Below are positions 1 to 64,000 of a stretch of 64,000 bases of DNA, one piece after another; the first letter of the stretch is position 1, and each line of letters begins with the position of its first letter. Position numbers and translations under genes: made by a program. Source of the stretch: Rhodoferax sp. (GTDB lineage Bacteria > Pseudomonadota > Gammaproteobacteria > Burkholderiales > Burkholderiaceae_C); contig JAUXOA010000051.1 of assembly GCA_030682475.1 (NCBI GenBank), positions 1 through 64,000 of the forward strand. Reading direction: 5' to 3'. Under the pieces are notes generated by a model. The model saw nothing but the letters and a program-made list of their open reading frames with translations, was not told the DNA's origin and ran no database searches.

Positions 1-325
1 CCGGGAAGTCGTCTTCATTGCAGAAGACACGCACCCGGACGCGGTGGTTGTGCGTGACCGAAAGAAGGTGCACAACCGCGGCGAAACGGGGGCCTTCCCA
101 GCGACCATCACCATACGTGGAGTAGTCCATGCCGCACAGATCGATCAACTGCTCGAAGCAAAGCTGCGGTGCGTCGCGAAGCTGCTGCATGACCGCCAGG
201 TAGTCGACAGCGTCCACAGTGAGCGTCAGCTCTTCACGCTCCACGTGGATGGCCTGGACGCGCTCGCCCAGACACTCGGCCAGCACAGCCTTCAACACTT
301 CTGGATTTACAGCAATCTCGCTCAT
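1..325 (-). CDS. nuoC: NADH-quinone oxidoreductase subunit C (partial, 3' end outside window)
   Basis: This is the N-terminal ~108 residues of the 30-kDa-type subunit of respiratory complex I, part of the peripheral arm that passes electrons from NADH towards quinone. The frame opens with ATG ([12 protein letters not shown]) and reads through [18 protein letters not shown] and [18 protein letters not shown], which is the conserved NuoC core. It runs off the left edge. It follows nuoB by 39 nt on the same strand in the usual nuoA-B-C order, so co-transcription is expected. Family assignment is firm; the remaining length is not visible. Confidence 0.93.
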
Positions 326-364
326 GAAAACCGTCTTTCTTGGACTGGGCCGTCGCAACGGCGT

Positions 365-844
365 TCAGGCGCGTGCAATGGTGTTGGTGCGACGGATTTT
401 CTGCTGCAGCTGAATGATTCCGTAGAGCAGGGCCTCTGCCGTCGGAGGGCAGCCAGGCACATAGACGTCAACCGGCACAATGCGGTCACAGCCACGCACC
501 ACGGAATAGCTGTAGTGGTAGTAGCCGCCACCGTTGGCACATGAACCCATGGAAATCACCCAGCGCGGCTCGCTCATCTGGTCATAGACCTTGCGAAATG
601 CGGGCGCCATCTTGTTGGTCAGCGTGCCAGCCACAATGATCAAGTCCGACTGGCGCGGGCTGGCACGAAAGACCTCGGCACCAAAGCGGCTGATGTCATA
701 GCGGGCAGTGGCGACTTGCATCATTTCCACAGCACAACAAGCCAAGCCGAAAGACATGGGCCACAGCGAGCCAGTTTTGGCCCAATTCATCACCGAGTCG
801 TAACTGGTGGTGACAAAGCCTTCTTTGAATACGCCTTCGATCAT
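365..844 (-). CDS. nuoB: NADH-quinone oxidoreductase subunit B
   Basis: This is the 159-residue NuoB/PSST subunit of complex I, which holds the terminal iron-sulfur cluster N2 next to the quinone site. The four expected cluster ligands are present: the tandem cysteines C36-C37 in [12 protein letters not shown]102 in [10 protein letters not shown] and C132 in [13 protein letters not shown]. The length is standard for the family. It lies 14 nt downstream of nuoA and upstream of nuoC, so it is part of the nuo operon. Nothing unusual was seen. Confidence 0.97.
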
Positions 845-858
845 CGCATTACTCCCGG

Positions 859-1218
859 TTACTCCCAGTCAAGGGCACCTTTTTTCCACTCGTAAACAAA
901 GCCCACGACGAGGATGGCCAGAAATACCATCACCGCCCAGAAACCGGTCGCGCCGATGTCCTTGAGCGACACGGCCCAGGGAAACAGGAAGGCAATTTCA
1001 AGGTCAAACAGGATGAACAGGATCGCCACCAGGTAGTAGCGCACATCGAACTTCATGCGGGCATCTTCAAAGGCCTCGAAGCCGCATTCGTAAGGGGAGT
1101 TTTTTGCCGGGTCAGGCCGATTGGGACCCAGGATGTAACCGAGAACCTGCGGGACAATGCCCACAGCAATACCGACCAGGATGAACAAGAGGACGGGCAG
1201 GTACTGATTAAGGTTCAT
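859..1218 (-). CDS. nuoA: NADH-quinone oxidoreductase subunit A
   Basis: This is a 119-residue inner-membrane subunit of complex I with three hydrophobic segments ([40 protein letters not shown] and [17 protein letters not shown]). The conserved [11 protein letters not shown] loop between the first two is typical of NuoA. The start was set at the ATG of MNLNQYLPV rather than an in-frame codon 16 residues earlier, because the family begins here. It is the first nuo gene after the tRNA-Leu gene. Confidence 0.95.
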
Positions 1219-1277
1219 CTGGCGATTGTGATCAAAGTCTTCGCTTGCTGTATTGACCCACAACAAGTATGTTAATT

Positions 1278-1362
1278 TGGTGCCGTCGGCGAGACTCGAA
1301 CTCGCACAGCTTTCGCCACTACCCCCTCAAGATAGCGTGTCTACCAATTTCACCACGACGGC
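1278..1362 (-). tRNA. tRNA-Leu (anticodon GAG)
   Basis: The reverse complement folds as an 85-nt class II tRNA. It has acceptor arms GCCGTCG and CGACGGC, discriminator A and an encoded CCA end. The D arm is GTG...CAC, the anticodon stem CTATC/GGTAG and the loop TTGAGGG, placing GAG at positions 34-36. A long variable arm and a T arm with GTTCGAGTC follow. It lies between secG and nuoA on the same strand, an arrangement also known in other betaproteobacteria. Confidence 0.96.
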
Positions 1363-1479
1363 GGCTCTGAGAAATCTGGATTGCGTGAGGCACCTTGCGG
1401 ATTTGGCTTTCCAGACAGAGCCAGAGTTTACCCTGAAATCACCCGGTTTCCCGACGGGAGCAGGCAATTTCAGCAGCAA

Positions 1480-1833
1480 TTATTTAGCTGGGATTTGGGC
1501 CGCGCCAGATGCCGGGACAGCGGGCGCGATGGCTGCTGGAGCCGGCACTGTGACAGCCGATCCCTCAAGCACACTGCCTGCGCTTGCCGCTGGACGAGCG
1601 ACCCCAAAATAAGCAAGCAATAAAGTGCAAGCAAAGAACACTGTGGCCAGTACGGCGGTGCTACGCGACAGAAAGTTGGCGCTGCCGCTGGCGCCAAACA
1701 GGCTGCCCGAACCACCGCTGCCAAAAGCGGCACCCATATCGGCACCCTTGCCCTGTTGCACCAGGATCAGACCGATCATGACCACCGCAGCAATCATCTG
1801 GACAGCCAGCAGGATGGTTAAAAATACATTCAT
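1480..1833 (-). CDS. secG: Preprotein translocase subunit SecG
   Basis: This 117-residue protein has the SecG plan: an N-terminal membrane segment ([20 protein letters not shown]), the conserved [16 protein letters not shown] loop, a second membrane segment ([18 protein letters not shown]) and an Ala/Pro-rich tail. It assists SecYE in protein export. It starts at ATG, with the Shine-Dalgarno-like TTAGGAG just upstream. A copy of the ~55-nt repeat lies only 13 nt before the start codon. It is transcribed after tpiA and before tRNA-Leu. Confidence 0.95.
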
Positions 1834-1846
1834 GAAATACTCCTAA

Positions 1847-1900
1847 TAATCAGTTGAGGACAGAGCTTGTTCGCGCAGCAATACTGCGGTCTGTCCCACT
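1847..1900 (-). repeat. Copy 1 of the ~55-nt structured repeat (5' of secG)
   Basis: Read on the minus strand it begins GTGGGACAGACCGCAG and ends CTCTGTCCTCAACTGATTA, matching copies at 14593, 38009 and 49221. The outer GGACAGA/TCTGTCC pairing is kept. The middle differs from the other copies and can form the alternative hairpin CGCAG(TATTG)CTGCG. It is oriented like the downstream gene secG, whose ribosome-binding site follows directly. Confidence 0.85.
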
Positions 1901-1932
1901 TGCGCCGGGCATCGACGATCCCCGGCGGGGTT

Positions 1933-2682
1933 TCAAATGTTGAGAGCAGAAGCAATAATCGATAAAAAGTCCGGGGCCTTGAGCGAAGCGCCGCCGACCA
2001 GGCCGCCATCAATGTCAGGCTGCGCCAGCAAATGCGCCGCATTGGCAGCATTCATGCTGCCACCGTACAGAATGTGGATGCGATCCGCCTGGTTTGAGGC
2101 CGCCTGCAACTGCGCCCGCAGCACAGCGTGCACCTGCTGTGCCTGCTCGGCGCTGGCGGTCTTGCCAGTACCGATGGCCCACACCGGTTCGTACGCCACC
2201 ACGATCTCACTGATGCAATGGCCATTGGCGTGGATCACTGCCGCGAGTTGACGCTTGACCACCTCTTCAGTTCGGCCAGCTTCACGCTCGGCCAGCGTCT
2301 CGCCCACACACACAATCGGCGTGATGCCGCAGGCCAGAGCCCGTTGGGCTTTGGCCGCCACCAGCGCATCGGTCTCGAAATGATATTGACGACGCTCGGA
2401 GTGGCCGACTAAACAATAGCGCACGCCAAACTCCTTGAGCATGGCCCCGGAAATTTCGCCGGTGAAGGCACCCACCTCATGCGGTGACAGGTCCTGCGCG
2501 CCCAGATCAATGGCGCTGCCAGCGAGCAAGACTTGCATTTGGGCCAGGTAGACCGATGGCACACACAGCGCCACCTGACAGGCAGGTGTACCCAGTCCGG
2601 CCAGAAGACCTTGAGCCAAGGTCTGGTTGGCAGCCAGACTGCCGTTCATTTTCCAGTTGCCGGCGATCATCTTTTTTTTCAT
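1933..2682 (-). CDS. tpiA: Triosephosphate isomerase
   Basis: This 249-residue enzyme interconverts dihydroxyacetone phosphate and glyceraldehyde 3-phosphate in glycolysis and gluconeogenesis. Family hallmarks are the N-terminal AGNWKMNG with the substrate lysine, VGHSERR with the electrophilic histidine, [12 protein letters not shown] with the catalytic glutamate and flexible loop, and [10 protein letters not shown] with [10 protein letters not shown] for phosphate binding. The ATG at [10 protein letters not shown] was chosen because homologs begin there. It overlaps the upstream oxidoreductase stop by 4 nt (ATGA), suggesting translational coupling. Confidence 0.97.
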
Positions 2683-3674
2683 ACAACACCCCAAGTCAAA
2701 ACAATTTTTCCCACATGCTGGTTGGACTCCATCAGGGCGTGCGCCAAACAAGCATCCGGTGCCGCAAAGGTGCTGTGAATCACCGGCTTGATGCTGCCAC
2801 GCTCAATCAGGGGCCAGACATTTTTCAGACAGGCCTGCGCAATTGCTTCCTTGAAGGCAATCGGCCGCGGCCGCAAGGTGGACCCCGTCACGGTGAGGCG
2901 CCTGCGCAGCACCAGACCGGCGTTGATTTCACTCTTGATGCCACCCTGCACGCCGATGATGACCAAGCGGCCATCTTCACTCAGACATTCAATCTCTTTG
3001 GCCACATAGCTGCCTGCGACCATGTCAAGAATAACATCCACGCCCTGCCCGCCCGTCAAGCGTTTGACCTCATCCTGGAAATCGTGCGTCTTGTAATTGA
3101 TGGCATGATCCGCGCCCAAGGCCAGGCAAGCGGCACATTTCTCGTTACTGCCCGCCGTCACGATGACCCGCGCTCCCGTGGCCTTGGCCAGTTGGATGGC
3201 TGTTACGCCAATACCGCTGGAGCCACCCTGGATCAAAAGCGTCTCGCCCGGCTGCAGGCGTGCCCGGTCAAACACATTGCTCCAGACCGTGAAGAAGGTC
3301 TCGGGCAAGGACGCCGCCTCGACGTCGCTCAAGCCTTTGGGCACCGGCAGGCACTGTGCCATCGGTGCCACACAAAATTCGGCGTAGCCACCACCAGCGA
3401 CCAGCGCACAAACACGCTCACCCAGCTTGAAGCCAGCGCGCGCCAGTTCCTGCGCATCGCCCTGTTCGATCACACCCGCCACTTCCAGCCCCGGAATATC
3501 CGATGCACCCGGCGGCACCGGGTAATTGCCGGTGCGTTGCAACACATCGGGCCGATTGATGCCACTGGCGGCCACGCGGATGAGCAACTCGCCGACGCCC
3601 GGCACCGGCACCGGTCGCTCAGCCAGGCGCAGCACCTCGGGCCCACCATAGGCTGTGATCTCGATGGCTTTCAT
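2679..3674 (-). CDS. NAD(P)H quinone oxidoreductase (zinc-independent MDR family, PIG3-like)
   Basis: This 331-residue medium-chain dehydrogenase/reductase has an N-terminal GroES-like domain ([38 protein letters not shown]). A Rossmann domain follows with the NADPH motif [21 protein letters not shown]. The zinc ligands of true alcohol dehydrogenases are not evident, which fits the quinone oxidoreductase (QOR/TP53I3-like) branch. The physiological acceptor cannot be read from sequence. It is the first gene of the unit ending in nuo, and its stop overlaps the tpiA start. Confidence 0.85.
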
Positions 3675-3757
3675 GGTCTTTTTTCTCAGCTAGCCCTTGC
3701 GTAACAAACGCAAGACGCTATTGATTTATTGATGTTTTCGTAATTCATGACACCACA

Positions 3758-3807
3758 CCGTTCGGGCTGAGCTTGTCGAAGCCCTTCGACAAGCTCAGGG
3801 CGAACGG
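3758..3807. repeat. 50-bp near-palindromic REP-like element
   Basis: The arms CCGTTCGGGCTGAGCTTGTC and its near-complement ending AGGGCGAACGG abut around a central GAAGCCCTTC, giving an almost perfect dyad. The same arm sequence returns at 49092-49172 with a spacer inserted. Elements of this type are widespread intergenic repeats in proteobacteria. It lies between the oxidoreductase promoter side and the end of pnp. Confidence 0.8.
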
Positions 3808-3864
3808 TAGTAAGTTGCCTGTCATGATTTATGGAAGTATCAATAATAGAGGACAGGATAGCAA

Positions 3865-5985
3865 TCAGGCCTGGTCAAAACCCTGCTGGGCCGGACGGTC
3901 CAGCAAGACTTTCATAGACAGCTTGATGCGGCCCTTCTCGTCCGTCTCCATGACCTTGACCCTGACGATCTGGCCTTCAGACAGGTAGTCTGTGACCTTC
4001 TCGACCCGCTCGTGCGCGATCTGGCTGATGTGCAGCAGGCCGTCTTTGCCAGGCAGCAGGTTGACCAAAGCGCCAAAGTCCAGAATCTTGGTGATCGCAC
4101 CTTCGTAGATCTTGCCGATTTCGACTTCAGCCGTGATCTGCTGAATGCGGCGCTTGGCTTCTTCAGCCTTGGCCGGATCCGCCGAGGCGATGGTGATGGT
4201 GCCATCTTCATCAATGTTGATCTGGGTGCCGGTCTCTTCGGTCAGCGCGCGAATAACAGCGCCGCCCTTGCCGATCACGTCACGGATCTTGTCGGGGTTG
4301 ATCTTCATGGTGAACAGGCGCGGTGCGAAGTTGGAGACTTCGGTCTTGGCCTCGGCCATGGCTTCCTGCATCTTGCCCAGGATGTGCATGCGGGCTTCCT
4401 TGGCCTGCGCCAGCGCCACTTGCATGATTTCCTTGGTGATGCCCTGGATCTTGATGTCCATCTGCAGCGCGGTGATGCCGTTGGTGGTACCGGCGACCTT
4501 GAAGTCCATGTCGCCCAGGTGATCTTCGTCACCCAGGATGTCGGTCAGCACGGCAAAACGGCTACCGTCCTTGATCAGACCCATGGCGATGCCGGCCACG
4601 TGGGCTTTGATGGGCACGCCAGCGTCCATCAAGGAGAGGCAGCCGCCGCAGACCGATGCCATCGACGAGGAGCCATTGGACTCGGTGATTTCCGAGACCA
4701 CACGCATGGTGTAAGGAAACTCTTCTTTGCTTGGCAGCACAGCCATCAAAGCACGCTTGGCCAGACGACCGTGGCCGATTTCACGGCGCTTGGGCGTGCC
4801 GACGCGACCAGTCTCGCCGGTGGCGAACGGAGGCATGTTGTAGTGCAGCAGGAAGCGGTCTTCATAGTCGCCCGTCAGTGCATCAATGCGCTGCGCATCG
4901 CGCTCGGTACCCAGCGTGGTGACCACCAGCGCCTGGGTTTCACCGCGTGTGAACAAGGCCGAGCCGTGGGTACGGGGCAGCACGCTGTTGCGGATTTCGA
5001 TGGCGCGCACGGTACGGGTGTCGCGGCCGTCAATGCGCGGCTCACCGGCCAGAATCTGGCTGCGCACAATCTTGGCTTCAATGTCAAACAGCATGCCTTC
5101 AATGGCAACTCCGTCAAACGCCACACCATCAAGCTTCAGGTCTGCCATCACGACAGCGTAGGCTTCGCGGCAGGCGCGGGTACGCGCCTGCTTGTTGCGA
5201 ATTTGGTAAGCGGCCACCAGTTTGTCCTTGGCCAGCGCGCCCACTTTGGCGATCAGCGGCTCGTTCTTAGGCGGCGCCGTCCAGTCCCACAGTGGTTTAC
5301 CGGCGTCGCGCACCAGTTCGTGAATCGCGTTGATGGCGATATTGCCCTGTTCATGGCCAAACACCACAGCGCCGAGCATGATTTCTTCGGACAGTTGCTG
5401 CGCTTCGGATTCGACCATCAGCACAGCGGTTTCGGTTCCGGCCACCACCAGATCCATGATCGAATCCTTGCGCGCGGTCTGACCCGGGTTGAGCACGTAT
5501 TCGCCGTTGATGTAGCCGACGCGGGCTGCGCCAATCGGGCCGCTGAACGGAATGCCGCTGATCGACAGCGCTGCGCTGGTGGCGATCAGGGCCGCAATGT
5601 CGGCATCGACCTCGGGGTTGAGCGACAGGGTATGCACCACCACGTGCACTTCATTGAAAAAACCTTCAGGAAACAAGGGGCGAATCGGGCGGTCGATCAG
5701 ACGGCTGGTCAGCGTTTCAAACTCGCTGGGGCGGCCTTCACGCTTGAAGAAGTTGCCGGGAATCTTGCCTATGGCATAGGATTTTTCAAGGTAGTCCACC
5801 GTCAGGGGAAAGAAGTCCTGACCGGCCTTGCCTTCGGTCTTGCCAACCACGGTCGCCAACACCACGGTACCGTCCATGTCCAGCAGTACTGCGCCGTTCG
5901 CCTGGCGGGCGATTTCGCCGGTTTCCATGGTGACCGTATGCTGGCCCCACTGGAAGGTTTTGGTGACTTTGTTAAATATGCTCAT
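3865..5985 (-). CDS. pnp: Polyribonucleotide nucleotidyltransferase (PNPase)
   Basis: This 706-residue 3'-5' phosphorolytic exoribonuclease is central to mRNA decay. It has two RNase PH domains flanking an all-helical linker, then a KH domain ([25 protein letters not shown] loop) and a C-terminal S1 domain ([20 protein letters not shown] onward). The ATG at [14 protein letters not shown] was chosen over an in-frame upstream codon because it follows a good GGAGAT ribosome-binding site and matches family starts. It is downstream of rpsO, the classical rpsO-pnp order, separated by a terminator and a structured leader. Confidence 0.97.
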
Positions 5986-6057
5986 TTTTATCTCCTGGTC
6001 AATTTGGGAGGTGCTGGCCACCTCGCCCGAGCCCGGACTCAGCATCACAGAACACGA

Positions 6058-6099
6058 TGCCATTCCAGGGAAACTCAGCTTAATTTCTCTGGAATGACA
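6058..6099 (-). promoter_or_regulatory. Stem-loop in the pnp 5' leader (candidate RNase III/PNPase autoregulation site)
   Basis: The arms at 6058-6073 (TGCCATTCCAGGGAAA) and 6084-6099 (TTTCTCTGGAATGACA) can form a 16-bp stem with one mismatch and one G-U pair around a 10-nt loop, ending 72 nt before the pnp start. A second small hairpin, GAGGTG(CTGGC)CACCTC, lies at 6008-6024. In Escherichia coli a long pnp leader hairpin is cut by RNase III and PNPase then represses its own mRNA. The same role here is inference. Confidence 0.6.
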
Positions 6100-6130
6100 C
6101 AGCTTCGCTCTGTTTTTGCCTTCTCCGAAG

Positions 6131-6167
6131 TAAAAAACGCCTGAGCTAGTAACTAACTCAGGCGTTC
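6131..6167 (-). terminator. Rho-independent terminator after rpsO
   Basis: On the minus strand AACGCCTGAG and CTCAGGCGTT form a perfect 10-bp stem with an 11-nt loop, followed at once by a run of T. It lies 18 nt past the rpsO stop codon and upstream of pnp, so it would end or attenuate rpsO transcription before pnp. Confidence 0.88.
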
Positions 6168-6184
6168 ATCATTCGATTGATCTC

Positions 6185-6451
6185 TTACTTGCGCAGACCC
6201 AGCTTGGCGATCAGCGCGGTGTAACGCTCAGCGTCTTTGGATTTAAGGTAGTCCAGCAGCTTGCGGCGGCGGCTCACCATGCGCAGCAGACCGCGGCGAC
6301 CGTGATGGTCTTTGGCGTGGGTCTTGAAGTGAGGGGTGAGTTCGTTGATACGGGCCGTCAACAGTGCCACTTGCACTTCGGGGCTGCCGGTGTCACCGGC
6401 CTGGCGTGCGTTGTCTTTGACGACAGCGGCTTTGATACTGGATGCGATCAT
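6185..6451 (-). CDS. rpsO: 30S ribosomal protein S15
   Basis: This is an 88-residue 16S rRNA-binding ribosomal protein of standard length. It contains the family signature [49 protein letters not shown], given here as one continuous conserved block covering residues 21 to 70. It starts at ATG. It is followed by a strong terminator and then pnp. The region upstream of it is the left edge of the accessory restriction-modification island. Confidence 0.97.
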
Positions 6452-6558
6452 GTTATTTTTCCTGTTAATGCGGGGGCCTTGCGGGCGCCCCTGTTTTCAA
6501 CTTGCGCCAACGGCTGGAACTGCCACGGGCGTGCGCTTGCGGGATGCAAAGCCTTGAG

Positions 6559-6564
6559 ATTATA
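6559..6564 (-). promoter_or_regulatory. Putative rpsO promoter -10 box
   Basis: TATAAT occurs on the minus strand about 108 nt before the rpsO start codon in an otherwise GC-rich stretch. No good -35 hexamer was seen at 17 nt, so only the -10 match supports it. Confidence 0.45.
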
Positions 6565-6651
6565 GCCCGGAACCAGAGATTACGCCTCTTGAGCCAGTTT
6601 TTCAGACAGAACGTCTCACCGAAAATACTACTGGTTATTCGTACAGATTCG

Positions 6652-6665
6652 ATGTAACATTACAT
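6652..6665. promoter_or_regulatory. Candidate operator palindrome upstream of the RHH-methylase genes
   Basis: ATGTAA-CA-TTACAT is a perfect 6-2-6 dyad ending 26 nt before the start codon of the small ribbon-helix-helix-like gene, in an AT-rich promoter-like stretch. Proteins of that fold commonly bind short dyads in their own promoters. The assignment is inference. Confidence 0.4.
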
Positions 6666-6691
6666 AAGTCACATCATTAGAGAGAATCGCC

Positions 6692-6898
6692 ATGAGTCAA
6701 GGTCCAAGCGGGAGAATGGTTGTCGAGATGGAGCCGCAGCTTAAGAAACGTTTGTATGCGTCTCTTGCAGTCGACGGTCTCACCTTTAAGCAGTGGTTGA
6801 TTTGGCAGACAGAGCGCTACTTGTCTGGACGTGATCAACCGCTTTTGTTTGCCGCAGAGTCATTGCCCCCGACGTATGGCAAACAGCGCGGTCAGTAG
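6692..6898 (+). CDS. Small ribbon-helix-helix-like protein, putative regulator of the RM cassette
   Basis: This is a 68-residue protein with no name I recognise. Its predicted layout is a beta strand (GRMVVEMEPQ, about residues 7-16) followed by two helices (LKKRLYASLAVDG and TFKQWLIWQTERYL). That is the ribbon-helix-helix plan of small dimeric DNA-binding regulators. The tail is short and basic. It sits 22 nt upstream of the methyltransferase on the same strand, and a 14-bp palindrome lies in its promoter. A control-protein role for the cassette is inferred from position and fold only; an antitoxin-like role is possible but no toxin partner is visible. Confidence 0.65.
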   Translation: MSQGPSGRMVVEMEPQLKKRLYASLAVDGLTFKQWLIWQTERYLSGRDQPLLFAAESLPPTYGKQRGQ

Positions 6899-6920
6899 AA
6901 AATCCTCTTAGGACGACACA

Positions 6921-8573
6921 ATGAATTTCATTGAAAACGAATCAGAACAGAAACTAAGAGGTGGGTACTACACCCCGCCTGATTTAGCCCTATTCATGGC
7001 GCAATGGGTCAAGGAAATCGCCCCCAAAATGGTCCTTGAACCTAGCTGCGGTGACGGTGTGTTTTTTAACGCGCTGTCCAAAGTCAAGGGTTTCAAGAAA
7101 TCGACGATTGTGGGCTTCGAGCTCGATGCCGCAGAAGCGGAGAAAGCTCGCGAATGCGCGCGAGACTCAGGCCTGAACGACACAAAAATCCACTCTGCCG
7201 ACTTTCTTCAATGGTCTCTGGAGACCCTAAAAGACGGGTCAAGCAAATTCGATGCAGTTGTTGGTAATCCGCCTTTTATTCGCTATCAATATTTGCCCGA
7301 GCCATTTCAAGTTAGAGCAGAAGCGATCTTCAATGAGCTTTCGCTTCCGTTCACCAAACATACGAATGCCTGGGTCTCGTTCGTTCTTGCCTCTATGGCA
7401 CTGCTCCGACCTGGTGGACGACTTGCAATGGTCGTACCATCCGAGATTATTCACGTTACACATGCTCAGTCTTTGCGCTCTTACCTCGGAAGCATTTGCC
7501 GGCGCCTCGTCATCATTGATCCAGAGGCGTTATGGTTCAGCGACACTCTGCAAGGCGCAGTAATATTGATGGCGGAAAAAAAATGTAGCGAAACCGAAAC
7601 AGCCGAGGGACTTGGCATCTATCCTGTTAAAGATCGTGAGTTCCTTCTCTTATCGCCATCCGATGTGTTCAACAAACCGATTTCAATTAACGGAAAGACT
7701 GTGCGCGGCAAATGGACCCGTGCCTTGCTTGACCTTGAGACTAGATCGCTATTCGATGAATTGACAGATCGCACGGAGATTTATCAATTTAAAGATATTG
7801 CCAAAGTGGACGTAGGGATCGTCACCGGGGCAAATAAATTCTTCCTTGTCCCGGACAGTGTCGTAGAGGCCTATGGCTTGGAACAATGGGCACATCCGAT
7901 GTTCGGGCGCAGTGAGCATTGCCCCGGCATCATCTACGACCAAGAACAGCACACAACAAATGCCATTAAAGGCAATCCGACGAACTTTTTATGGTTCAAC
8001 GAGAAAACGCGCACCATCGACCCTGCGGCAAAGAGTTACATCAAGACAGGCGAACATCAAAACTTGCATACCCGCTACAAATGCCGAGTTAGATCACCTT
8101 GGTACACCGTTCCTTCGGTGTATTCAACTGAGATTGGAATGTTAAAGCGATCCCACAATACGCCTCGTTTGATACTCAATACGGTTGGCGCATACACGAC
8201 CGATACGGCCTACCGAATTCGGACAAGTAAGGTTGTCGCCGAGAAGTTGGTGGGGTGCTTCGTCAACCCCCTCACTGCTTTGAGCGCAGAGCTTGAGGGC
8301 CGCCATTACGGAGGTGGGGTACTCGAATTGATCCCCTCTGAGATCGAGCGACTGCTGGTACCTCTTCCAGAAAAGGTGAAGGTAGATTTAGTCAAACTTG
8401 ATCAAGAGATTCGCACCTTGTCGACACATCAAGTGCTAATGAATCAAGGACAAGTCGTCCTTGGTGCTCTGGGGCTCTCGGCAGAAAAGCAGCACTGTGT
8501 GCTCGAAGGTTGGCGCAGTTTGCGTGATCGACGTCAGCGAACGTCGAGTGAGCCCTTGGACGCAGGCGATTAA
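6921..8573 (+). CDS. N6-adenine DNA methyltransferase (gamma class, TaqI/Eco57I-like)
   Basis: This 550-residue SAM-dependent methyltransferase has its motifs in gamma-class order: motif X GGYYTPP (residues 14-20), motif I LEPSCGDGVF (39-48) for SAM, acidic GFELD (65-69), HSADFL (91-96) and catalytic motif IV VVGNPPF (113-119). The C-terminal half has no catalytic motif and is the likely target-recognition region. It starts at ATG with an AGGA ribosome-binding site. Its stop codon overlaps that of the convergent PLD-type nuclease, as expected for a restriction-modification pair. Base composition is more AT-rich than the backbone, indicating transfer. The DNA target is unknown. Confidence 0.88.
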   Translation: MNFIENESEQKLRGGYYTPPDLALFMAQWVKEIAPKMVLEPSCGDGVFFNALSKVKGFKKSTIVGFELDAAEAEKARECARDSGLNDTKIHSADFLQWSLETLKDGSSKFDAVVGNPPFIRYQYLPEPFQVRAEAIFNELSLPFTKHTNAWVSFVLASMALLRPGGRLAMVVPSEIIHVTHAQSLRSYLGSICRRLVIIDPEALWFSDTLQGAVILMAEKKCSETETAEGLGIYPVKDREFLLLSPSDVFNKPISINGKTVRGKWTRALLDLETRSLFDELTDRTEIYQFKDIAKVDVGIVTGANKFFLVPDSVVEAYGLEQWAHPMFGRSEHCPGIIYDQEQHTTNAIKGNPTNFLWFNEKTRTIDPAAKSYIKTGEHQNLHTRYKCRVRSPWYTVPSVYSTEIGMLKRSHNTPRLILNTVGAYTTDTAYRIRTSKVVAEKLVGCFVNPLTALSAELEGRHYGGGVLELIPSEIERLLVPLPEKVKVDLVKLDQEIRTLSTHQVLMNQGQVVLGALGLSAEKQHCVLEGWRSLRDRRQRTSSEPLDAGD

Positions 8574-9772
8574 TCGATCTCCAGCACAAAGCGAGTCGAT
8601 TCGGCTTTGTCCCGGTACAGCGCCAGCGTGCGGTCGATTAGATCGGGGCGTGCGATGTACTCGCGCATTGGCCCCCAACTCAGACGCGTCATCGCATTAT
8701 TTTGTACGTAGGTCTTGCTGGTTTTGTCCGTACTGTGGCCGATCCTGAGATCAAACTCACCATAGCTAATGCCCTTAAGAACCAATTGAAACTTGGCGAA
8801 CGCCTCTTCAACTTTCCCTGAGGCGTTCGTCGCTGTCCAAGTCAAATCCGGGAATACATCGTCTCTAAAGTAGTGCCGCTGATCAGCAGCATCGGGTAGA
8901 AGCCCTTTGTCAAGGTTTATTGACCCCGTCGCATGTGTACCCGTAGCATTGGGAATTGTCAGGTCGCGACGGGTTAACGGTTTGCTCTCCCACACTAACT
9001 CGAACTCGACACCCACAGCAATCGGAACCGGTTTCAACTTGGCCACTCCCACTTTTGTTGCGGCCACAACCTTGGATGTTTTCAGTTTCTTAGGCGCCGC
9101 CTTTGCCTTCGCGAGCGCACGTCGAATGGGTAAAACCTTCAGCTTTATTCGAGCAACCGAATCGCTTGACCCGGCACTCCCTGCGGATGTTGTGGGCCGG
9201 GGCGGCGGAATGGCCATTTCGTCGACCAAGCGACCACTCGCAAGCATTGAATCCAGTTCAGCAACCGAGCCAATTTCCAAGATGTTCCCGGGATAATCCG
9301 TCGGCAAGACGGCAAGTTGAGCCTCAATGCCATCGACGATAGCTTTATCGGCCGCATTAGCCAAATCAAAATGAAGCAGCATCCCCGCTTCGATGTTGTT
9401 GTTCAAGCCCCCAAGGGTAAGGTTTGCACTTCCCAGAAGTAGCTTGGCGTGTGATTTGCCTCGGACCAGATATAGTTTTGGATGGAAAACGACCATCCGC
9501 GAACCCGTATCAACAACGTACAACTTGTTGGCAATGCCATGCAGGCGTATGAGCCCTTGATGTGACGTGATGTCATTCCGAATTCCGGCAAACACTGTGA
9601 CTTTCGCCGCATGAGCCTTGAGCTCGGCCGCGATCTGGTCCACACCACTTTCGCTGACGAAAGCTACACTCAAAACCACCTTTTTGATTTCTGGCAGATC
9701 AAACAGTTCCCGAACGGCGACCGCATGAGTACGCGTCGTAAATCCCTGCAAGATGAATTCTTTATGTGCCAT
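8570..9772 (-). CDS. PLD-family nuclease, probable restriction endonuclease (NgoFVII/BfiI-like)
   Basis: The protein has about 400 residues. The N-terminal half is a phospholipase D-type nuclease domain with the motif HPKLYLVRG...GSANLTLGG, i.e. H97-x-K99, S115 and N117, followed by E128. One such motif per chain means an active site formed by a dimer, as in BfiI. A low-complexity Ala/Pro/Lys linker joins it to a C-terminal region (LVWESKPLTRRDLTIPN through WGPMREYIARPD) that resembles the B3-like DNA-binding domain of NgoFVII-type enzymes. The ATG at MAHKEFILQGF was chosen; an in-frame TTG lies 39 nt upstream. It converges on the methyltransferase with overlapping stops. Restriction activity is inferred. 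Confidence 0.75.
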   Translation of the reverse strand: MAHKEFILQGFTTRTHAVAVRELFDLPEIKKVVLSVAFVSESGVDQIAAELKAHAAKVTVFAGIRNDITSHQGLIRLHGIANKLYVVDTGSRMVVFHPKLYLVRGKSHAKLLLGSANLTLGGLNNNIEAGMLLHFDLANAADKAIVDGIEAQLAVLPTDYPGNILEIGSVAELDSMLASGRLVDEMAIPPPRPTTSAGSAGSSDSVARIKLKVLPIRRALAKAKAAPKKLKTSKVVAATKVGVAKLKPVPIAVGVEFELVWESKPLTRRDLTIPNATGTHATGSINLDKGLLPDAADQRHYFRDDVFPDLTWTATNASGKVEEAFAKFQLVLKGISYGEFDLRIGHSTDKTSKTYVQNNAMTRLSWGPMREYIARPDLIDRTLALYRDKAESTRFVLEID

Positions 9773-9818
9773 ACGCAAGTCTTTCAAAATCGAATTCGTG
9801 GCGATGGCCAACCGTTGT

Positions 9819-9926
9819 TTAGTTACCCGCTGTGCATGTGCGGTAGACGTCGTAGTTGACGTTGATACCGTCGGTTACGGCCTTCTCGTGGCCGTATTCC
9901 ATGACCAAGTTCCCTACATGGTTCAT
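9819..9926 (-). pseudogene. Remnant of a type I restriction enzyme HsdR subunit
   Basis: A 35-codon reading frame on the minus strand encodes GNLVMEYGHEKAVTDG and INVNYDVYRT, then runs into a stop. From memory of the family this matches the conserved helicase-core segment of EcoEI-type HsdR proteins (NLVMEYGHE-AVADGVNV-YDVYRI-T). A complete HsdR is roughly ten or more times longer, so this is a decayed fragment. It occupies most of the space between the PLD nuclease gene and the neighbouring aminotransferase. Confidence 0.65.
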
Positions 9927-9932
9927 TCTAGG

Positions 9933-11099
9933 CTAGCCAGGGCCGGCGGCCACTAGCCAACGCTTCAGCCGTTCCACCCCCTGCACCAGCCGCTGCGGGT
10001 CCCTGGAGGCAAAGCACCAGCGCAGCCAGCCCTGCGCCTCAGGAGCGAACGCCTCGCCCGGTGCCAAACCCAACCCGGCCTCCAGCACCAGCCGTTTGGC
10101 TGTGGTGAGTGAATCGTCAAAGCCCGCCAGCCTGAAAAAGGCATACATGCCGCCGCGTGCCGGGGCCACCTGCACCCCGGGAATTGTCTGCAACAGGGGA
10201 ATCAGGGTGTCACGGCAGGCCTTCAGATGGGCCACTACCCGCGGCGTCACCTCATCGGTGCGCAGCAGGGCCGCGACACCGGCGCGCTGTGTGAAAACAC
10301 TGGCGCACGAGGTGTTGAACTCAATCAGCTTGCCCATGTGCTGTGTCATGGCCGGGGGCATCACCAGCCAGCCCAGTCGCCAGCCGGTCATGAAAAAACT
10401 CTTGGAAAAACTGTGCACCACCACCAGGCGGTCATCGGGCCTGGCCAGATCGAGAAAACTGGGGGCGCAGCCGTTGGATGTGGGTTCAAAATAGAGCCGC
10501 TCATAGACCTCGTCGGCCAGAATCCAGGTGCCGGTACGGCGGCAATGGTCCAGGATGCGCTGCTGCGCGTCCCGCTCAAGCGTCCAGCCGGTCGGATTGT
10601 TGGGGGCGTTGATGATCAAGACCTTGGTGGACGCCGTGACAGCCTCCAGCAAAGCATTCATGTCCAGCGTCCACGCGCCATCCAGCGGGGCCAGCGACAC
10701 GCACTTGACGCGGGCCCCCATGATGGCGGGCTGCGCCGTCAGGTTGGGCCACACCGGCGTCACCGCCACCACCTCATCACCGGCATCGACCAGCAGTTGG
10801 ATGGCCAGCATCAGCGCGTTGACGCCACCGCTGGTGACGGCCACGCGCTCCACGCCAATCGGGCCGTGGCGCGCGCTCATGTAGTCCGAAATTGCCTCGC
10901 GCAATTCGGGCAGGCCCAGGTTATGCGAATAAAAAGTTTCGCCGCGCTGTAGCGACTCGATCGCCGCCTGGCGAATGAAATCGGGCGTGACTTCGTCGCT
11001 CTCGCCAAACCAGAAAGCCAGCACATCACTGCGCCCGATACCGGCATTGGCGACTTCACGGATTCTGGATTCTTCAAGGTTCTGGATGACTTGACGCAT
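9933..11099 (-). CDS. PLP-dependent class I/II aminotransferase
   Basis: This 388-residue cytosolic fold-type I aminotransferase shows the family pattern: SHNLGLPELREAISDY near the N-terminus, VTSGGVNALMLA for cofactor phosphate, INAPNNPTGW, ILADEVYERLYF with the PLP-ring aspartate and tyrosine, and HSFSKSFFMTGWRLGW carrying the Schiff-base lysine. The substrate cannot be read with certainty; aspartate or aromatic amino acid transaminases are the closest families. It starts at ATG and is 23 nt downstream of a periplasmic binding protein gene on the same strand, so both may be co-transcribed. Confidence 0.88.
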   Translation of the reverse strand: MRQVIQNLEESRIREVANAGIGRSDVLAFWFGESDEVTPDFIRQAAIESLQRGETFYSHNLGLPELREAISDYMSARHGPIGVERVAVTSGGVNALMLAIQLLVDAGDEVVAVTPVWPNLTAQPAIMGARVKCVSLAPLDGAWTLDMNALLEAVTASTKVLIINAPNNPTGWTLERDAQQRILDHCRRTGTWILADEVYERLYFEPTSNGCAPSFLDLARPDDRLVVVHSFSKSFFMTGWRLGWLVMPPAMTQHMGKLIEFNTSCASVFTQRAGVAALLRTDEVTPRVVAHLKACRDTLIPLLQTIPGVQVAPARGGMYAFFRLAGFDDSLTTAKRLVLEAGLGLAPGEAFAPEAQGWLRWCFASRDPQRLVQGVERLKRWLVAAGPG

Positions 11100-11122
11100 G
11101 ACGGGCTCAGCTTGAGGATTAA

Positions 11123-12406
11123 TTACTGCACGGGGCGTTGCATCTTGCAGGTGGTGGGCTGCTCGGCACTGGCCGCAGCTATGGTTTTGATGACCCGAAA
11201 GCCATAGCCCGAGCCTTCCACATCAAACTTGACGCCGGGGGTGCCCTGTCTGTCCATCATACCGACTACCAAGGGCTGCTGGAACTGGTGGTCAGACGCC
11301 CGCATCACCCCGCGTTGTGAACCCATCGTAACGTCGGCTTTCTCCATCTGCATGGCCACCGCGATCGCATTGGTGCTGCCGGCGTTCTCGATCGCCTGCA
11401 CCAATGCCTCGACCATCAGCTGCATGCGCATGTGCACGTAATCATCGGCCGGTTTGGGGAAACGCTGGCGAAACGACTGGTAGAAGGCTTCGCTTCGTAT
11501 CGTCTGCACATTGGGCAGCCAGTCGGCCACCGCCACCACTTTGCCGATGCCGGCGTCCCCCATCGCAGCCGGCGCACCCAGCGCATTGCCGTAGAAGGTG
11601 TAGAACTTGCCCTCAAAACCGACATCTTTGGCGGCCTTGACCAGCAGCGTCAGGTCGTTACCAAAATTGCCGGTGATGATGGCCTGTGCGCCACTGGCCT
11701 TGATCTTGGCGGCATAAGGCAAGAAGTCCTTGATGCGACCCAGCGGGTGCAATTCTTCGCCCACCAGTTGCACGTCCGGGCGCAGCAGGGCGAGCTGGCG
11801 TTTGGCTTCGCGCGCCACCGCATGGCCGAAGCTGTAGTCCTGGCCAATGATGTAAATATTCTTGAGGGCTTTATCATCTTTGAGCACCTCCATCAATGCG
11901 CTCATGCGCATGTCGGCGTGGGCATCAAAGCGAAAGTGCCAGAAACTGCATTTCTCGTTGGTCAAGATGGGATCGACCGCCGAGTAGTTCAGGAACAGCA
12001 CGCGCTTGCCCGGTTCGCGCTCGTTGTGCTTGTTGATGGCATCAATCAGGGCCGCCGCCGTGGCCGACGAATTGCCTTGCATGACGAACTGCGCACCGTC
12101 GTCGATGGCCGACTTGAGTGACGACAGAGCCTCCTCGGTCTGGCCCTTGCTGTCGTAACGCTCCAGGGCCAGTGGCCGATTGCCACCGGCTGCAGCAGGA
12201 AGCTTCACGCCACCGCGCGCATTGACGCGCTCCACCGCCCAGATCAGGTTGCGAAACACCGCTTCACCGGTGTTGCCGAAGGGGCCACTCAAGCTCTCGA
12301 TCATGGCGACTTTGATCGGCGCTGGCGCCGGTTGCGCGAACGTCAGGGTCGGCACACAGAGCGCCATCGCCAGCAATTTCAAGGCCTTTCGGGGAAGAAT
12401 AAACAT
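11123..12406 (-). CDS. ABC transporter periplasmic binding protein, branched-chain amino acid/amide type (LivK-like)
   Basis: This 427-residue protein has a Sec signal peptide (KALKLLAMALCVPTLTFAQ, about residues 8-25). The mature domain is of the type I periplasmic-binding fold, with IKVAMIESLSGPFGNTGEA at the start, which is typical of LivK/HAAT family receptors. YIIGQDYSFGHAVAREAKRQ and GFEGKFYTFYGNALGAP are further conserved blocks. No permease or ATPase gene is adjacent, so it is an orphan receptor; it lies next to an aminotransferase, which hints at an amino-acid-like ligand. The ligand itself is unknown. Confidence 0.85.
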   Translation of the reverse strand: MFILPRKALKLLAMALCVPTLTFAQPAPAPIKVAMIESLSGPFGNTGEAVFRNLIWAVERVNARGGVKLPAAAGGNRPLALERYDSKGQTEEALSSLKSAIDDGAQFVMQGNSSATAAALIDAINKHNEREPGKRVLFLNYSAVDPILTNEKCSFWHFRFDAHADMRMSALMEVLKDDKALKNIYIIGQDYSFGHAVAREAKRQLALLRPDVQLVGEELHPLGRIKDFLPYAAKIKASGAQAIITGNFGNDLTLLVKAAKDVGFEGKFYTFYGNALGAPAAMGDAGIGKVVAVADWLPNVQTIRSEAFYQSFRQRFPKPADDYVHMRMQLMVEALVQAIENAGSTNAIAVAMQMEKADVTMGSQRGVMRASDHQFQQPLVVGMMDRQGTPGVKFDVEGSGYGFRVIKTIAAASAEQPTTCKMQRPVQ

Positions 12407-12519
12407 CTTGGAATCTCTCTTGAAAACAGCCGCTTCACTCGCAGATTCAACACAAGCGGCGATTCATGTTGAACGCCGCGCAGTGTACAAGGGTGACCGA
12501 GTTGACCATCAACTGATCG

Positions 12520-13584
12520 TCACAGTGCATCGAGCGGCCAGCGCGGTTTGACGTCAAAGGCGTACACCGTACTGGCGGTTTGCTGGCCCGACTGCAGACG
12601 CAGGGCAGCGGCCATCGCAATCATCGCGCCGTTGTCAGTACACAGGTGCAGTTCGGGGTAATGCACACGCACGTCTTGCCTGGCGCAAGCCGCATTGAGC
12701 TGTTCGCGCAGCCTCCGGTTGGCACCGACGCCGCCCGCCACCACCAGCCGCTTCAAGCCGGTCTGGACCAGCGCCGCCAGTGACTTCTTCACCAACACCT
12801 CCACAATCGCCGCCTGGGTGGATGCGGCCAGGTCGGCCAGCAGGTTCGCGGGCAAGGCTTCGACCGCACAACTTTGGGTTGCCGCCAGTTTTTTGGCCTG
12901 TACCATCACCGCCGTTTTCAAACCGGCAAATGAAAAATCAAGATTACCGCTGTGCAGCAAGGGACGTGGCAGCTTGAACGCAGTGGCGTCGCCCTGCTCA
13001 GCCATCCGCGAGAGGGCCGGACCACCCGGATAACCCAGCCCCATCAGCTTGGCCGACTTGTCAAAAGCCTCACCGGCGGCGTCATCAATCGTCTCGCCCA
13101 GCAAGGTGTAGCGCCCTACCCCGTCAACCCGCATCAACTGCGTGTGGCCGCCCGACACCAGCAGGGCTACAAACGGAAATTCCGGCGGGTCAGCACTGAG
13201 AAAAGGTGACAGCAAATGCCCTTCCAGATGGTGCACGCCCAGCACCGGTTTATTCAGCGCCGCGCCCAGTGCGCAAGCCACGCCAGCACCGACCAGCAAG
13301 GCCCCGGCCAGACCGGGGCCGCGGGTGAAGGCCACCACATCCAGGTCGGCCAGGGTTCGCCCCGATGCCGTGAGTACCTGTTCTGTGAGGGGCAGCACGC
13401 GGCGGATATGGTCGCGACTGGCCAGCTCGGGCACCACACCACCATAGGCCTGATGCATCTCGATCTGGCTGTACAGGGCATGCGCCAACAGCACCGGCAG
13501 TTCGCTGCCCCGCACCTCGACCAGGGCCACCCCCGTTTCGTCACACGAAGACTCAATCCCCAACACCTGCAAGTTTTTCGCCAT
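12520..13584 (-). CDS. tsaD: tRNA N6-adenosine threonylcarbamoyltransferase TsaD
   Basis: This 354-residue ASKHA-fold enzyme transfers the threonylcarbamoyl group to A37 of ANN-decoding tRNAs, forming t6A together with TsaB, TsaE and the Sua5/TsaC product. Signature elements are [14 protein letters not shown], the [16 protein letters not shown] block, the metal-binding [21 protein letters not shown], and [15 protein letters not shown]. The ATG at [11 protein letters not shown] was chosen because upstream in-frame sequence is non-family. tsaB and sua5 also occur in this window but are not linked to it. Confidence 0.96.
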
Positions 13585-13642
13585 AAGGCTTGAGTTTAGG
13601 GGATGCTGCGTCGTCACCAGCAGCCAATCGGCCGACGTGTAA

Positions 13643-14416
13643 TTACTCCCGCCGCAAGGTAAAGGTATCGAACAAGGCTGACACGCGCGCAACGCAGTCG
13701 GCGTCAGGGTAGCCCGTGCTGGAGGCCAGATGCAGACTTTCATCGGCACAGCCGGTGTTGCGAAACACTTGCAAGGCATAGTTGCATACGCCCAGGGCGC
13801 GCAGGCTGTGTGCCAGCTTCAGGATATCTTGCGGTGTATGCAGGGTAGGGTGCAGCGTGGTGCGAAACTCGTGGGGCACGCCACTGGCCAGCACGGCCCG
13901 GGCGCTGGCCAGCGCATGGCGACCGCTGTCGCTGATGCCAGTGATGCCGTCATAAGCTTGGCTGGAGGCCTTGACGTCGATGCCAACCCAATCGACCAGC
14001 GGCAGCACTTCGGCTAAACGCCGTGGGTAGATGCCTGCCGTGTGCAATCCGATGCCAAAACCGAGGGCACGGACGTCGCGCATCGCATCTTGCAGTGCCG
14101 GATCGATGGTGGGCTCGCCGCCGCTGAACACCACGGCATCGATCAGCCCGACGCGGCGCTTCAAGAGTGCCAGTACCTGAGTCCAGGGCAGTGGACTGGT
14201 GCCCGTTCGCGCTTGCAAATGCGGGTTGTGGCAGTAGCCACAGCGCCACGGGCAGCCCTGCACAAAGACCACGGCCGCCAGTTTGCCGGGGTAGTCGGTG
14301 GCGCTGAACGGCGTGATGCCGCCCACTTGGAGCCCCCTGGCCTGTGCGCCACCAGTCAACTCAGGCGCTGACACCGGCCTTGTTGCAGTTTCGCTCGTCA
14401 AAGTAGGTGCGCTCAT
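13643..14416 (-). CDS. nrdG: Anaerobic ribonucleotide reductase activating radical-SAM protein
   Basis: This radical-SAM enzyme of ~257 residues installs the glycyl radical on class III ribonucleotide reductase. The [4Fe-4S] motif CPWRCGYC (C55, C59, C62) follows the expected [15 protein letters not shown], and [14 protein letters not shown] is the SAM-binding GGE motif. It resembles the NrdG2/PflA-like branch. The ATG at [10 protein letters not shown] has an AAGGGCGAG ribosome-binding site but overlaps the preceding glycyl-radical gene by 56 nt; a GTG at 14374 would reduce the overlap. It closes the operon nrdD core, glycyl-radical subunit, nrdG. Confidence 0.9.
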
Positions 14417-14564
14417 GGAACTCGCCCTTCTTGCCGGTGTTGAAGGACGACATCGGGCGGTGGTAGCCCATGACGCGGGTCCACACCTCGCAGCGCTGGC
14501 GTTCCTCATCGCGCAGCACGACAGCGTTGGGGGCCAGAAGTTGTTGTTCGCTCAGGTCAGTCAT
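14361..14564 (-). CDS. Separate glycyl-radical polypeptide of class III ribonucleotide reductase
   Basis: This 67-residue protein matches only the extreme C-terminus of NrdD. CEVWTRVMGYHRPMSSFN followed by [13 protein letters not shown] aligns with the E. coli segment RVCGYLG...PFNAGKQEEVKRR, so G33 in RVMGY corresponds to the radical glycine. It starts at ATG behind a strong AAGGAG site, so it is translated independently. The upstream nrdD core lacks this loop. The two would have to assemble for activity, much as YfiD can supply a glycyl-radical domain to pyruvate formate-lyase. The split may be a lineage feature rather than unique to this strain. Confidence 0.82.
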   Translation of the reverse strand: MTDLSEQQLLAPNAVVLRDEERQRCEVWTRVMGYHRPMSSFNTGKKGEFHERTYFDERNCNKAGVSA

Positions 14565-14592
14565 CTTGGTTTCTCCTTATGGTTGGCAATTC

Positions 14593-14649
14593 TTAATCAG
14601 TTGGGGACAGAGCTTGTTCACTTTGTGTAACTGCGGTCTTTCCCGCAAT
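14593..14649 (-). repeat. Copy 2 of the ~55-nt structured repeat (end of nrdD)
   Basis: On the minus strand it runs from TTGCGGGAAAGACCGCAGT to TCTGTCCCCAACTGATTA. The inner hairpin reads GTTA-CAC-AAA-GTG-AAC, a compensated version of CGC-GAA-GCG in the other copies. It is translated as the last 17-18 residues of the nrdD core (AGKTAVTQSEQALSPTD) and supplies its stop codon, and it lies 28 nt before the glycyl-radical gene. Confidence 0.88.
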
Positions 14650-16635
14650 TATTTCAATATCGCACTTGGGGCAAAAATCGTGACGTCCGCCCAGGTAACC
14701 ATGCTTGGGGCAGATCGAGAAGGTGGGCGTCACGGTGATGTAGGGCAGGCGGAAGCGCGACAGCGAACGCTTGACCAACTGGCGACAGGCCTCGGCGCTG
14801 GACAGGGGCTCGCTCATGTACAGGTGCAGGACGGTGCCGCCGGTGTACTTGCGTTGCAGATCGTCCTGCAGTTCCAGCGCTTCGAACGGATCGTCGGTAA
14901 AGCCCACCGGCAGTTGGCTGGAGTTGGTGTAGTAAGGCATGTCCCGGGTGCCGGCTTGCAGGATGTCGGGAAACTGCTTGGCGTCTTCCTTGGCGAAGCG
15001 GTAGGTGGTGCCCTCGGCCGGGGTCGCCTCCAGGTTGTACATGTGGCCGGTCTGGTCCTGAAATTCCAGCATGCGCGCGCGCACATGGTCGAGCAGGCGA
15101 ATGGCGAAGGCGTGGCCCCAGGCGCCGCTGATGTCTTCTCTGTCCTGGGTGAAGTTGCGGATCATCTCGTTGATGCCGTTCACGCCCAGCGTGGAGAAGT
15201 GGTTGCGCAGCGTGCCCAGGTAGCGCTTGGTGTAGGGGAACAGGCCGTTGTCCATGTGGCGCTGGATCACCTTGCGCTTGATCTCCAGACTGTCGCGACC
15301 CAGTTCCAGCAGGGTGTCGAGGGCTTTGAGCATGGCCGCCTCGTCACCCTTATGCAAATACCCCAGGCGCGCGCAGTTGAGGGTGACGACACCGAGCGAG
15401 CCGGTCTGCTCGGCCGAACCGAACAGGCCGTTGCCGCGCTTCTGCAACTCGCGCAGGTCGAGCTGCAGGCGGCAGCACATGGAGCGGATCTGGTTCGGTT
15501 TGAGTTCCGAATTGATGAAGTTCTGGAAGTAGGGCAGGCCATACCTGGCCGTCATCTCGAACAGCGCTTCGGCGTTCGGGCTGTACCACTCAAAATCTTC
15601 CGTGATGTTGTAGGTCGGGATCGGGAAGGTGAAGACGCGGCCCTTGGCGTCGCCGGCCATCATGACCTCGATGTAGGCGCGGTTGATCATGTCCATCTCG
15701 GACTGCAATTCGCCGTAGGTAAACGGCATTTCTTCGCCCCCAATCACCGGCACCTGCTGACGCAGATCCTCCGGGCAGACCCAGTCAAAAGTCAGGTTGG
15801 TAAAAGGCGTTTGCGTACCCCAGCGCGAGGGCACGTTGAGGTTGTAGATCAGCTCCTGCAGGCACTGGCGCACATGGGCGTAGTCCAGGCGGTCCTTGCG
15901 GATGTAAGGCGCCATGTAGGTGTCAAACGAGCTGAAGGCCTGGGCACCGGCCCACTCGTTTTGCAGCGTCCCCAGGAAGTTGACGATCTGCCCCACCGCA
16001 CTGGACAGGTGCTTCGGGGGGCCGGACTCCACCTTGCCGGGTACGCCGTTCAGCCCTTCATGCAGCAGCATGCGCAGCGACCAGCCGGCGCAGTAGCCGG
16101 CCAGCATGTCCAGGTCATGAACGTGCAGGGCGGCACTGCGGTGCGCAGCGCCCACTGCCGGCGGGTAGACATGGTTCAGCCAGTAGTTGGCGATCACCTT
16201 GCCCGAGACGTTGAGAATGAGCCCGCCCAGCGAGTAGCCCTGGTTCGCATTGGCGTTGACGCGCCAGTCGAGCTGCTGCAGGTACTCGTTCATGCTGGAC
16301 TCGACGTCCACCAGGGTCTTGCGGTCGTTGCGCAGCTTCTTGTGCTGCTCACGGTAGACGATGTAGGCGCGCAGCGTTTTGGGGTAGCCGGCATCGAACA
16401 GGGCGGACTCGACCGCGTCCTGAATCTGCTCGATATGCGGTGTGACAGCCCCAAGCACCTTGATCTTCGGTACCACCAGGTACTGCGTCAGGCGCTGCGC
16501 CTCGGCGGCATCGAACTCGCCAGTCACCTGGGCAGCGCGTTCCAGCGCCTGGGCTATTTTGCTGGCGTCAAACGGCTTGATGCCACCGTCGCGTTTGATG
16601 ATGTGGGTGAAATGGGCGGTGTTTGGTGTGTTCAT
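14593..16635 (-). CDS. nrdD: Anaerobic (class III) ribonucleoside-triphosphate reductase, catalytic core without glycyl-radical loop
   Basis: This 680-residue enzyme reduces NTPs to dNTPs without oxygen. The N-terminus is an ATP-cone (HIIKRDGGIKPFDASKIAQAL) for allosteric control. The barrel core follows, with HVHDLDMLAGYCAGWSL, and near the end is a zinc site, ICPKHGYLGGRHDFCPKCD. After that, where the radical glycine loop RVxGY should come, the protein instead ends in a tail read from a repeat. The glycyl-radical segment is the next gene. The ATG at MNTPNTAHFTH was chosen by homology. Candidate NrdR and FNR sites lie upstream, fitting anaerobic use. Confidence 0.93.
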   Translation of the reverse strand: MNTPNTAHFTHIIKRDGGIKPFDASKIAQALERAAQVTGEFDAAEAQRLTQYLVVPKIKVLGAVTPHIEQIQDAVESALFDAGYPKTLRAYIVYREQHKKLRNDRKTLVDVESSMNEYLQQLDWRVNANANQGYSLGGLILNVSGKVIANYWLNHVYPPAVGAAHRSAALHVHDLDMLAGYCAGWSLRMLLHEGLNGVPGKVESGPPKHLSSAVGQIVNFLGTLQNEWAGAQAFSSFDTYMAPYIRKDRLDYAHVRQCLQELIYNLNVPSRWGTQTPFTNLTFDWVCPEDLRQQVPVIGGEEMPFTYGELQSEMDMINRAYIEVMMAGDAKGRVFTFPIPTYNITEDFEWYSPNAEALFEMTARYGLPYFQNFINSELKPNQIRSMCCRLQLDLRELQKRGNGLFGSAEQTGSLGVVTLNCARLGYLHKGDEAAMLKALDTLLELGRDSLEIKRKVIQRHMDNGLFPYTKRYLGTLRNHFSTLGVNGINEMIRNFTQDREDISGAWGHAFAIRLLDHVRARMLEFQDQTGHMYNLEATPAEGTTYRFAKEDAKQFPDILQAGTRDMPYYTNSSQLPVGFTDDPFEALELQDDLQRKYTGGTVLHLYMSEPLSSAEACRQLVKRSLSRFRLPYITVTPTFSICPKHGYLGGRHDFCPKCDIEIIAGKTAVTQSEQALSPTD

Positions 16636-16651
16636 TTTGCGTCCCCTCGAA

Positions 16652-16698
16652 ACACTATAGGTAGTGCGGAACAGAATGCTAACCACTGTATGTAGTGG
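16652..16698 (-). promoter_or_regulatory. Tandem candidate NrdR boxes upstream of nrdD
   Basis: Two 16-bp dyads, ACACTATAGGTAGTGC (16652-16667) and CCACTGTATGTAGTGG (16683-16698), resemble the NrdR consensus ACACWATATATWGTGT. They are 31 bp apart, three helical turns, which is the usual NrdR spacing. Both lie in the nrdD upstream region. NrdR represses ribonucleotide reductase genes when dATP is plentiful; binding here is inferred. Confidence 0.72.
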
Positions 16699-16742
16699 TT
16701 TCGGGGAGTTTTCGTGCGCACCGAACTTCTTTGCACGATGGG

Positions 16743-16756
16743 TTGATATGGATCAG
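16743..16756 (-). promoter_or_regulatory. Candidate FNR/ANR box upstream of nrdD
   Basis: TTGAT-ATGG-ATCAG matches the FNR consensus TTGAT-N4-ATCAA at nine of ten defined positions. It lies about 114 nt before the start codon of the anaerobic reductase, where oxygen-responsive activation would make sense. A convincing -10 box was not found at the matching distance. Confidence 0.6.
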
Positions 16757-16811
16757 GAAATGGCGGATTTTTTCGCGCCGGTTCTGCCCGACCTTATGGG
16801 GTACCCAGCTG

Positions 16812-19556
16812 TCAGTGTGTCGGGGTACCCAACACCATTTGCCACAAAACCAGCACGGCGTCACGCTGTGCCTGCAATTCGGGCATCAAGACCTGGGTCG
16901 GTTCTTCGTTGAGCCGGGCACGGTGTTGTACCCGGCGCAGCTCCCGGTAGGCGCTGGCGGCGGCGTGACCGACCCCGGCGGGCAGCAGGCCGAGCACTTC
17001 GGCGCGTTCCAGCAGGGCGATGTTGCCGGCGTTGTCCAGCAACTCGGGGTGCAGCGCCGCCTGTGACAGCACCAGGTACTGCATGACAAATTCGGCATCG
17101 ATCATGCCGCCCGGGCTGTGCTTGACATCAAACAGCTCGCCCTTTGGCTCACTTTTTACCGGGTGGGCGGCACGCACCCGATTGCGCATGGTGACGATCT
17201 CAAGCTTCAAATTTTCGGCGTTGCGGGGCGCGGCGATGACGGCTTGGCGGATAGCATCGAAGCGTTGCCGCAGCGTGTCGTCCCCCAGCAGGAAGCGGGC
17301 GCGCGTCATGGCCTGATGCTCCCAGGTCCAGGCGGTGTTGCTGCCGCGCTGCTGCTGGTAGTTGGCGTAGGCGTCAAAGCTGGTAATCAGCAGGCCGGAG
17401 TTGCCGTTGGGTCGCAGCGCGGTGTCAATCTCGTACAAGTCGCCCTCGCCGGTTTTGACGGTCAGCCAGTTGATCAGTTTGCGAACCAGATTGGCGTAGA
17501 CCTCGGGCGCCTGCTCATCCTCGTCGGCGTAGACAAACACAATGTCCAGATCGCTGCCGTAGCCGAGTTCCTTGCCCCCGAGTTTGCCGTAGCCAATGAT
17601 CGCCAACTGGGGCGTCTCGCGATGCCTGTTTTTAAGGCGGTCCCAGCACCAGCGGGTGGTCACGCGCAGTACCGCCTCGGCCAGTGAACTCAGGTCGTCA
17701 GCCACCTGCTCGACGCTAAGCCGCCCTTCCACATCGCGCGCCAGGGTGCGAAAAACTTCGGCGTGATGGGCCCGGCGCAGCAGGTTGAGCAGGGCTTCGT
17801 CGTCGTCTTCACCGGTGCCTTTCAGCGCGGCGCGCCGATGATCGAGCTCAAACTCGAAGTCGGCCGCCGAAAAGCGCTCATTCAACATGTCGGCGTTGGC
17901 CAATTCGTCAATCACGCCCGGGTGCAGCAGCAGGTAGCGGGCCGGCCAGCGCGCTGAGCCGAGCAAACGCAGCAGCCGCTCATGCACGTTGGGCCGTTCC
18001 AGCAGCAGGGCCAGGTAGCTTTCCCGCCGCAGCAGCGGTTCAATCCAGTCGGTCAGGCGCACGGCCGCTTCTTCAGTGGCTTTGCCCTCGTGCACCCACT
18101 GGGCGGTGCGGGCGATCAGTCGCATCAGTCTGGCGCGCGCGTCTTCACGCAGGGCCAGCACCCTCGGATGCTCACGCCAGGTGGCAAGCCGGGCGCGAAA
18201 ATTCTCCGGCAGTTGTTCCAGCAGCTCGTCAAAGCCAGGCGCTGCTGCGGCTGTCTTGCCGCCGTTGCCGCCGTTACAGCCCTTGCACTCGTGGTCAACC
18301 CCACCACCGAGCAGCTTGTCAAATTCCTGGGCCACCCCTTCGCGGTGGGCGTCGAGCTGGTGCAAGAACGCACAGGACGTTGCATAGCCCATGGTGCTGG
18401 CGATCCAGGCCAGGTCATGGTCCTGCGTTGGTAGCACATGGGTCTGCTGATCGTCCAGGTATTGAATGCGGTGTTCGACCCGGCGCAAAAAGTCGTAGGC
18501 TTGCGCCAGTGCTTGCGCAGTTGTTGGCGGCATCAGGCCGGCTTTGGCAAGCCGCTCCAGCGCATTCAGGGTAGGGCGCGTTCTGAGCTCGGGAAACTGC
18601 CCGCCCCGAACCACCTGCAGCAGTTGCACGATGAATTCGATTTCGCGAATGCCGCCGCGTGAGAGCTTGACGTCGTTGGCCCGCTCCGGGTGCCCCGCGC
18701 TGCGTTTGCTCGCATGGTCGCGAATTTGCCGGTGCAGCACGCGCAGCGAGTCAAACACGCTGTAGTCGAGGTAGCGTCTGAACACGAAAGGCAGCACCAC
18801 GCTGCGCAGCGCCTGGGTCGAACCGTCGTCCCCACCGCCCAGCCGGGCCACCACCCGGCTCTTGAGCCAGGCAAAGCGCTCCCATTCGCGGCCCTGCACA
18901 TGCAGGTATTCTTCGAGTGCGCCCAGCGACACGGCAGGTGGTCCGGAATTGCCGTTGGGCCGCAGTGCCAGATCGACGCGAAAGACAAAACCGTGCTCGG
19001 TGCTGTCGCCGATCAGTGCGTAGATGGCCCGTACCGCCTTGGCAAAGTACTCCTGGTTTGAAATGCGGGCGCGGCCCTGCGCATCGCCCGCGGTTTCGCC
19101 GTCCTGGTCGTAGATGTAGATCAGGTCGATGTCGCTCGAAACGTTGAGCTCCCGCGCCCCTAATTTGCCCATGCCGACGATCCAGAGCTGCGCGCGCTCG
19201 CCTTCCGGGGTGCTGGGGGCGCCATGGGTCTGGTCCAGCGTTTGCTGCACTTGCGCGCAGGCCTTATGTAGCGCGAACTCCGCCAGGTCCGTCATGGCCT
19301 GGGTGACCTGGCGCAAGGGGGCCTGCTCGTCACAGTCCAGACACAACAGGCGCTCCAGCACCAGTTGTCGTGTGGTTCGCAAAGCGCTGCTGATGTCAAA
19401 GCCCAAAGCCCGAAGAGCATCAAATGTCTGCGCCATCGAAGTCGGGTCCGGCAACCCTGATGGCAATAAATGCAGTTGACTCTCAAAGCGACGTCGAACG
19501 CGCTGGCCGAAGCGCGAGTGGGATGACAATGCGGGGCGGGTCATAATTCCTGTCAT
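16812..19556 (-). CDS. glnE: Bifunctional glutamine synthetase adenylyltransferase/adenylyl-removing enzyme
   Basis: This protein of ~914 residues controls glutamine synthetase by attaching and removing AMP according to nitrogen status. It has two nucleotidyltransferase halves. The N-terminal (deadenylating) half has GMGKLGARELNVSSDIDLIY and the C-terminal (adenylylating) half has GYGKLGGKELGYGSDLDIVF, each keeping the paired aspartates. A regulatory linker with several GlnE-family blocks lies between. Two ATG codons 12 nt apart (19556, 19544) could start it. It is divergent from the YhdP-like gene with only 15 bp between start codons, so both promoters must lie partly inside coding sequence. 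Confidence 0.95.
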   Translation of the reverse strand: MTGIMTRPALSSHSRFGQRVRRRFESQLHLLPSGLPDPTSMAQTFDALRALGFDISSALRTTRQLVLERLLCLDCDEQAPLRQVTQAMTDLAEFALHKACAQVQQTLDQTHGAPSTPEGERAQLWIVGMGKLGARELNVSSDIDLIYIYDQDGETAGDAQGRARISNQEYFAKAVRAIYALIGDSTEHGFVFRVDLALRPNGNSGPPAVSLGALEEYLHVQGREWERFAWLKSRVVARLGGGDDGSTQALRSVVLPFVFRRYLDYSVFDSLRVLHRQIRDHASKRSAGHPERANDVKLSRGGIREIEFIVQLLQVVRGGQFPELRTRPTLNALERLAKAGLMPPTTAQALAQAYDFLRRVEHRIQYLDDQQTHVLPTQDHDLAWIASTMGYATSCAFLHQLDAHREGVAQEFDKLLGGGVDHECKGCNGGNGGKTAAAAPGFDELLEQLPENFRARLATWREHPRVLALREDARARLMRLIARTAQWVHEGKATEEAAVRLTDWIEPLLRRESYLALLLERPNVHERLLRLLGSARWPARYLLLHPGVIDELANADMLNERFSAADFEFELDHRRAALKGTGEDDDEALLNLLRRAHHAEVFRTLARDVEGRLSVEQVADDLSSLAEAVLRVTTRWCWDRLKNRHRETPQLAIIGYGKLGGKELGYGSDLDIVFVYADEDEQAPEVYANLVRKLINWLTVKTGEGDLYEIDTALRPNGNSGLLITSFDAYANYQQQRGSNTAWTWEHQAMTRARFLLGDDTLRQRFDAIRQAVIAAPRNAENLKLEIVTMRNRVRAAHPVKSEPKGELFDVKHSPGGMIDAEFVMQYLVLSQAALHPELLDNAGNIALLERAEVLGLLPAGVGHAAASAYRELRRVQHRARLNEEPTQVLMPELQAQRDAVLVLWQMVLGTPTH

Positions 19557-19571
19557 ATCTCCAAGTTCTCA

Positions 19572-22500
19572 ATGATTGACTTGACGCCTGCCCCTTCATC
19601 ACTGCTAAAAACCTTGACAACTGTTGCCCGCTGGTCGCTGTGGTTGTTGTTAAGTGCGTGGTTTGTTTTTTTGCTGGCTTGGGGCGCGTTGCATTGGCTG
19701 ATTGTGCCGCGAATCGGTGAGTTTCGCCCGCAACTCGAAGTCAAGGCCACGCAGGTCCTGGGTATACCGGTGCGTATTGGTAGCATTGCAGCGCATTCGA
19801 CCGGCATGATCCCGTCGATCGAACTCACCAATGTCCAGTTGTTTGATGCCCAGGGTCGGGAAGCCTTGCTACTGCCGCGCGTTCTTGCCGCCCTGTCACC
19901 GCGCTCGATCTGGAATCTCGGCTTCGAACAACTTTATGTGGATCGGCCTGAGCTCAATATCCGGCGCGATCGGAACGGAAAAATAAGTGTGGCGGGGCTC
20001 GATATTTCCAAAAATGGAGATTTGGGCAAGGGCGCTGCAGACTGGTTTTTTTCGCAGATCGAGTTTGCCATTCATGACGGTACCATCCAATGGACGGATG
20101 AATTGCGGGCGGCCCCCACCTTGGCGCTCAAACAGGTGGAACTGGTGGTACGCAACACGGCGCGCAAGCACGAGATGCGGCTGGATGCCACGCCGCCGAC
20201 GCTTTGGGGCGAGCGATTCAGTATGAGAGGCATGTTTGCGCAGCCCTTGCTGTCGCTCAACAAGGGTCAGTGGCAGGATTGGGAAGGCCAGCTCTACGCA
20301 GCATTTACGCGGGTTGATCTGTCCGAACTGCGGCGTCATGCCGATTTAGGTGTCGATCTGGCGCACGGCAATGGTGCGCTAACTGCCTGGGTGGATGTCA
20401 GCCGGGGGCAGGTGGTGGGGGTGGTGGCGGACGTTGCCCTGGCGCAAGTCAGTGTCACGCTGGGCGCCGGCTTGCAAGCTTTGGAGTTGCAGTCAGTACG
20501 TGGGCGCCTGGGAGGGCGGGTGCTCGTGTCCGGTTTCGAATTTTCAACCCAGGCGCTTCAGTTTGACACCCGTGACGGCTTGCGCTGGCCGGGTGGCAAT
20601 ATCAGCGTCACGTACCTGGGCGCCGAAGGCAAGTTGCCCGCTCGCGGGGAGCTCAAAGCCGACAAGCTGGATCTGGCCGCGTTGTCACAGATCGCCAAAC
20701 GCTTGCCGATTGACCCGCAAGCGCGTGCCAGGCTGCTGGCGTACGCGCCCAAAGGGCTGGTGCAGCGGATACAGGCCAGTTGGCAGGGGCCCGTGGCTGC
20801 CTTGAGCAAATATGAGGTCAAGGGACAGGTAACCCAACTTGAACTGGCCGCGCAAGGCGCCACGCCAGCAGCGAAGGGCGCGACCAAGCCTTCGGTGACT
20901 GTTGGTACTCCCGGTCTGCGGGGTGCCAGCATCGAGTTTGACTTCAACCAGTCCGCTGGCCGGGCCAGCCTCAGCCTGACCAACGGTGCCGTGGCGCTGC
21001 CGGGCGTGTTGGATGAGCCCGTGATTCCGGTCACGCAGTTGTCAGCCGATGCCAGGTGGCAAATCAATGGTGATCGGATTGCCGTGCAACTGCCCAACGT
21101 GAAGTTCAGCAACGCCGATGCCCAAGGGGAGGCGCAAATCAAATGGGAGACCAGCGACCCGGCCAAGTCCAGTAGCCGTTCCCGCTTTCCGGGCGTACTC
21201 GATCTGCAGGCCAGCCTGAGTCGTGCTGAGGGGACGCGGGTGCACCGTTATCTGCCCGCCATCATTGACCGGCCGGTACGTGATTACGTGCGTGACGCAA
21301 TTCAGGCCGGGACCGCCAGCGCAGTCAAGTTCAAGGTCAAGGGCGATCTGCACAACCTGCCCTTTACCGACCCGAAGCAGGGAGAATTCCGGATTTCAGC
21401 CGACGTTCAGAATGCAACGTATGCCTACGTGCCGCGCAGTATCCAGGCCCCGGATGCCCTGCCCTGGCCGGCTTTGATGCAGCTCAGTGGCGAACTGGTG
21501 ATTGACCGTACGCAGCTTCAGGTCAGGGGCGCGCGTGCCAGGATGGGTGCCACCTCCGGCTTGCAGCTCAGCAAGGTGGAGGCCCTGATTCCCGATTTGA
21601 GTCATGCAACAGTGACTGTCAATGCCGAAGCGCGTGGTGCGCTGGGTGAGGTGCTGGGTATTGTCAATGGCGCCCCGGTGGGAGCGATGATCGGGCGTGT
21701 CCTGAGCAAGGCGGCGGCAACCGGAAGCGCCGATTACAAGTTGAAACTGACCCTGCCCATCGCCACCCTTGACAAATCAACGGTGCAGGGCAGCGTCACG
21801 CTCAGCGGTAACGACATTCAGATAGTCCCGGGTACACCTAAATTGACCCAGTCCCGTGGCGTGGTAAGTTTTTCTGAAAACGGCTTTTCCATTACCGGTG
21901 GCCAGGCGCGAATGCTGGGGGGTGAGGCACGTCTCGAAGGTGGTTCGATGGCACTCTCTGGCGCCAGCGCGGCAAGCAATGCCAGCCGCACGGCGGCCTC
22001 GATGGTGATCCGCGCCAGCGGTACGGTCTCGGCCGAAGGTTTGCAACAAGCCAAAGAGCTTGGCTTTGTGGCACGCATGGCGCAGCATGCCAGTGGCAGT
22101 GCGGCTTACACGGCCGTGTTGGGTTTTCGTCGGGGCGAACCTGAATTAACAGTGTCCAGCAATTTGCAGGGTCTGGGCCTTAGCCTGCCCGCGCCATTGA
22201 ACAAGAGCGCCGAGACGGTACTTCCATTTCGGCTGGAGACTGCGCTGGATCGCGAGTCTTTGCTACCAGGGCCTGGCGGGCAGGTGCGCCTGCGGGACCA
22301 GTTGACGCTGGACCTCGGGCGCCTGGCTTCAATCGTGTATTTCCGCGATTTGTCGGGCGCCGAGCCCCGCGTCACGCGCGGTAGTATCGGTGTTGGCCTG
22401 TCGCCGCAAGAGGCGGCACCGGTGCCTGATGCAGGGGTGGTGGCCAACATCAACCTGGACGCCTTTAATCTGGACGCCTGGAGCAGCGTGTTGTCACAGG

Positions 22501-23750
22501 CGGCCGGCACATCGTTGACGGCGGCCGCGCCTGCCACGGCAACTAGCGCGCGAACACCGGGCGTCGAAACGGGCAGCGCGCCCTTGAGCTACCTGCCCAC
22601 CATCATGGCGGTGCGGGCGCGGGAGTTGACTTATGGTGGGCGCAAACTCAAAAATGTGGTGGTTGGGGGCTCGCGCGAGGGGCTTCTGTGGCGCGCCAAT
22701 CTGGATGCCAGTGAACTCAATGGTTACCTGGAATACCGCCAGCCCTCGGGCGCCGGTGAGGGCCGTGTGTATGCCCGGCTGGCCCGATTGACCATTGCGC
22801 CAGGTGCGGCCAGCGAGGTCGAGGCACTGCTCAATGAGCAGCCTGCGAGCATTCCGGCCCTGGATATCGTGGTTGAAGATTTTGAACTGCGCGGCAAACG
22901 GCTCGGACGGGTCGAGGTGGAGGCCATCAACCGGCTCGCCGGTGCGGTAGCGCGGGAGGGTGGTGTACGCGAGTGGCGGCTCAACAAGTTCAACATGATC
23001 ACGCCGGAAGCGGTGCTGACGGCGACCGGCAACTGGGCCAGTATCAGTGCGCCCGCGCGGCGGCGCACGGTGCTCAATTTCAAGCTTGACATTGCGGACG
23101 GGGGCGCACTGTTGTCGCGTCTTGGCATGAAGGACGTGGTTCGAAAAGGACGCGGCAAGATGGAAGGGCAAGTGGACTGGATTGGATCGCCGATCACGCT
23201 GGACTACCCTTCCATGGGCGGCGCCTTCACCGTCAATGTGGAAAATGGTCAATTTTTGAAGGCTGATCCGGGCATTGCCAAGTTGCTGGGTGTGCTCAGT
23301 CTGCAGTCATTGCCACGCCGCTTGACGCTGGATTTTCGCGACGTTTTCAGCGAAGGCTTCGCTTTTGACTTTCTTCGCGGTGACATCAGCATTGAGCAGG
23401 GCATTGCCAAAACCAATAATCTGCAGATGAAAGGCGTCAATGCGGCTGTGCTGATGGAGGGACGGGCCGATATTGCGAAAGAAACACAGGACATCAAGGT
23501 GGTGGTGGTGCCCGAAATCAACGCCGGAACCGCGTCACTGATTGCGACGGTCATTAACCCGGCGATCGGGCTGGGCACCTTTTTGGCCCAAATGTTTTTG
23601 AAGCGCCCCTTGACCGAAGCCGCAACCCAGGAGTTCCACGTTGATGGCAGTTGGGCCGACCCCAAAATCACCAGGGTGCAACGCAAAGCGGTGATAGGCG
23701 ACGACACACTGGACGCCACAACCGGCAGTACGAAGGAGGTGTCGCGATGA
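19572..23750 (+). CDS. YhdP/AsmA-like family protein (TIGR02099-type)
   Basis: This very large protein (1392 residues) has one N-terminal membrane anchor (WSLWLLLSAWFVFLLAWGALHWLIV, about residues 20-44). A long periplasmic beta-rich region follows, ending in the AsmA-like C-terminal part (GRADIAKETQDIKVVVVPEI, AQMFLKRPLTEAATQEFHVDG). Proteins of this family (YhdP, TamB and AsmA relatives) are thought to bridge the envelope and move phospholipids to the outer membrane. The start is ATG. Its stop overlaps the following amidase start by 4 nt, indicating an operon. Confidence 0.88.
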   Translation: MIDLTPAPSSLLKTLTTVARWSLWLLLSAWFVFLLAWGALHWLIVPRIGEFRPQLEVKATQVLGIPVRIGSIAAHSTGMIPSIELTNVQLFDAQGREALLLPRVLAALSPRSIWNLGFEQLYVDRPELNIRRDRNGKISVAGLDISKNGDLGKGAADWFFSQIEFAIHDGTIQWTDELRAAPTLALKQVELVVRNTARKHEMRLDATPPTLWGERFSMRGMFAQPLLSLNKGQWQDWEGQLYAAFTRVDLSELRRHADLGVDLAHGNGALTAWVDVSRGQVVGVVADVALAQVSVTLGAGLQALELQSVRGRLGGRVLVSGFEFSTQALQFDTRDGLRWPGGNISVTYLGAEGKLPARGELKADKLDLAALSQIAKRLPIDPQARARLLAYAPKGLVQRIQASWQGPVAALSKYEVKGQVTQLELAAQGATPAAKGATKPSVTVGTPGLRGASIEFDFNQSAGRASLSLTNGAVALPGVLDEPVIPVTQLSADARWQINGDRIAVQLPNVKFSNADAQGEAQIKWETSDPAKSSSRSRFPGVLDLQASLSRAEGTRVHRYLPAIIDRPVRDYVRDAIQAGTASAVKFKVKGDLHNLPFTDPKQGEFRISADVQNATYAYVPRSIQAPDALPWPALMQLSGELVIDRTQLQVRGARARMGATSGLQLSKVEALIPDLSHATVTVNAEARGALGEVLGIVNGAPVGAMIGRVLSKAAATGSADYKLKLTLPIATLDKSTVQGSVTLSGNDIQIVPGTPKLTQSRGVVSFSENGFSITGGQARMLGGEARLEGGSMALSGASAASNASRTAASMVIRASGTVSAEGLQQAKELGFVARMAQHASGSAAYTAVLGFRRGEPELTVSSNLQGLGLSLPAPLNKSAETVLPFRLETALDRESLLPGPGGQVRLRDQLTLDLGRLASIVYFRDLSGAEPRVTRGSIGVGLSPQEAAPVPDAGVVANINLDAFNLDAWSSVLSQAAGTSLTAAAPATATSARTPGVETGSAPLSYLPTIMAVRARELTYGGRKLKNVVVGGSREGLLWRANLDASELNGYLEYRQPSGAGEGRVYARLARLTIAPGAASEVEALLNEQPASIPALDIVVEDFELRGKRLGRVEVEAINRLAGAVAREGGVREWRLNKFNMITPEAVLTATGNWASISAPARRRTVLNFKLDIADGGALLSRLGMKDVVRKGRGKMEGQVDWIGSPITLDYPSMGGAFTVNVENGQFLKADPGIAKLLGVLSLQSLPRRLTLDFRDVFSEGFAFDFLRGDISIEQGIAKTNNLQMKGVNAAVLMEGRADIAKETQDIKVVVVPEINAGTASLIATVINPAIGLGTFLAQMFLKRPLTEAATQEFHVDGSWADPKITRVQRKAVIGDDTLDATTGSTKEVSR

Positions 23751-24586
23751 AAGTATCGGCCATTCAAATGGTGTCAAGCACCCAATTGCAGAGCAACCTG
23801 GACAGTGCCCATGCGCTGTTGCGTGCGGCGGCCAAAGAGGGGGCCGAGCTGGCGCTGTTGCCCGAGTATTTTTGTCTGCTGGGCCACCGCGATACCGACA
23901 AACTGGCTGTCCAGGAGTCGTTTGGCGCAGGGCCGATCCAGCGCTTCCTGTCCGATACGGCACGTGAATTGGGTCTGTGGATCGTGGGCGGGACACTGCC
24001 GCTGTCAACGGTCCACGGCGATGCGGACGCAATCGGTGCAGCGGGCCGCGTCTTCAACAGCACGCTGGTTTACTCACCCGATGGCAAGTGTGTGGCACGT
24101 TACGACAAAATCCATCTTTTCCGGTTTGACAACGGGCAGGAACGCTATGACGAGTCATTTGTGCTGGTGCCTGGGCGTGAGCCGGTGGTGTTCGAGTTGG
24201 CGTCCCGCGATGGCCATTGCTGGCGTGTGGGCTTGAGTGTTTGTTATGACCTGCGCTTTCCGGAGCTCTACCGGGCCTACGCCCGTGCCGGGGTTGACCT
24301 GCTGCTGGTGCCGAGCGCCTTCACCTACACCACGGGGCAGGCGCACTGGGAGGTGCTGCTGCGTGCGCGAGCGATTGAAAACCTGGCTTTTGTGGTGGCA
24401 GCAGCTCAGGGCGGGCGGCATGAAAATACGCGGCGCACCTGGGGGCATTCGATGCTGATTGATCCCTGGGGCGGTGTCATCGCGGAACGGGACGAGGCCC
24501 CGGGCGTTGTCAGTACCGAGTTGGCTTACGCCAGGATTGAATCCTGCCGGGCGCAGTTGTCGGCGCTTGAACATCGCGTATTGTGA
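23747..24586 (+). CDS. Carbon-nitrogen hydrolase (nitrilase superfamily, Nit/omega-amidase-like)
   Basis: This 279-residue amidase has the full catalytic set: E40 in ALLPEYF, K121 in RYDKIHLF and C166 in SVCYDLRFPELYR. Overall it resembles the Nit1/Nit2/YafV group, which hydrolyse omega-amides or repair deaminated glutathione. The ATG lies 8 nt after a perfect AAGGAGGT and overlaps the stop of the YhdP-like gene (ATGA), so translation is coupled. The exact substrate is not determined by sequence alone. Confidence 0.9.
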   Translation: MKVSAIQMVSSTQLQSNLDSAHALLRAAAKEGAELALLPEYFCLLGHRDTDKLAVQESFGAGPIQRFLSDTARELGLWIVGGTLPLSTVHGDADAIGAAGRVFNSTLVYSPDGKCVARYDKIHLFRFDNGQERYDESFVLVPGREPVVFELASRDGHCWRVGLSVCYDLRFPELYRAYARAGVDLLLVPSAFTYTTGQAHWEVLLRARAIENLAFVVAAAQGGRHENTRRTWGHSMLIDPWGGVIAERDEAPGVVSTELAYARIESCRAQLSALEHRVL

Positions 24587-24626
24587 GGCACAAGGCGACG
24601 GCATGTGCCTGGCAGGTCTTTTTCGC

Positions 24627-24788
24627 TCAGGTCTTTTCACCGGGGGATGGTGAATCTGCCGCATCCGCGCCAGTGCTGGCCGGCGCTTGCGGCAATTCGC
24701 CATGCTTGCGCCCTGAAAACATGGTCCACCAGACAATCAGCAGCAGCAGCACCAAGGCCCCCAGTGCTTCAAGTAAGAGCAAACTCAT
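24627..24788 (-). CDS. Small single-pass membrane protein of unknown function
   Basis: This 53-residue protein begins MSLLLLEALGALVLLLLIVW, one strongly hydrophobic helix, then WTMFSGRKHGELPQ and an acidic, Pro/Ser/Ala-rich tail. An AGGAG ribosome-binding site lies 7 nt before the ATG, inside codons 3-5 of the divergent mltA gene. Its start codon overlaps that of mltA in the shared palindrome CATG. It reads antisense to nothing else. The function is unknown; the membrane helix, good ribosome-binding site and position support a real gene. Confidence 0.62.
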   Translation of the reverse strand: MSLLLLEALGALVLLLLIVWWTMFSGRKHGELPQAPASTGADAADSPSPGEKT

Positions 24789-25944
24789 GAACCGACTCCT
24801 GTGTACCGTAGTAAATGGCCTGATTGTAGGGATGCTGGCAGCTTGTGGCAGCGCTCCCCGGCAGGTTCCCGTGAACAGCCCGTCGGCCGAGCCGGTGGCG
24901 GTGCCGCTGCCCCAAGGTGACTGGCCGGACGACAGCGGCGCCCTGTCTGGCCCCATTTTGCAAGCCAAAAGCCGCTGGACTGCGGTGCGCTGGGCTGAGT
25001 TGCCGGGCTGGGGCGAAGACCCGCTGCATGAGGCCTGGAATGCCTGGCTTAAAAGCTGTGAGCGACCGGGCCCGGTGTTTGCGCCGCTGTGCAGCGAGGT
25101 GCGACGTTTGAGCATCGGCACCATGGAGGAGCAGCGTGCCTGGCTGATGGCGCGGCTACAGCCGTACCGGGTAGACGCTTTGTCGGGCGGCGCTGAAGGT
25201 CTGCTCACCGCCTATTTCGAGCCGGTGCTGGAAGGCTCGCGCACGGCCAGTGCTGGCTTCTCCGTGCCTTTGTACCAGCCGCCCTTGGGTCTGGCACAAC
25301 GCAAGCCCTGGTACACGCGCCAGGAGATCGACACCCTGCCACAGGTGCAAGCGGCGCTCAAGGGCCGGGAAATTGCGTTTCTGGCGGACCCCATCGACGC
25401 CCTGATTTTGCAGATTCAGGGCTCCGGACGGATGCGGATGACCCAGCCTGACGGAACGCAAACCATGGTGCGGCTGGCTTACGCCGGCTCCAACGAGCAG
25501 CCGTATAAAAGTGTCGGCCGCTGGCTGCTGGACCAGGGCGCCGTGCGCGATGCGTCATGGCCCGCTATCAAGGCCTGGGTCGCACAGAATCCGGGCCGCG
25601 TCAATGAATTGCTGTGGAGCAATCCGCGCACGGTATTTTTTCGGGAAGAGCCCTTGTCGGACCTGGACGCAGGATGGGGGCCCAGAGGCGCTCAGGGCGT
25701 GCCGCTGACGCCGGGCCGCTCGATTGCGGTCGACCCCGGCAGCATTCCCTACGGCACACCGGTGTGGCTGGCCTCCGGTGGCCCCACGGTTAAATTGCAA
25801 AAACTGGTGCTGGCGCAGGACACTGGCAGTGCCATCGTGGGTGCCGTGCGGGCCGATTATTTTGTCGGCTGGGGTACGGCAGCCGGAGAACTGGCGGGGC
25901 GTCTCAAGCAACCCTTGCGGCTGTGGGTGTTATGGCCCAGGTAG
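24787..25944 (+). CDS. mltA: Membrane-bound lytic murein transglycosylase A
   Basis: This lipoprotein of ~385 residues cleaves peptidoglycan to 1,6-anhydromuropeptides at the outer membrane. The signal peptide ends in the lipobox LAAC with C20. The MltA domain includes GLLTAYFEPVLEGSR, IDALILQIQGSGRM and the 3D (barwin-like) segment VLAQDTGSAIVGAVRADYFVG, with the catalytic aspartate in QDTG. The ATG at MNRLLCTVVNG gives a proper signal sequence, but only a weak ribosome-binding site precedes it. It is divergent from a small membrane protein gene with overlapping start codons. Confidence 0.92.
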   Translation: MNRLLCTVVNGLIVGMLAACGSAPRQVPVNSPSAEPVAVPLPQGDWPDDSGALSGPILQAKSRWTAVRWAELPGWGEDPLHEAWNAWLKSCERPGPVFAPLCSEVRRLSIGTMEEQRAWLMARLQPYRVDALSGGAEGLLTAYFEPVLEGSRTASAGFSVPLYQPPLGLAQRKPWYTRQEIDTLPQVQAALKGREIAFLADPIDALILQIQGSGRMRMTQPDGTQTMVRLAYAGSNEQPYKSVGRWLLDQGAVRDASWPAIKAWVAQNPGRVNELLWSNPRTVFFREEPLSDLDAGWGPRGAQGVPLTPGRSIAVDPGSIPYGTPVWLASGGPTVKLQKLVLAQDTGSAIVGAVRADYFVGWGTAAGELAGRLKQPLRLWVLWPR

Positions 25945-25988
25945 GCAAGACCACGTTACCATCTTTGAATTCTGGAGACCTGCACGTA

Positions 25989-28900
25989 ATGAACGCACCG
26001 CTACCCGAACACATCCGCAAAGCGCTCGAAACAGTGACGCTGGATGACAAATATTCACTGGACTACGGCCAGGCCTTCATGAGCGGTGTTCAGGCCCTCG
26101 TCAAACTGCCGATGCTGCAACGCCAGCGCGACGCCCTGCAGGGTAAGAACACCGCTGGCTTTATCAGTGGTTACCGCGGCTCGCCGCTGGGCGGCTATGA
26201 CCAGGCGCTGGTCAAGGCCGAGAAATACCTCAAGGCGCAGAACATCATTTTTCAGCCTGGCGTCAATGAAGAACTGGCCGCCACCGCCTTGTGGGGCACG
26301 CAGCAACTGGGCTTTGCACCGCCCGGCAGCAATAAATTTGATGGCGTGTTCGGCATCTGGTACGGCAAGGGTCCGGGGGTGGACCGCTGTAGCGACGTTT
26401 TCAAGCACGCCAACATGGCCGGCACCACACCCTGGGGCGGTGTGATTGCGGTGGCCGGGGATGACCACATTTCCAAAAGTTCGACGGCGGCGCACCAGAG
26501 CGACCATATTTTCAAGGCTTGCGGTACGCCGGTGTTCTTTCCGGCCACCGTGCAGGAGATTCTGGATCTGGGCATTCATGCCTTTGCCATGAGCCGTTTC
26601 TCGGGCGTGTGGGCGGGCATGAAGACGATTCAGGAAATCGTCGAATCCAGCGCCACCGCGATGATCGACCCGGATCGGGTGCAAATCAAAATCCCGACCG
26701 ATTTTGAGATGCCCCCCGGTGGCCTGCATATCCGCTGGCCCGATCATGCGCTTGAGCAGGAAGCCCGCTTGTTCCATTACAAGTGGTACGCCGCGCTCGC
26801 TTACATCCGGGCCAACCGCCTGAACTACAACATCATTGAAGGCAAGAACGACCGTCTGGGGCTGATCGCCAGCGGCAAAGCCTACAGTGACACGCGTCAG
26901 GCGTTGATCGATCTGGGGCTGGACGACGCCACCTGCCAGCAGGTCGGCATCCGCCTGCACAAGGTCGGCGTGGTGTGGCCGCTCGAAGCCCAGTTGACGC
27001 GCGAATTTGCCACCGGCTTGCAGGAAATTTTGGTGGTGGAAGAAAAGCGCCAGGTCATTGAATACCAGCTCAAAGAAGAGCTCTACAACTGGCGCGCCGA
27101 TGTGCGGCCCAACGTGCTGGGCAAGTTCAATGAGGGTGAAGGAGATTTCAGTGGCGGCGAATGGTCCAACCCCAACCCCACGGCCAACACCTTGTTGCGC
27201 GCCAACGCCGACTTGTCGCCCGCCATCATTGCCCGTGCCATTGCGCAGCGCCTGAAGAAACTGGGCGTGGACGCGCACATTGGCGCCCGCATCGACGCCC
27301 AACTGGCGATTCTGCAAGCCAAAGAGCGTTCCATGCAGGTGATTGAGGTCCAGGCTGACCGGCAACCCTGGTTCTGCTCCGGCTGCCCCCACAACACGTC
27401 CACCAAGGTGCCGGAGGGTTCGCGCGCCATGGCCGGTATTGGTTGCCACTTCATGAGCATCTGGATGGACCGTGCCACGGTCGGCTTTACCCAGATGGGC
27501 GGCGAGGGCGTGCCCTGGGTCGGGCAGCAGCCCTTCAGCCACGACCAGCACATGTTTGCCAATCTGGGCGACGGCACTTACTTTCACAGTGGGCTGCTGG
27601 CGGTGCGCCAGAGCATCGCGGCGGGGGTGAACATCACCTATAAAATTCTTTATAACGACGCGGTCGCCATGACCGGCGGCCAGCAGGTCGGTGAGCGCCC
27701 AGAGGGGCACTCGGTGGCGCAGATTGCCCAGTCCATGCGGGCGGAAGGGGCGATCAGAATAGTCGTCGTGACAGACGAGCCCGAAAAGTACGACGGCATC
27801 AAGCTGGTGGAGGGCGTCGCGGTGCAGCATCGCGATGAGCTGGACCGCATCCAGCGCGAGTTTCGCGAGATCAAGGGCACCACGGTCATTATTTATGACC
27901 AGACCTGTGCCACCGAGAAGCGCCGCCGGCGCAAGCGCGGCAGCCTGGTGGACCCGGCCAAGCGCGTGGTCATTAACGAATTGGTGTGCGAAGGCTGTGG
28001 CGACTGTAGTGTGCAGTCCAACTGCCTGAGCGTCGAGCCGCTGGAGACCGAATTCGGCCGCAAGCGCAGCATCAACCAGAGCACCTGCAACAAGGACTAC
28101 TCGTGCGTGAAAGGCTTTTGCCCGAGTTTCGTCACGGTCGAGGGTGGCCAGCTCAAGAAGAAGGCCCAAGGCAAGAAGGGACCATCGCCGTTTGAGCTGG
28201 GCGTTTTGCCTGAGCCTGCGCTGCCCACAGTTGAAGGTCTGGATGGAAACGTCTGGGGTATTGTGGTCGCCGGTGTCGGTGGCACCGGCGTCATCACGAT
28301 TGGTCAGTTGCTGGGGGTGGCGGCGCATCTGGAGGGCAAGGGCATCGTGACACAGGATGCTGGGGGTCTTGCCCAAAAGGGCGGCGCTACCTGGAGCCAT
28401 GTGCTGATTGGGGCGAGCCAGGGCGATATTCGCACCACCCGTGTCAGCATGGCGGCAGCCGACCTCATCATCGGCTGCGACCCGATCGTGGCGGCGGCCA
28501 AGGAAACCGTGCTGCGCATGCGCGAGGGGCGCACCCATGTGGCTCTCAACTCACACGCCACGCCGACGGCAGCCTTTGTCAGCAACGCCAACTGGGTCAA
28601 CCCGTCAGACGCCTGCGTCAGTGACGTGGTCAAGGCGGTCGGGCTGGCTGCGGTGGGCGCTTTCAACGCCGATGCCGCGGCCACGCAGTTGATGGGCGAC
28701 AGCATTTACACCAACCCGATGCTGCTGGGTTTTGCGTGGCAAAAAGGCTGGATTCCGCTGGACAAATCGTCGCTGCTGCGGGCCATTGAGCTCAACGCCG
28801 TGGCCGTGGATCAAAACAAAACCGCGTTTGAATGGGGCCGCCGGGCGGCGCACGATGGGGCGGCTTTTGACAAGTTGCTCAACCCGGGACAGGTGGTGGC

Positions 28901-29597
28901 ATTTAGCAAGCGCACTTCGCTGGATGAGCTGATCGCCAAGCGGGTCGAGTTCCTGAGCGCCTACCAGAATGTTGCTTACGCGCAAGAGTACCAAGCCTTT
29001 GTGCAGAAGGTCAGGCAAATGGACGAGTCTGCCGGCGAAAAGAATCTGGCGCTGACCGAGGCCGTGGCCCGCTACCTGTTCAAGCTGATGGCCTACAAAG
29101 ATGAGTATGAAGTGGCGCGCCTGCACACGCATAGTGATTTCCACGCCAAAATCAATGCCCTGTTCGAAGGTGATTTCAAGCTCAACTACCACCTTGCGCC
29201 GCCGCTGTTGGCCAAGAGGAACGAACGCGGCGAGTTGCAGAAGCAGCAATTTGGCCCCGCCATGTTGACCGCATTCAAAGTGCTGGCCCGGCTCAAGGGT
29301 CTGCGCGGGACGGTGCTGGATATTTTTGGCTACTCCGAGGAGCGCCGGCAGGAACGGGCCTTGATCACCGAGTACCGGGCCAGTCTGGACGAGATCGTCA
29401 GCGTGCTGGGCAGCCCCCAACAACTGGCAAAATACGACAAGGAACGCTACCAACTGGCGCTGGGCATTGCCCGAATCCCTGAGCAAATCAGGGGTTTTGG
29501 GCATGTGAAGGCGCGCCATCTCAAGGTCGCGCGTCAGAATTGGGAAGACCAACTGGCCCAGTTTCGCAGTCCGCAGGTCATGCAAAAATCGGCTTGA
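25989..29597 (+). CDS. Indolepyruvate ferredoxin oxidoreductase, fused alpha-beta type
   Basis: This 1202-residue enzyme oxidatively decarboxylates aryl or branched 2-oxo acids with CoA and ferredoxin. Domain order: pyrimidine-binding region (AGFISGYRGSPLGGYDQAL), TPP-binding core (CSGCPHNTSTKVPEG, GIGCHFMSIWMD, GGEGVPWVG), then cysteine-rich iron-sulfur motifs near residue 666 (CEGCGDCSVQSNC, CNKDYSCVKGFC). Last is the gamma-like domain (VVAGVGGTGVITIGQLLGVA). The fusion of IorA and IorB parts is usual in betaproteobacteria. The ATG at MNAPLPEHIRK follows GGAGACC. Confidence 0.93.
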   Translation: MNAPLPEHIRKALETVTLDDKYSLDYGQAFMSGVQALVKLPMLQRQRDALQGKNTAGFISGYRGSPLGGYDQALVKAEKYLKAQNIIFQPGVNEELAATALWGTQQLGFAPPGSNKFDGVFGIWYGKGPGVDRCSDVFKHANMAGTTPWGGVIAVAGDDHISKSSTAAHQSDHIFKACGTPVFFPATVQEILDLGIHAFAMSRFSGVWAGMKTIQEIVESSATAMIDPDRVQIKIPTDFEMPPGGLHIRWPDHALEQEARLFHYKWYAALAYIRANRLNYNIIEGKNDRLGLIASGKAYSDTRQALIDLGLDDATCQQVGIRLHKVGVVWPLEAQLTREFATGLQEILVVEEKRQVIEYQLKEELYNWRADVRPNVLGKFNEGEGDFSGGEWSNPNPTANTLLRANADLSPAIIARAIAQRLKKLGVDAHIGARIDAQLAILQAKERSMQVIEVQADRQPWFCSGCPHNTSTKVPEGSRAMAGIGCHFMSIWMDRATVGFTQMGGEGVPWVGQQPFSHDQHMFANLGDGTYFHSGLLAVRQSIAAGVNITYKILYNDAVAMTGGQQVGERPEGHSVAQIAQSMRAEGAIRIVVVTDEPEKYDGIKLVEGVAVQHRDELDRIQREFREIKGTTVIIYDQTCATEKRRRRKRGSLVDPAKRVVINELVCEGCGDCSVQSNCLSVEPLETEFGRKRSINQSTCNKDYSCVKGFCPSFVTVEGGQLKKKAQGKKGPSPFELGVLPEPALPTVEGLDGNVWGIVVAGVGGTGVITIGQLLGVAAHLEGKGIVTQDAGGLAQKGGATWSHVLIGASQGDIRTTRVSMAAADLIIGCDPIVAAAKETVLRMREGRTHVALNSHATPTAAFVSNANWVNPSDACVSDVVKAVGLAAVGAFNADAAATQLMGDSIYTNPMLLGFAWQKGWIPLDKSSLLRAIELNAVAVDQNKTAFEWGRRAAHDGAAFDKLLNPGQVVAFSKRTSLDELIAKRVEFLSAYQNVAYAQEYQAFVQKVRQMDESAGEKNLALTEAVARYLFKLMAYKDEYEVARLHTHSDFHAKINALFEGDFKLNYHLAPPLLAKRNERGELQKQQFGPAMLTAFKVLARLKGLRGTVLDIFGYSEERRQERALITEYRASLDEIVSVLGSPQQLAKYDKERYQLALGIARIPEQIRGFGHVKARHLKVARQNWEDQLAQFRSPQVMQKSA

Positions 29598-29730
29598 GGC
29601 CTTGTCTGGTATGTCTGGCCGGAGCCATGCGGCCCCGCATACAATGATCGGTTACCGTTTTTTGCACAGCCATGTAGAAAAAAGGGTGGTGCAACTTGTT
29701 TTCCTGATCAATTTTATTCTGGAGTTTTAA

Positions 29731-30060
29731 GTGTTTATTTCCTCTGCCTTTGCTCAAACCGTCCCTGCTGCCGCTGGTGGCGATATGCAGTCTTCACTCA
29801 TGAGCATGCTGCCCCTGGTGCTGATGTTTGTGGTGCTTTACTTTGTGATGATTCGTCCGCAGATGAAAAAGTCCAAAGAACATCGCGCCATGGTCGATGC
29901 GCTGGCCAAGGGCGACGAAGTGGTCACCGGCGGCGGCATGCTGGGCAAGGTGGCCAAACTGGGCGACAACTATGTGAGCCTGGAAATCGCCAATGGCGTG
30001 GAGATTCAAATCCAGCGCAGTGCCGTGGTGCAGGTCTTGCCCAAGGGAAGCATCAAATAA
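29731..30060 (+). CDS. yajC: Preprotein translocase subunit YajC
   Basis: This 109-residue inner-membrane protein is associated with SecDF. It has one hydrophobic segment (MLPLVLMFVVLYFVMI) followed by the signature RPQMKKSKEHRAMVDALAKGDEVVT block, residues 45-69. The start codon is GTG behind a GGAG site; no ATG is better placed. It heads the yajC-secD-secF operon, 30 nt before secD. A TACAAT hexamer about 85 nt upstream may be its -10 box but lacks a clear -35. Confidence 0.94.
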   Translation: MFISSAFAQTVPAAAGGDMQSSLMSMLPLVLMFVVLYFVMIRPQMKKSKEHRAMVDALAKGDEVVTGGGMLGKVAKLGDNYVSLEIANGVEIQIQRSAVVQVLPKGSIK

Positions 30061-30090
30061 TCAGCGTTCACAGATGCAAGAAGCGCGATT

Positions 30091-31971
30091 ATGAATCGTT
30101 ACCCGATATGGAAGTACGCGATCATTGTGATCGCGCTGTTGGTGGGGATCTTGTACACCCTGCCCAATTTTTTTGGTGAAGCGCCCGCCGTGCAGGTGTC
30201 GGCGGTCAAGGTCGCCGTTAAAGTGGACAGCAGCACGCAGGCGCGCGTCGAAGAAGCCCTGAAGGCAGCCGGCCTGGCGGCTGATCTGGTGACGCTGGAC
30301 GGCGCTTCCATCAAAGCGCGGTTTGGCGACACGCAGACGCAGCTCAAAGCCAAGGATGCGATTCAAAAGGCTCTGATTCCTGACCCGGCCAACGCGGGCT
30401 ACGTGGTGGCGCTTAATTTGTTGTCGCGCTCGCCGGCCTGGTTGACCGCGTTGCACGCGTTCCCCATGTATCTGGGCCTGGATTTGCGTGGCGGCGTGCA
30501 CTTCATGTTGCAAGTCGACATGCAGGCGGCGCTGACCAAAAAAGCCGAATCATTGGCCGGCGACATCCGCACCAGCCTGCGCGAGAAAAATGTGCGGCAT
30601 AGCGGCATCAACCGCAATGGCCAGATGATCGAAGTGAGCTTTCGTGATGCCCTCACACTGGCGGCGGCAAAAGCCGTCATCCAGGATCAGTTTGCCGACC
30701 TGCAAACCGTCGATGCGCCGGACGGTGCCGAGTTCAAACTGACGGCCTCCATCAAGCCGGAGGCGGCGCGCCGGGTGCAGGACCAGTCGCTCAAGCAGAA
30801 CATCACCACCTTGCACAACCGCATCAATGAGCTGGGCGTGGCCGAGCCCGTCATTCAGCAGCAGGGGCTCGACCGCATCGTGGTGCAGTTGCCGGGGGTG
30901 CAGGACACCGCCAAGGCAAAAGACATTCTGGGTCGCACCGCCACGCTGGAAGTACGCATGGTGGATGAAAGCAGCGAAGCGCGCGCGGCCGAGAGCGGAG
31001 CGGCGGCGGTGCCGTTTGGCGCCGAGCGCTATCTGGAGCGCAGTGGTCAGAGCGTGATTGTGAAAAAACAGGTCATTCTGACCGGTGAAAACCTGACCGA
31101 TGCCCAGCCCGGTTTTGACAGCCAGACCCAGGAGGCCGTCGTCAACCTGACGCTGGACGCCAAGGGTGCGCGTATTTTCAGGGACGTGACACGCGAAAGC
31201 ATTGGCAAGCGCATGGCCATCCTGCTGTTTGAAAAGGGCAAGGGTGAAGTGGTGACGGCTCCCGTGATCCGCTCCGAGATCGGCGGCGGTCGCGTGCAAA
31301 TTTCAGGGCGCATGACGACGATGGAGGCACATGACACGGCCTTGCTGCTGCGGGCCGGCTCGCTGGCAGCACCGATGGAAATCATTGAGGAAAAGACCAT
31401 TGGACCGAGCCTGGGTGCCGAAAATATCGCCAAGGGCTTTAACAGCGTCATTTGGGGTTTTGCTGCAGTAGCGGTCTTCATGTGTATTTATTACCTGCTG
31501 TTTGGCGTGTTCTCCAGCATAGCGCTGGCCGTCAATCTGCTGCTGCTGGTGGCGGTGTTGTCGATGCTGCAGGCGACTTTGACCCTGCCCGGCATGGCCG
31601 CCATGGCGCTGGTGCTGGGCATGGCGATTGACGCCAACGTGCTGATCAACGAGCGGGTGCGCGAGGAACTGCGAAGTGGGGCTTCTGCCCAAGCCGCCAT
31701 CCACACCGGTTATGACCGGGCCTGGGCCACCATTCTGGACTCCAACGTCACCACCCTGATTGCCGGCCTGGCCTTGTTGACCTTCGGCTCCGGCCCGGTG
31801 CGCGGCTTTGCCGTGGTGCACGTTCTTGGGATTTTGACCAGCATGTTCTCCGGCGTGTTCTTCTCCAGAGGTCTGGTCAACTTGTGGTACGGCCGACAAA
31901 ACAAGCTTAAAACCGTGTCAATTGGTACGATTTGGCGCCCCGAGTCCCAGACTCGCGTGAAGTCGAACTGA
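30091..31971 (+). CDS. secD: Protein translocase subunit SecD
   Basis: This 626-residue RND-type membrane protein works with SecF and the proton motive force to pull proteins through SecYEG. It has an N-terminal membrane helix and the conserved LGLDLRGGVHFMLQVD. A large periplasmic domain contains HNRINELGVAEPVIQQQG and LPGVQDTAKAKDILGRTATL. A C-terminal bundle of five membrane helices follows (for example GMAAMALVLGMAIDANVLIN with the functionally important aspartate). It lies 12 nt upstream of secF. Confidence 0.97.
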   Translation: MNRYPIWKYAIIVIALLVGILYTLPNFFGEAPAVQVSAVKVAVKVDSSTQARVEEALKAAGLAADLVTLDGASIKARFGDTQTQLKAKDAIQKALIPDPANAGYVVALNLLSRSPAWLTALHAFPMYLGLDLRGGVHFMLQVDMQAALTKKAESLAGDIRTSLREKNVRHSGINRNGQMIEVSFRDALTLAAAKAVIQDQFADLQTVDAPDGAEFKLTASIKPEAARRVQDQSLKQNITTLHNRINELGVAEPVIQQQGLDRIVVQLPGVQDTAKAKDILGRTATLEVRMVDESSEARAAESGAAAVPFGAERYLERSGQSVIVKKQVILTGENLTDAQPGFDSQTQEAVVNLTLDAKGARIFRDVTRESIGKRMAILLFEKGKGEVVTAPVIRSEIGGGRVQISGRMTTMEAHDTALLLRAGSLAAPMEIIEEKTIGPSLGAENIAKGFNSVIWGFAAVAVFMCIYYLLFGVFSSIALAVNLLLLVAVLSMLQATLTLPGMAAMALVLGMAIDANVLINERVREELRSGASAQAAIHTGYDRAWATILDSNVTTLIAGLALLTFGSGPVRGFAVVHVLGILTSMFSGVFFSRGLVNLWYGRQNKLKTVSIGTIWRPESQTRVKSN

Positions 31972-31983
31972 GGGAAGATATTC

Positions 31984-32937
31984 ATGGAATTTTTTAGAAT
32001 AAAACGCGACATTCCGTTTATGCGGCATGCGCTCGTTTTCAATCTGGTGTCGCTGATTACCTTTCTGGCGGCAGTGTTCTTCCTGTTCTCGCGTGGTTTG
32101 CATCTGTCGGTAGAGTTCACGGGCGGTACCTTGATGGAGGTCGGCTACTCGCAGCCCGCTGACTTGAATGGCGTTCGCGGCACCGTGGCGGCGCTGGGTC
32201 TGAGCGATGTGCAAGTGCAAAACTTTGGTACCGCGCGCGACGTGCTGATTCGCATGCCGGCGCAAAAAGGAGTGAGTTCGACCCAGCAAAGCGAGCGCGT
32301 AATGACCGCTCTCAAGGCGACTGATCCGTCTGCCACCCTGCGTCGCAGCGAGTTCGTGGGGCCGCAAGTGGGCGATGAACTGGTCACCGACGGTCTCAAG
32401 GCGCTGGCCTTCGTGGTGGTGGGCATCATGCTTTACCTGGCGCTGCGGTTTGAATGGAAATTCGCCGTGGCGGCCATCATTGCCAATTTGCACGATGTCA
32501 TCATCATTCTGGGCTTTTTTGCTTTTTTCCAGTGGGAGTTTTCGCTGCCGGTGCTGGCCGCCGTGCTGGCGGTGCTGGGTTACTCGGTCAATGAATCGGT
32601 CGTTATTTTTGACCGTATTCGCGAGAATTTCCGGCGTTATCGCAAGATGAACAGCCAGGAAATTATTAACAACGCGATTACCTCGACCATCAGCCGGACC
32701 ATCATCACGCACGGTTCTACTCAGTTGATGGTACTGTCCATGCTGTTTTTTGGGGGCGCCACGCTGCACTACTTTGCGCTCGCTCTCACTATTGGTATTT
32801 TGTTTGGCATCTATTCTTCGGTTTTTGTGGCAGCTTCCATTGCCATGTGGCTTGGCATTCAGCGCGAAGATCTGATCAAGGGTGGCGCCAAGAAGGAAGA
32901 CGACCCGAATGACCCGAACGCAGGTGCCAGAGTCTGA
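31984..32937 (+). CDS. secF: Protein translocase subunit SecF
   Basis: This 317-residue partner of SecD has the diagnostic LSVEFTGGTLMEV after its first membrane helix, a short periplasmic region and five C-terminal helices. VLAVLGYSVNESVVIFDRIR carries the conserved aspartate. It ends in a charged tail (KGGAKKEDDPNDPN). It is the last gene of the yajC-secD-secF unit, 14 nt before the DUF1631 gene, which may be read through. Confidence 0.97.
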   Translation: MEFFRIKRDIPFMRHALVFNLVSLITFLAAVFFLFSRGLHLSVEFTGGTLMEVGYSQPADLNGVRGTVAALGLSDVQVQNFGTARDVLIRMPAQKGVSSTQQSERVMTALKATDPSATLRRSEFVGPQVGDELVTDGLKALAFVVVGIMLYLALRFEWKFAVAAIIANLHDVIIILGFFAFFQWEFSLPVLAAVLAVLGYSVNESVVIFDRIRENFRRYRKMNSQEIINNAITSTISRTIITHGSTQLMVLSMLFFGGATLHYFALALTIGILFGIYSSVFVAASIAMWLGIQREDLIKGGAKKEDDPNDPNAGARV

Positions 32938-32951
32938 CTGGAATCTGAGAC

Positions 32952-35249
32952 ATGGCCACTCCAGCATCCCTTGCGCAGCGAGTCCAACTCGCCCAGGAGA
33001 CGCGTGAGCGCTTTGTAGCGGATGCGCAACCGGTCATGCTGGAGCTCGGTACAGCGGTGCAGGAGCGGCTGACGGCCCTGATGGATGAAGCCGCGCCTTC
33101 GCGTGAAATGCAAAGTCGGCGTGACGTCTGGACCCTTTACCAACGCAAACGGGCAAGCTGGCAGGACCAAACCTTGCGAGAATGGCGCGCGGCGGTGAAG
33201 CCACCCACGAGTACGCCCAAGAAGGTTCTGGAAGACGGTTTTGAGTTGCTCGGGACCGACGTGGTGGAGAACAAGATCATCGCCTCCCGACTGGCATTGG
33301 GTGTGATGGAAAAAGTCAGTGCCGAGTTGAATGATCTGCACTTGCGCATCAAGCACCTGGAAGGCACGCAAGACCTCGAAGGCCACGATATTCTTTGGCC
33401 TGAAGTGCTGCTTCTTTTGATGGTCGAACAGTGGTCCAAAATGGGGCTGCCCGACGAGGCCTGGCCGATGGTGAACGATCTGGTTCTGAAGCTCTTGACG
33501 GAGCGTCTCCAGCAGGTCTACGCGAACGGCAATGCGTTTTTGATCAAACAGGGCGTGCTGCCAACCATTGAGTTGAGGGACCACTTCAAGCGGGTCCCCT
33601 CGGCACAGCCTCGGGTTGGCTCACCCAGTGCCCCAGCGCCGGATCAAGCGCCGGAAGAAAGACAGCACGGGGGTGATTTGGACCCCGATGGCCCGATACG
33701 GCAGCGATTGGGGGGGGCTTCAGACGAAACCCAGATGATGACCTCGAACCTGCCGCTGGCCCGGGCGCGCAGTCGTGCGTTGGGTGTCATGGGCCAACTC
33801 AAACGTTTGATGAGGGGTTCGGGTGGCACAAATTTTGAAGCCACTGCGTATCAGTCACCTTCGCCGGCATTGGCGGCGGCCATCGCGGTACGGCCAGGAC
33901 CGATAGACGTGTATTCGGGCGGTGACGGCGTCATGGAAGATGACAGCCCGGCCGGCGTGGTCCGGGTGGCGGGTGAGTTGCGGCAGCGAACCACCGAGCT
34001 CAAGAACAAGGCAGAGACCCCAAGCGAAAAGGCCACGATCGAAATTGTGGCGCTGATGTTTCAGTCGATTTTGCAGGAAGAGCGCATCCCGCCAGGCATT
34101 CGGGTGTGGTTTGCGCGCTTGCAAATGCCGGTACTGCGGGTGGCGCTGGCAGAGCCGGATTTCTTTGGTACCCTGGATCACCCGGCGCGCCAGTTGATTG
34201 ACCGCATGGGTTCCTGTGTGATGGGTTTTGATGCCAGCGGTATCCATGGCAGCGCGCTGGAGACAGAAATCAGACGGGTGGTGCAGGTGATCGAGCAGTA
34301 CCCCGAGACCGGCAAGCGGGTTTACCAGTTGGTGTATGCTGAGTTTCAGCAGTTTCTGGCACAGTTTCTGACCGGCAAGGCATCGACACAAAAATTGGTC
34401 AGTGTCGCCCAGCAGGTGGAGCAGAAGGAAACGCTGACGATCCAGTACACGATCGAGATGCGCAACATGCTCCAGGACATGCCGGTGCGCGATGAGATTC
34501 GCGAGTTTCTCTTCAAGGTCTGGGCCGAGGTGCTGGCGGTGGCGGCGGTGCGCAAAGGTCCGCAGCATACGGAGACCCTGGGGCTCAAAAAATCGGCGAC
34601 CGATCTGGTCTGGTCCGCCAGCGCCAAGCCCAGGCGCAGCGATCGTGCCCGGGTGATTCAGGAATTGCCGCAGCTCTTGCAAAAATTGCGCGCTGGCATG
34701 ACCCTGCTGGGCCTGGCAGCTTCCGAGCAGGAGGTCCATATCAAAACCGTCAGCGACACCCTGGCCGATGCTTTCCTGTCCAAGACCCCGGCCATTGCGC
34801 CGGAGCAGATTCAGACCATGGCTGAACGCCTGGCGAGCCTCGAAGACTTCGTGAGCGATGACGGCAAAGGGGATCTGCCACTCGATGCCCAGAGCCTTGA
34901 AATGCTGTTGGGTATTGACGCCTCAAGCATTGATGTGGTGGCCGACGGTGGTTCCAAACCGACTGCGGCCATGCTGGCGTGGGCGCAGGAGTTGCAATTG
35001 GGCTCATGGTTTACGCTCGACCATAACGGACGGGTGGCCCAGGTTCAATTCGTTTGGCGCAGTGAGCGAAAACATCTGAATTTGTTTGCTTCGATCGATG
35101 GCCACAGCTATCTGATACAGGCTGGCCGCCTGGCGGCCTATCTGCAGGCCGGCCTGCTGCTGCCGCAGGAAGAGGAGACGCTCACCGTGCGTGCCACGCG
35201 CGATGCACTGGTCAAGCTGCAAGCCAATCCGGAGCGACTGCTGGGTTGA
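32952..35249 (+). CDS. DUF1631 family protein
   Basis: This large soluble protein of 765 residues has no signal peptide or membrane segment. It matches, from memory, the DUF1631 family common in Beta- and Gammaproteobacteria, which has no established function and is sometimes mislabelled thymidine phosphorylase. The sequence is mostly helical, and its C-terminal part (WAQELQLGSWFTLDHNGRVAQ, SERKHLNLFASIDGHSYL) resembles a small beta-rich module, possibly PilZ-like. That would fit cyclic-di-GMP signalling but is only a suggestion. It follows secF closely. Confidence 0.8.
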   Translation: MATPASLAQRVQLAQETRERFVADAQPVMLELGTAVQERLTALMDEAAPSREMQSRRDVWTLYQRKRASWQDQTLREWRAAVKPPTSTPKKVLEDGFELLGTDVVENKIIASRLALGVMEKVSAELNDLHLRIKHLEGTQDLEGHDILWPEVLLLLMVEQWSKMGLPDEAWPMVNDLVLKLLTERLQQVYANGNAFLIKQGVLPTIELRDHFKRVPSAQPRVGSPSAPAPDQAPEERQHGGDLDPDGPIRQRLGGASDETQMMTSNLPLARARSRALGVMGQLKRLMRGSGGTNFEATAYQSPSPALAAAIAVRPGPIDVYSGGDGVMEDDSPAGVVRVAGELRQRTTELKNKAETPSEKATIEIVALMFQSILQEERIPPGIRVWFARLQMPVLRVALAEPDFFGTLDHPARQLIDRMGSCVMGFDASGIHGSALETEIRRVVQVIEQYPETGKRVYQLVYAEFQQFLAQFLTGKASTQKLVSVAQQVEQKETLTIQYTIEMRNMLQDMPVRDEIREFLFKVWAEVLAVAAVRKGPQHTETLGLKKSATDLVWSASAKPRRSDRARVIQELPQLLQKLRAGMTLLGLAASEQEVHIKTVSDTLADAFLSKTPAIAPEQIQTMAERLASLEDFVSDDGKGDLPLDAQSLEMLLGIDASSIDVVADGGSKPTAAMLAWAQELQLGSWFTLDHNGRVAQVQFVWRSERKHLNLFASIDGHSYLIQAGRLAAYLQAGLLLPQEEETLTVRATRDALVKLQANPERLLG

Positions 35250-35277
35250 ATTTGGCCGCAGTGGGCCAGCCGATGTT

Positions 35278-35379
35278 ATTCCATTTCCAAATCATTCATG
35301 TCTAGGCGTCGAGCCGCAGGCAGTGCTGTAGCACGGCAAGGCGAGGCAACAACGACAGGGATGATTTAGAAATGGAATT
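35278..35379. repeat. 102-bp inverted-repeat element between convergent genes
   Basis: The terminal arms ATTCCATTTCCAAATCATTC (35278-35297) and the complementary GATGATTTAGAAATGGAAT (ending 35379) enclose a GC-rich core containing smaller dyads (GCAGTGCTGTAGCACGGC). The right arm overlaps the dprA stop codon. The position between two convergent genes suits a bidirectional terminator, but the termini also look like a small non-autonomous repeat. Confidence 0.6.
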
Positions 35380-36595
35380 AGCCCCTGGTGATGCGCTGGA
35401 ACAGGCCCCCGGGCAGGCGCGCAACCAAGCCGTCAAGTTCGAGTGCCATCAACTGCGCTTGCAAATGGGCGGTGTCCATGCCAGAGCGGGCTTGCAGTGC
35501 ATCCAGCCCGACGGGATCGAACCCGAGGTCATCGAGCAGCGCATGTTCCGTCTCAAAAAGGCCCTCGGCCCTCTCACCAGGGTCATCAGCAGCGACTGGA
35601 TCAATAGCCCATGCGGGTCCGCCATCGAGCTTCATCTCTTCGAGCACATCCTGCGCCGATTCCACCAGTTTGGCCCCTTGCTTGATGAGCGCGTGGCAAC
35701 CGCGCGCCAGGGGTGAGTGAATCGAGCCGGGAATGGCAAAAACGTCCTTGCCCTGTTCGGCGCTCAGTCGGGCGGTGATGAGCGAGCCCGACTGCAACGC
35801 CGCCTCAATCACCAAAGTACCCTGTGCCAGTCCCGCAATGATGCGGTTGCGTTTGGGAAAATTGGCGGCCAAAGGTGGCGTGCCCAGCGGGTACTCGCTG
35901 ATGAGCAGCCCGTTTTGGGCGATGCGGTGGGCCAGCTCAAGGTGACTTTTGGGGTAGACACGGTCAAGCCCGGTACCGACCACGGCCACGGTGGCAAGCT
36001 TTTTCGAACCCGGGACTATGCTGTCCAACGCCCCCTCGTGCGCGGCCCCGTCGACCCCCAATGCCAGCCCGGACACCACGGTCAGGCCGGCCTGACCCAG
36101 CGCCTTGGAAAAATGTCGCGCGTTGGCCGCACCTTGCGGGGTCGGGTTGCGACTGCCCACCACGGCAATGCTCTGCGTCAGACTGTTGGCTATTAAATTA
36201 GTCGCTGTTTGCGTTTTATTCGCGGTAGTCAAGCTGGTATTTGATGAAAAAATTCCGGCCCCCAGCAGGTACAGCATCAGCGGTGGGTCATCGATGGTCA
36301 GAAGCGAAGCCGGGTAGTCGGCGTCACCCAAAACCATGATGTGGCGCTGGGCACTGTCTTGCCCGGCTTCCTGTAGCCAAGTCCAGGTGCGCTCAAGAAG
36401 CGCCGCCAGCTCAAGTGGCTCTGCACGCAGCGCCGTCGCCTGCGCCGGATTCACCACTTGCAGCAGCGCCGCCGCAGACTGCCCAAACACGGCGGCTGGC
36501 AGCCCGAACGCTGCCAGCAATTTGCGGGCGGTCTCGTTGCCAACGCCAGGTGTGAGCGTCAGGCGCAACCAGGCGGCAAGTTCTTCGCGCTCCAT
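35378..36595 (-). CDS. dprA: DNA-processing protein DprA
   Basis: This 405-residue protein protects incoming single-stranded DNA and loads RecA during natural transformation. The Rossmann-like core shows IAVVGSRNPTPQG, VVSGLALGVDGAAHEGAL, VAVVGTGLDRVYP, SEYPLGTPP, FPKRNRIIAGLAQGTLVIEA and the GSLITARLSAEQGKDVFAIPGS block. The C-terminal winged-helix DML1 domain (LDDLGFDPVGLDALQARSG) is present. Between MLYLLGAGIF and SIAVVGSRN lies an unusual ~20-residue Ser/Thr/Asn-rich stretch encoded by AT-rich DNA. It is 9 nt downstream of a LysM gene on the same strand. Confidence 0.95.
   Translation of the reverse strand: MEREELAAWLRLTLTPGVGNETARKLLAAFGLPAAVFGQSAAALLQVVNPAQATALRAEPLELAALLERTWTWLQEAGQDSAQRHIMVLGDADYPASLLTIDDPPLMLYLLGAGIFSSNTSLTTANKTQTATNLIANSLTQSIAVVGSRNPTPQGAANARHFSKALGQAGLTVVSGLALGVDGAAHEGALDSIVPGSKKLATVAVVGTGLDRVYPKSHLELAHRIAQNGLLISEYPLGTPPLAANFPKRNRIIAGLAQGTLVIEAALQSGSLITARLSAEQGKDVFAIPGSIHSPLARGCHALIKQGAKLVESAQDVLEEMKLDGGPAWAIDPVAADDPGERAEGLFETEHALLDDLGFDPVGLDALQARSGMDTAHLQAQLMALELDGLVARLPGGLFQRITRG
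36188..36239 (-). repeat. Probable in-frame repeat insertion within dprA
   Basis: This AT-rich ~52-bp block contains ATTAAATTAG, an inner GCG(TTTTATT)CGC dyad and outer AG...CT arms. It encodes roughly SLTTANKTQTATNLIANS between two conserved DprA blocks that are normally close together. Its layout recalls short interspersed repeats remembered from Comamonadaceae genomes. No second intact copy was found in this window, so the assignment is tentative. Confidence 0.4.
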
Positions 36596-36604
36596 CCGCA
36601 GCTT

Positions 36605-37834
36605 CTAGCGCGGGTTGACCAGCCGGTCACCCACTTTCGCGCCGTCCGTGATTTCCAGAATCAGCGCGTAGGAGAGCTTCTCGAAAGTCCGGAACACCAT
36701 CAGCAAGCCCTTGCGTTCGTCGGGTAATTTCATCTCAATGCGCGCCGCGTCGGTCTTGTCCACCAGGCGTGCCCCGTCTTTCAGAATGGCCATCACGTGC
36801 CCGCTCTCCAGGCCGTCCCGGGTCCCGCGATTGATCACCACCACCTGGTTTTGTGCCGCATTGACGACGGCACTGCCGTACACCGAAACGATTCGCCCAT
36901 CCACTTTGCCTTGTGGCGCGCGCGGTATGTAACTCAGCAACTGCCGCTCTGGCTCGGGCAGCAGCCGATCGCCGACACGCATCTCTTCCTTGGCCGCCAC
37001 AATGTCAATCGTGGCCGGAACAATGTCAGTGCGTGGTTTGCCATCCTTGCCGGTGGACTCCTGGGTTGCTTCGCCGCGAACCAGCAAAGCCTTGCCAACA
37101 TATTGCGCTTCATAGCCCAGAACTTCACCCGTCACCGGGTCTTTCAGGGGCGTTGCGTTGCGGAATATGCGGTATGTCTTCTGCTTTTGCCCCGGCTCAT
37201 CCCTTAGTGCGGAGTCGCCCTGACCGCGCGCGTAGGCGCGGTCGCCACGGGAGAGCAACACCCGGCCTTCTTGCGCTGCCACAATGCGTGGTGCAAATTT
37301 GAGCCCGTTCTCGTCGACGATCACCGGTTCAGCCAGAAAGGGTTCAATCAAGTGACTTTTCAAGGTCGGCAGGGCGTCGCTGGCCAGGCTCTCGTAGCGG
37401 ATGCGTGGCGACACGCGAACCGTATCGGTCGGCGCCCCGTCGGCGGTCGACTGCTGGGTGCGCAGCGTGGCATTCCCGTCTTTTTTCTCCAGGTACAACT
37501 TCTGCCCCGGGTAGATGAGGTGAGGATTCTTGATGTCAACCAGGTTCATGCCCCACAACTCGGGCCAGCGCCACGCACTTTTGAGAAAGACGCCTGAGAT
37601 GGCCCACAGCGTGTCACCCCGTTGGACGGTGTAGTTGTCGGGCGCATTGGCGGCCAATTCGCTCAAAGGCACACCCGCCTGCGCGACTTGGGCGGCCGTC
37701 GCCTTCTGGCCCGGCGTGACGGACAAATTCTGGGCCGACACCGTTGGGGCTGCCACGGTGCCAGTCAGCACCGCCATCGCGGCTATTGCGACTTTGGCTT
37801 TCGCCATCATGTGTTTGGTCATATTTCGCTGCAT
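36605..37834 (-). CDS. Secreted LysM domain protein
   Basis: This is a 409-residue exported protein. A signal peptide (AKVAIAAMAVLTGTVAAPTVSAQ) ends near residue 35. A LysM peptidoglycan-binding domain then begins at NYTVQRGDTLWAISGVFL and ends at PHLIYPGQKLYL. The long C-terminal region has no recognised catalytic motif. Genes of this type are usually found beside dprA in betaproteobacteria, as here. A second ATG 12 nt downstream is also possible. The role is probably cell-wall binding; nothing more specific can be claimed. Confidence 0.85.
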   Translation of the reverse strand: MQRNMTKHMMAKAKVAIAAMAVLTGTVAAPTVSAQNLSVTPGQKATAAQVAQAGVPLSELAANAPDNYTVQRGDTLWAISGVFLKSAWRWPELWGMNLVDIKNPHLIYPGQKLYLEKKDGNATLRTQQSTADGAPTDTVRVSPRIRYESLASDALPTLKSHLIEPFLAEPVIVDENGLKFAPRIVAAQEGRVLLSRGDRAYARGQGDSALRDEPGQKQKTYRIFRNATPLKDPVTGEVLGYEAQYVGKALLVRGEATQESTGKDGKPRTDIVPATIDIVAAKEEMRVGDRLLPEPERQLLSYIPRAPQGKVDGRIVSVYGSAVVNAAQNQVVVINRGTRDGLESGHVMAILKDGARLVDKTDAARIEMKLPDERKGLLMVFRTFEKLSYALILEITDGAKVGDRLVNPR

Positions 37835-38008
37835 TGCAAAGGTCTCTTGGGCTGTTCGGGATGGTGCGCTGCCGCCTTGTCAGCCCGAAAAAAATCCTGA
37901 TAAATTACGCGCGATTTTGCGCTCAAGCCCTTGATTCGGCAACGTTTTATATCCAGGGACTGTGCTGAACCTGCGAAAAGTAGCGAAAATAACGACATTC
38001 TGAAACTT

Positions 38009-38063
38009 TGCGGGACAGACCGCAGTTACGCGAAGCGAACCAGCTCTGTCCTCAACTGATTAT
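38009..38063 (+). repeat. Copy 3 of the ~55-nt structured repeat (5' of def)
   Basis: It runs TTGCGGGACAGACCGCAG to CTCTGTCCTCAACTGATTA. It has the outer GGACAGA/TCTGTCC stem and the inner GTTA-CGC-GAA-GCG-AAC hairpin. It lies in the 283-bp space between the LysM gene and def, oriented like def, and is followed within 20 nt by a truncated copy. Confidence 0.88.
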
Positions 38064-38083
38064 CGGATGTTGGAAGTTCACTT

Positions 38084-38114
38084 TGCGGGACAGACCGAAT
38101 CCTCAACTGATTAA
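38084..38114 (+). repeat. Truncated copy of the structured repeat abutting the def start
   Basis: TTGCGGGACAGACCG joins directly to AATCCTCAACTGATTAA, so both ends are kept and the central hairpin region is missing. It ends 3 nt before the def start codon, leaving no room for a normal ribosome-binding site. Confidence 0.75.
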
Positions 38115-38117
38115 AAC

Positions 38118-38627
38118 ATGGCTTTACTCTCCATTCTTTGCTTTCCCGACCCCAGGCTGCACACCGTGGCCAAGCCGGTGTCGGCGGTGGACGCGCGCAT
38201 CCGGACGCTCATTGTGGATATGCTGCACACCATGTACGACGCCAAAGGCATTGGCCTGGCGGCCACGCAGGTCGACGTCCATGAACGCCTGATTGTGATG
38301 GACGTGTCCGAAGAACGCGATCAGCCCCTGGTGCTGATCAATCCTCAGATCCTCTGGACCAGCGCCGAGACCCACCTCAACGAGGAAGGCTGCTTGTCAG
38401 TGCCCGGTATTTATGATGGTGTGCAACGTTTTGACGCCGTCACGGTGAGCGCCCTGGATGACGCTGGAAAATCCCGCATCATTGAAGCCGAAGACCTGCT
38501 GGCGGTGTGCATCCAGCACGAGATGGACCACTTGATGGGCAAAGTGTTTGTCGAATACCTCTCACCCCTGAAACGCAATCGCATCAAGAAAAAAATGCTC
38601 AAGGCGCAGCGTGAGGAGCCGTGTTGA
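38118..38627 (+). CDS. def: Peptide deformylase
   Basis: This 169-residue metalloenzyme removes the N-formyl group from nascent proteins. All three active-site motifs are present: [11 protein letters not shown] (motif I), [12 protein letters not shown] (motif II with the metal cysteine) and [12 protein letters not shown] (motif III, HEMDH). The ATG is preceded by a truncated repeat rather than a recognisable Shine-Dalgarno sequence. Its end overlaps fmt by 7 nt in the usual def-fmt pair. Confidence 0.97.
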
Positions 38628-39592
38628 GGCTCATCTTCGCGGGCACGCCCGAGTTTGCCCGCGTCGCTCTGGAGCGCCTGCACGCTGCCGGTTTTGAGAT
38701 TGCGCTGGTGCTGACCCAGCCCGACCGCCCGGCCGGGCGCGGCATGAAGTTGCAGGCATCCAGCGTCAAACAATATGCGCTCGAGCAAGGCCTGCCGCTG
38801 GCGCAGCCGCGCAGCCTGCGGCTGGACGGCAAATACCCGGTTGATGCGGCCGCGGCGCGCGCCCTGATTGAGGCGGCGCAGGCGGATGCCATGGTGGTGG
38901 CCGCCTACGGCCTGATCCTGCCGCAGTGGGTGCTTGACACGCCGCGTTGGGGCTGCCTGAACATCCACGCCTCGCTGTTGCCGCGCTGGCGCGGCGCGGC
39001 GCCGATTCACCGTGCCATTGAAGCCGGAGACGTCGAGACCGGCGTCACCCTCATGCAAATGGACGCCGGACTGGATACCGGCGATATGCTGCTGGTCGAA
39101 AAGTTGCCCATCGCTGCCACCGACACCAGCGCCACCTTGCACGACAAACTGGCAGCGCTGGGCGCCCGCCTGATGGTCGAAGCACTGGAACTGGCGGCTT
39201 GCGGCGGTCTGAAACCGGTCCCCCAAGCGGTGCAAGGTGTGAGCTATGCGCACAAAATTGAAAAGCACGAGGCCGTAATTGACTGGGCGCAAACGGCCGA
39301 GCTGATTGCACGGCGTGTTCGCGCCTTTGACCCGTTCCCGGGTGCCTGCGCCACGGTGAATGGTGAAACGCTCAAAATCTGGACCGCAAACGCAGCCTCA
39401 GGTACGCCGCCTTCAGGTACAAAGTATGGGTCAATTCTGGCGGTAGCCCCTGAGGGCATTGCCGTCGCAGCCATGAATTCCATGGTAACCATCACTCAGT
39501 TGCAGCGCCCTGGCGGCAAGCGTTTGGGGGTGGCCGACTTCCTGCGCGGCTTTGATCTGCGGCCCGGTATGGGCTTTGAGAAGCACGGGTGA
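38621..39592 (+). CDS. fmt: Methionyl-tRNA formyltransferase
   Basis: This 323-residue enzyme formylates initiator Met-tRNA. It has [15 protein letters not shown] at the start, [15 protein letters not shown] for the folate/loop region, [21 protein letters not shown] with the HxSLLP catalytic motif, and the C-terminal OB-like tRNA-binding domain. It starts at GTG (38621) or the adjacent TTG, overlapping the def stop, behind GAGGAG. It converges on the diguanylate cyclase gene. Confidence 0.96.
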
Positions 39593-39618
39593 TTGCCCGC
39601 GCCATTGCCGAGGCACTG

Positions 39619-40584
39619 TCAGCCGCCGTAAGCCTGCCCCCGCCCATTGTTCTTGGCAAAATACAAGCGGGTGTCGGCTAAAGCCACCAGCGCAGCACTG
39701 TCGCTGGCAGTCTTTCCGGCTATTGTGTTTGTCTCTTGTTTTGAACGCGTTGCCACGCCCAGACTGATGGTGACAAATGGACTGACGTCGGATTTTTCGT
39801 GCGGAATTTCCTTCGCTCTGACCTGCTGCTCCAACTGGCGTGCCATGAGCATCGCGTCATCGAACCGGATGTCGGGCAGAATGCAGACAAATTCCTCGCC
39901 ACCGTAACGCGCCACCACATCGGCCGGGCGCTTCAGCGCATCCTTCAGTGTCATGGCGATTTGTTGCAGGCAGTCGTCTCCGGCCTGGTGACCATAGTGA
40001 TCGTTGTAGCGCTTGAAGAAGTCGACATCGAGCAGAATGACGCTCAGGGGTGAATCATTGCGTGCTGCGCGCGCCCATTCGATCGCCAGTTGCTGGTCAA
40101 AATAACGACGGTTAAAGACGCCCGTCAGACCATCCAGGAACACCAGTTTGCGCAGCAGGTCGGACTGTTGTTTGAGCAAGAGATGGGTCTTGACTCTGGC
40201 CCGCACCACGGCCGGGTTGACCGGCTTGGCAATGAAGTCAACCGCCCCCACCTCCAGGCCGTGAGTTTCCTGCACCGCGTCATCGTGCGCGGTCAGAAAA
40301 ATCACCGGAATGTTTCGCGTTGCTTCATCGGCCTTGAGCTGTGTGCAAACTTCAAAACCGTCCATTCCCGGCATCACCACGTCGAGCAACACCAGATCCG
40401 GCGGCTTATCTTTGCAAATCGCCAGCGCCTGCGCGCCACTGGTGGCCATGAACACCTGGTAGTCAGCCGCAAAGATCTGGTACATCACCTGAATATTGAT
40501 CGGCTGATCGTCCACCACCAGCAGCCGGGGTTTGCCCTGCGTGGCGTCAAGCAGCTTGGCGATGGGTGTGTCGTCGTTGAACAT
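39619..40584 (-). CDS. Response regulator with diguanylate cyclase (GGDEF) output
   Basis: This PleD-like protein of ~321 residues has a receiver domain (LLVVDDQPINIQ, LVLLDVVMPGMDGFE with the phospho-aspartate, IAKPVNP lysine) followed by a GGDEF domain (LDGLTGVFNRRYFD, LDVDFFKRYND, RYGGEEF). The allosteric I-site RPAD lies five residues before GGEEF, so product inhibition by c-di-GMP is expected. The ATG at MFNDDTPIAK, 2 nt past the kinase stop, was chosen; another ATG 42 nt upstream overlaps the kinase gene. The cognate kinase is very likely the upstream hybrid kinase. Confidence 0.92.
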   Translation of the reverse strand: MFNDDTPIAKLLDATQGKPRLLVVDDQPINIQVMYQIFAADYQVFMATSGAQALAICKDKPPDLVLLDVVMPGMDGFEVCTQLKADEATRNIPVIFLTAHDDAVQETHGLEVGAVDFIAKPVNPAVVRARVKTHLLLKQQSDLLRKLVFLDGLTGVFNRRYFDQQLAIEWARAARNDSPLSVILLDVDFFKRYNDHYGHQAGDDCLQQIAMTLKDALKRPADVVARYGGEEFVCILPDIRFDDAMLMARQLEQQVRAKEIPHEKSDVSPFVTISLGVATRSKQETNTIAGKTASDSAALVALADTRLYFAKNNGRGQAYGG

Positions 40585-40586
40585 GG

Positions 40587-43500
40587 TCAGATCGAAGGGC
40601 TGAATTTCTGAAGCAGGGCCTTGCATTGAATCATGCCCTGCGCGAAGTCAAATGTGGCCAGTGCCGCGTCCAGCCCCTTGAGTTCGTCGGGTGCGCTGTG
40701 AGCCAGGGTGTGGCGCAATTGCGCATAGACGTCCACAGCGCGCATGTCAGAATTATTCAGCAAGTCATGCAATTCCCGAATGTCCGCCAGCATCCGGGGG
40801 GTGTCCAACGCAAGGTTCGTGGCGGCGGCCGGACCCTGCGCTGCAGGCGGGGTGAACCTTTCGGCGATTTGGCCCATGATGCGGCCAGTTGAAGCCACGG
40901 CGGCGCGAAAGTCGGCGCGCAAAACGTCATGCCGAAGGCTAGCGTCTGCGCTCTTGACGATGCTTTCAGTCTGACGGGCCACGGCCGCCAGATAGCTGGC
41001 ACCCACGGTCGCGGAAAGCCCCTTGAGCGTATGCAACAAACCGGCTGCTCCGGCTAATTCACCCCTCTGCAAAAGCCCGTCGAGTTGATCCGGCAGGCTG
41101 GCGATCTGGTCCAGGTAAGACTGGAGAATACGGGCATACAGGGCGGTGTTGTCCCCCAGGCGTTTCAGCGCACCCTCTACGTCAACGGTGTCAACTGGGG
41201 GCAGGGTTTGGGCCGGGCCATGGGCTGCCGCGCTGGCTGGCGTTGCGGCAGCGCTCGGGTCGGCGGCTGGCGCTGAAGCAGCGTCAGTGGAGCGCCTGAT
41301 GTGGCTTTGCAACACCTTGATCAGGTGGGAAAGATCAAAGGGCTTGCCCACGTGGTCATTCATGCCGGCTGCCAGGCAGGCCTCCCGGTCAGACGCCATG
41401 GCGTTGGCGGTCATGGCAATCACGGGCAGGTCCGTCAAGCCCAATTCATGGCGAATGAGGCGCGTGGCGGTGTAGCCGTCCATCACCGGCATCTGGATGT
41501 CCATCAGCACAGCATCAAAGGGCGGGCGGGCGGCAGCCACAGCGGCAACACCCAATTGCCCGTTGGCCGCGAGTTCAATCAGCGCACCTTCGGCGCTCAG
41601 CAGTTCCTGCGCTATTTGCTGGTTGATCAGATTGTCTTCAACCACCAGCAAACGCAGGCCTTCCAGATGACGTTGTTTTGCGGCTTGTACTCTGGGGCTG
41701 GCACGCAGATGGGGGCGGCCGGCCTGGGCGTCGACCACCGCGTCAAACAGCATGGACGCGGTAACCGGCTTGACCAGAAAGCCATTCAGGCGCGCCTGCT
41801 CCTGCGCCGAGCGCTGCGAGAGCCTTTCCCGGCCATGGGCGGTCACCATGACGATGATGGGCGCATCCACAGACGGGGTGATCTGCCGTAGGCGCAGAGA
41901 AGTTTCCCAGCCATCCATGCCGGGCATCTCCCAGTCCATAAAGACCGCCTGGTAGGGCGCTTGGGCGGCTTTGGCGCGTGCCTCGACCAGGCCAACAGCT
42001 TCGACCCCGCTTGCCGCCACGTCAACCTGCCAGCCCCAGGACTGCGCCATGGTCACCAGTAATTCGCGCGCTACTGCGTTGTCGTCCACCACCAGCACGC
42101 TCAGGTGTGTTGACAGGCGCGCGCTGGACAAGTCCAGGTCCGGGTCGTCGGGCACCTGATCGGTGGCGGGCAGGGTGACGGTGAAGTAAAACGTGCTGCC
42201 CTGGCCCATCACACTGTCCAGCGCCAGCTCGCCGCCCATCAGCGCCACCAGCCGTTTGCAAATGGACAGGCCCAGGCCGGTGCCGCCAAAGCGTCGGGTG
42301 GTCGAGGTCTCAGCCTGTGAAAAGTCGTCAAAAATGTGTTTCTGGTTCTCGGGGGCAATCCCGATGCCGCTGTCGCGCACTGAAAAGCGCAGCGTGGTGT
42401 CGGGGCCGGTCCGGGCCAGCACCTTGACTTGAATGACCACTTCGCCCTGCGCTGTGAACTTGATGGCATTGCCGCTCAGGTTGATGAGCACCTGCTGCAA
42501 GCGCATCGAATCGCCAATCAGGGCCTTGGGGACGGCCGGGTCAATGTCAAACAGCACCTCAACCGGTTTTTCAGCCACGTTGGCCGACACGATAACCGAC
42601 AGGTTGCGTAGCAGGCGATCAAGCCGGAATGGGTGGGAATCGAGCGCCATCCTGTCAGCATCGATTTTGGAGAAATCCAGAATGTTGTTGAGTAATACCA
42701 GCAGCGATTTGGCGGCATCCTCAGTCTTGCTGGCGTAGTCAAGTTGACGCTTTGACAGATCGGTGCTGTGCAGCAGTTTGAGCATGCCCAGAATGGCATT
42801 CATGGGGGTGCGGATTTCGTGGCTCATGTTGGCCAGGAACTGGCTCTTGGCGACAGTGGCTGCCTGCGCTTCTTGCACGGCTGTGTGCAGCGAGCTTTCA
42901 TAATCCTTCTTGGCGGTGATGTCGGTGCGGATGGAAACGTATTTCTCAATCGCACCGTTCTTATCGAAAAAAGGTGCGATGACAGCGTCAACCCAATACC
43001 GGGCGCCGTCCTTGGCGCGGTTGCACACCACATCGTGCCAGACGTAACCGCTTGAGATGGTCTTCCACATGGCAGCCCAGAATTCATCAGACTGGGCATC
43101 GGACTTGACGATCCGGTGGTTTTGCCCCATCAGTTCTTTACGGCTGTAGCCGCTGATGCGGCTGAACAACTCGTTGACGTAGATGATGTTGCCTGCTGGG
43201 TCGGCAATCGAGACGATCGAATGCTGGTCAATCGCCGCCATCAGGGCCTGGGACTCCCGCACCGACTGGGTCAGTAGTTGATTCGCAGTTTTTTGTCCGC
43301 TAAGCAGGCGATCGAGATCCTTGGTCATGGCCCTTGCCAGAGTCTGGGCGCGGGCGCGGCCAACGAGCAGGAGCCAGGCGCTGATGGCCATCAGAAGGCT
43401 TGCTACCACACCGCCCACGCCCACCAGCAGCGGCCTGCTGCTTTCCAGTTGCGACTCGAGCCGGGCGCTGCTGCCTGCGCGTAGCAGCAGCAGCCGTCCC

Positions 43501-44402
43501 TCAATCGGCAGGGCGCGGTATTTATGAAGTTTGCGTTGCGTCGAAAAATCTGTTGGCGAGACTGTACCGGCACTTGCATCAATCATTTTTTGCGAGAAAA
43601 ACACAAGTGTTTTTGCTGAAGCTTGGAGGTCATCAAACAGCTCGAAATCAACCATGCCATTGGCGACAAAAGTGGAGCTGGACAACAGTTCATTGGCCAC
43701 CAGGGGGGTGAAAAAAAGTCCGGCCAGTTGGGCCCGACGCGCCTGCGCTGTAGCGGGCTTTGTGCCATCCTTAAAAACCGGCACCAGGTAGAGAAACCCC
43801 GCGCCCTTTTTTCCGTCCTGAACCAGCGTAATGGCGTTCGAGAGGCTTGGCTCGCCGGTGTCGATGGCGCGTTCAACCGCCGCGCGGCGAATCGGCTCGG
43901 AACCCAGGTCCAGCCCTTGGGCGGCGCGGTTGTTGGCCAGGGGTTCGATGTATTTGATGACATACAAATCGGCGGCGTCGCCTTGGGTTTTGACGGAAAA
44001 ATCGGGGGCCTGATCAGCTTTTTCGGTCGCCTCGAAGCGGGCAAGGTCAGTGCGCATGACGCGCTCAATGTAGCCAAAGCCGCGCACGCCGGGGAATTCT
44101 GATGCGATGTCGCGTGCTGCCACGTAGGCACCAAAATTGGCCCGCCGCATGACGCCGGTGCTGGCCTGCGCGCCGATGGCGCCCCGCATGCCATACAAGG
44201 GTTGAGTGAACTGGTTCCGAATGGAGGCATCGATGCGATCAAAATTCTCGTTCAATTGCTCCCGCGCCTGATCATGAATATGTTGCCGGGTGGTGTACAC
44301 GCTGTAGGCCGTCAGCGAGAGGCCGGCCACCAGCAGCACAAGCGTCGATAACAAAGGATTCCAGCCGTATTGCAGTGGGTTGAAGTTGAATTTCTTACGC
44401 AT
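40587..44402 (-). CDS. Hybrid sensor histidine kinase (CHASE-PAS-HisKA-HATPase-REC-REC-HPt)
   Basis: This inner-membrane kinase of ~1271 residues has two membrane segments flanking a periplasmic CHASE-type sensor ([13 protein letters not shown]), then a PAS domain ([20 protein letters not shown]), HisKA ([16 protein letters not shown], phospho-histidine) and HATPase ([25 protein letters not shown]). Two receiver domains follow ([29 protein letters not shown]) and a C-terminal HPt ([13 protein letters not shown]). The ATG at [11 protein letters not shown] was preferred; in-frame ATGs exist at 44441 and 44453. It forms an apparent two-gene unit with the GGDEF response regulator. The signal is unknown. 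Confidence 0.92.
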
Positions 44403-44542
44403 AAGTATTTGTCTTTTTTTCCGCTGATCTGGCGTGTTCATTATGAACGACATTTTTGGTCCATTGCAAGATGCGCAAGCTGACGCTGGCGTGGAAGCTC
44501 TTCCGTGTGAAAATGGGAACTCAATTACCAGGAATCTGCCTC

Positions 44543-45976
44543 ATGCCCCATCGCGCCACCAAAATCGTCGCCACCCTTGGCCCGGCCTCCAGCGACCCGG
44601 CGTTGCTGGAGCAGATGATTCGCGCCGGCGTCAATGTGGTGCGCTTGAACTTCAGCCACGGCCAGGCGCAAGACCATATTGACCGGGCCCGACTGGTGCG
44701 TGAAGTGGCAAAGCGTGTCGGCCGCGAGGTGGCCATCATGGCCGACCTGCAGGGCCCCAAAATCCGCGTTGGCAAATTTGCTGCTGGCAGCGTGATGCTG
44801 GAATCAGGCCAGAAGTTTGTGCTCGATGCCGCGCGTACCGAGCTCGGCGATATCGATGGTGTGGGGCTGGACTACAAGGCGCTGCCGCGCGAGGTCAAGG
44901 CGGGTGATGTGCTGTTGCTTAACGATGGCCTGATCGTGATCACGGTAGATGCGGTCAAGGGCGAGGCCGTGCATACCACGGTGAAAATGGGGGGCGAGTT
45001 GTCCAACAACAAGGGCATCAACAAGCAGGGCGGCGGCCTGACGGCGCCGGCGCTGACGGCCAAGGACATGGACGACATCCGCACCGCCATGAGTTTCCAG
45101 GCCGACTACGTGGCTGTGAGTTTTCCCAAGAGTGCGAGCGACATGGAACTGGCGCGCCAGTTGTGCAACGTGGCGGCGGCCGAGTACGGACACAAGCCGG
45201 GACTGATTGCCAAGATCGAACGGGCCGAGGCGATTCCGAAGCTGGAAGAAATTTTGCGCGCCAGCGACGGCATCATGGTGGCGCGTGGCGATCTGGCGGT
45301 TGAGGTCGGCAATGCCACCGTGCCGGCCCTGCAAAAACGCATGATCAAGCTCGCCCGCGAGCATGACAAGGTGGTAATTACCGCTACGCAAATGATGGAG
45401 TCCATGATCACCAACCCGGTGCCGACCCGCGCCGAGGTCAGCGACGTGGCCAACGCGGTGCTCGATGGCACCGACGCCGTGATGCTGTCAGCCGAGACGG
45501 CAACCGGCAAATACCCGTTGGAAACGGTTCAAGAGATGGCCAAGATTTGCCTGGCGGCCGAAGGGCCTGGAGACTTCAAGCTGGAAGCCGATTTCACCGG
45601 CAAGAAGTTCAGTCGCATTGACCAGTCGATTGCCATGGGTGCGCTGTTTACCGCCCATCATCTCGGTGCCAAGGCGATCGTGGCCATGACCGACAGCGGC
45701 TCGACCGCGCTGTGGATGAGCCGCCATCTGATTCAAGTGCCAATTTATGCGCTCACCTCCAAGGTGGCGACGCAACGCAAGATGGCGCTGTACCGCAATG
45801 TGCAGCCCTTGTTCATCGACACCAGTGCCGACCGCGACACAGCGCTGAAGGAGGCCGAGAACCACCTGAAAACCCGTGGCATTGTGCAAAAAGGCGACAT
45901 TTACGCCATCACCTGCGGCGAGCCCATGGGCGCGCCGGGCGGCACCAACATGCTCAAAATCTGCCAGGTGTCGTAA
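44543..45976 (+). CDS. pyk: Pyruvate kinase
   Basis: This 477-residue glycolytic enzyme converts phosphoenolpyruvate and ADP to pyruvate and ATP. It shows TKIVATLGPASSDP, LNFSHGQAQDH, IMADLQGPKIRVG, the catalytic IAKIERAEAIPKLEEIL, VARGDLAVEVG and VVITATQMMESMI. The ATG at MPHRATKIVATL is set by homology and a nearby AGGA. It is divergent from the hybrid kinase gene and followed by fba, so two glycolytic genes are neighbours. Confidence 0.96.
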   Translation: MPHRATKIVATLGPASSDPALLEQMIRAGVNVVRLNFSHGQAQDHIDRARLVREVAKRVGREVAIMADLQGPKIRVGKFAAGSVMLESGQKFVLDAARTELGDIDGVGLDYKALPREVKAGDVLLLNDGLIVITVDAVKGEAVHTTVKMGGELSNNKGINKQGGGLTAPALTAKDMDDIRTAMSFQADYVAVSFPKSASDMELARQLCNVAAAEYGHKPGLIAKIERAEAIPKLEEILRASDGIMVARGDLAVEVGNATVPALQKRMIKLAREHDKVVITATQMMESMITNPVPTRAEVSDVANAVLDGTDAVMLSAETATGKYPLETVQEMAKICLAAEGPGDFKLEADFTGKKFSRIDQSIAMGALFTAHHLGAKAIVAMTDSGSTALWMSRHLIQVPIYALTSKVATQRKMALYRNVQPLFIDTSADRDTALKEAENHLKTRGIVQKGDIYAITCGEPMGAPGGTNMLKICQVS

Positions 45977-45981
45977 GGATA

Positions 45982-46077
45982 TGGCCCCCACGCTCCCTCA
46001 CTGCGTGTGCTCGCTGCCCCCCAAGGGGGCTAATTTTGGCTTTCGCCGAACTTCGTTTCCTTGGGGCGGCCCGGCGC
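45982..46077 (+). repeat. Interspersed GC-rich repeat, copy A (pyk-fba gap)
   Basis: It runs TGGCCCCCACGCT ... CGCTGCCCCCCAAGGGGG ... CTTGGGGCGGCCCGGCGC. The same succession of blocks appears inverted at 49776-49851. It fills most of the space between pyk and fba. The CCCCC/GGGGG centre can form a hairpin and may act as a terminator for pyk. Confidence 0.75.
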
Positions 46078-46158
46078 AAAATTGCATTTACCGAAGGGTA
46101 AAATCGACCCAGTGGCACAAGTTACCAAACGCTTACCAACTTCTCGGGGGATATCAAT

Positions 46159-47223
46159 ATGGCACTCGTCTCGATGCGCGAACTGCTGGACCATGCCGCC
46201 GTCAACGGCTACGGCATTCCGGCTTTCAATGTGAATAATCTGGAGCAGGTGCAGGCCGTCATGGCGGCGGCCGATGAAGTCGGTGCGCCCGTCATTTTGC
46301 AGGCCAGTGCCGGGGCCCGCAAGTATGCCGGCGAGGCCTTCATCAAACACCTGATCGCGGCCGCCATCGAAGCCTACCCTCATATCCCACTGGTGATGCA
46401 CCAGGACCATGGTCAAAGCCCCGAGGTGTGCCAGGGCGCCATCAACCTGGGTTTCAGCTCGGTGATGATGGACGGCTCTTTGATGAGTGACGGCAAAACC
46501 ATCGCCAGCTACGACTACAACGTGGAAGTCACGCGCAAGGTGGTGGACATGGCGCACAGCACCGGCGTCACGGTGGAAGGAGAGCTGGGCTGCCTGGGCT
46601 CGCTCGAGACCATGAAGGGCGACAAGGAAGACGGCCACGGCACCGAAGCCACCATGACGCTTGACCAGTTGTTGACCGACCCCGAGCAGGCGGCCGATTT
46701 TGTCAAGCGCACCCAACTCGACGCGCTGGCGATTGCGATTGGCACCAGCCATGGCGCCTACAAGTTCACGCGCAAACCCACCGGTGACATTCTGGCGATT
46801 GAGCGCATCCGGGAAATCAACCGCCGCATTCCCAACACCCATCTGGTGATGCACGGCTCCAGCAGCGTGCCACAGGATTTGCTGGCCATCATCCGTGAAT
46901 TCGGTGGCGACATGAAGGAAACCTACGGCGTGCCGGTGGAAGAAATCCAGAAGGCGATCCAGTTCGGTGTGCGCAAGATCAACATCGACACCGACATCCG
47001 CCTGGCCATGACCGCTGCCGTGCGCAAGTACATGGCGCAAAACCCCGACAAGTTCGATCCGCGTGACTGGCTCAAGCCGGCCCGCGAGGCCGCCAAGCAG
47101 ATCTGCAAACAGCGCTATCTCCAGTTCGGCTGCGAAGGCCAGGCCGGCAAGATCAAGGGCCACAGCCTCTTTATGGTAGCCGGGCAATATGCACGCGGTG
47201 AACTGGCGCAAGTCGTGCAGTGA
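46159..47223 (+). CDS. fba: Class II fructose-bisphosphate aldolase (Calvin-type subgroup)
   Basis: This 354-residue zinc-dependent aldolase of glycolysis and gluconeogenesis has [29 protein letters not shown] with zinc-binding histidine, [29 protein letters not shown] and [20 protein letters not shown]. Length and motifs fit the CbbA-like subgroup rather than E. coli FbaA. It starts at ATG after GGGGGAT. purC follows within 2 nt. Confidence 0.95.
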
Positions 47224-47224
47224 T

Positions 47225-48133
47225 ATGACTGCGGCCCTGCACACTTCCATGCTGACCTCTTTGCCCCTGCTTGCGCGTGGCAAGGTGCGCGACAACTACG
47301 CCGTGGGCACAGACCGCATCCTGATGGTCGCCAGCGACCGCCTCAGTGCCTTTGATGTGATCCTGGGCGAGCCGATACCGGGCAAGGGCGCGCTGCTAAC
47401 GCAAATGGCGCTGTTCTGGTTTGACAAGCTCGGCCCTGCCGGTTTGAACCTTTGCCCGATCCACCTCACCGGTGACGCGCCCGAGAGTGTGGTGAGCGCT
47501 GCCGAGCTGCCGCAGGTGGCCGGCCGCGCTATGCTGGTCAAGCGCCTCAAACCGCTGCCGGTGGAAGCCGTGGTGCGCGGTTATCTGGCCGGCAGTGGCT
47601 GGAAGGAATACCAGGAGAATCAGGCGGTGTGTGGCGTCAAGCTGCCGCCGGGGCTGAAGAATGCCTCCAAGTTGCCAGCGCCGATCTACACGCCAGCGGC
47701 CAAGGCAGCGGTGGGCGAGCATGACGAGAACATCACGTTTAAGCAAACGGTGGACATGATCGGTCTGGATCTGGCCACCCGCATTCGTGACATCAGCCTG
47801 CGTCTGTATCAGGCCGCCAGCGAGATCGCTGCGACCAAGGGCATCCTCATTGCCGATACCAAGTTTGAATTCGGTCTGGACGCCGACGGCACGCTGACGC
47901 TGATGGATGAGGTGCTCACGCCTGATTCGTCCCGTTTCTGGCCGGCCGAGAGCTACCAGGAAGGTAGCAACCCGCCCAGTTACGACAAGCAGTTTGTGCG
48001 CGACTGGCTGGAAGGCGCACAGGTGGACGGCAAACCCTGGAGCAAAATCCCACCGGCGCCGCGCGTGCCCCATGAGGTGATTGCCAAAACCGCCGCCAAA
48101 TACCAGGAAGCGCTGACGCGGCTGACGGGCTGA
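47225..48133 (+). CDS. purC: Phosphoribosylaminoimidazole-succinocarboxamide synthase
   Basis: This 302-residue enzyme performs the ATP-dependent ligation of CAIR with aspartate in purine synthesis. [63 protein letters not shown] and [15 protein letters not shown] are all conserved. The length is that of the longer, yeast-like bacterial group. The ATG at MTAALHTSM lies one nucleotide after the fba stop. purE and purK follow after an intervening thioredoxin-like gene on the other strand. Confidence 0.95.
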
Positions 48134-48142
48134 ACCCCAGGT

Positions 48143-49051
48143 TCAGCTCAGCACCACGCTGCTCAAACGCCTGCGGTAGGTAGCGACGGTCGGGTCCACC
48201 GGCGGAATTTGGCCATCAGCGACCTTCACCTTGGGCGGCTCGATGATGTCCAGAATCGCAATGAAGGTTTTGCGGGCGAGTTCGTCGGCCCAGCTTTTGT
48301 CGCGCATCAGGATTTCAATCAACTCGTCCATGGCAGCAGGCCAGTCTTGCGCGGCTATCAGGGTTTGCGCCTTGCCAAAGCGGGCGTCGAAGTCGCGCTT
48401 GTTGGCTGCAATCTTTACATCAAAACCGGCGGCAGCCCGCGTCAAATCTTCACGGTCAGCGGCGAAATCAATTGCATTCATCCAGCGTTGCAGCGAATCA
48501 AAGCGGCGTACCAGAGCGGTCTTGGCGATCACCGGGGCAAAGGCCACCTTGGCATCGTCATCGCGACCTTCCTTCAGCAGCAGCTTGATGTACTCAAAAC
48601 GGGCCTCTTCGTCATCCGGGTTCTTGAGCAGCGCCTGATGCAAAGCCTCGTGCACCGCCTGCGGGTCGTCGGCGGCCGGTGCGTCACCTACTTCGACGCT
48701 CGTCACCTCGGCCTCCAGCACCTCGCCTTCTGGCAGGTGTTTGTCCAGAAAGGCCTTGATCTGGCCTTCGGGCAGCGCACCGGTAAAACCGTCCACCGGT
48801 TTGCCGCCCACCATCAGCACGCAGGTCGGAATGCTGCGAATGCCAAAGCCCTGGCTCAGTTCCTGCTCCTGGTCGGAGTCAATCTTGACCAGCTTGAAAC
48901 GGCCGGCGTACGCGGTTTCCAGTTTTTCCAGCAGCGGGCCGATCACCTTGCAGGGGCCGCACCAGGGTGCCCAAAAGTCAACCAGCACCGGGGTGTGCAT
49001 CGAGGCGGCAAGCACCTCGACATCAAAGTTTTCAACCGTAACATTTATCAT
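48143..49051 (-). CDS. cnoX: Thioredoxin-fold co-chaperone with TPR-like tail (CnoX/YbbN family)
   Basis: This 302-residue protein has an N-terminal thioredoxin domain (VLVDFWAPWCGPCKVIGPLL, active site WCGPC near residue 30; cis-Pro in SIPTCVLM). A helical TPR-like C-terminal region follows (LKNPDDEEARFEYIKLLLKEGRDDDAKVAF). That architecture is CnoX/YbbN, a redox-linked holdase. Unlike the E. coli protein, both active-site cysteines are present, so oxidoreductase activity is likely. It is convergent with purC and divergent from purE across a repeat-rich gap. Confidence 0.9.
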   Translation of the reverse strand: MINVTVENFDVEVLAASMHTPVLVDFWAPWCGPCKVIGPLLEKLETAYAGRFKLVKIDSDQEQELSQGFGIRSIPTCVLMVGGKPVDGFTGALPEGQIKAFLDKHLPEGEVLEAEVTSVEVGDAPAADDPQAVHEALHQALLKNPDDEEARFEYIKLLLKEGRDDDAKVAFAPVIAKTALVRRFDSLQRWMNAIDFAADREDLTRAAAGFDVKIAANKRDFDARFGKAQTLIAAQDWPAAMDELIEILMRDKSWADELARKTFIAILDIIEPPKVKVADGQIPPVDPTVATYRRRLSSVVLS

Positions 49052-49091
49052 TCTGCTTGGCTCGGGTTAGGGAAACTCTGCATAACCCCTC

Positions 49092-49172
49092 CCGTTCGGG
49101 CTGAGCTTGTCGAAGCGTTCTCTAAGTTATTGATTTATAGCGAGAACATTTCGACAAGCTCAATGCGAACGG
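49092..49172. repeat. REP-like inverted repeat with spacer (second copy)
   Basis: The arms CCGTTCGGGCTGAGCTTGTC (from 49092) and its complement ending CAATGCGAACGG (49172) match the compact element at 3758-3807, but here a ~35-bp AT-rich spacer separates them. The spacer itself contains GTTCTC/GAGAAC. Confidence 0.8.
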
Positions 49173-49220
49173 ACTTATGCAGATGTTCCTTAGGTTTAAG
49201 TAAAATTCAATATTATTAAC

Positions 49221-49272
49221 TTGCGGGACAGACCGCAGCTACGCGAAGCGAGCCAGCTCGGTCCTCAACATT
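49221..49272 (+). repeat. Copy 4 of the ~55-nt structured repeat (5' of purE)
   Basis: It runs TTGCGGGACAGACCGCAG to CTCGGTCCTCAACATT and ends exactly at the purE ATG. The inner hairpin reads GCTA-CGC-GAA-GCG-AGC, where GCT/AGC replaces the GTT/AAC of copies 2 and 3, a compensatory change. The outer stem has one mismatch. Confidence 0.88.
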
Positions 49273-49764
49273 ATGAAGATTCAAATCGGCGTTGTCATGG
49301 GTTCCAGTTCCGACTGGGACACGATGCAGCACGCAGTCCACATTCTCCAACAGTTTGGAATCTCGCACGAGGCGCGGGTAGTCTCGGCGCACCGCATGCC
49401 CGATGATATGTTCGCCTACGCGGAAGCTGCCGTCGGCCGTGGCCTCAAAGCCATCATTGCTGGCGCCGGTGGTGCGGCGCATCTGCCGGGCATGCTGGCG
49501 GCCAAAACCACGGTGCCGGTGCTGGGGGTGCCGGTGGCGTCAAAACATCTCTCGGGAGTGGACTCGCTGCACAGCATTGTGCAAATGCCCAAGGGCGTGC
49601 CAGTGGCCACGTTTGCCATCGGCGCTGCCGGTGCCGCCAATGCGGCCCTGTTTGCGGTGGCCATGCTGGCCAATGAAGACGCTGCGCTGCGCGCCAAACT
49701 CGATGCTTTCCGCGCCGAGCAGACCGAGATCGCCCGCAGCATGACGCTGCCGCCGGTGCTATGA
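49273..49764 (+). CDS. purE: N5-carboxyaminoimidazole ribonucleotide mutase
   Basis: This 163-residue class I PurE converts N5-CAIR to CAIR in purine synthesis. It shows [41 protein letters not shown] and [22 protein letters not shown]. The ATG is preceded directly by a repeat copy and no Shine-Dalgarno sequence is visible. Its stop overlaps the purK start (ATGA), so PurK synthesis is probably coupled to it. Confidence 0.96.
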
Positions 49765-51035
49765 GCGCCGCCGCCGCGCCGGGCCGCCCCAAGCAAGGCA
49801 CGACCCCCTCGGGGGGCAGCGCCGTACGCGCAGCGACAAGCGTGGGGGCCACATTTCTTCCCGGCAGCGCGGGCAGCGGGCAGCAGACGACACTGGGCGT
49901 GATGGGCGGCGGTCAGTTGGGCCGCATGTTTGTGCAGGCAGCGCAGGCGATGGGCTACTTCACGGCCGTGCTGGACCCCGACGTGGTCAGCCCGGCCGGG
50001 CTGGTGAGCCACTATCACATCCAGACCGATTACCTGGACCAGCAGGGCCTGGCGCAACTGATGCAGCGCTGCGCGGCCATCACCACCGAGTTTGAAAACG
50101 TGCCGGCACCCGCCCTGATGACGCTGGGCGCAGCCCGGCCGGTGGCGCCCAGCGCCGAGGCGGTGGGCATTGCGCAGGACCGGGTCAAGGAAAAAGCGCA
50201 TTTTGTGCGCTGCGGGGTGCCCTGCGCGCCGTATGTGGTGATCGAGTCGGCGGCGCAACTGGCCGCCGTGGCCGACGATTTGCTGCCCGGCATCCTCAAA
50301 ACGGCGCGCATGGGCTACGACGGCAAGGGCCAGGTTCGCGTCACAACCCGCGCTGAGCTTGCCAGCGCCTGGGACGAACTCCAGGGCGCGACGTGCGTGC
50401 TGGAGAAAATGCTGCCGCTCAAGGCCGAGTGCTCGGTGATCGTGGCGCGCGGCTGGGACGGTGCCATGGTCAATTTTCCGCCGCAACTCAACTTGCACCG
50501 CGCGGGCATTCTGGCGCTGACCGAAGTGTATGAAGGCGCTATTTCTCCAGCCCTTGCTGCGCGGGCGATAGAGGCTACCAAAGCCATCGCAGAAGAGCTG
50601 CAGTACGTCGGCGTTCTGTGCGTGGAATTTTTCGTATTGGAAGAGGGTAGCGCCGAGGCCAAAGCGCTCGGCGCCCTGATCGTCAACGAGATGGCGCCGC
50701 GCCCGCACAACAGCGGCCACTACAGTCTGGACGCCTGTGACCTCTCGCAGTTTGACTTACAGGTGCGCACCCTGGCCGGCCTGCCGCTGGTGCAGCCGCG
50801 CCAGCACAGCCCGGCCATCATGCTCAACCTGCTGGGTGATTTGTGGGTCAATCGTACGACCCCGCCCTGGGATCAGGTGTTGGCACTGCCTGGCGCGCAC
50901 CTGCACCTGTACGGCAAGCTCGCTGCAGCCAAGGGCCGTAAAATGGGACACCTGACCCTCACCGGTGCCAGCGTGGCGCAGGTCCGGACCACCGCTTTGG
51001 CAGCCGCTGCGTGCCTGGGTATTGAGCCGTTTTGA
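49761..51035 (+). CDS. purK: N5-carboxyaminoimidazole ribonucleotide synthase, with repeat-encoded N-terminal extension
   Basis: This 424-residue ATP-grasp enzyme makes N5-CAIR from AIR, bicarbonate and ATP. The enzyme proper begins at [20 protein letters not shown] (about residue 43) and includes [18 protein letters not shown] and [12 protein letters not shown] with [17 protein letters not shown]. The first ~42 residues ([17 protein letters not shown] onward) have no counterpart in the family and are mostly read from an interspersed repeat. No ATG lies closer to the conserved start; the used ATG overlaps the purE stop. Confidence 0.93.
49776..49851 (-). repeat. Interspersed GC-rich repeat, copy B (inside purK)
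   Basis: This is the reverse complement of the blocks seen at 45982-46077: GCGCCGGGCCGCCCCAAG, CCCCCTCGGGGGGCAGCG, AGCGTGGGGGCCA. It lies within the first 31 codons of purK and is translated in frame as part of the N-terminal extension. Confidence 0.78.
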
Positions 51036-51049
51036 GTGTGAATTGAACC

Positions 51050-52120
51050 ATGATTCTGGACGGCTTTGCTGCAAAATCAATAACATCAGGCGCGCAAACA
51101 ATCCGGGCCGGTGAGCTGTTAGGCGTGCCAACCGAGACCGTGTACGGTCTCGGCGCCGACGCCGACAACGACGCCGCAATTGCCAAAATTTTCAGCGCCA
51201 AAGGCCGACCCAGCGATCACCCCTTGATCGTGCACGTGCTGAGCGCGGCCAGCGTGGCGCACTTTGCGGTCCAGGTTCCCGACTTTGCCAACCAATTGAT
51301 GCAGGCCTTCTGGCCCGGGCCGCTCACGCTGATCCTGCCGCGTCGCGATGGCGTGGCGGGCGCTGCGGCCGGCGGACAAAACTCCATCGGCCTGCGCTGC
51401 CCCTCGCATCCGGTGGCGCAGGCGCTGCTCAAAGCCTGCCTGGAACCCGACGCAAACACGCAAGCGCCAACCCACCCGCAAAAACCTGTATGGGGCATCG
51501 CCGCCCCCAGCGCCAACCAGTTTGGTCGCGTCAGCCCGACCACGGCGGCGCACGTGCAAAGTGAATTTGGCGCCGAGCTGTTGATTCTGGACGGCGGCCC
51601 CTGCACGGTTGGCATCGAGTCCACCATCATCGACTGCACGCGGGGTGTGCCGGTGCTGCTGCGCCCCGGCGCCATCACGCGCGAACAGGTGCAGGCGGTG
51701 TGCGGGCAAGCGGTGCTGCAACAGGATGCGCAGCTTACGCTTGATACGCCTGTGCCACGGGCCTCTGGCACGCTGGAATCACATTACGCACCGAATGCCA
51801 AGGTGCGCCTGATGGATGCCCGTGCCCTGCAGACGGCGCTGGACCTGTTGGGGGCTGACGCGGACGCGGGCACGGACCTTGGCGGTGCTGGCACCGACCG
51901 GCTCATCGCCACCTATTCACGCGCCAATCTCAAAACCAGGTCCACCCAGGTGCTGCTCAAACGCATGCCCGACAATGCTGGCGCCACGGCGCAGCAACTG
52001 TTTGCGGTGCTGCGTGAATTTGATGCCCAAGGCGTCAAGCTGATCTGGATTGAGACGCCGCCCGATAGCCCCGCCTGGGACGGTGTGCGGGATCGCTTGC
52101 AACGGGCCTCGGCCGCTTAG
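51050..52120 (+). CDS. L-threonylcarbamoyladenylate synthase, Sua5 type
   Basis: This 356-residue enzyme makes threonylcarbamoyl-AMP, the donor for t6A37 in tRNA. The N-terminal YrdC domain has GVPTETVYGLGADA, KIFSAKGRPSDHPLIVHV, FWPGPLTLILPR, GLRCPSHPVAQALL and IAAPSANQFGRVSPT. SGTLESHYAPNAKVRL marks the linker to the Sua5 C-terminal domain, which is present, so it is the long Sua5 rather than short TsaC form. tsaD and tsaB, which complete the pathway, also occur in the window. It converges on the SemiSWEET gene. Confidence 0.93.
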   Translation: MILDGFAAKSITSGAQTIRAGELLGVPTETVYGLGADADNDAAIAKIFSAKGRPSDHPLIVHVLSAASVAHFAVQVPDFANQLMQAFWPGPLTLILPRRDGVAGAAAGGQNSIGLRCPSHPVAQALLKACLEPDANTQAPTHPQKPVWGIAAPSANQFGRVSPTTAAHVQSEFGAELLILDGGPCTVGIESTIIDCTRGVPVLLRPGAITREQVQAVCGQAVLQQDAQLTLDTPVPRASGTLESHYAPNAKVRLMDARALQTALDLLGADADAGTDLGGAGTDRLIATYSRANLKTRSTQVLLKRMPDNAGATAQQLFAVLREFDAQGVKLIWIETPPDSPAWDGVRDRLQRASAA

Positions 52121-52371
52121 CGATAGCGCAGTTTCATCACCAGAATGGCCACGGTCAGGGCCAGCGTAATCACGTTGGCAACCACGATCGGCCAGGCGCC
52201 CAGCAGCAGGCCGTAGACCAGCCAGCAGGCGATGCCGGCGGTGAACGCGCTGTACATGCCCAGCGAGATACCGCGTACATCCCGCGTTCTGAACGTGTGC
52301 CAGACCTGTGGCACAAAGCTGGCGGTGGTGAGGACGGCGGCGCAGTAGCCGATGAGATCGAGCAGAGACAT
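52117..52371 (-). CDS. SemiSWEET family sugar transporter
   Basis: This 84-residue protein has three membrane helices, one triple-helix bundle, that would work as a homodimer. The PQ-loop motif is present in TTASFVPQVWHTFRTRD. The size and fold match bacterial SemiSWEETs, which exchange small sugars; the substrate is not known. Its stop overlaps that of the convergent sua5 gene. Confidence 0.85.
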   Translation of the reverse strand: MSLLDLIGYCAAVLTTASFVPQVWHTFRTRDVRGISLGMYSAFTAGIACWLVYGLLLGAWPIVVANVITLALTVAILVMKLRYR

Positions 52372-52422
52372 GGCAGGAAGGGGTCGCTGGCGGGGGCGCC
52401 AGCGCGAAGTGCAATAAAAGGC

Positions 52423-53886
52423 TCAATTGTCCCTCACCGCCCAATCCAGCAGCGCCTCAAAGGCCGGACGGGCCGCACTGGCGTTGGCGTGGTTGGCAAT
52501 GGCGACCAGCACATAGCGTTTGCCGCTGGCCGCATGCACATATCCGGCGACCGCGGCGACATCGCGCAGGCTGCCGGTTTTCAGGTGGGCGCTGCCTCGG
52601 GACGCGGCGCGGCTGCGCCTGAGCGTGCCGTCCACCCCCGCGATCGGCAGGGAGGACATCAGCTCGGGCATTAACGGCGACAGGTAAGCGGTTTGCAGCA
52701 GGCGCGCCAGGGCCTGGGCGCTGATGCGCTCGTGGCGCGACAGGCCTGAGCCGTTGTCCAGCGTCGGCACGTCATCCGGGCCGATGCGCTCCGTCCACCA
52801 GCGGCGCAGTACCTCGCGTGAGGCCTCGCGCGTGGCTACAGGCACGGCATCCGGCATGGCAACAAGGCTGGCCAGGGTGCCGTTTTGGCCACGGGGCTGC
52901 AGGCTGAGCGTCAGGAACACCTGCTGCGCCATCACGTTGTTGCTGTATTTGTTGATGTCGCGGATGACCTCGACCAGCGTGGGCGAGCTCATTTCAAATA
53001 CCGGATTCATCGGTGCGCCCGCCACCACCGGCACGCGTCCCTCGCGCACGGTGCCCGCCAGCTTGCCACCCATTGCGCGCCACAGGCCTTCCACAGCGCG
53101 CACGCTGTAGCTTTCAGGGTCGGCATACGCCACTGCCCAGACTTTCTCGGCGCAGTTGGCCGGGTAAACACCGGCAAAGCGGATGCGCCTGACGTCAGAG
53201 AAGTCGGCTTTGAGCGCGGCCCGGTAGTCGCCACAGTCCCCATTCGACAGCGGGACGCTGGTCTGCATCTGCACACCGGCCAGCGGCGGCTCGAACTGCA
53301 CCTGGGCGGTGTTGGCGCTGCGATCCGGCACAAAGGTCATGACGACTGATTTGAAGTTGAGCAGCAGGGCGTCGGGCGCGGCGTTGTAGGGGCGCAGCGG
53401 TTCGCCGTCAAAGCGGGCCGGGTCGGATTCAGTCGTCTCGAAAGCGCTGCGGTCCAGCACGATATCGCCTGCGATCGACTGGATGCCCAGGCCCTGCACC
53501 CGGCGCAGCAGCAGCCACAGGCGCTCGGCCACCAGCTTGGGGTCGCCCAGGCCCTTGATGTACAGGTTGCCAAACAAGGTGCCATCCCGCACCGCGCCTT
53601 CCACAAACACCGGCGTGCGCCAGGTGTAGGCGGGGCCCAGCAAGTCAAGCGCCGCATACGTGGTGACCAACTTCATGACGGAGGCTGGATTGACGGGAAC
53701 ATTCGCGCGGTGACTCAGCCGCGGTGCTGATTTGCCCTCGGCGTCCAGCACCAGCAGGGTGACGGCCTCAAGTGGTACTTTGGCGCGGACCAGGGCGGCG
53801 GCCACTTCGGGCGGCAGGTTTTGTGCCAGCGCCAGGCCACACGCCAGAGTAGCGACAGCGCCCGACAGACAATGCAGTAAAGACAT
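52423..53886 (-). CDS. dacB: D-alanyl-D-alanine carboxypeptidase/endopeptidase (PBP4 family)
   Basis: This 487-residue periplasmic penicillin-binding protein trims peptidoglycan cross-links. The signal peptide is MSLLHCLSGAVATLACGLALAQ. The active-site motifs are SVMK within NPASVMKLVT, YSNN within NKYSNNVMAQ, and KTG within HLKTGSLRD. The ATG at MSLLHCLSG gives the signal sequence. On its strand GATAAT sits exactly 6 nt before the ATG with no Shine-Dalgarno, suggesting a leaderless transcript. It is divergent from a DMT transporter. Confidence 0.93.
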   Translation of the reverse strand: MSLLHCLSGAVATLACGLALAQNLPPEVAAALVRAKVPLEAVTLLVLDAEGKSAPRLSHRANVPVNPASVMKLVTTYAALDLLGPAYTWRTPVFVEGAVRDGTLFGNLYIKGLGDPKLVAERLWLLLRRVQGLGIQSIAGDIVLDRSAFETTESDPARFDGEPLRPYNAAPDALLLNFKSVVMTFVPDRSANTAQVQFEPPLAGVQMQTSVPLSNGDCGDYRAALKADFSDVRRIRFAGVYPANCAEKVWAVAYADPESYSVRAVEGLWRAMGGKLAGTVREGRVPVVAGAPMNPVFEMSSPTLVEVIRDINKYSNNVMAQQVFLTLSLQPRGQNGTLASLVAMPDAVPVATREASREVLRRWWTERIGPDDVPTLDNGSGLSRHERISAQALARLLQTAYLSPLMPELMSSLPIAGVDGTLRRSRAASRGSAHLKTGSLRDVAAVAGYVHAASGKRYVLVAIANHANASAARPAFEALLDWAVRDN

Positions 53887-53892
53887 GCCCTG

Positions 53893-53898
53893 ATTATC
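53893..53898 (-). promoter_or_regulatory. -10-like box of dacB, leaderless configuration
   Basis: GATAAT on the minus strand is followed by six bases and then the dacB ATG, so transcription would begin at or next to the start codon. No clear -35 was seen. Confidence 0.45.
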
Positions 53899-53919
53899 CA
53901 GCGGCCGATGCCCGCCACG

Positions 53920-53925
53920 GATAAT
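53920..53925 (+). promoter_or_regulatory. -10-like box of the DMT transporter gene, leaderless configuration
   Basis: GATAAT is followed by GCGGGT and the ATG at 53932, the same 6-nt spacing as the divergent dacB promoter 21 bp away. Confidence 0.45.
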
Positions 53926-53931
53926 GCGGGT

Positions 53932-54963
53932 ATGCACGCTTCTCCACGCCATTCTTCAAAGGGTTTTTCACCGCGCACGATTGGCATCGCCGCCGCCGTC
54001 ATCACGGTGCTGATCTGGACCGCCTTCATCGTCATCGCCCGCGCCTCGGCCGACCCGGCGCGCGGCGGCACCCTGAGCCCGTTTGACATTGCCTTTTGCC
54101 GCATCGTGGGCGCCAGTCTGGTGTTGCTGCCCTGGGGCTGGTGGCTGGTGCAGCGGGACCGTGCGCGGGGGCTGGGACAGTCCTCACTGTTCGGGCTGTC
54201 GCCGCTGTCTTTGCGGGTTACCGCCACGGTCGGCCTGTTTGGCGGTTTGCTGTATGCGCTGCTGGCCTACAGCGGCTTTGTGTTTGCCCCGGCAGCGCAC
54301 GCTTCGGTGCTGATGCCGGGCAGTCTGCCGCTGTGGACCGCCCTGCTGGCAGTGTTCATCCTGCGCGACCGCATCACGCCGCTGCGCGCGCTGGGCCTGA
54401 CTTTGATCGTGCTGGGCGATCTGGTGGTGGGCGGTGCCAGTTTGTTGCGCGCGTTTGACGGCGGCGAGGTCTGGAAGGGCGACCTGCTGTTCATGCTGGC
54501 AGCGTTGTGCTGGTCCACCTACAGCGTGCTGGCGCGCCACCATGCGCTGGACGCGGTGCGTGCCACCATCGCCATTACGGTCTTCGCCTTTGTCAGCTAT
54601 GTACCGATCTACGCCCTGTTAATGCTCGGGCATGTCGTGCCGGGGCAGGTATTCACGGCCCCGCTGGGCGAGCTGCTGTTCCAGATGGCGTTTCAGGGCT
54701 GGGGTTCGGTGGTGATTTCCGGCATCACCTTCACCAAAATGATCCAGCACTTTGGCCCGGTACGCTCGACCATGATCACGGCGCTGGTGCCGGGGCTCTC
54801 GGCCTTTGGGGCGGTGCTGTTTTTGGGGGAACCCTTGTACTGGAATCTGTCAGCGGGCCTGGCCTTGGTGACGCTTGGTATTTTGTTTGGCGTGCGGGCG
54901 GCGGCCCCGGCTGTGATCAAAAAAGAAACTGCTGGCGCAGACACAGCAAGGGTCAGGGGTTAA
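53932..54963 (+). CDS. EamA/DMT family transporter
   Basis: This integral membrane protein of ~343 residues has ten predicted helices in two EamA repeats (IGIAAAVITVLIWTAFIVIA at the start; LFMLAALCWSTYSVLARHHA beginning the second). Such proteins export or import amino acids and other metabolites; the substrate here is unknown. The ATG at MHASPRHSS is favoured because a GATAAT box lies 6 nt before it; an in-frame ATG at 53908 would add eight residues and remove that relation. Confidence 0.85.
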   Translation: MHASPRHSSKGFSPRTIGIAAAVITVLIWTAFIVIARASADPARGGTLSPFDIAFCRIVGASLVLLPWGWWLVQRDRARGLGQSSLFGLSPLSLRVTATVGLFGGLLYALLAYSGFVFAPAAHASVLMPGSLPLWTALLAVFILRDRITPLRALGLTLIVLGDLVVGGASLLRAFDGGEVWKGDLLFMLAALCWSTYSVLARHHALDAVRATIAITVFAFVSYVPIYALLMLGHVVPGQVFTAPLGELLFQMAFQGWGSVVISGITFTKMIQHFGPVRSTMITALVPGLSAFGAVLFLGEPLYWNLSAGLALVTLGILFGVRAAAPAVIKKETAGADTARVRG

Positions 54964-54980
54964 TCTGATGAAAACTTTTT

Positions 54981-54986
54981 GAAAAT
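54981..54986 (+). promoter_or_regulatory. -10-like box of tsaB, leaderless configuration
   Basis: GAAAAT is followed by AGGGCG and the tsaB ATG, again 6 nt. It is a weaker hexamer than the others; the AGGG could also serve as a poor ribosome-binding site. Confidence 0.3.
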
Positions 54987-54992
54987 AGGGCG

Positions 54993-55718
54993 ATGAACCT
55001 GCTTGCCTTTGACACCAGTACCGAAATGATGTCGGTCGCCGTGCAGCGCACGCTGGATGGCGCTGGCCAAGCGTTGCCGGTGAACCAGGTCTGGCAACAC
55101 AGCGCCCCCGGCGGCGCGCAGACTTCGGCCACCCTGATTCCCACCATTCAGCGCCTGATGGCGCAGGCTGACTTGCAATTTGGGCAGCTTGACGCCATCG
55201 CTTTTGGCAGCGGCCCCGGCTCGTTCACCGGCTTGCGCACGGCCTGCGCGGTGGCGCAGGGGCTGGCCTTTGGCGCGGACGTCAAAGTGCTGCCGATTGA
55301 CACCTTGCTGGCCGTGGCCGAAGAGGCGCGCTATCAGCAGGCGGCCGATCTGAACACCTTTCAAGTGATGGCCTTGCTGGACGCCCGCATGGACGAAATG
55401 TATGCGGGCCACTATGCCTTTGATAACGGACGCTGGACGCAAATTAAGGAGGGCCGCCTGATTCGACCCGAAAATCTGGTGTGCGATGCTGGCTGCACAC
55501 TGGCCGGTAATGTCTTTGCCGCCTATGGTGCGCGTTTGCCTGCTCTTTTGGCGCAGCGTGTCGACGCCCTGCCCACTGCCAGCGCCATGTTGCGGCTGGC
55601 ACCCGTCTTGCTGGCAGCGGGGCGGGCGGTGCGCGCCGAGCAGGCGCTGCCGCGCTACATTCGCGATAAAGTGGCCCAAACCACACTGGAGCGGGCGGTG
55701 GAAAAGGCAGCCCTGTGA
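54993..55718 (+). CDS. tsaB: tRNA threonylcarbamoyladenosine biosynthesis protein TsaB
   Basis: This 241-residue ASKHA-fold partner of TsaD is needed for t6A synthesis. It begins NLLAFDTSTEMMSVAVQ and has the family block AIAFGSGPGSFTGLRTACAVAQGLAFG. The true catalytic metal site of TsaD is absent, as expected. Its stop overlaps the rimI GTG start (GTGA), forming a tsaB-rimI-udg cluster. Confidence 0.94.
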   Translation: MNLLAFDTSTEMMSVAVQRTLDGAGQALPVNQVWQHSAPGGAQTSATLIPTIQRLMAQADLQFGQLDAIAFGSGPGSFTGLRTACAVAQGLAFGADVKVLPIDTLLAVAEEARYQQAADLNTFQVMALLDARMDEMYAGHYAFDNGRWTQIKEGRLIRPENLVCDAGCTLAGNVFAAYGARLPALLAQRVDALPTASAMLRLAPVLLAAGRAVRAEQALPRYIRDKVAQTTLERAVEKAAL

Positions 55719-56182
55719 GCGCCGTCCTTCAACCCATCGAAGCCGGCTTCGAGCCCCTGATGTTGCAGCACCTGGATGCAGTGCTGCGCGTGGAGCATCA
55801 GGCCTATGCCCACCCCTGGTCGCGCAGCAACTTTATCGACTCGCTCAAGTCCGGTTACGAGGCTCAATTACTGATGGCCGACGCCACCCTGCTTGGCTAC
55901 TTCGTCGCCATGAAAGGGGTGGACGAGGTGCATTTGCTCAACCTCACGGTGGCGCTCGACTATCAGCACCAGGGCTGGGCCCGCGTCATGCTGGATGCAC
56001 TCACCCTCTGGGCCAAAGGCCAGGGTGCAGAGTGGCTCTGGCTGGAGGTGAGGCTCGCTAACCTGCGTGCGCTGCAGGTGTACGAAAATCAGGGCTATCG
56101 CCGCGTGGGCGTGCGCAAAAACTACTATCCCGATGCCCATGGCCAGCGCGAAGATGCGGTGGTGATGAGCCTGCGTCTGTGA
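55715..56182 (+). CDS. rimI: Ribosomal protein S18 alanine N-acetyltransferase
   Basis: This 155-residue GNAT acetyltransferase has HPWSRSNFIDSLKSGYEA near the start, the acetyl-CoA loop DYQHQGWARVMLDAL and the RimI-type C-terminal LEVRLANLRALQVYENQGYRRVG... ending in REDAVVMSL. The start is GTG, overlapping the tsaB stop, which implies coupled translation. The gene commonly lies beside tsaB. Confidence 0.92.
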   Translation: MSAVLQPIEAGFEPLMLQHLDAVLRVEHQAYAHPWSRSNFIDSLKSGYEAQLLMADATLLGYFVAMKGVDEVHLLNLTVALDYQHQGWARVMLDALTLWAKGQGAEWLWLEVRLANLRALQVYENQGYRRVGVRKNYYPDAHGQREDAVVMSLRL

Positions 56183-56186
56183 CAAT
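56181..56186 (+). promoter_or_regulatory. -10-like box of udg, leaderless configuration
   Basis: GACAAT overlaps the rimI stop and is followed by GTACGC and the udg ATG, with the same 6-nt spacing as the other cases. It would allow udg expression separate from tsaB-rimI. Confidence 0.35.
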
Positions 56187-56192
56187 GTACGC

Positions 56193-57062
56193 ATGAGCCT
56201 TGACCTCGACGATCGCCAGCGCGCCATGTTGCAGGAGATGGGGGTGCGCGTCTGGCTGCCGCAAGCGGCTGCGCCAGTGGTGTTGCCCGCAGCGCAGGCC
56301 GTGATGCAGCCAGCGCGCATGGCCGCCAAACCGGTGGTGGCATCTGCGCCTGAAAAGACAGCTTCTCATGCCCGGATTACGGCGGCTGAGACCCCAAGCG
56401 CCTTGCATCTCCGGCCGGAAGGGATTGACGGCATGGACTGGCCCGCGTTGCAGCAAGCCGTCTCGGGCTGTCAGGCCTGCAAGCTCTGCGCCGACCGCAA
56501 AAACACGGTGTTCGGTGTCGGCCAGGCCACCACAGAGCCCCGCGCCGCGCCTCGGGCCGACTGGCTTGTGGTTGGTGAAGCGCCCGGTGAAAATGAAGAC
56601 CGCACCGGCGAGCCCTTTGTCGGCCAGGCCGGCCAACTGCTGGACAACATGCTCAAGGCCATCGGTCTGGACCGGCGCAACAAGGTCTACATTGCCAACG
56701 TCATCAAGTGTCGTCCGCCGGGCAACCGCAATCCGGAGCCGCAAGAGGTGGCGCAGTGCGAGCCGTACCTGCGCCGGCAGATAGAGCTGCTGCAACCCAA
56801 AATCATTCTGGCGATGGGCCGCTTTGCCGTGAACTCGCTGCTGCAAGCTACGTTGCCGGATGTTCATAAATTGCCACTGGGCAAACTGCGTGGGCAGGTT
56901 CACAGCTATCAAAGTGCAGGCCGCAACGTGCCGGTGATCGCCACCTACCACCCCGCCTATCTGTTGCGAAACCTGCCGGAAAAGGCCAAGGCTTGGGCTG
57001 ATTTGTGCCTGGCACTGGACCTGATGCGGCAGGAGGCGCCGCAGAACAGGCCTGCTTCATGA
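56193..57062 (+). CDS. Uracil-DNA glycosylase, iron-sulfur family (type 4-like)
   Basis: This 289-residue enzyme excises uracil from DNA. A variable Ala/Pro-rich N-terminal region of ~85 residues precedes the catalytic domain. CQACKLC gives the first iron-sulfur cysteines, VVGEAPGENEDRTGEPFVG is motif A, YIANVIKCRPPGNRNP carries a further cysteine, and ATYHPAYLLR is the C-terminal catalytic loop. It is third in the tsaB-rimI-udg cluster. Its end overlaps the convergent EamA gene by 6 nt. Confidence 0.92.
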   Translation: MSLDLDDRQRAMLQEMGVRVWLPQAAAPVVLPAAQAVMQPARMAAKPVVASAPEKTASHARITAAETPSALHLRPEGIDGMDWPALQQAVSGCQACKLCADRKNTVFGVGQATTEPRAAPRADWLVVGEAPGENEDRTGEPFVGQAGQLLDNMLKAIGLDRRNKVYIANVIKCRPPGNRNPEPQEVAQCEPYLRRQIELLQPKIILAMGRFAVNSLLQATLPDVHKLPLGKLRGQVHSYQSAGRNVPVIATYHPAYLLRNLPEKAKAWADLCLALDLMRQEAPQNRPAS

Positions 57063-57956
57063 GCCGGACCGGCCAGCCCGCGCCGGCAACAGCACCGAGC
57101 CAATCGCCAGCACCATCAGTACCACGGCCGCCCAGTCCTGCCAGTTCAGCACTTCGCCCAGCCACCAGGCGCCGCTGAACACACCCAGGACCGGAATCAG
57201 CATCACGCTGAGCGTGGACGCCACTGGCGGCAGGTTGCGTGCCAGATAAAACCACACGGCATGGGCAAAACCGAAGATCAGCACCGCGTTGTACCCGATG
57301 GCGCCCCAGGTTACGGCAGAAGGCGCCTTCCATTGGGGCTGCTCAAGCAGCACCGACAACAGCGTCATCACCAGGGTCGTCATGGCGGTCATCCAGAATG
57401 AAATCGTCAGGGTCGGCACGCTCAGCGTGGTGCGGCGCAGCAAGTGCGTGCCCAGGGCCCAGGAGAGGGCGGCAATCAGTGCGTACACCACCCCCAGCGG
57501 GCGGCCCGCCAGATGCGTGAACTCATGCCACAGCAGCAGCAACACGCCCAGCGCAGCGGCGGCCACGCCGACCCAGGCGCGGGCCGCGAGTTGGTTGCCG
57601 AAAATGAAGGCCCCCAGCAGGGCGGAAAAAATCGGCATGCTGTAGCCCAGGATGGCGGCGCGGCCGCTGCTCAGCGACTGCACCGCCACAATGATCAGGG
57701 CGTGCCAGACGAACATGTTGGTAAGCGCCAGCCAGAACAGTTCGCGCCAATGGGCGCGCGGAACGCGAAACGGCACTTTGAGTACGAGCAGGCCCAGGCC
57801 CAGCCCCAGCACCGGCAGGCCCAGCCACAGGCACAGCATGCGAAAGGTCAGCGGTGGAAAATCGGTCACACCCAGTTTCATGACGGGCCAGTTGATGCCC
57901 CAGATCAGCGTGAGAAGAACGAGCGCGATGAATTGTTGGCGGGAAAGGAGCTGCAT
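57057..57956 (-). CDS. EamA/DMT family transporter (second)
   Basis: This 299-residue membrane protein has ten predicted helices, starting [20 protein letters not shown], with the repeat beginning [20 protein letters not shown]. It is related in fold but not closely in sequence to the DMT transporter at 53932. The substrate is unknown. It is divergent from pyrF across 48 bp; a GACAAT lies 8 nt before its ATG. Confidence 0.87.
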
Positions 57957-57992
57957 AGGGGCCGATTGTCAGGCCTGTTGGGCGGCGCTTCT

Positions 57993-57998
57993 TACAAT
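57993..57998 (+). promoter_or_regulatory. -10-like box of pyrF, leaderless configuration
   Basis: TACAAT is followed by AGGGGC and the pyrF ATG at exactly 6 nt. No -35 with standard spacing was recognised. Confidence 0.45.
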
Positions 57999-58004
57999 AG
58001 GGGC

Positions 58005-58847
58005 ATGACCTTCCTCGACATGCTGCGCAACGCCGAGCGCCAAAACGGCTCCATGCTCTGTGTCGGGCTGGACCCGGAGCCCGCCAAATTTCCTGCGGCG
58101 TTCAAGGGCGACGCCAGCAAAATCTACGACTTCTGCGCCGCCATCGTGGACGCCACCGCCGATCTGGTGATCGCCTTCAAGCCGCAGATCGCCTACTTTG
58201 CCGCGCACCGTGCCGAAGACCAGCTTGAGCGCCTGATGGCACACATGCGCCGCGCAGCACCCCAGGTTCCCATCATTCTGGACGCCAAGCGCGGCGACAT
58301 CGGCAGCACGGCCGAGCAGTACGCCAGAGAGGCGTTTGAGCGCTACGGTGCTGATGCGGTGACGCTGTCGCCCTTCATGGGCTTTGATTCGGTGCAGCCC
58401 TACCTCAAGTACGAAGGCAAGGGCGCCTTCCTGCTGTGCCGCACCTCCAACCCCGGTGGGGATGATCTGCAAAACCAGCGTTTGTCGTCCGTGCCTGGCG
58501 AGCCACTGCTCTACGAACACGTGGCCCGGCTCGTGCAGGGTCCGTGGAACCTCAACGGCCAGCTCGGCCTCGTGGTGGGCGCCACCTATCCCGCAGAGAT
58601 CGAGCGCGTGCGCGCCGTGGCGCCGACCGTGCCACTGCTCATCCCCGGCGTCGGCGCCCAGGGCGGCGATGCGGCGGCCACGGTCAAGGCGGGTTGGCGC
58701 GGTGTGAACGGTGAAACGGTGGCGCCGATCATCGTCAACTCCTCGCGCGCTATTCTGTACGCCTCGTCGGGCGCCGATTTTGCGCAAACCGCCCGGCGTG
58801 AAGCAATCAAGACGCGCGACCTGTTGCAGGCAGCATTGCCGTCATAA
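58005..58847 (+). CDS. pyrF: Orotidine 5'-phosphate decarboxylase (type 2)
   Basis: This 280-residue enzyme makes UMP, the last step of pyrimidine synthesis. It shows [27 protein letters not shown], the catalytic [16 protein letters not shown] and [12 protein letters not shown]. Length and the DAKRGDIG version place it in subfamily 2 rather than the E. coli type. The ATG at [11 protein letters not shown] matches the family; longer in-frame sequence upstream is antisense to the transporter gene. Confidence 0.95.
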
Positions 58848-58899
58848 GAGAACGAGCCCTAAGGGCGTCGGGTGGGCCATGCGCCGCGAAAGGATGAAG

Positions 58900-59769
58900 A
58901 TGAAAATAAATTCTGAAAATTTCTGTGTGCAGGAAGGCGAAAAGGTCAAACTCAAGGAGTGGCCGACCGTTGTGAAGCCGGTGTATCATTCGAAGGAACA
59001 GTATCGAAAACTCCAAGCAGAGCACGTTGCGCAACTGAGTTCGTTGCAACAACTTCAATACGCATCCAACAGTCATGCCGTGCTGTTGATTTTTCAGGCG
59101 ATGGACGCCGCCGGAAAAGACGGTGCCATTAGGCACGTGATGTCCGGCGTCAATCCGCAAGGCTGCCAGGTATTCAGTTTCAAACATCCGAGTGCTGTGG
59201 AGCTGGAACACGATTTTCTATGGCGCATCACCCAGTGTCTGCCGGAGCGCGGTCGGATCGGCATCTTTAACCGATCCTATTACGAGGAAGTGCTGATCGT
59301 TCGCGTGCATCCGGAGATTCTGCGCAGTGAAGGCCTGCCGGATGAGTTGCTCGATGAGAAGACAGTTTGGCAGGAGCGCTATCGTTCCATCGTGGACCTG
59401 GAGAACCATCTTACCCGCAACGGAACGCGGATCATCAAGTTCTTTCTTCACCTGTCGAAGGAGGAACAGCGCAAGCGCTTCCTTGATCGCATTGATGAGC
59501 CGGACAAGAACTGGAAATTCAGCCTTGCCGACATGACGGAGAGGAAATTCTGGAACGAATACATGAAGGCCTACGAGGAATGCCTGAGCGCCACCAGCAC
59601 GCGCAACGCGCCCTGGTATGTCGTTCCGGCCGACGACAAAGAGAACGCACGGTTGATCATTTCTCGGATTATTCTCGACACGCTCAAGGCGCTCAAAATG
59701 ACTTACCCCAAGTCCAGCGCAAAACGTCAACAGGAATTGCAGTCGATCCGTAAACAGCTTGCAAAGTAA
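58900..59769 (+). CDS. Polyphosphate kinase 2 family protein
   Basis: This 289-residue kinase uses polyphosphate to phosphorylate nucleotides. The Walker A-like motif is in [20 protein letters not shown]; the Walker B and lid motifs are in [20 protein letters not shown] and [21 protein letters not shown] single PPK2 domain suggests a class I or III enzyme; the nucleotide preference is not readable. The ATG at [11 protein letters not shown] has AAAGGA at a good distance; in-frame ATGs also occur at 58894 and 58879. It is followed by an aquaporin gene 35 nt on. Confidence 0.9.
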
Positions 59770-59804
59770 GACTGATGTAGCAACAAATCGGGAGGGGTAT
59801 ATGT

Positions 59805-60617
59805 ATGACAGCATTTCGCAAAGGCCGACATAGCGCGGCGCAGCAGGAACGGATGGTCAAGAAGCAGGTGTCTCCCGACTTCCTGGATCCAGTGCATGAG
59901 TGGCGTCGTCTCTTCGCCGAGACTTGGGGCACGTTCCTGCTGGTTCTCGTCGCCGCGGGGGGTGGGGTGGTTGCTGCCAGGAGCGGAGGTGCTGTCACGC
60001 TGGGCATGATAGTGGTTGCGCCCGGGCTCATGGTGATGGCGATCATCTACTTTATGGGCACCGTGAGCGGGGCACATTTGAACCCGGCAGTCACCTTGGC
60101 ATTCGCCGTGCGGCGCAACTTCCCGTGGCGCCGGGTACCGGGCTACGTCTTGGCACAGATGATCGGCGGTATCGCGGCGGCGCTCTTCCTGCGGGCCATG
60201 TTTGGCACCATTGGCGCGCTGGGTGCAACCGTGCCGGGCAGCGGTGTCGGCAGTGGAACCGCGTTGGCAATGGAAGTGGTGCTGACAGCCGGGTTGGTGA
60301 ACACGATCCTGGGCACGGCTGCGGGGGCGCGCAACATCGGCGCCAACGGCGCCATTGCAGTGGGTGGATACATTGCTCTGGCGGGTCTTTGGGCGGCGCC
60401 GATCAGCGGCGCCTCGATGAACCCGGTGCGTTCCTTGGCGCCTGACTTGGTGCGGGGTGACTTCGGCACGACGTGGCTCTATGTGGTGGGGCCGGTCCTG
60501 GGCGCGCTGATCGGCGTCGTCTTCGAGTGGCTACTCAAGGGCAAGCCCACCACTGCCGGTACGCTTGCGGCGCAAGGTTCCCTCGATATCGATGATTCGA
60601 CGCAGACGCGTGAGTAG
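59805..60617 (+). CDS. MIP family channel (aquaporin-like) with NPA/NPV motifs
   Basis: This 270-residue protein has an extra ~35-residue N-terminal cytoplasmic stretch and six membrane helices. The first half-helix loop is SGAHLNPAVTLAFAV (normal NPA). The second is ISGASMNPVRSLAPDL, with NPV in place of NPA; arginine follows as usual. It conducts water or small neutral solutes, with selectivity open because of the altered motif. The ATG at 59805 lies after GGAGGGG; an out-of-frame ATG precedes it by 4 nt. It pairs with ppk2. Confidence 0.9.
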   Translation: MTAFRKGRHSAAQQERMVKKQVSPDFLDPVHEWRRLFAETWGTFLLVLVAAGGGVVAARSGGAVTLGMIVVAPGLMVMAIIYFMGTVSGAHLNPAVTLAFAVRRNFPWRRVPGYVLAQMIGGIAAALFLRAMFGTIGALGATVPGSGVGSGTALAMEVVLTAGLVNTILGTAAGARNIGANGAIAVGGYIALAGLWAAPISGASMNPVRSLAPDLVRGDFGTTWLYVVGPVLGALIGVVFEWLLKGKPTTAGTLAAQGSLDIDDSTQTRE

Positions 60618-60744
60618 GAAAGAGATAAAGAAGTGGGAAAGAAGGGCTCCGTTCAATGCGCTTGTGGCGCTGACGCATTCGGAGGATTCTGAAGCGCAGC
60701 AATTTACGGTATGAGGGTGAGGCCAAGCTTGCAGAGGCTATGAC

Positions 60745-63780
<3,036 letters not shown>

Positions 63781-63782
63781 GG

Positions 63783-63836
63783 CAAGGTACTTGCCATCCG
63801 GATGATGCTCAAGGTACTTGCTATCCGGATATTGTT
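63783..63836 (-). repeat. Two 27-bp tandem repeats just upstream of uvrA
   Basis: CAAGGTACTTGCCATCCGG (unit 1, 63783-63809) recurs as CAAGGTACTTGCTATCCGG (unit 2, 63810-63836), each 27 bp long. Because the unit is nine codons long, the uvrA frame stays open through both. They end 2 bp from the uvrA start codon. Confidence 0.8.
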
Positions 63837-63889
63837 CGAGGCAGGTGCCGTCGGTGGGGGAGTTCAAGGTGGAATGGGCTCGGGAAAAC

Positions 63890-63901
63890 CTATCATGATA
63901 G
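63890..63901. promoter_or_regulatory. 12-bp palindrome upstream of uvrA
   Basis: CTATCATGATAG is a perfect dyad about 110 nt before the uvrA ATG, partly overlapping a TTGACT hexamer on the minus strand. It does not match the LexA consensus. Regulatory function is only a possibility. The rest of 63868-64000 shows no recognisable gene. Confidence 0.25.
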
Positions 63902-64000
63902 TCAAAGATGGCGACGTTGACACGCTGTCATGTCACTTCAGAGGGTTTGCGACAAGCACATTTGTTCGTAATTGAGATGCCTTTGCTGCGGTCTCAGCTT

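Follow-up and report, generated by a model that had tools for sequence, protein, structure and literature searches.

What kind of system lies between rpsO and an aminotransferase gene in a Rhodoferax sp. contig (JAUXOA010000051.1), and how might it be controlled? In the window, the whole 64,000-nucleotide stretch of this contig that was analysed, an insert of ~3.4 kb separates the two genes and holds three genes of its own, for a small protein, a DNA methyltransferase (MTase) and a convergent nuclease, a placement made in a preliminary description and borne out by the open reading frames (Table 1). The island is most likely a type II restriction-modification unit of BfiI-like design, intact and gained by horizontal transfer. 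What is new here is that the small protein lies behind a conserved ATGTNACAT site, that regulators are exchanged among related loci, and that the MTase family also partners type IIG nucleases.

Table 1. Features of the island and its borders, in window coordinates.
Feature	Position	Strand	Basis
TATAAT box before rpsO, outside island	6559..6564	-	Common to window and empty sites
Inserted island	6568..9954 (approximate borders)		rpsO promoter to aminotransferase gene 3' end; blastn of empty sites L089-L093 against window
Candidate operator: ATGTAACAT (6652-6660) and second half-site GTCACAT (6668-6674)	6652..6674	+	Homologous-locus conservation
RHH-like small protein (group A), 68 aa	6692..6898	+	Homologues of 62 aa ahead of M.Eco57I-like MTases
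M.Eco57I-family gamma-class N6-adenine DNA MTase, 550 aa, NPPF at residues 116-119	6921..8573	+	Pfam, PADLOC
TTAA, overlapping stop codons of convergent MTase and nuclease genes	8570..8573		Open reading frames; relatives
PLD-B3 nuclease (predicted folds), 400 aa	8570..9772	-	From ATG 9772; upstream TTG at 9811
Predicted C-terminal B3 DNA-binding domain, residues 255-400	8573..9010	-	Predicted structure and structural matches
Predicted PLD nuclease domain at the N-terminus, residues ~1-187, containing H97-x-K99, N117, E128	9212..9772	-	Profile match to BfiI 2c1l
Helicase-like stretch, about 35 codons, DEAD/DEAH resemblance	9822..9932	-	tblastn 59% over 27 aa, E=5e-3; Pfam none

An inserted island

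Of six other genomes of the same genus with a match to the aminotransferase gene, five also carry rpsO on the fetched stretch, and the insert is missing from all five, where 75-163 nt lie between the aligned ends. Two blocks are common to the window and these empty sites by blastn, around 6499-6567 and 9955-10000. GC content is 49-54% in 1-kb intervals lying inside 6501-10000 and 54-65% in nearly all remaining 1-kb intervals of the first 20 kb, with 6001-7000, which is partly island, at 52%. The proposal that the region was acquired, originally drawn from its AT-rich composition, is upheld by the empty site in 5/5 loci and by the lower GC; with these ranges, the AT-richness is relative. A scan of the region for promoters and terminators gave counts no higher than those of shuffled sequences.

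The methyltransferase and its family

The assignment of the MTase to the gamma-class N6-adenine enzymes holds and can be narrowed to the M.Eco57I family, with matches to Pfam M_Eco57I_C (305 bits), N6_Mtase and Eco57I and to PADLOC PDLC03267 (639 bits), and with NPPF kept in 27/27 rows of the MTase alignment. The MTase of the Eco57I system (RM.Eco57I with M.Eco57I, CTGAAG) belongs to the same family by M_Eco57I_C, and relatives with type IIG partners are likewise arranged convergently and carry a group-A small protein as well. Unlike Eco57I, in which the nuclease is a bifunctional R-M-S type IIG fusion enzyme of ~1000 aa, the window encodes a separate PLD-B3 nuclease. Among 15 MTases compared, the window enzyme diverges from the others about equally in its C-terminal and catalytic halves; when locus L028 is set against four type IIG-clade sequences, the C-terminal half diverges more (54-60% against 66-67%). 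In a phage collection, 11 records matched the MTase at 22-27% identity and none matched the B3 protein of L108.

A small protein with a conserved upstream site

The 68-aa protein is probably an autoregulator of the MTase operon. Homologues of 62 aa precede M.Eco57I-like MTases in Acinetobacter and on E. coli plasmids, and those before the same MTase family are 31-43% identical to the window protein. Among the ten group-A loci in a set of 29, eight show a 4-nt overlap between the small-protein gene and the MTase gene. Homologues also precede MTases whose partners are type IIG enzymes, and it is the MTase family, not the nuclease, that the small protein accompanies. A ribbon-helix-helix (RHH) fold is likely; the Pfam match to RHH_10 (E=0.11) falls short of the cut-off, neither PHROGs nor the PDB yielded a significant RHH family or structure, and a group-A profile matches accepted RHH groups weakly in profile-profile comparison. 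Of the small RHH-like regulator first proposed for this locus, the protein itself stands, and its RHH identity is the least certain part.

The exact ATGTNACAT sequence lies within 70 nt 5' of the small-protein start codon at 13/16 homologous loci, and TGTNACA lies within that distance at 14/16, compared with 18 of the 2544 stretches that served as a null; when the 16 upstream stretches were shuffled, TGTNACA appeared in a mean of 0.3 and at most 3 of 16. Three (L026, L033, L043) of the 20 loci that lack a group-A protein also have TGTNACA, up to 420 nt ahead of the MTase. A sigma-70 scan of the island found no promoter-like site ahead of the small protein on its strand, and sites in the region were not in excess. 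No operator-type site was found before the window nuclease gene, and operator control of the nuclease was set aside, with a site near the nuclease start in 1 of 30 nuclease-match loci (L051).

The regulator before the MTase differs among relatives, being RHH-like, accepted RHH or LexA, and the LexA-type proteins, present in five such loci, suggest possible, and testable, control linked to DNA damage. In five of 29 loci no small regulator was recognised ahead of the MTase, and the commonest weak PHROG match of group A is to a HicB-like antitoxin (5/11 members, best E 0.039), observations that, with the absence of a significant RHH match, would suit a passenger or an antitoxin-like relic with no regulatory role in the window system. 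Such a reading is unlikely, since the homologues precede the same MTase family with the gene overlap described above, the conserved palindromic site precedes the small-protein and MTase genes, and accepted RHH or LexA proteins replace the small protein in sister systems. Type II systems controlled by C proteins are among the closest known systems and also combine a small putative DNA-binding protein, a palindromic upstream site and, likely, control of timing. C proteins have an HTH fold, whereas the window protein is predicted to be RHH-like and is probably co-transcribed with the MTase, and in the window the site is found only before the MTase operon.

The nuclease and its partner

In the list of open reading frames the nuclease begins at the TTG; for most full-length relatives the alignment begins at the residue of the downstream ATG, and this start was therefore adopted. 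The suggestion of a PLD-superfamily nuclease finds support in the match of profile A3 to BfiI 2c1l (E=7.6e-10). The N-terminal domain carries a single HxK motif together with an N and an E, the four catalytic residues are invariant in 27/27 aligned rows (window counted), and their spacing, counted from the alignment, equals that of BfiI H105/K107/N125/E136. The full model matches the BfiI structure with Z 19.9 over 276 residues at an rmsd of 18.8, a value that presumably reflects domain orientation. Model confidence is low between the domains, at residues 188-203 and 219-254. The proposed B3-like C-terminus is likewise borne out by structure prediction, on which this assignment rests: modelled alone, the domain has a predicted B3 fold (pLDDT 91.9) and matches the BfiI B3 domain with Z 8.9 and rmsd 3.3 over 117 aligned residues. 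By sequence there was no B3 match, Pfam gave no B3 family match in any of 27 nucleases, and Foldseek and BFVD searches with the B3 model alone returned nothing at E < 0.001. Labels from defence-system searches were rejected: DISARM DrmC scored 27.5 bits where the cut-off is 133, the other island proteins being only the MTase and the small protein, and the SauUSI-type type IV label is, like DrmC, a generic PLD match.

The window system is most likely a compact BfiI-like type II system. BfiI, the closest solved structure, and BmrI (type IIS, ACTGGG) share the N-terminal PLD arrangement HxK...N...E and the C-terminal B3 reader; the window nuclease differs in that sequence similarity is confined to the PLD core and the low-confidence linker is probably flexible, and its partner is a single M.Eco57I-family MTase. 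BfiI/NgoFVII-like enzymes had been called rare among restriction enzymes in the preliminary description; PLD-type restriction enzymes are less rare than that, and a 2014 review describes them as 'far from rare' (PMC4081073).

The pairing of nuclease and MTase is consistent among relatives. Of 57 loci found, 24 are full-length (L029-L052) and were used for the pairing count; the other 33 comprise 32 partial PLD-domain matches and one truncated gene (L053), whose 9.4-kb stretch contains no MTase. A convergent MTase accompanies the nuclease in 24/24 full-length genome relatives, adjacent in 23 and ~2.8 kb off in one (L045, 2786 nt), and in 28/28 (27 adjacent) when two viral contigs and two plasmids are included. 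Nuclease and MTase protein distances correlate (Mantel r=0.766; 0/5000 permutations as high), in agreement with co-inheritance of the two genes. The overlap of stop codons noted at the outset is 4 nt long and recurs in 26/29 loci (window counted), the exceptions being L028, L033 and L045. A nuclease match also adjoins an MTase in L109, L111 and L101, none of which entered the counts over 29 loci; L107 and L112 are repeats of L027 and L028, and L101 and L106 were excluded from the tree. The related loci L029/L030, L039/L041 and L019/L047 were counted separately, so that not all loci are independent. The family is seen in Pseudomonadota and in MAG contigs, some of them short, labelled Patescibacteria, Woesearchaeota and Gemmatimonadota.

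A PLD-plus-B3 R-protein is also found in the ATP-dependent CglI and NgoAVII systems (GCCGC), R.NgoAVII among them (4rct, Z 11.0 to the full model; PMC4267653), and the nuclease adjoins the helicase-like stretch, possibly the scar of an earlier defence gene; the window nuclease might then be an R-protein that draws on a helicase from elsewhere or lost one at that place. This is quite improbable. R.NgoAVII falls far behind BfiI in the profile match (E=0.0021), its B3 domain ranks with the weaker B3 matches (Z 5.9-6.2), and 26/29 MTase-nuclease pairs abut. The same paper gives CglI and NgoAVII a helicase N-protein and a C5-cytosine MTase, neither of which was found in the island, where the MTase is of an N6-adenine family and no helicase open reading frame was recognised beyond the ~35-codon stretch. 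That the pair is degraded or repurposed, with an inactive nuclease or a B3 domain acting mainly as a DNA-binding regulator and the MTase an orphan epigenetic enzyme, is very improbable. Standalone B3-like open reading frames do adjoin MTase family members in L022, L028 and L108, and in L102, which has the MTase and a group-A protein, no nuclease was recognised over about 1.5 kb; but the genes of the window are intact, the nuclease retains its four catalytic residues in 27/27 rows, and nuclease and MTase co-vary.

Proposed mechanism and recognition site

As a BfiI-like system, the island would operate as follows. The MTase would mark adenines, probably with the degenerate CTNNAG specificity of its family, and with such specificity a single MTase could protect an asymmetric site on either strand. 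The nuclease would dimerise through its PLD domains to form one metal-independent HxK active site, and the B3 domains would read the unmethylated site, so that the cut would fall a few bases away in type IIS style. The small protein may bind the ATGTNACAT repeats of its own promoter and, once enough MTase has been made, repress the regulator-MTase operon; such delayed repression would allow an early burst of methylation in a new host.

Site avoidance was assessed by codon shuffles over the 52 genes of 26 pairs, with the near-copies L030, L041 and L047 excluded, and yielded no credible motif. In these island genes neither CTGAAG (z -1.5, rank 288 of 2073 6-mers) nor CTNNAG (z -0.8) was clearly depleted; the most depleted 6-mer, CCTGGA (z -4.5), was not taken as a target.

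A proposed shared methylation shield

M.Eco57I is degenerate in its specificity (CTNNAG; PMC3874165), and a shared shield with swappable, unrelated nucleases is therefore proposed, tentatively and as somewhat doubtful. A CTNNAG MTase might serve as a general shield that lets the nucleases be swapped, namely type IIG fusions and PLD-B3 enzymes that came to read sites within CTNNAG independently, and likewise the regulators, which are unrelated to one another (RHH-like, accepted RHH, LexA). Standalone B3 proteins beside some of these systems might reuse the reader domain as a regulator or site-blocker. The nuclease family offers about 30 natural variants, each with an MTase of partly known specificity, and because that specificity is partly known, the cut site of the nuclease is predictable and testable. 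To our knowledge, few relatives of the metal-independent BfiI have been studied. If true, the shared shield would help to explain how new restriction specificities arise without death of the host.

Insertion site and gene layout

It is clear from comparison with related genomes that the island is an insert. The aminotransferase was sought in 30 genomes and matched in six others of the same genus, and in five of these six rpsO lies on the retrieved stretch as well; in all five (L089-L093) the rpsO-aminotransferase gap is 75-163 nt with nothing in it. Alignment of these empty sites to the window by blastn puts the insert borders at ~6568 and ~9954, the insert beginning directly upstream of the rpsO TATAAT box, which is retained. 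Island GC is 49-54%; almost everywhere else in the first 20 kb, the windows have 54-65%. The nuclease is taken from the ATG at 9772, the residue from which most full-length relatives align, and not from the listed TTG at 9811. About 35 codons between nuclease and aminotransferase (9822-9932, minus strand) are similar to a DEAD/DEAH helicase, HsdR-like in our own reading, and are perhaps what is left of a former restriction gene at the same site. The assembly from which the window comes contains another pnp-rpsO-aminotransferase stretch (L099, G000:C8; 83%, 87.5%, 74% identity), in which the rpsO-aminotransferase interval lacks the island; since pnp is normally single-copy, this MAG may be a mix of two organisms.

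Features of the island and its flanks in the window, and standalone B3-like ORFs of related loci
Feature	Length	Position	Strand or orientation	Remark
rpsO		6185-6451	-	flank of island
Small protein	68 aa	6692-6898	+	
Methyltransferase	550 aa	6921-8573	+	
Nuclease		8570-9772	-	convergent with methyltransferase; stop codons overlap
Aminotransferase		9933-11099	-	other flank of island
B3-like ORF, L022 (Lysinibacillus pFN9A)	144 aa	4995-5429	divergent from methyltransferase	44% identity to window B3
B3-like ORF, L028	146 aa	6061-6501		directly upstream of L028 PLD-B3 gene
B3-like ORF, L108	148 aa	7587-8033		same place as full PLD-B3 gene of close relative L109

A nuclease of PLD and predicted B3-like domains

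A profile of the window nuclease and 26 relatives (A3, 27 rows) matches BfiI (E=7.6e-10), SauUSI (1.4e-6) and R.NgoAVII (0.0021), all within the PLD part, and H97, K99, N117 and E128 are invariant in 27/27 rows, with the spacing of H105/K107/N125/E136 as counted in the BfiI alignment. The best structural match of the full model (pLDDT 80.8, pTM 0.55, with residues 188-203 and 219-254 of low confidence) is BfiI, spanning both domains with Z 19.9 over 276 residues and rmsd 18.8.

The preliminary description had proposed a probable B3-like C-terminus, for which a B3 sequence match was sought and not found. The C-terminus alone, modelled with an alignment of 26 rows (A6, excluding L030 and L041 and including one standalone B3-like ORF of L028), reached pLDDT 91.9. 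Foldseek E-values were weak, the best being EcoRII-N (1.7e-3) and BfiI (4.7e-3), with none below 0.001. In a further structural comparison the top 25 rows were plant B3 factors, BfiI, EcoRII, UbaLAI, LlaJI and NgoAVII; EcoRII-N, LlaJI-N, VRN1, At1g16640 and the ARF domains are B3 or B3-like. Because these matches are B3 proteins at Z 5.9-9.6, after which the next row falls to Z 3.0, the predicted structure supports the proposal.

Standalone B3-like ORFs adjoin M.Eco57I-family methyltransferases in L022, L028 and L108, and those of L028 and L108 gave no Pfam family match. The L022 methyltransferase, which has a type IIG neighbour, shares its Pfam family with the window enzyme (M_Eco57I_C, 146 bits) and is 34% identical to it. 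The positions of the L022 and L028 ORFs resemble those of regulators. An Arenimonas MAG has, close to its main pair, a second and diverged PLD-B3-like gene (L036:9239-10513) of 27% identity.

BfiI/BmrI and more than 40 putative PLD-type restriction enzymes in REBASE have been reviewed (PMC4081073), CglI and NgoAVII share PLD and B3 with the window nuclease but need a helicase (PMC4267653), and in Psychrobacter pP62BP1 restriction-modification genes likewise lie tail to tail with overlapping stops (PMC3346939). In the portions of the open-licence literature covered, no description was found of a PLD-B3 nuclease paired with a methyltransferase of M.Eco57I type, or of an RHH-type regulator of such a pair; REBASE may list members of the family.

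Co-inheritance of nuclease and methyltransferase

A pattern scan of contigs from 84,980 species genomes gave 57 nuclease-matching loci. All 24 that match the whole nuclease (L029-L052) have a convergent methyltransferase, adjoining in 23 and 2786 nt off in L045, and the convergent pair also occurs on the viral contigs L027 and L028 and on plasmids of Yoonia (pBS5-3-2) and Roseobacter (pROLI24). The other 33 match part of the PLD domain only; one, L053, has a truncated nuclease gene and no methyltransferase on its 9.4-kb stretch. The stops overlap by 4 nt in 26/29 pairs, the window included, and methyltransferase and nuclease distances are correlated (Mantel r=0.766; 0/5000 permutations as high, the largest 0.472). 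The scanned loci are labelled as proteobacteria, several Patescibacteria, one Woesearchaeota and one Gemmatimonadota MAG. The system is uncommon, since in the phylum sample the B3 profile matches 2/398 genomes and the methyltransferase 7/398 (E<=1e-60), the window's own included in each.

Exchange of regulators

The gene slot just before the methyltransferase, compared across 29 loci, is occupied by varied proteins. Group-A homologues of the small protein, for which we infer an RHH fold, stand there in 10/29, and they also precede methyltransferases with a type IIG partner on Acinetobacter and E. coli plasmids and in genome L103. A second RHH group occupies 5/29, RHH_1 scoring above cut-off in both members tested. 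LexA/S24-type proteins occupy another five, being of ~200 aa in L039, L041, L043 and L048 and a 78-aa piece in L038; both of the two tested have LexA_DNA_bind and Peptidase_S24. The loci of this group are labelled Patescibacteria and Woesearchaeota, their methyltransferases clustering with SH-aLRT 99. ParG-like plasmid proteins (one tested), possibly the plasmid's own partition gene, precede it in 4/29, and 5/29 have no recognised regulator there. When the regulators of 31 rows are mapped on the methyltransferase tree (42 rows), 7 changes are required, the least possible being 3; shuffled labels need a mean of 14.6, and 0/200 shuffles were as low as 7. Because the window (group A) stands beside L031 (group B) on this tree (SH-aLRT 91, not starred), a recent regulator exchange is likely.

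Within 70 nt upstream of the group-A start codon, TGTNACA occurs in 14/16 loci (repeats L100, L107 and L112 excluded), against 18/2544 control windows of the same loci and at most 3/16 when the upstream stretches were shuffled 2000 times. The exact ATGTNACAT is found in 13/16; its single site in the 64-kb window (6652-6660), with 0.5 expected by chance, is not significant alone. TGTNACA precedes the methyltransferase in 3/20 loci without a group-A protein and lies near the nuclease start in 1/30. From this distribution we would read the conserved site as one of autorepression of the regulator-methyltransferase operon.

The methyltransferase and its nuclease partners

The window methyltransferase belongs, over its full length, to the M.Eco57I family: it matches Pfam M_Eco57I_C at 305 bits, as well as the N6_Mtase and Eco57I domains, and PADLOC MTase_II at 639 bits across 1-540. 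The M_Eco57I_C score of L025, a relative on an E. coli plasmid, is 611 bits. NPPF is invariant in 27/27 aligned rows. On Sphingobium plasmid pl6 (L021) an IS1380 element interrupts a close methyltransferase, whose two pieces match at 73.5 and 77%, and the nuclease is reduced to a C-terminal remnant. A review describes M.Eco57I as a gamma-methyltransferase whose degenerate CTNNAG specificity lets it methylate both CTGAAG strands, the need for it confining Eco57I nuclease diversification to the central two bases (PMC3874165).

The type IIG partners are real, 5/5 (L022-L026) scoring 868-1598 bits with PADLOC PDLC03604 over nearly full length. On the methyltransferase tree the partner types, PLD-B3 or type IIG, require 3 changes (rows L102, L108 and L110 not counted), a tree weakened by long branches (L022, L104, L111) and a quick method; L028, with PLD-B3, clusters with E. 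coli/Acinetobacter-type rows (SH-aLRT 99). The halves were compared in 15 methyltransferases chosen from the 42. In the window enzyme the C-terminal, site-reading half is about as similar to the others as the catalytic half (with L025, for example, 53 and 51%), which fits a conserved specificity; the L028 enzyme counts against it, since compared with L023, L025, L102 and L103 its catalytic half is 66-67% identical and its C-terminal half 54-60%. Partner changes, the similarity of the halves and the reported CTNNAG specificity (PMC3874165) together suggest that the methyltransferase may act as a shared shield tolerating different nucleases.
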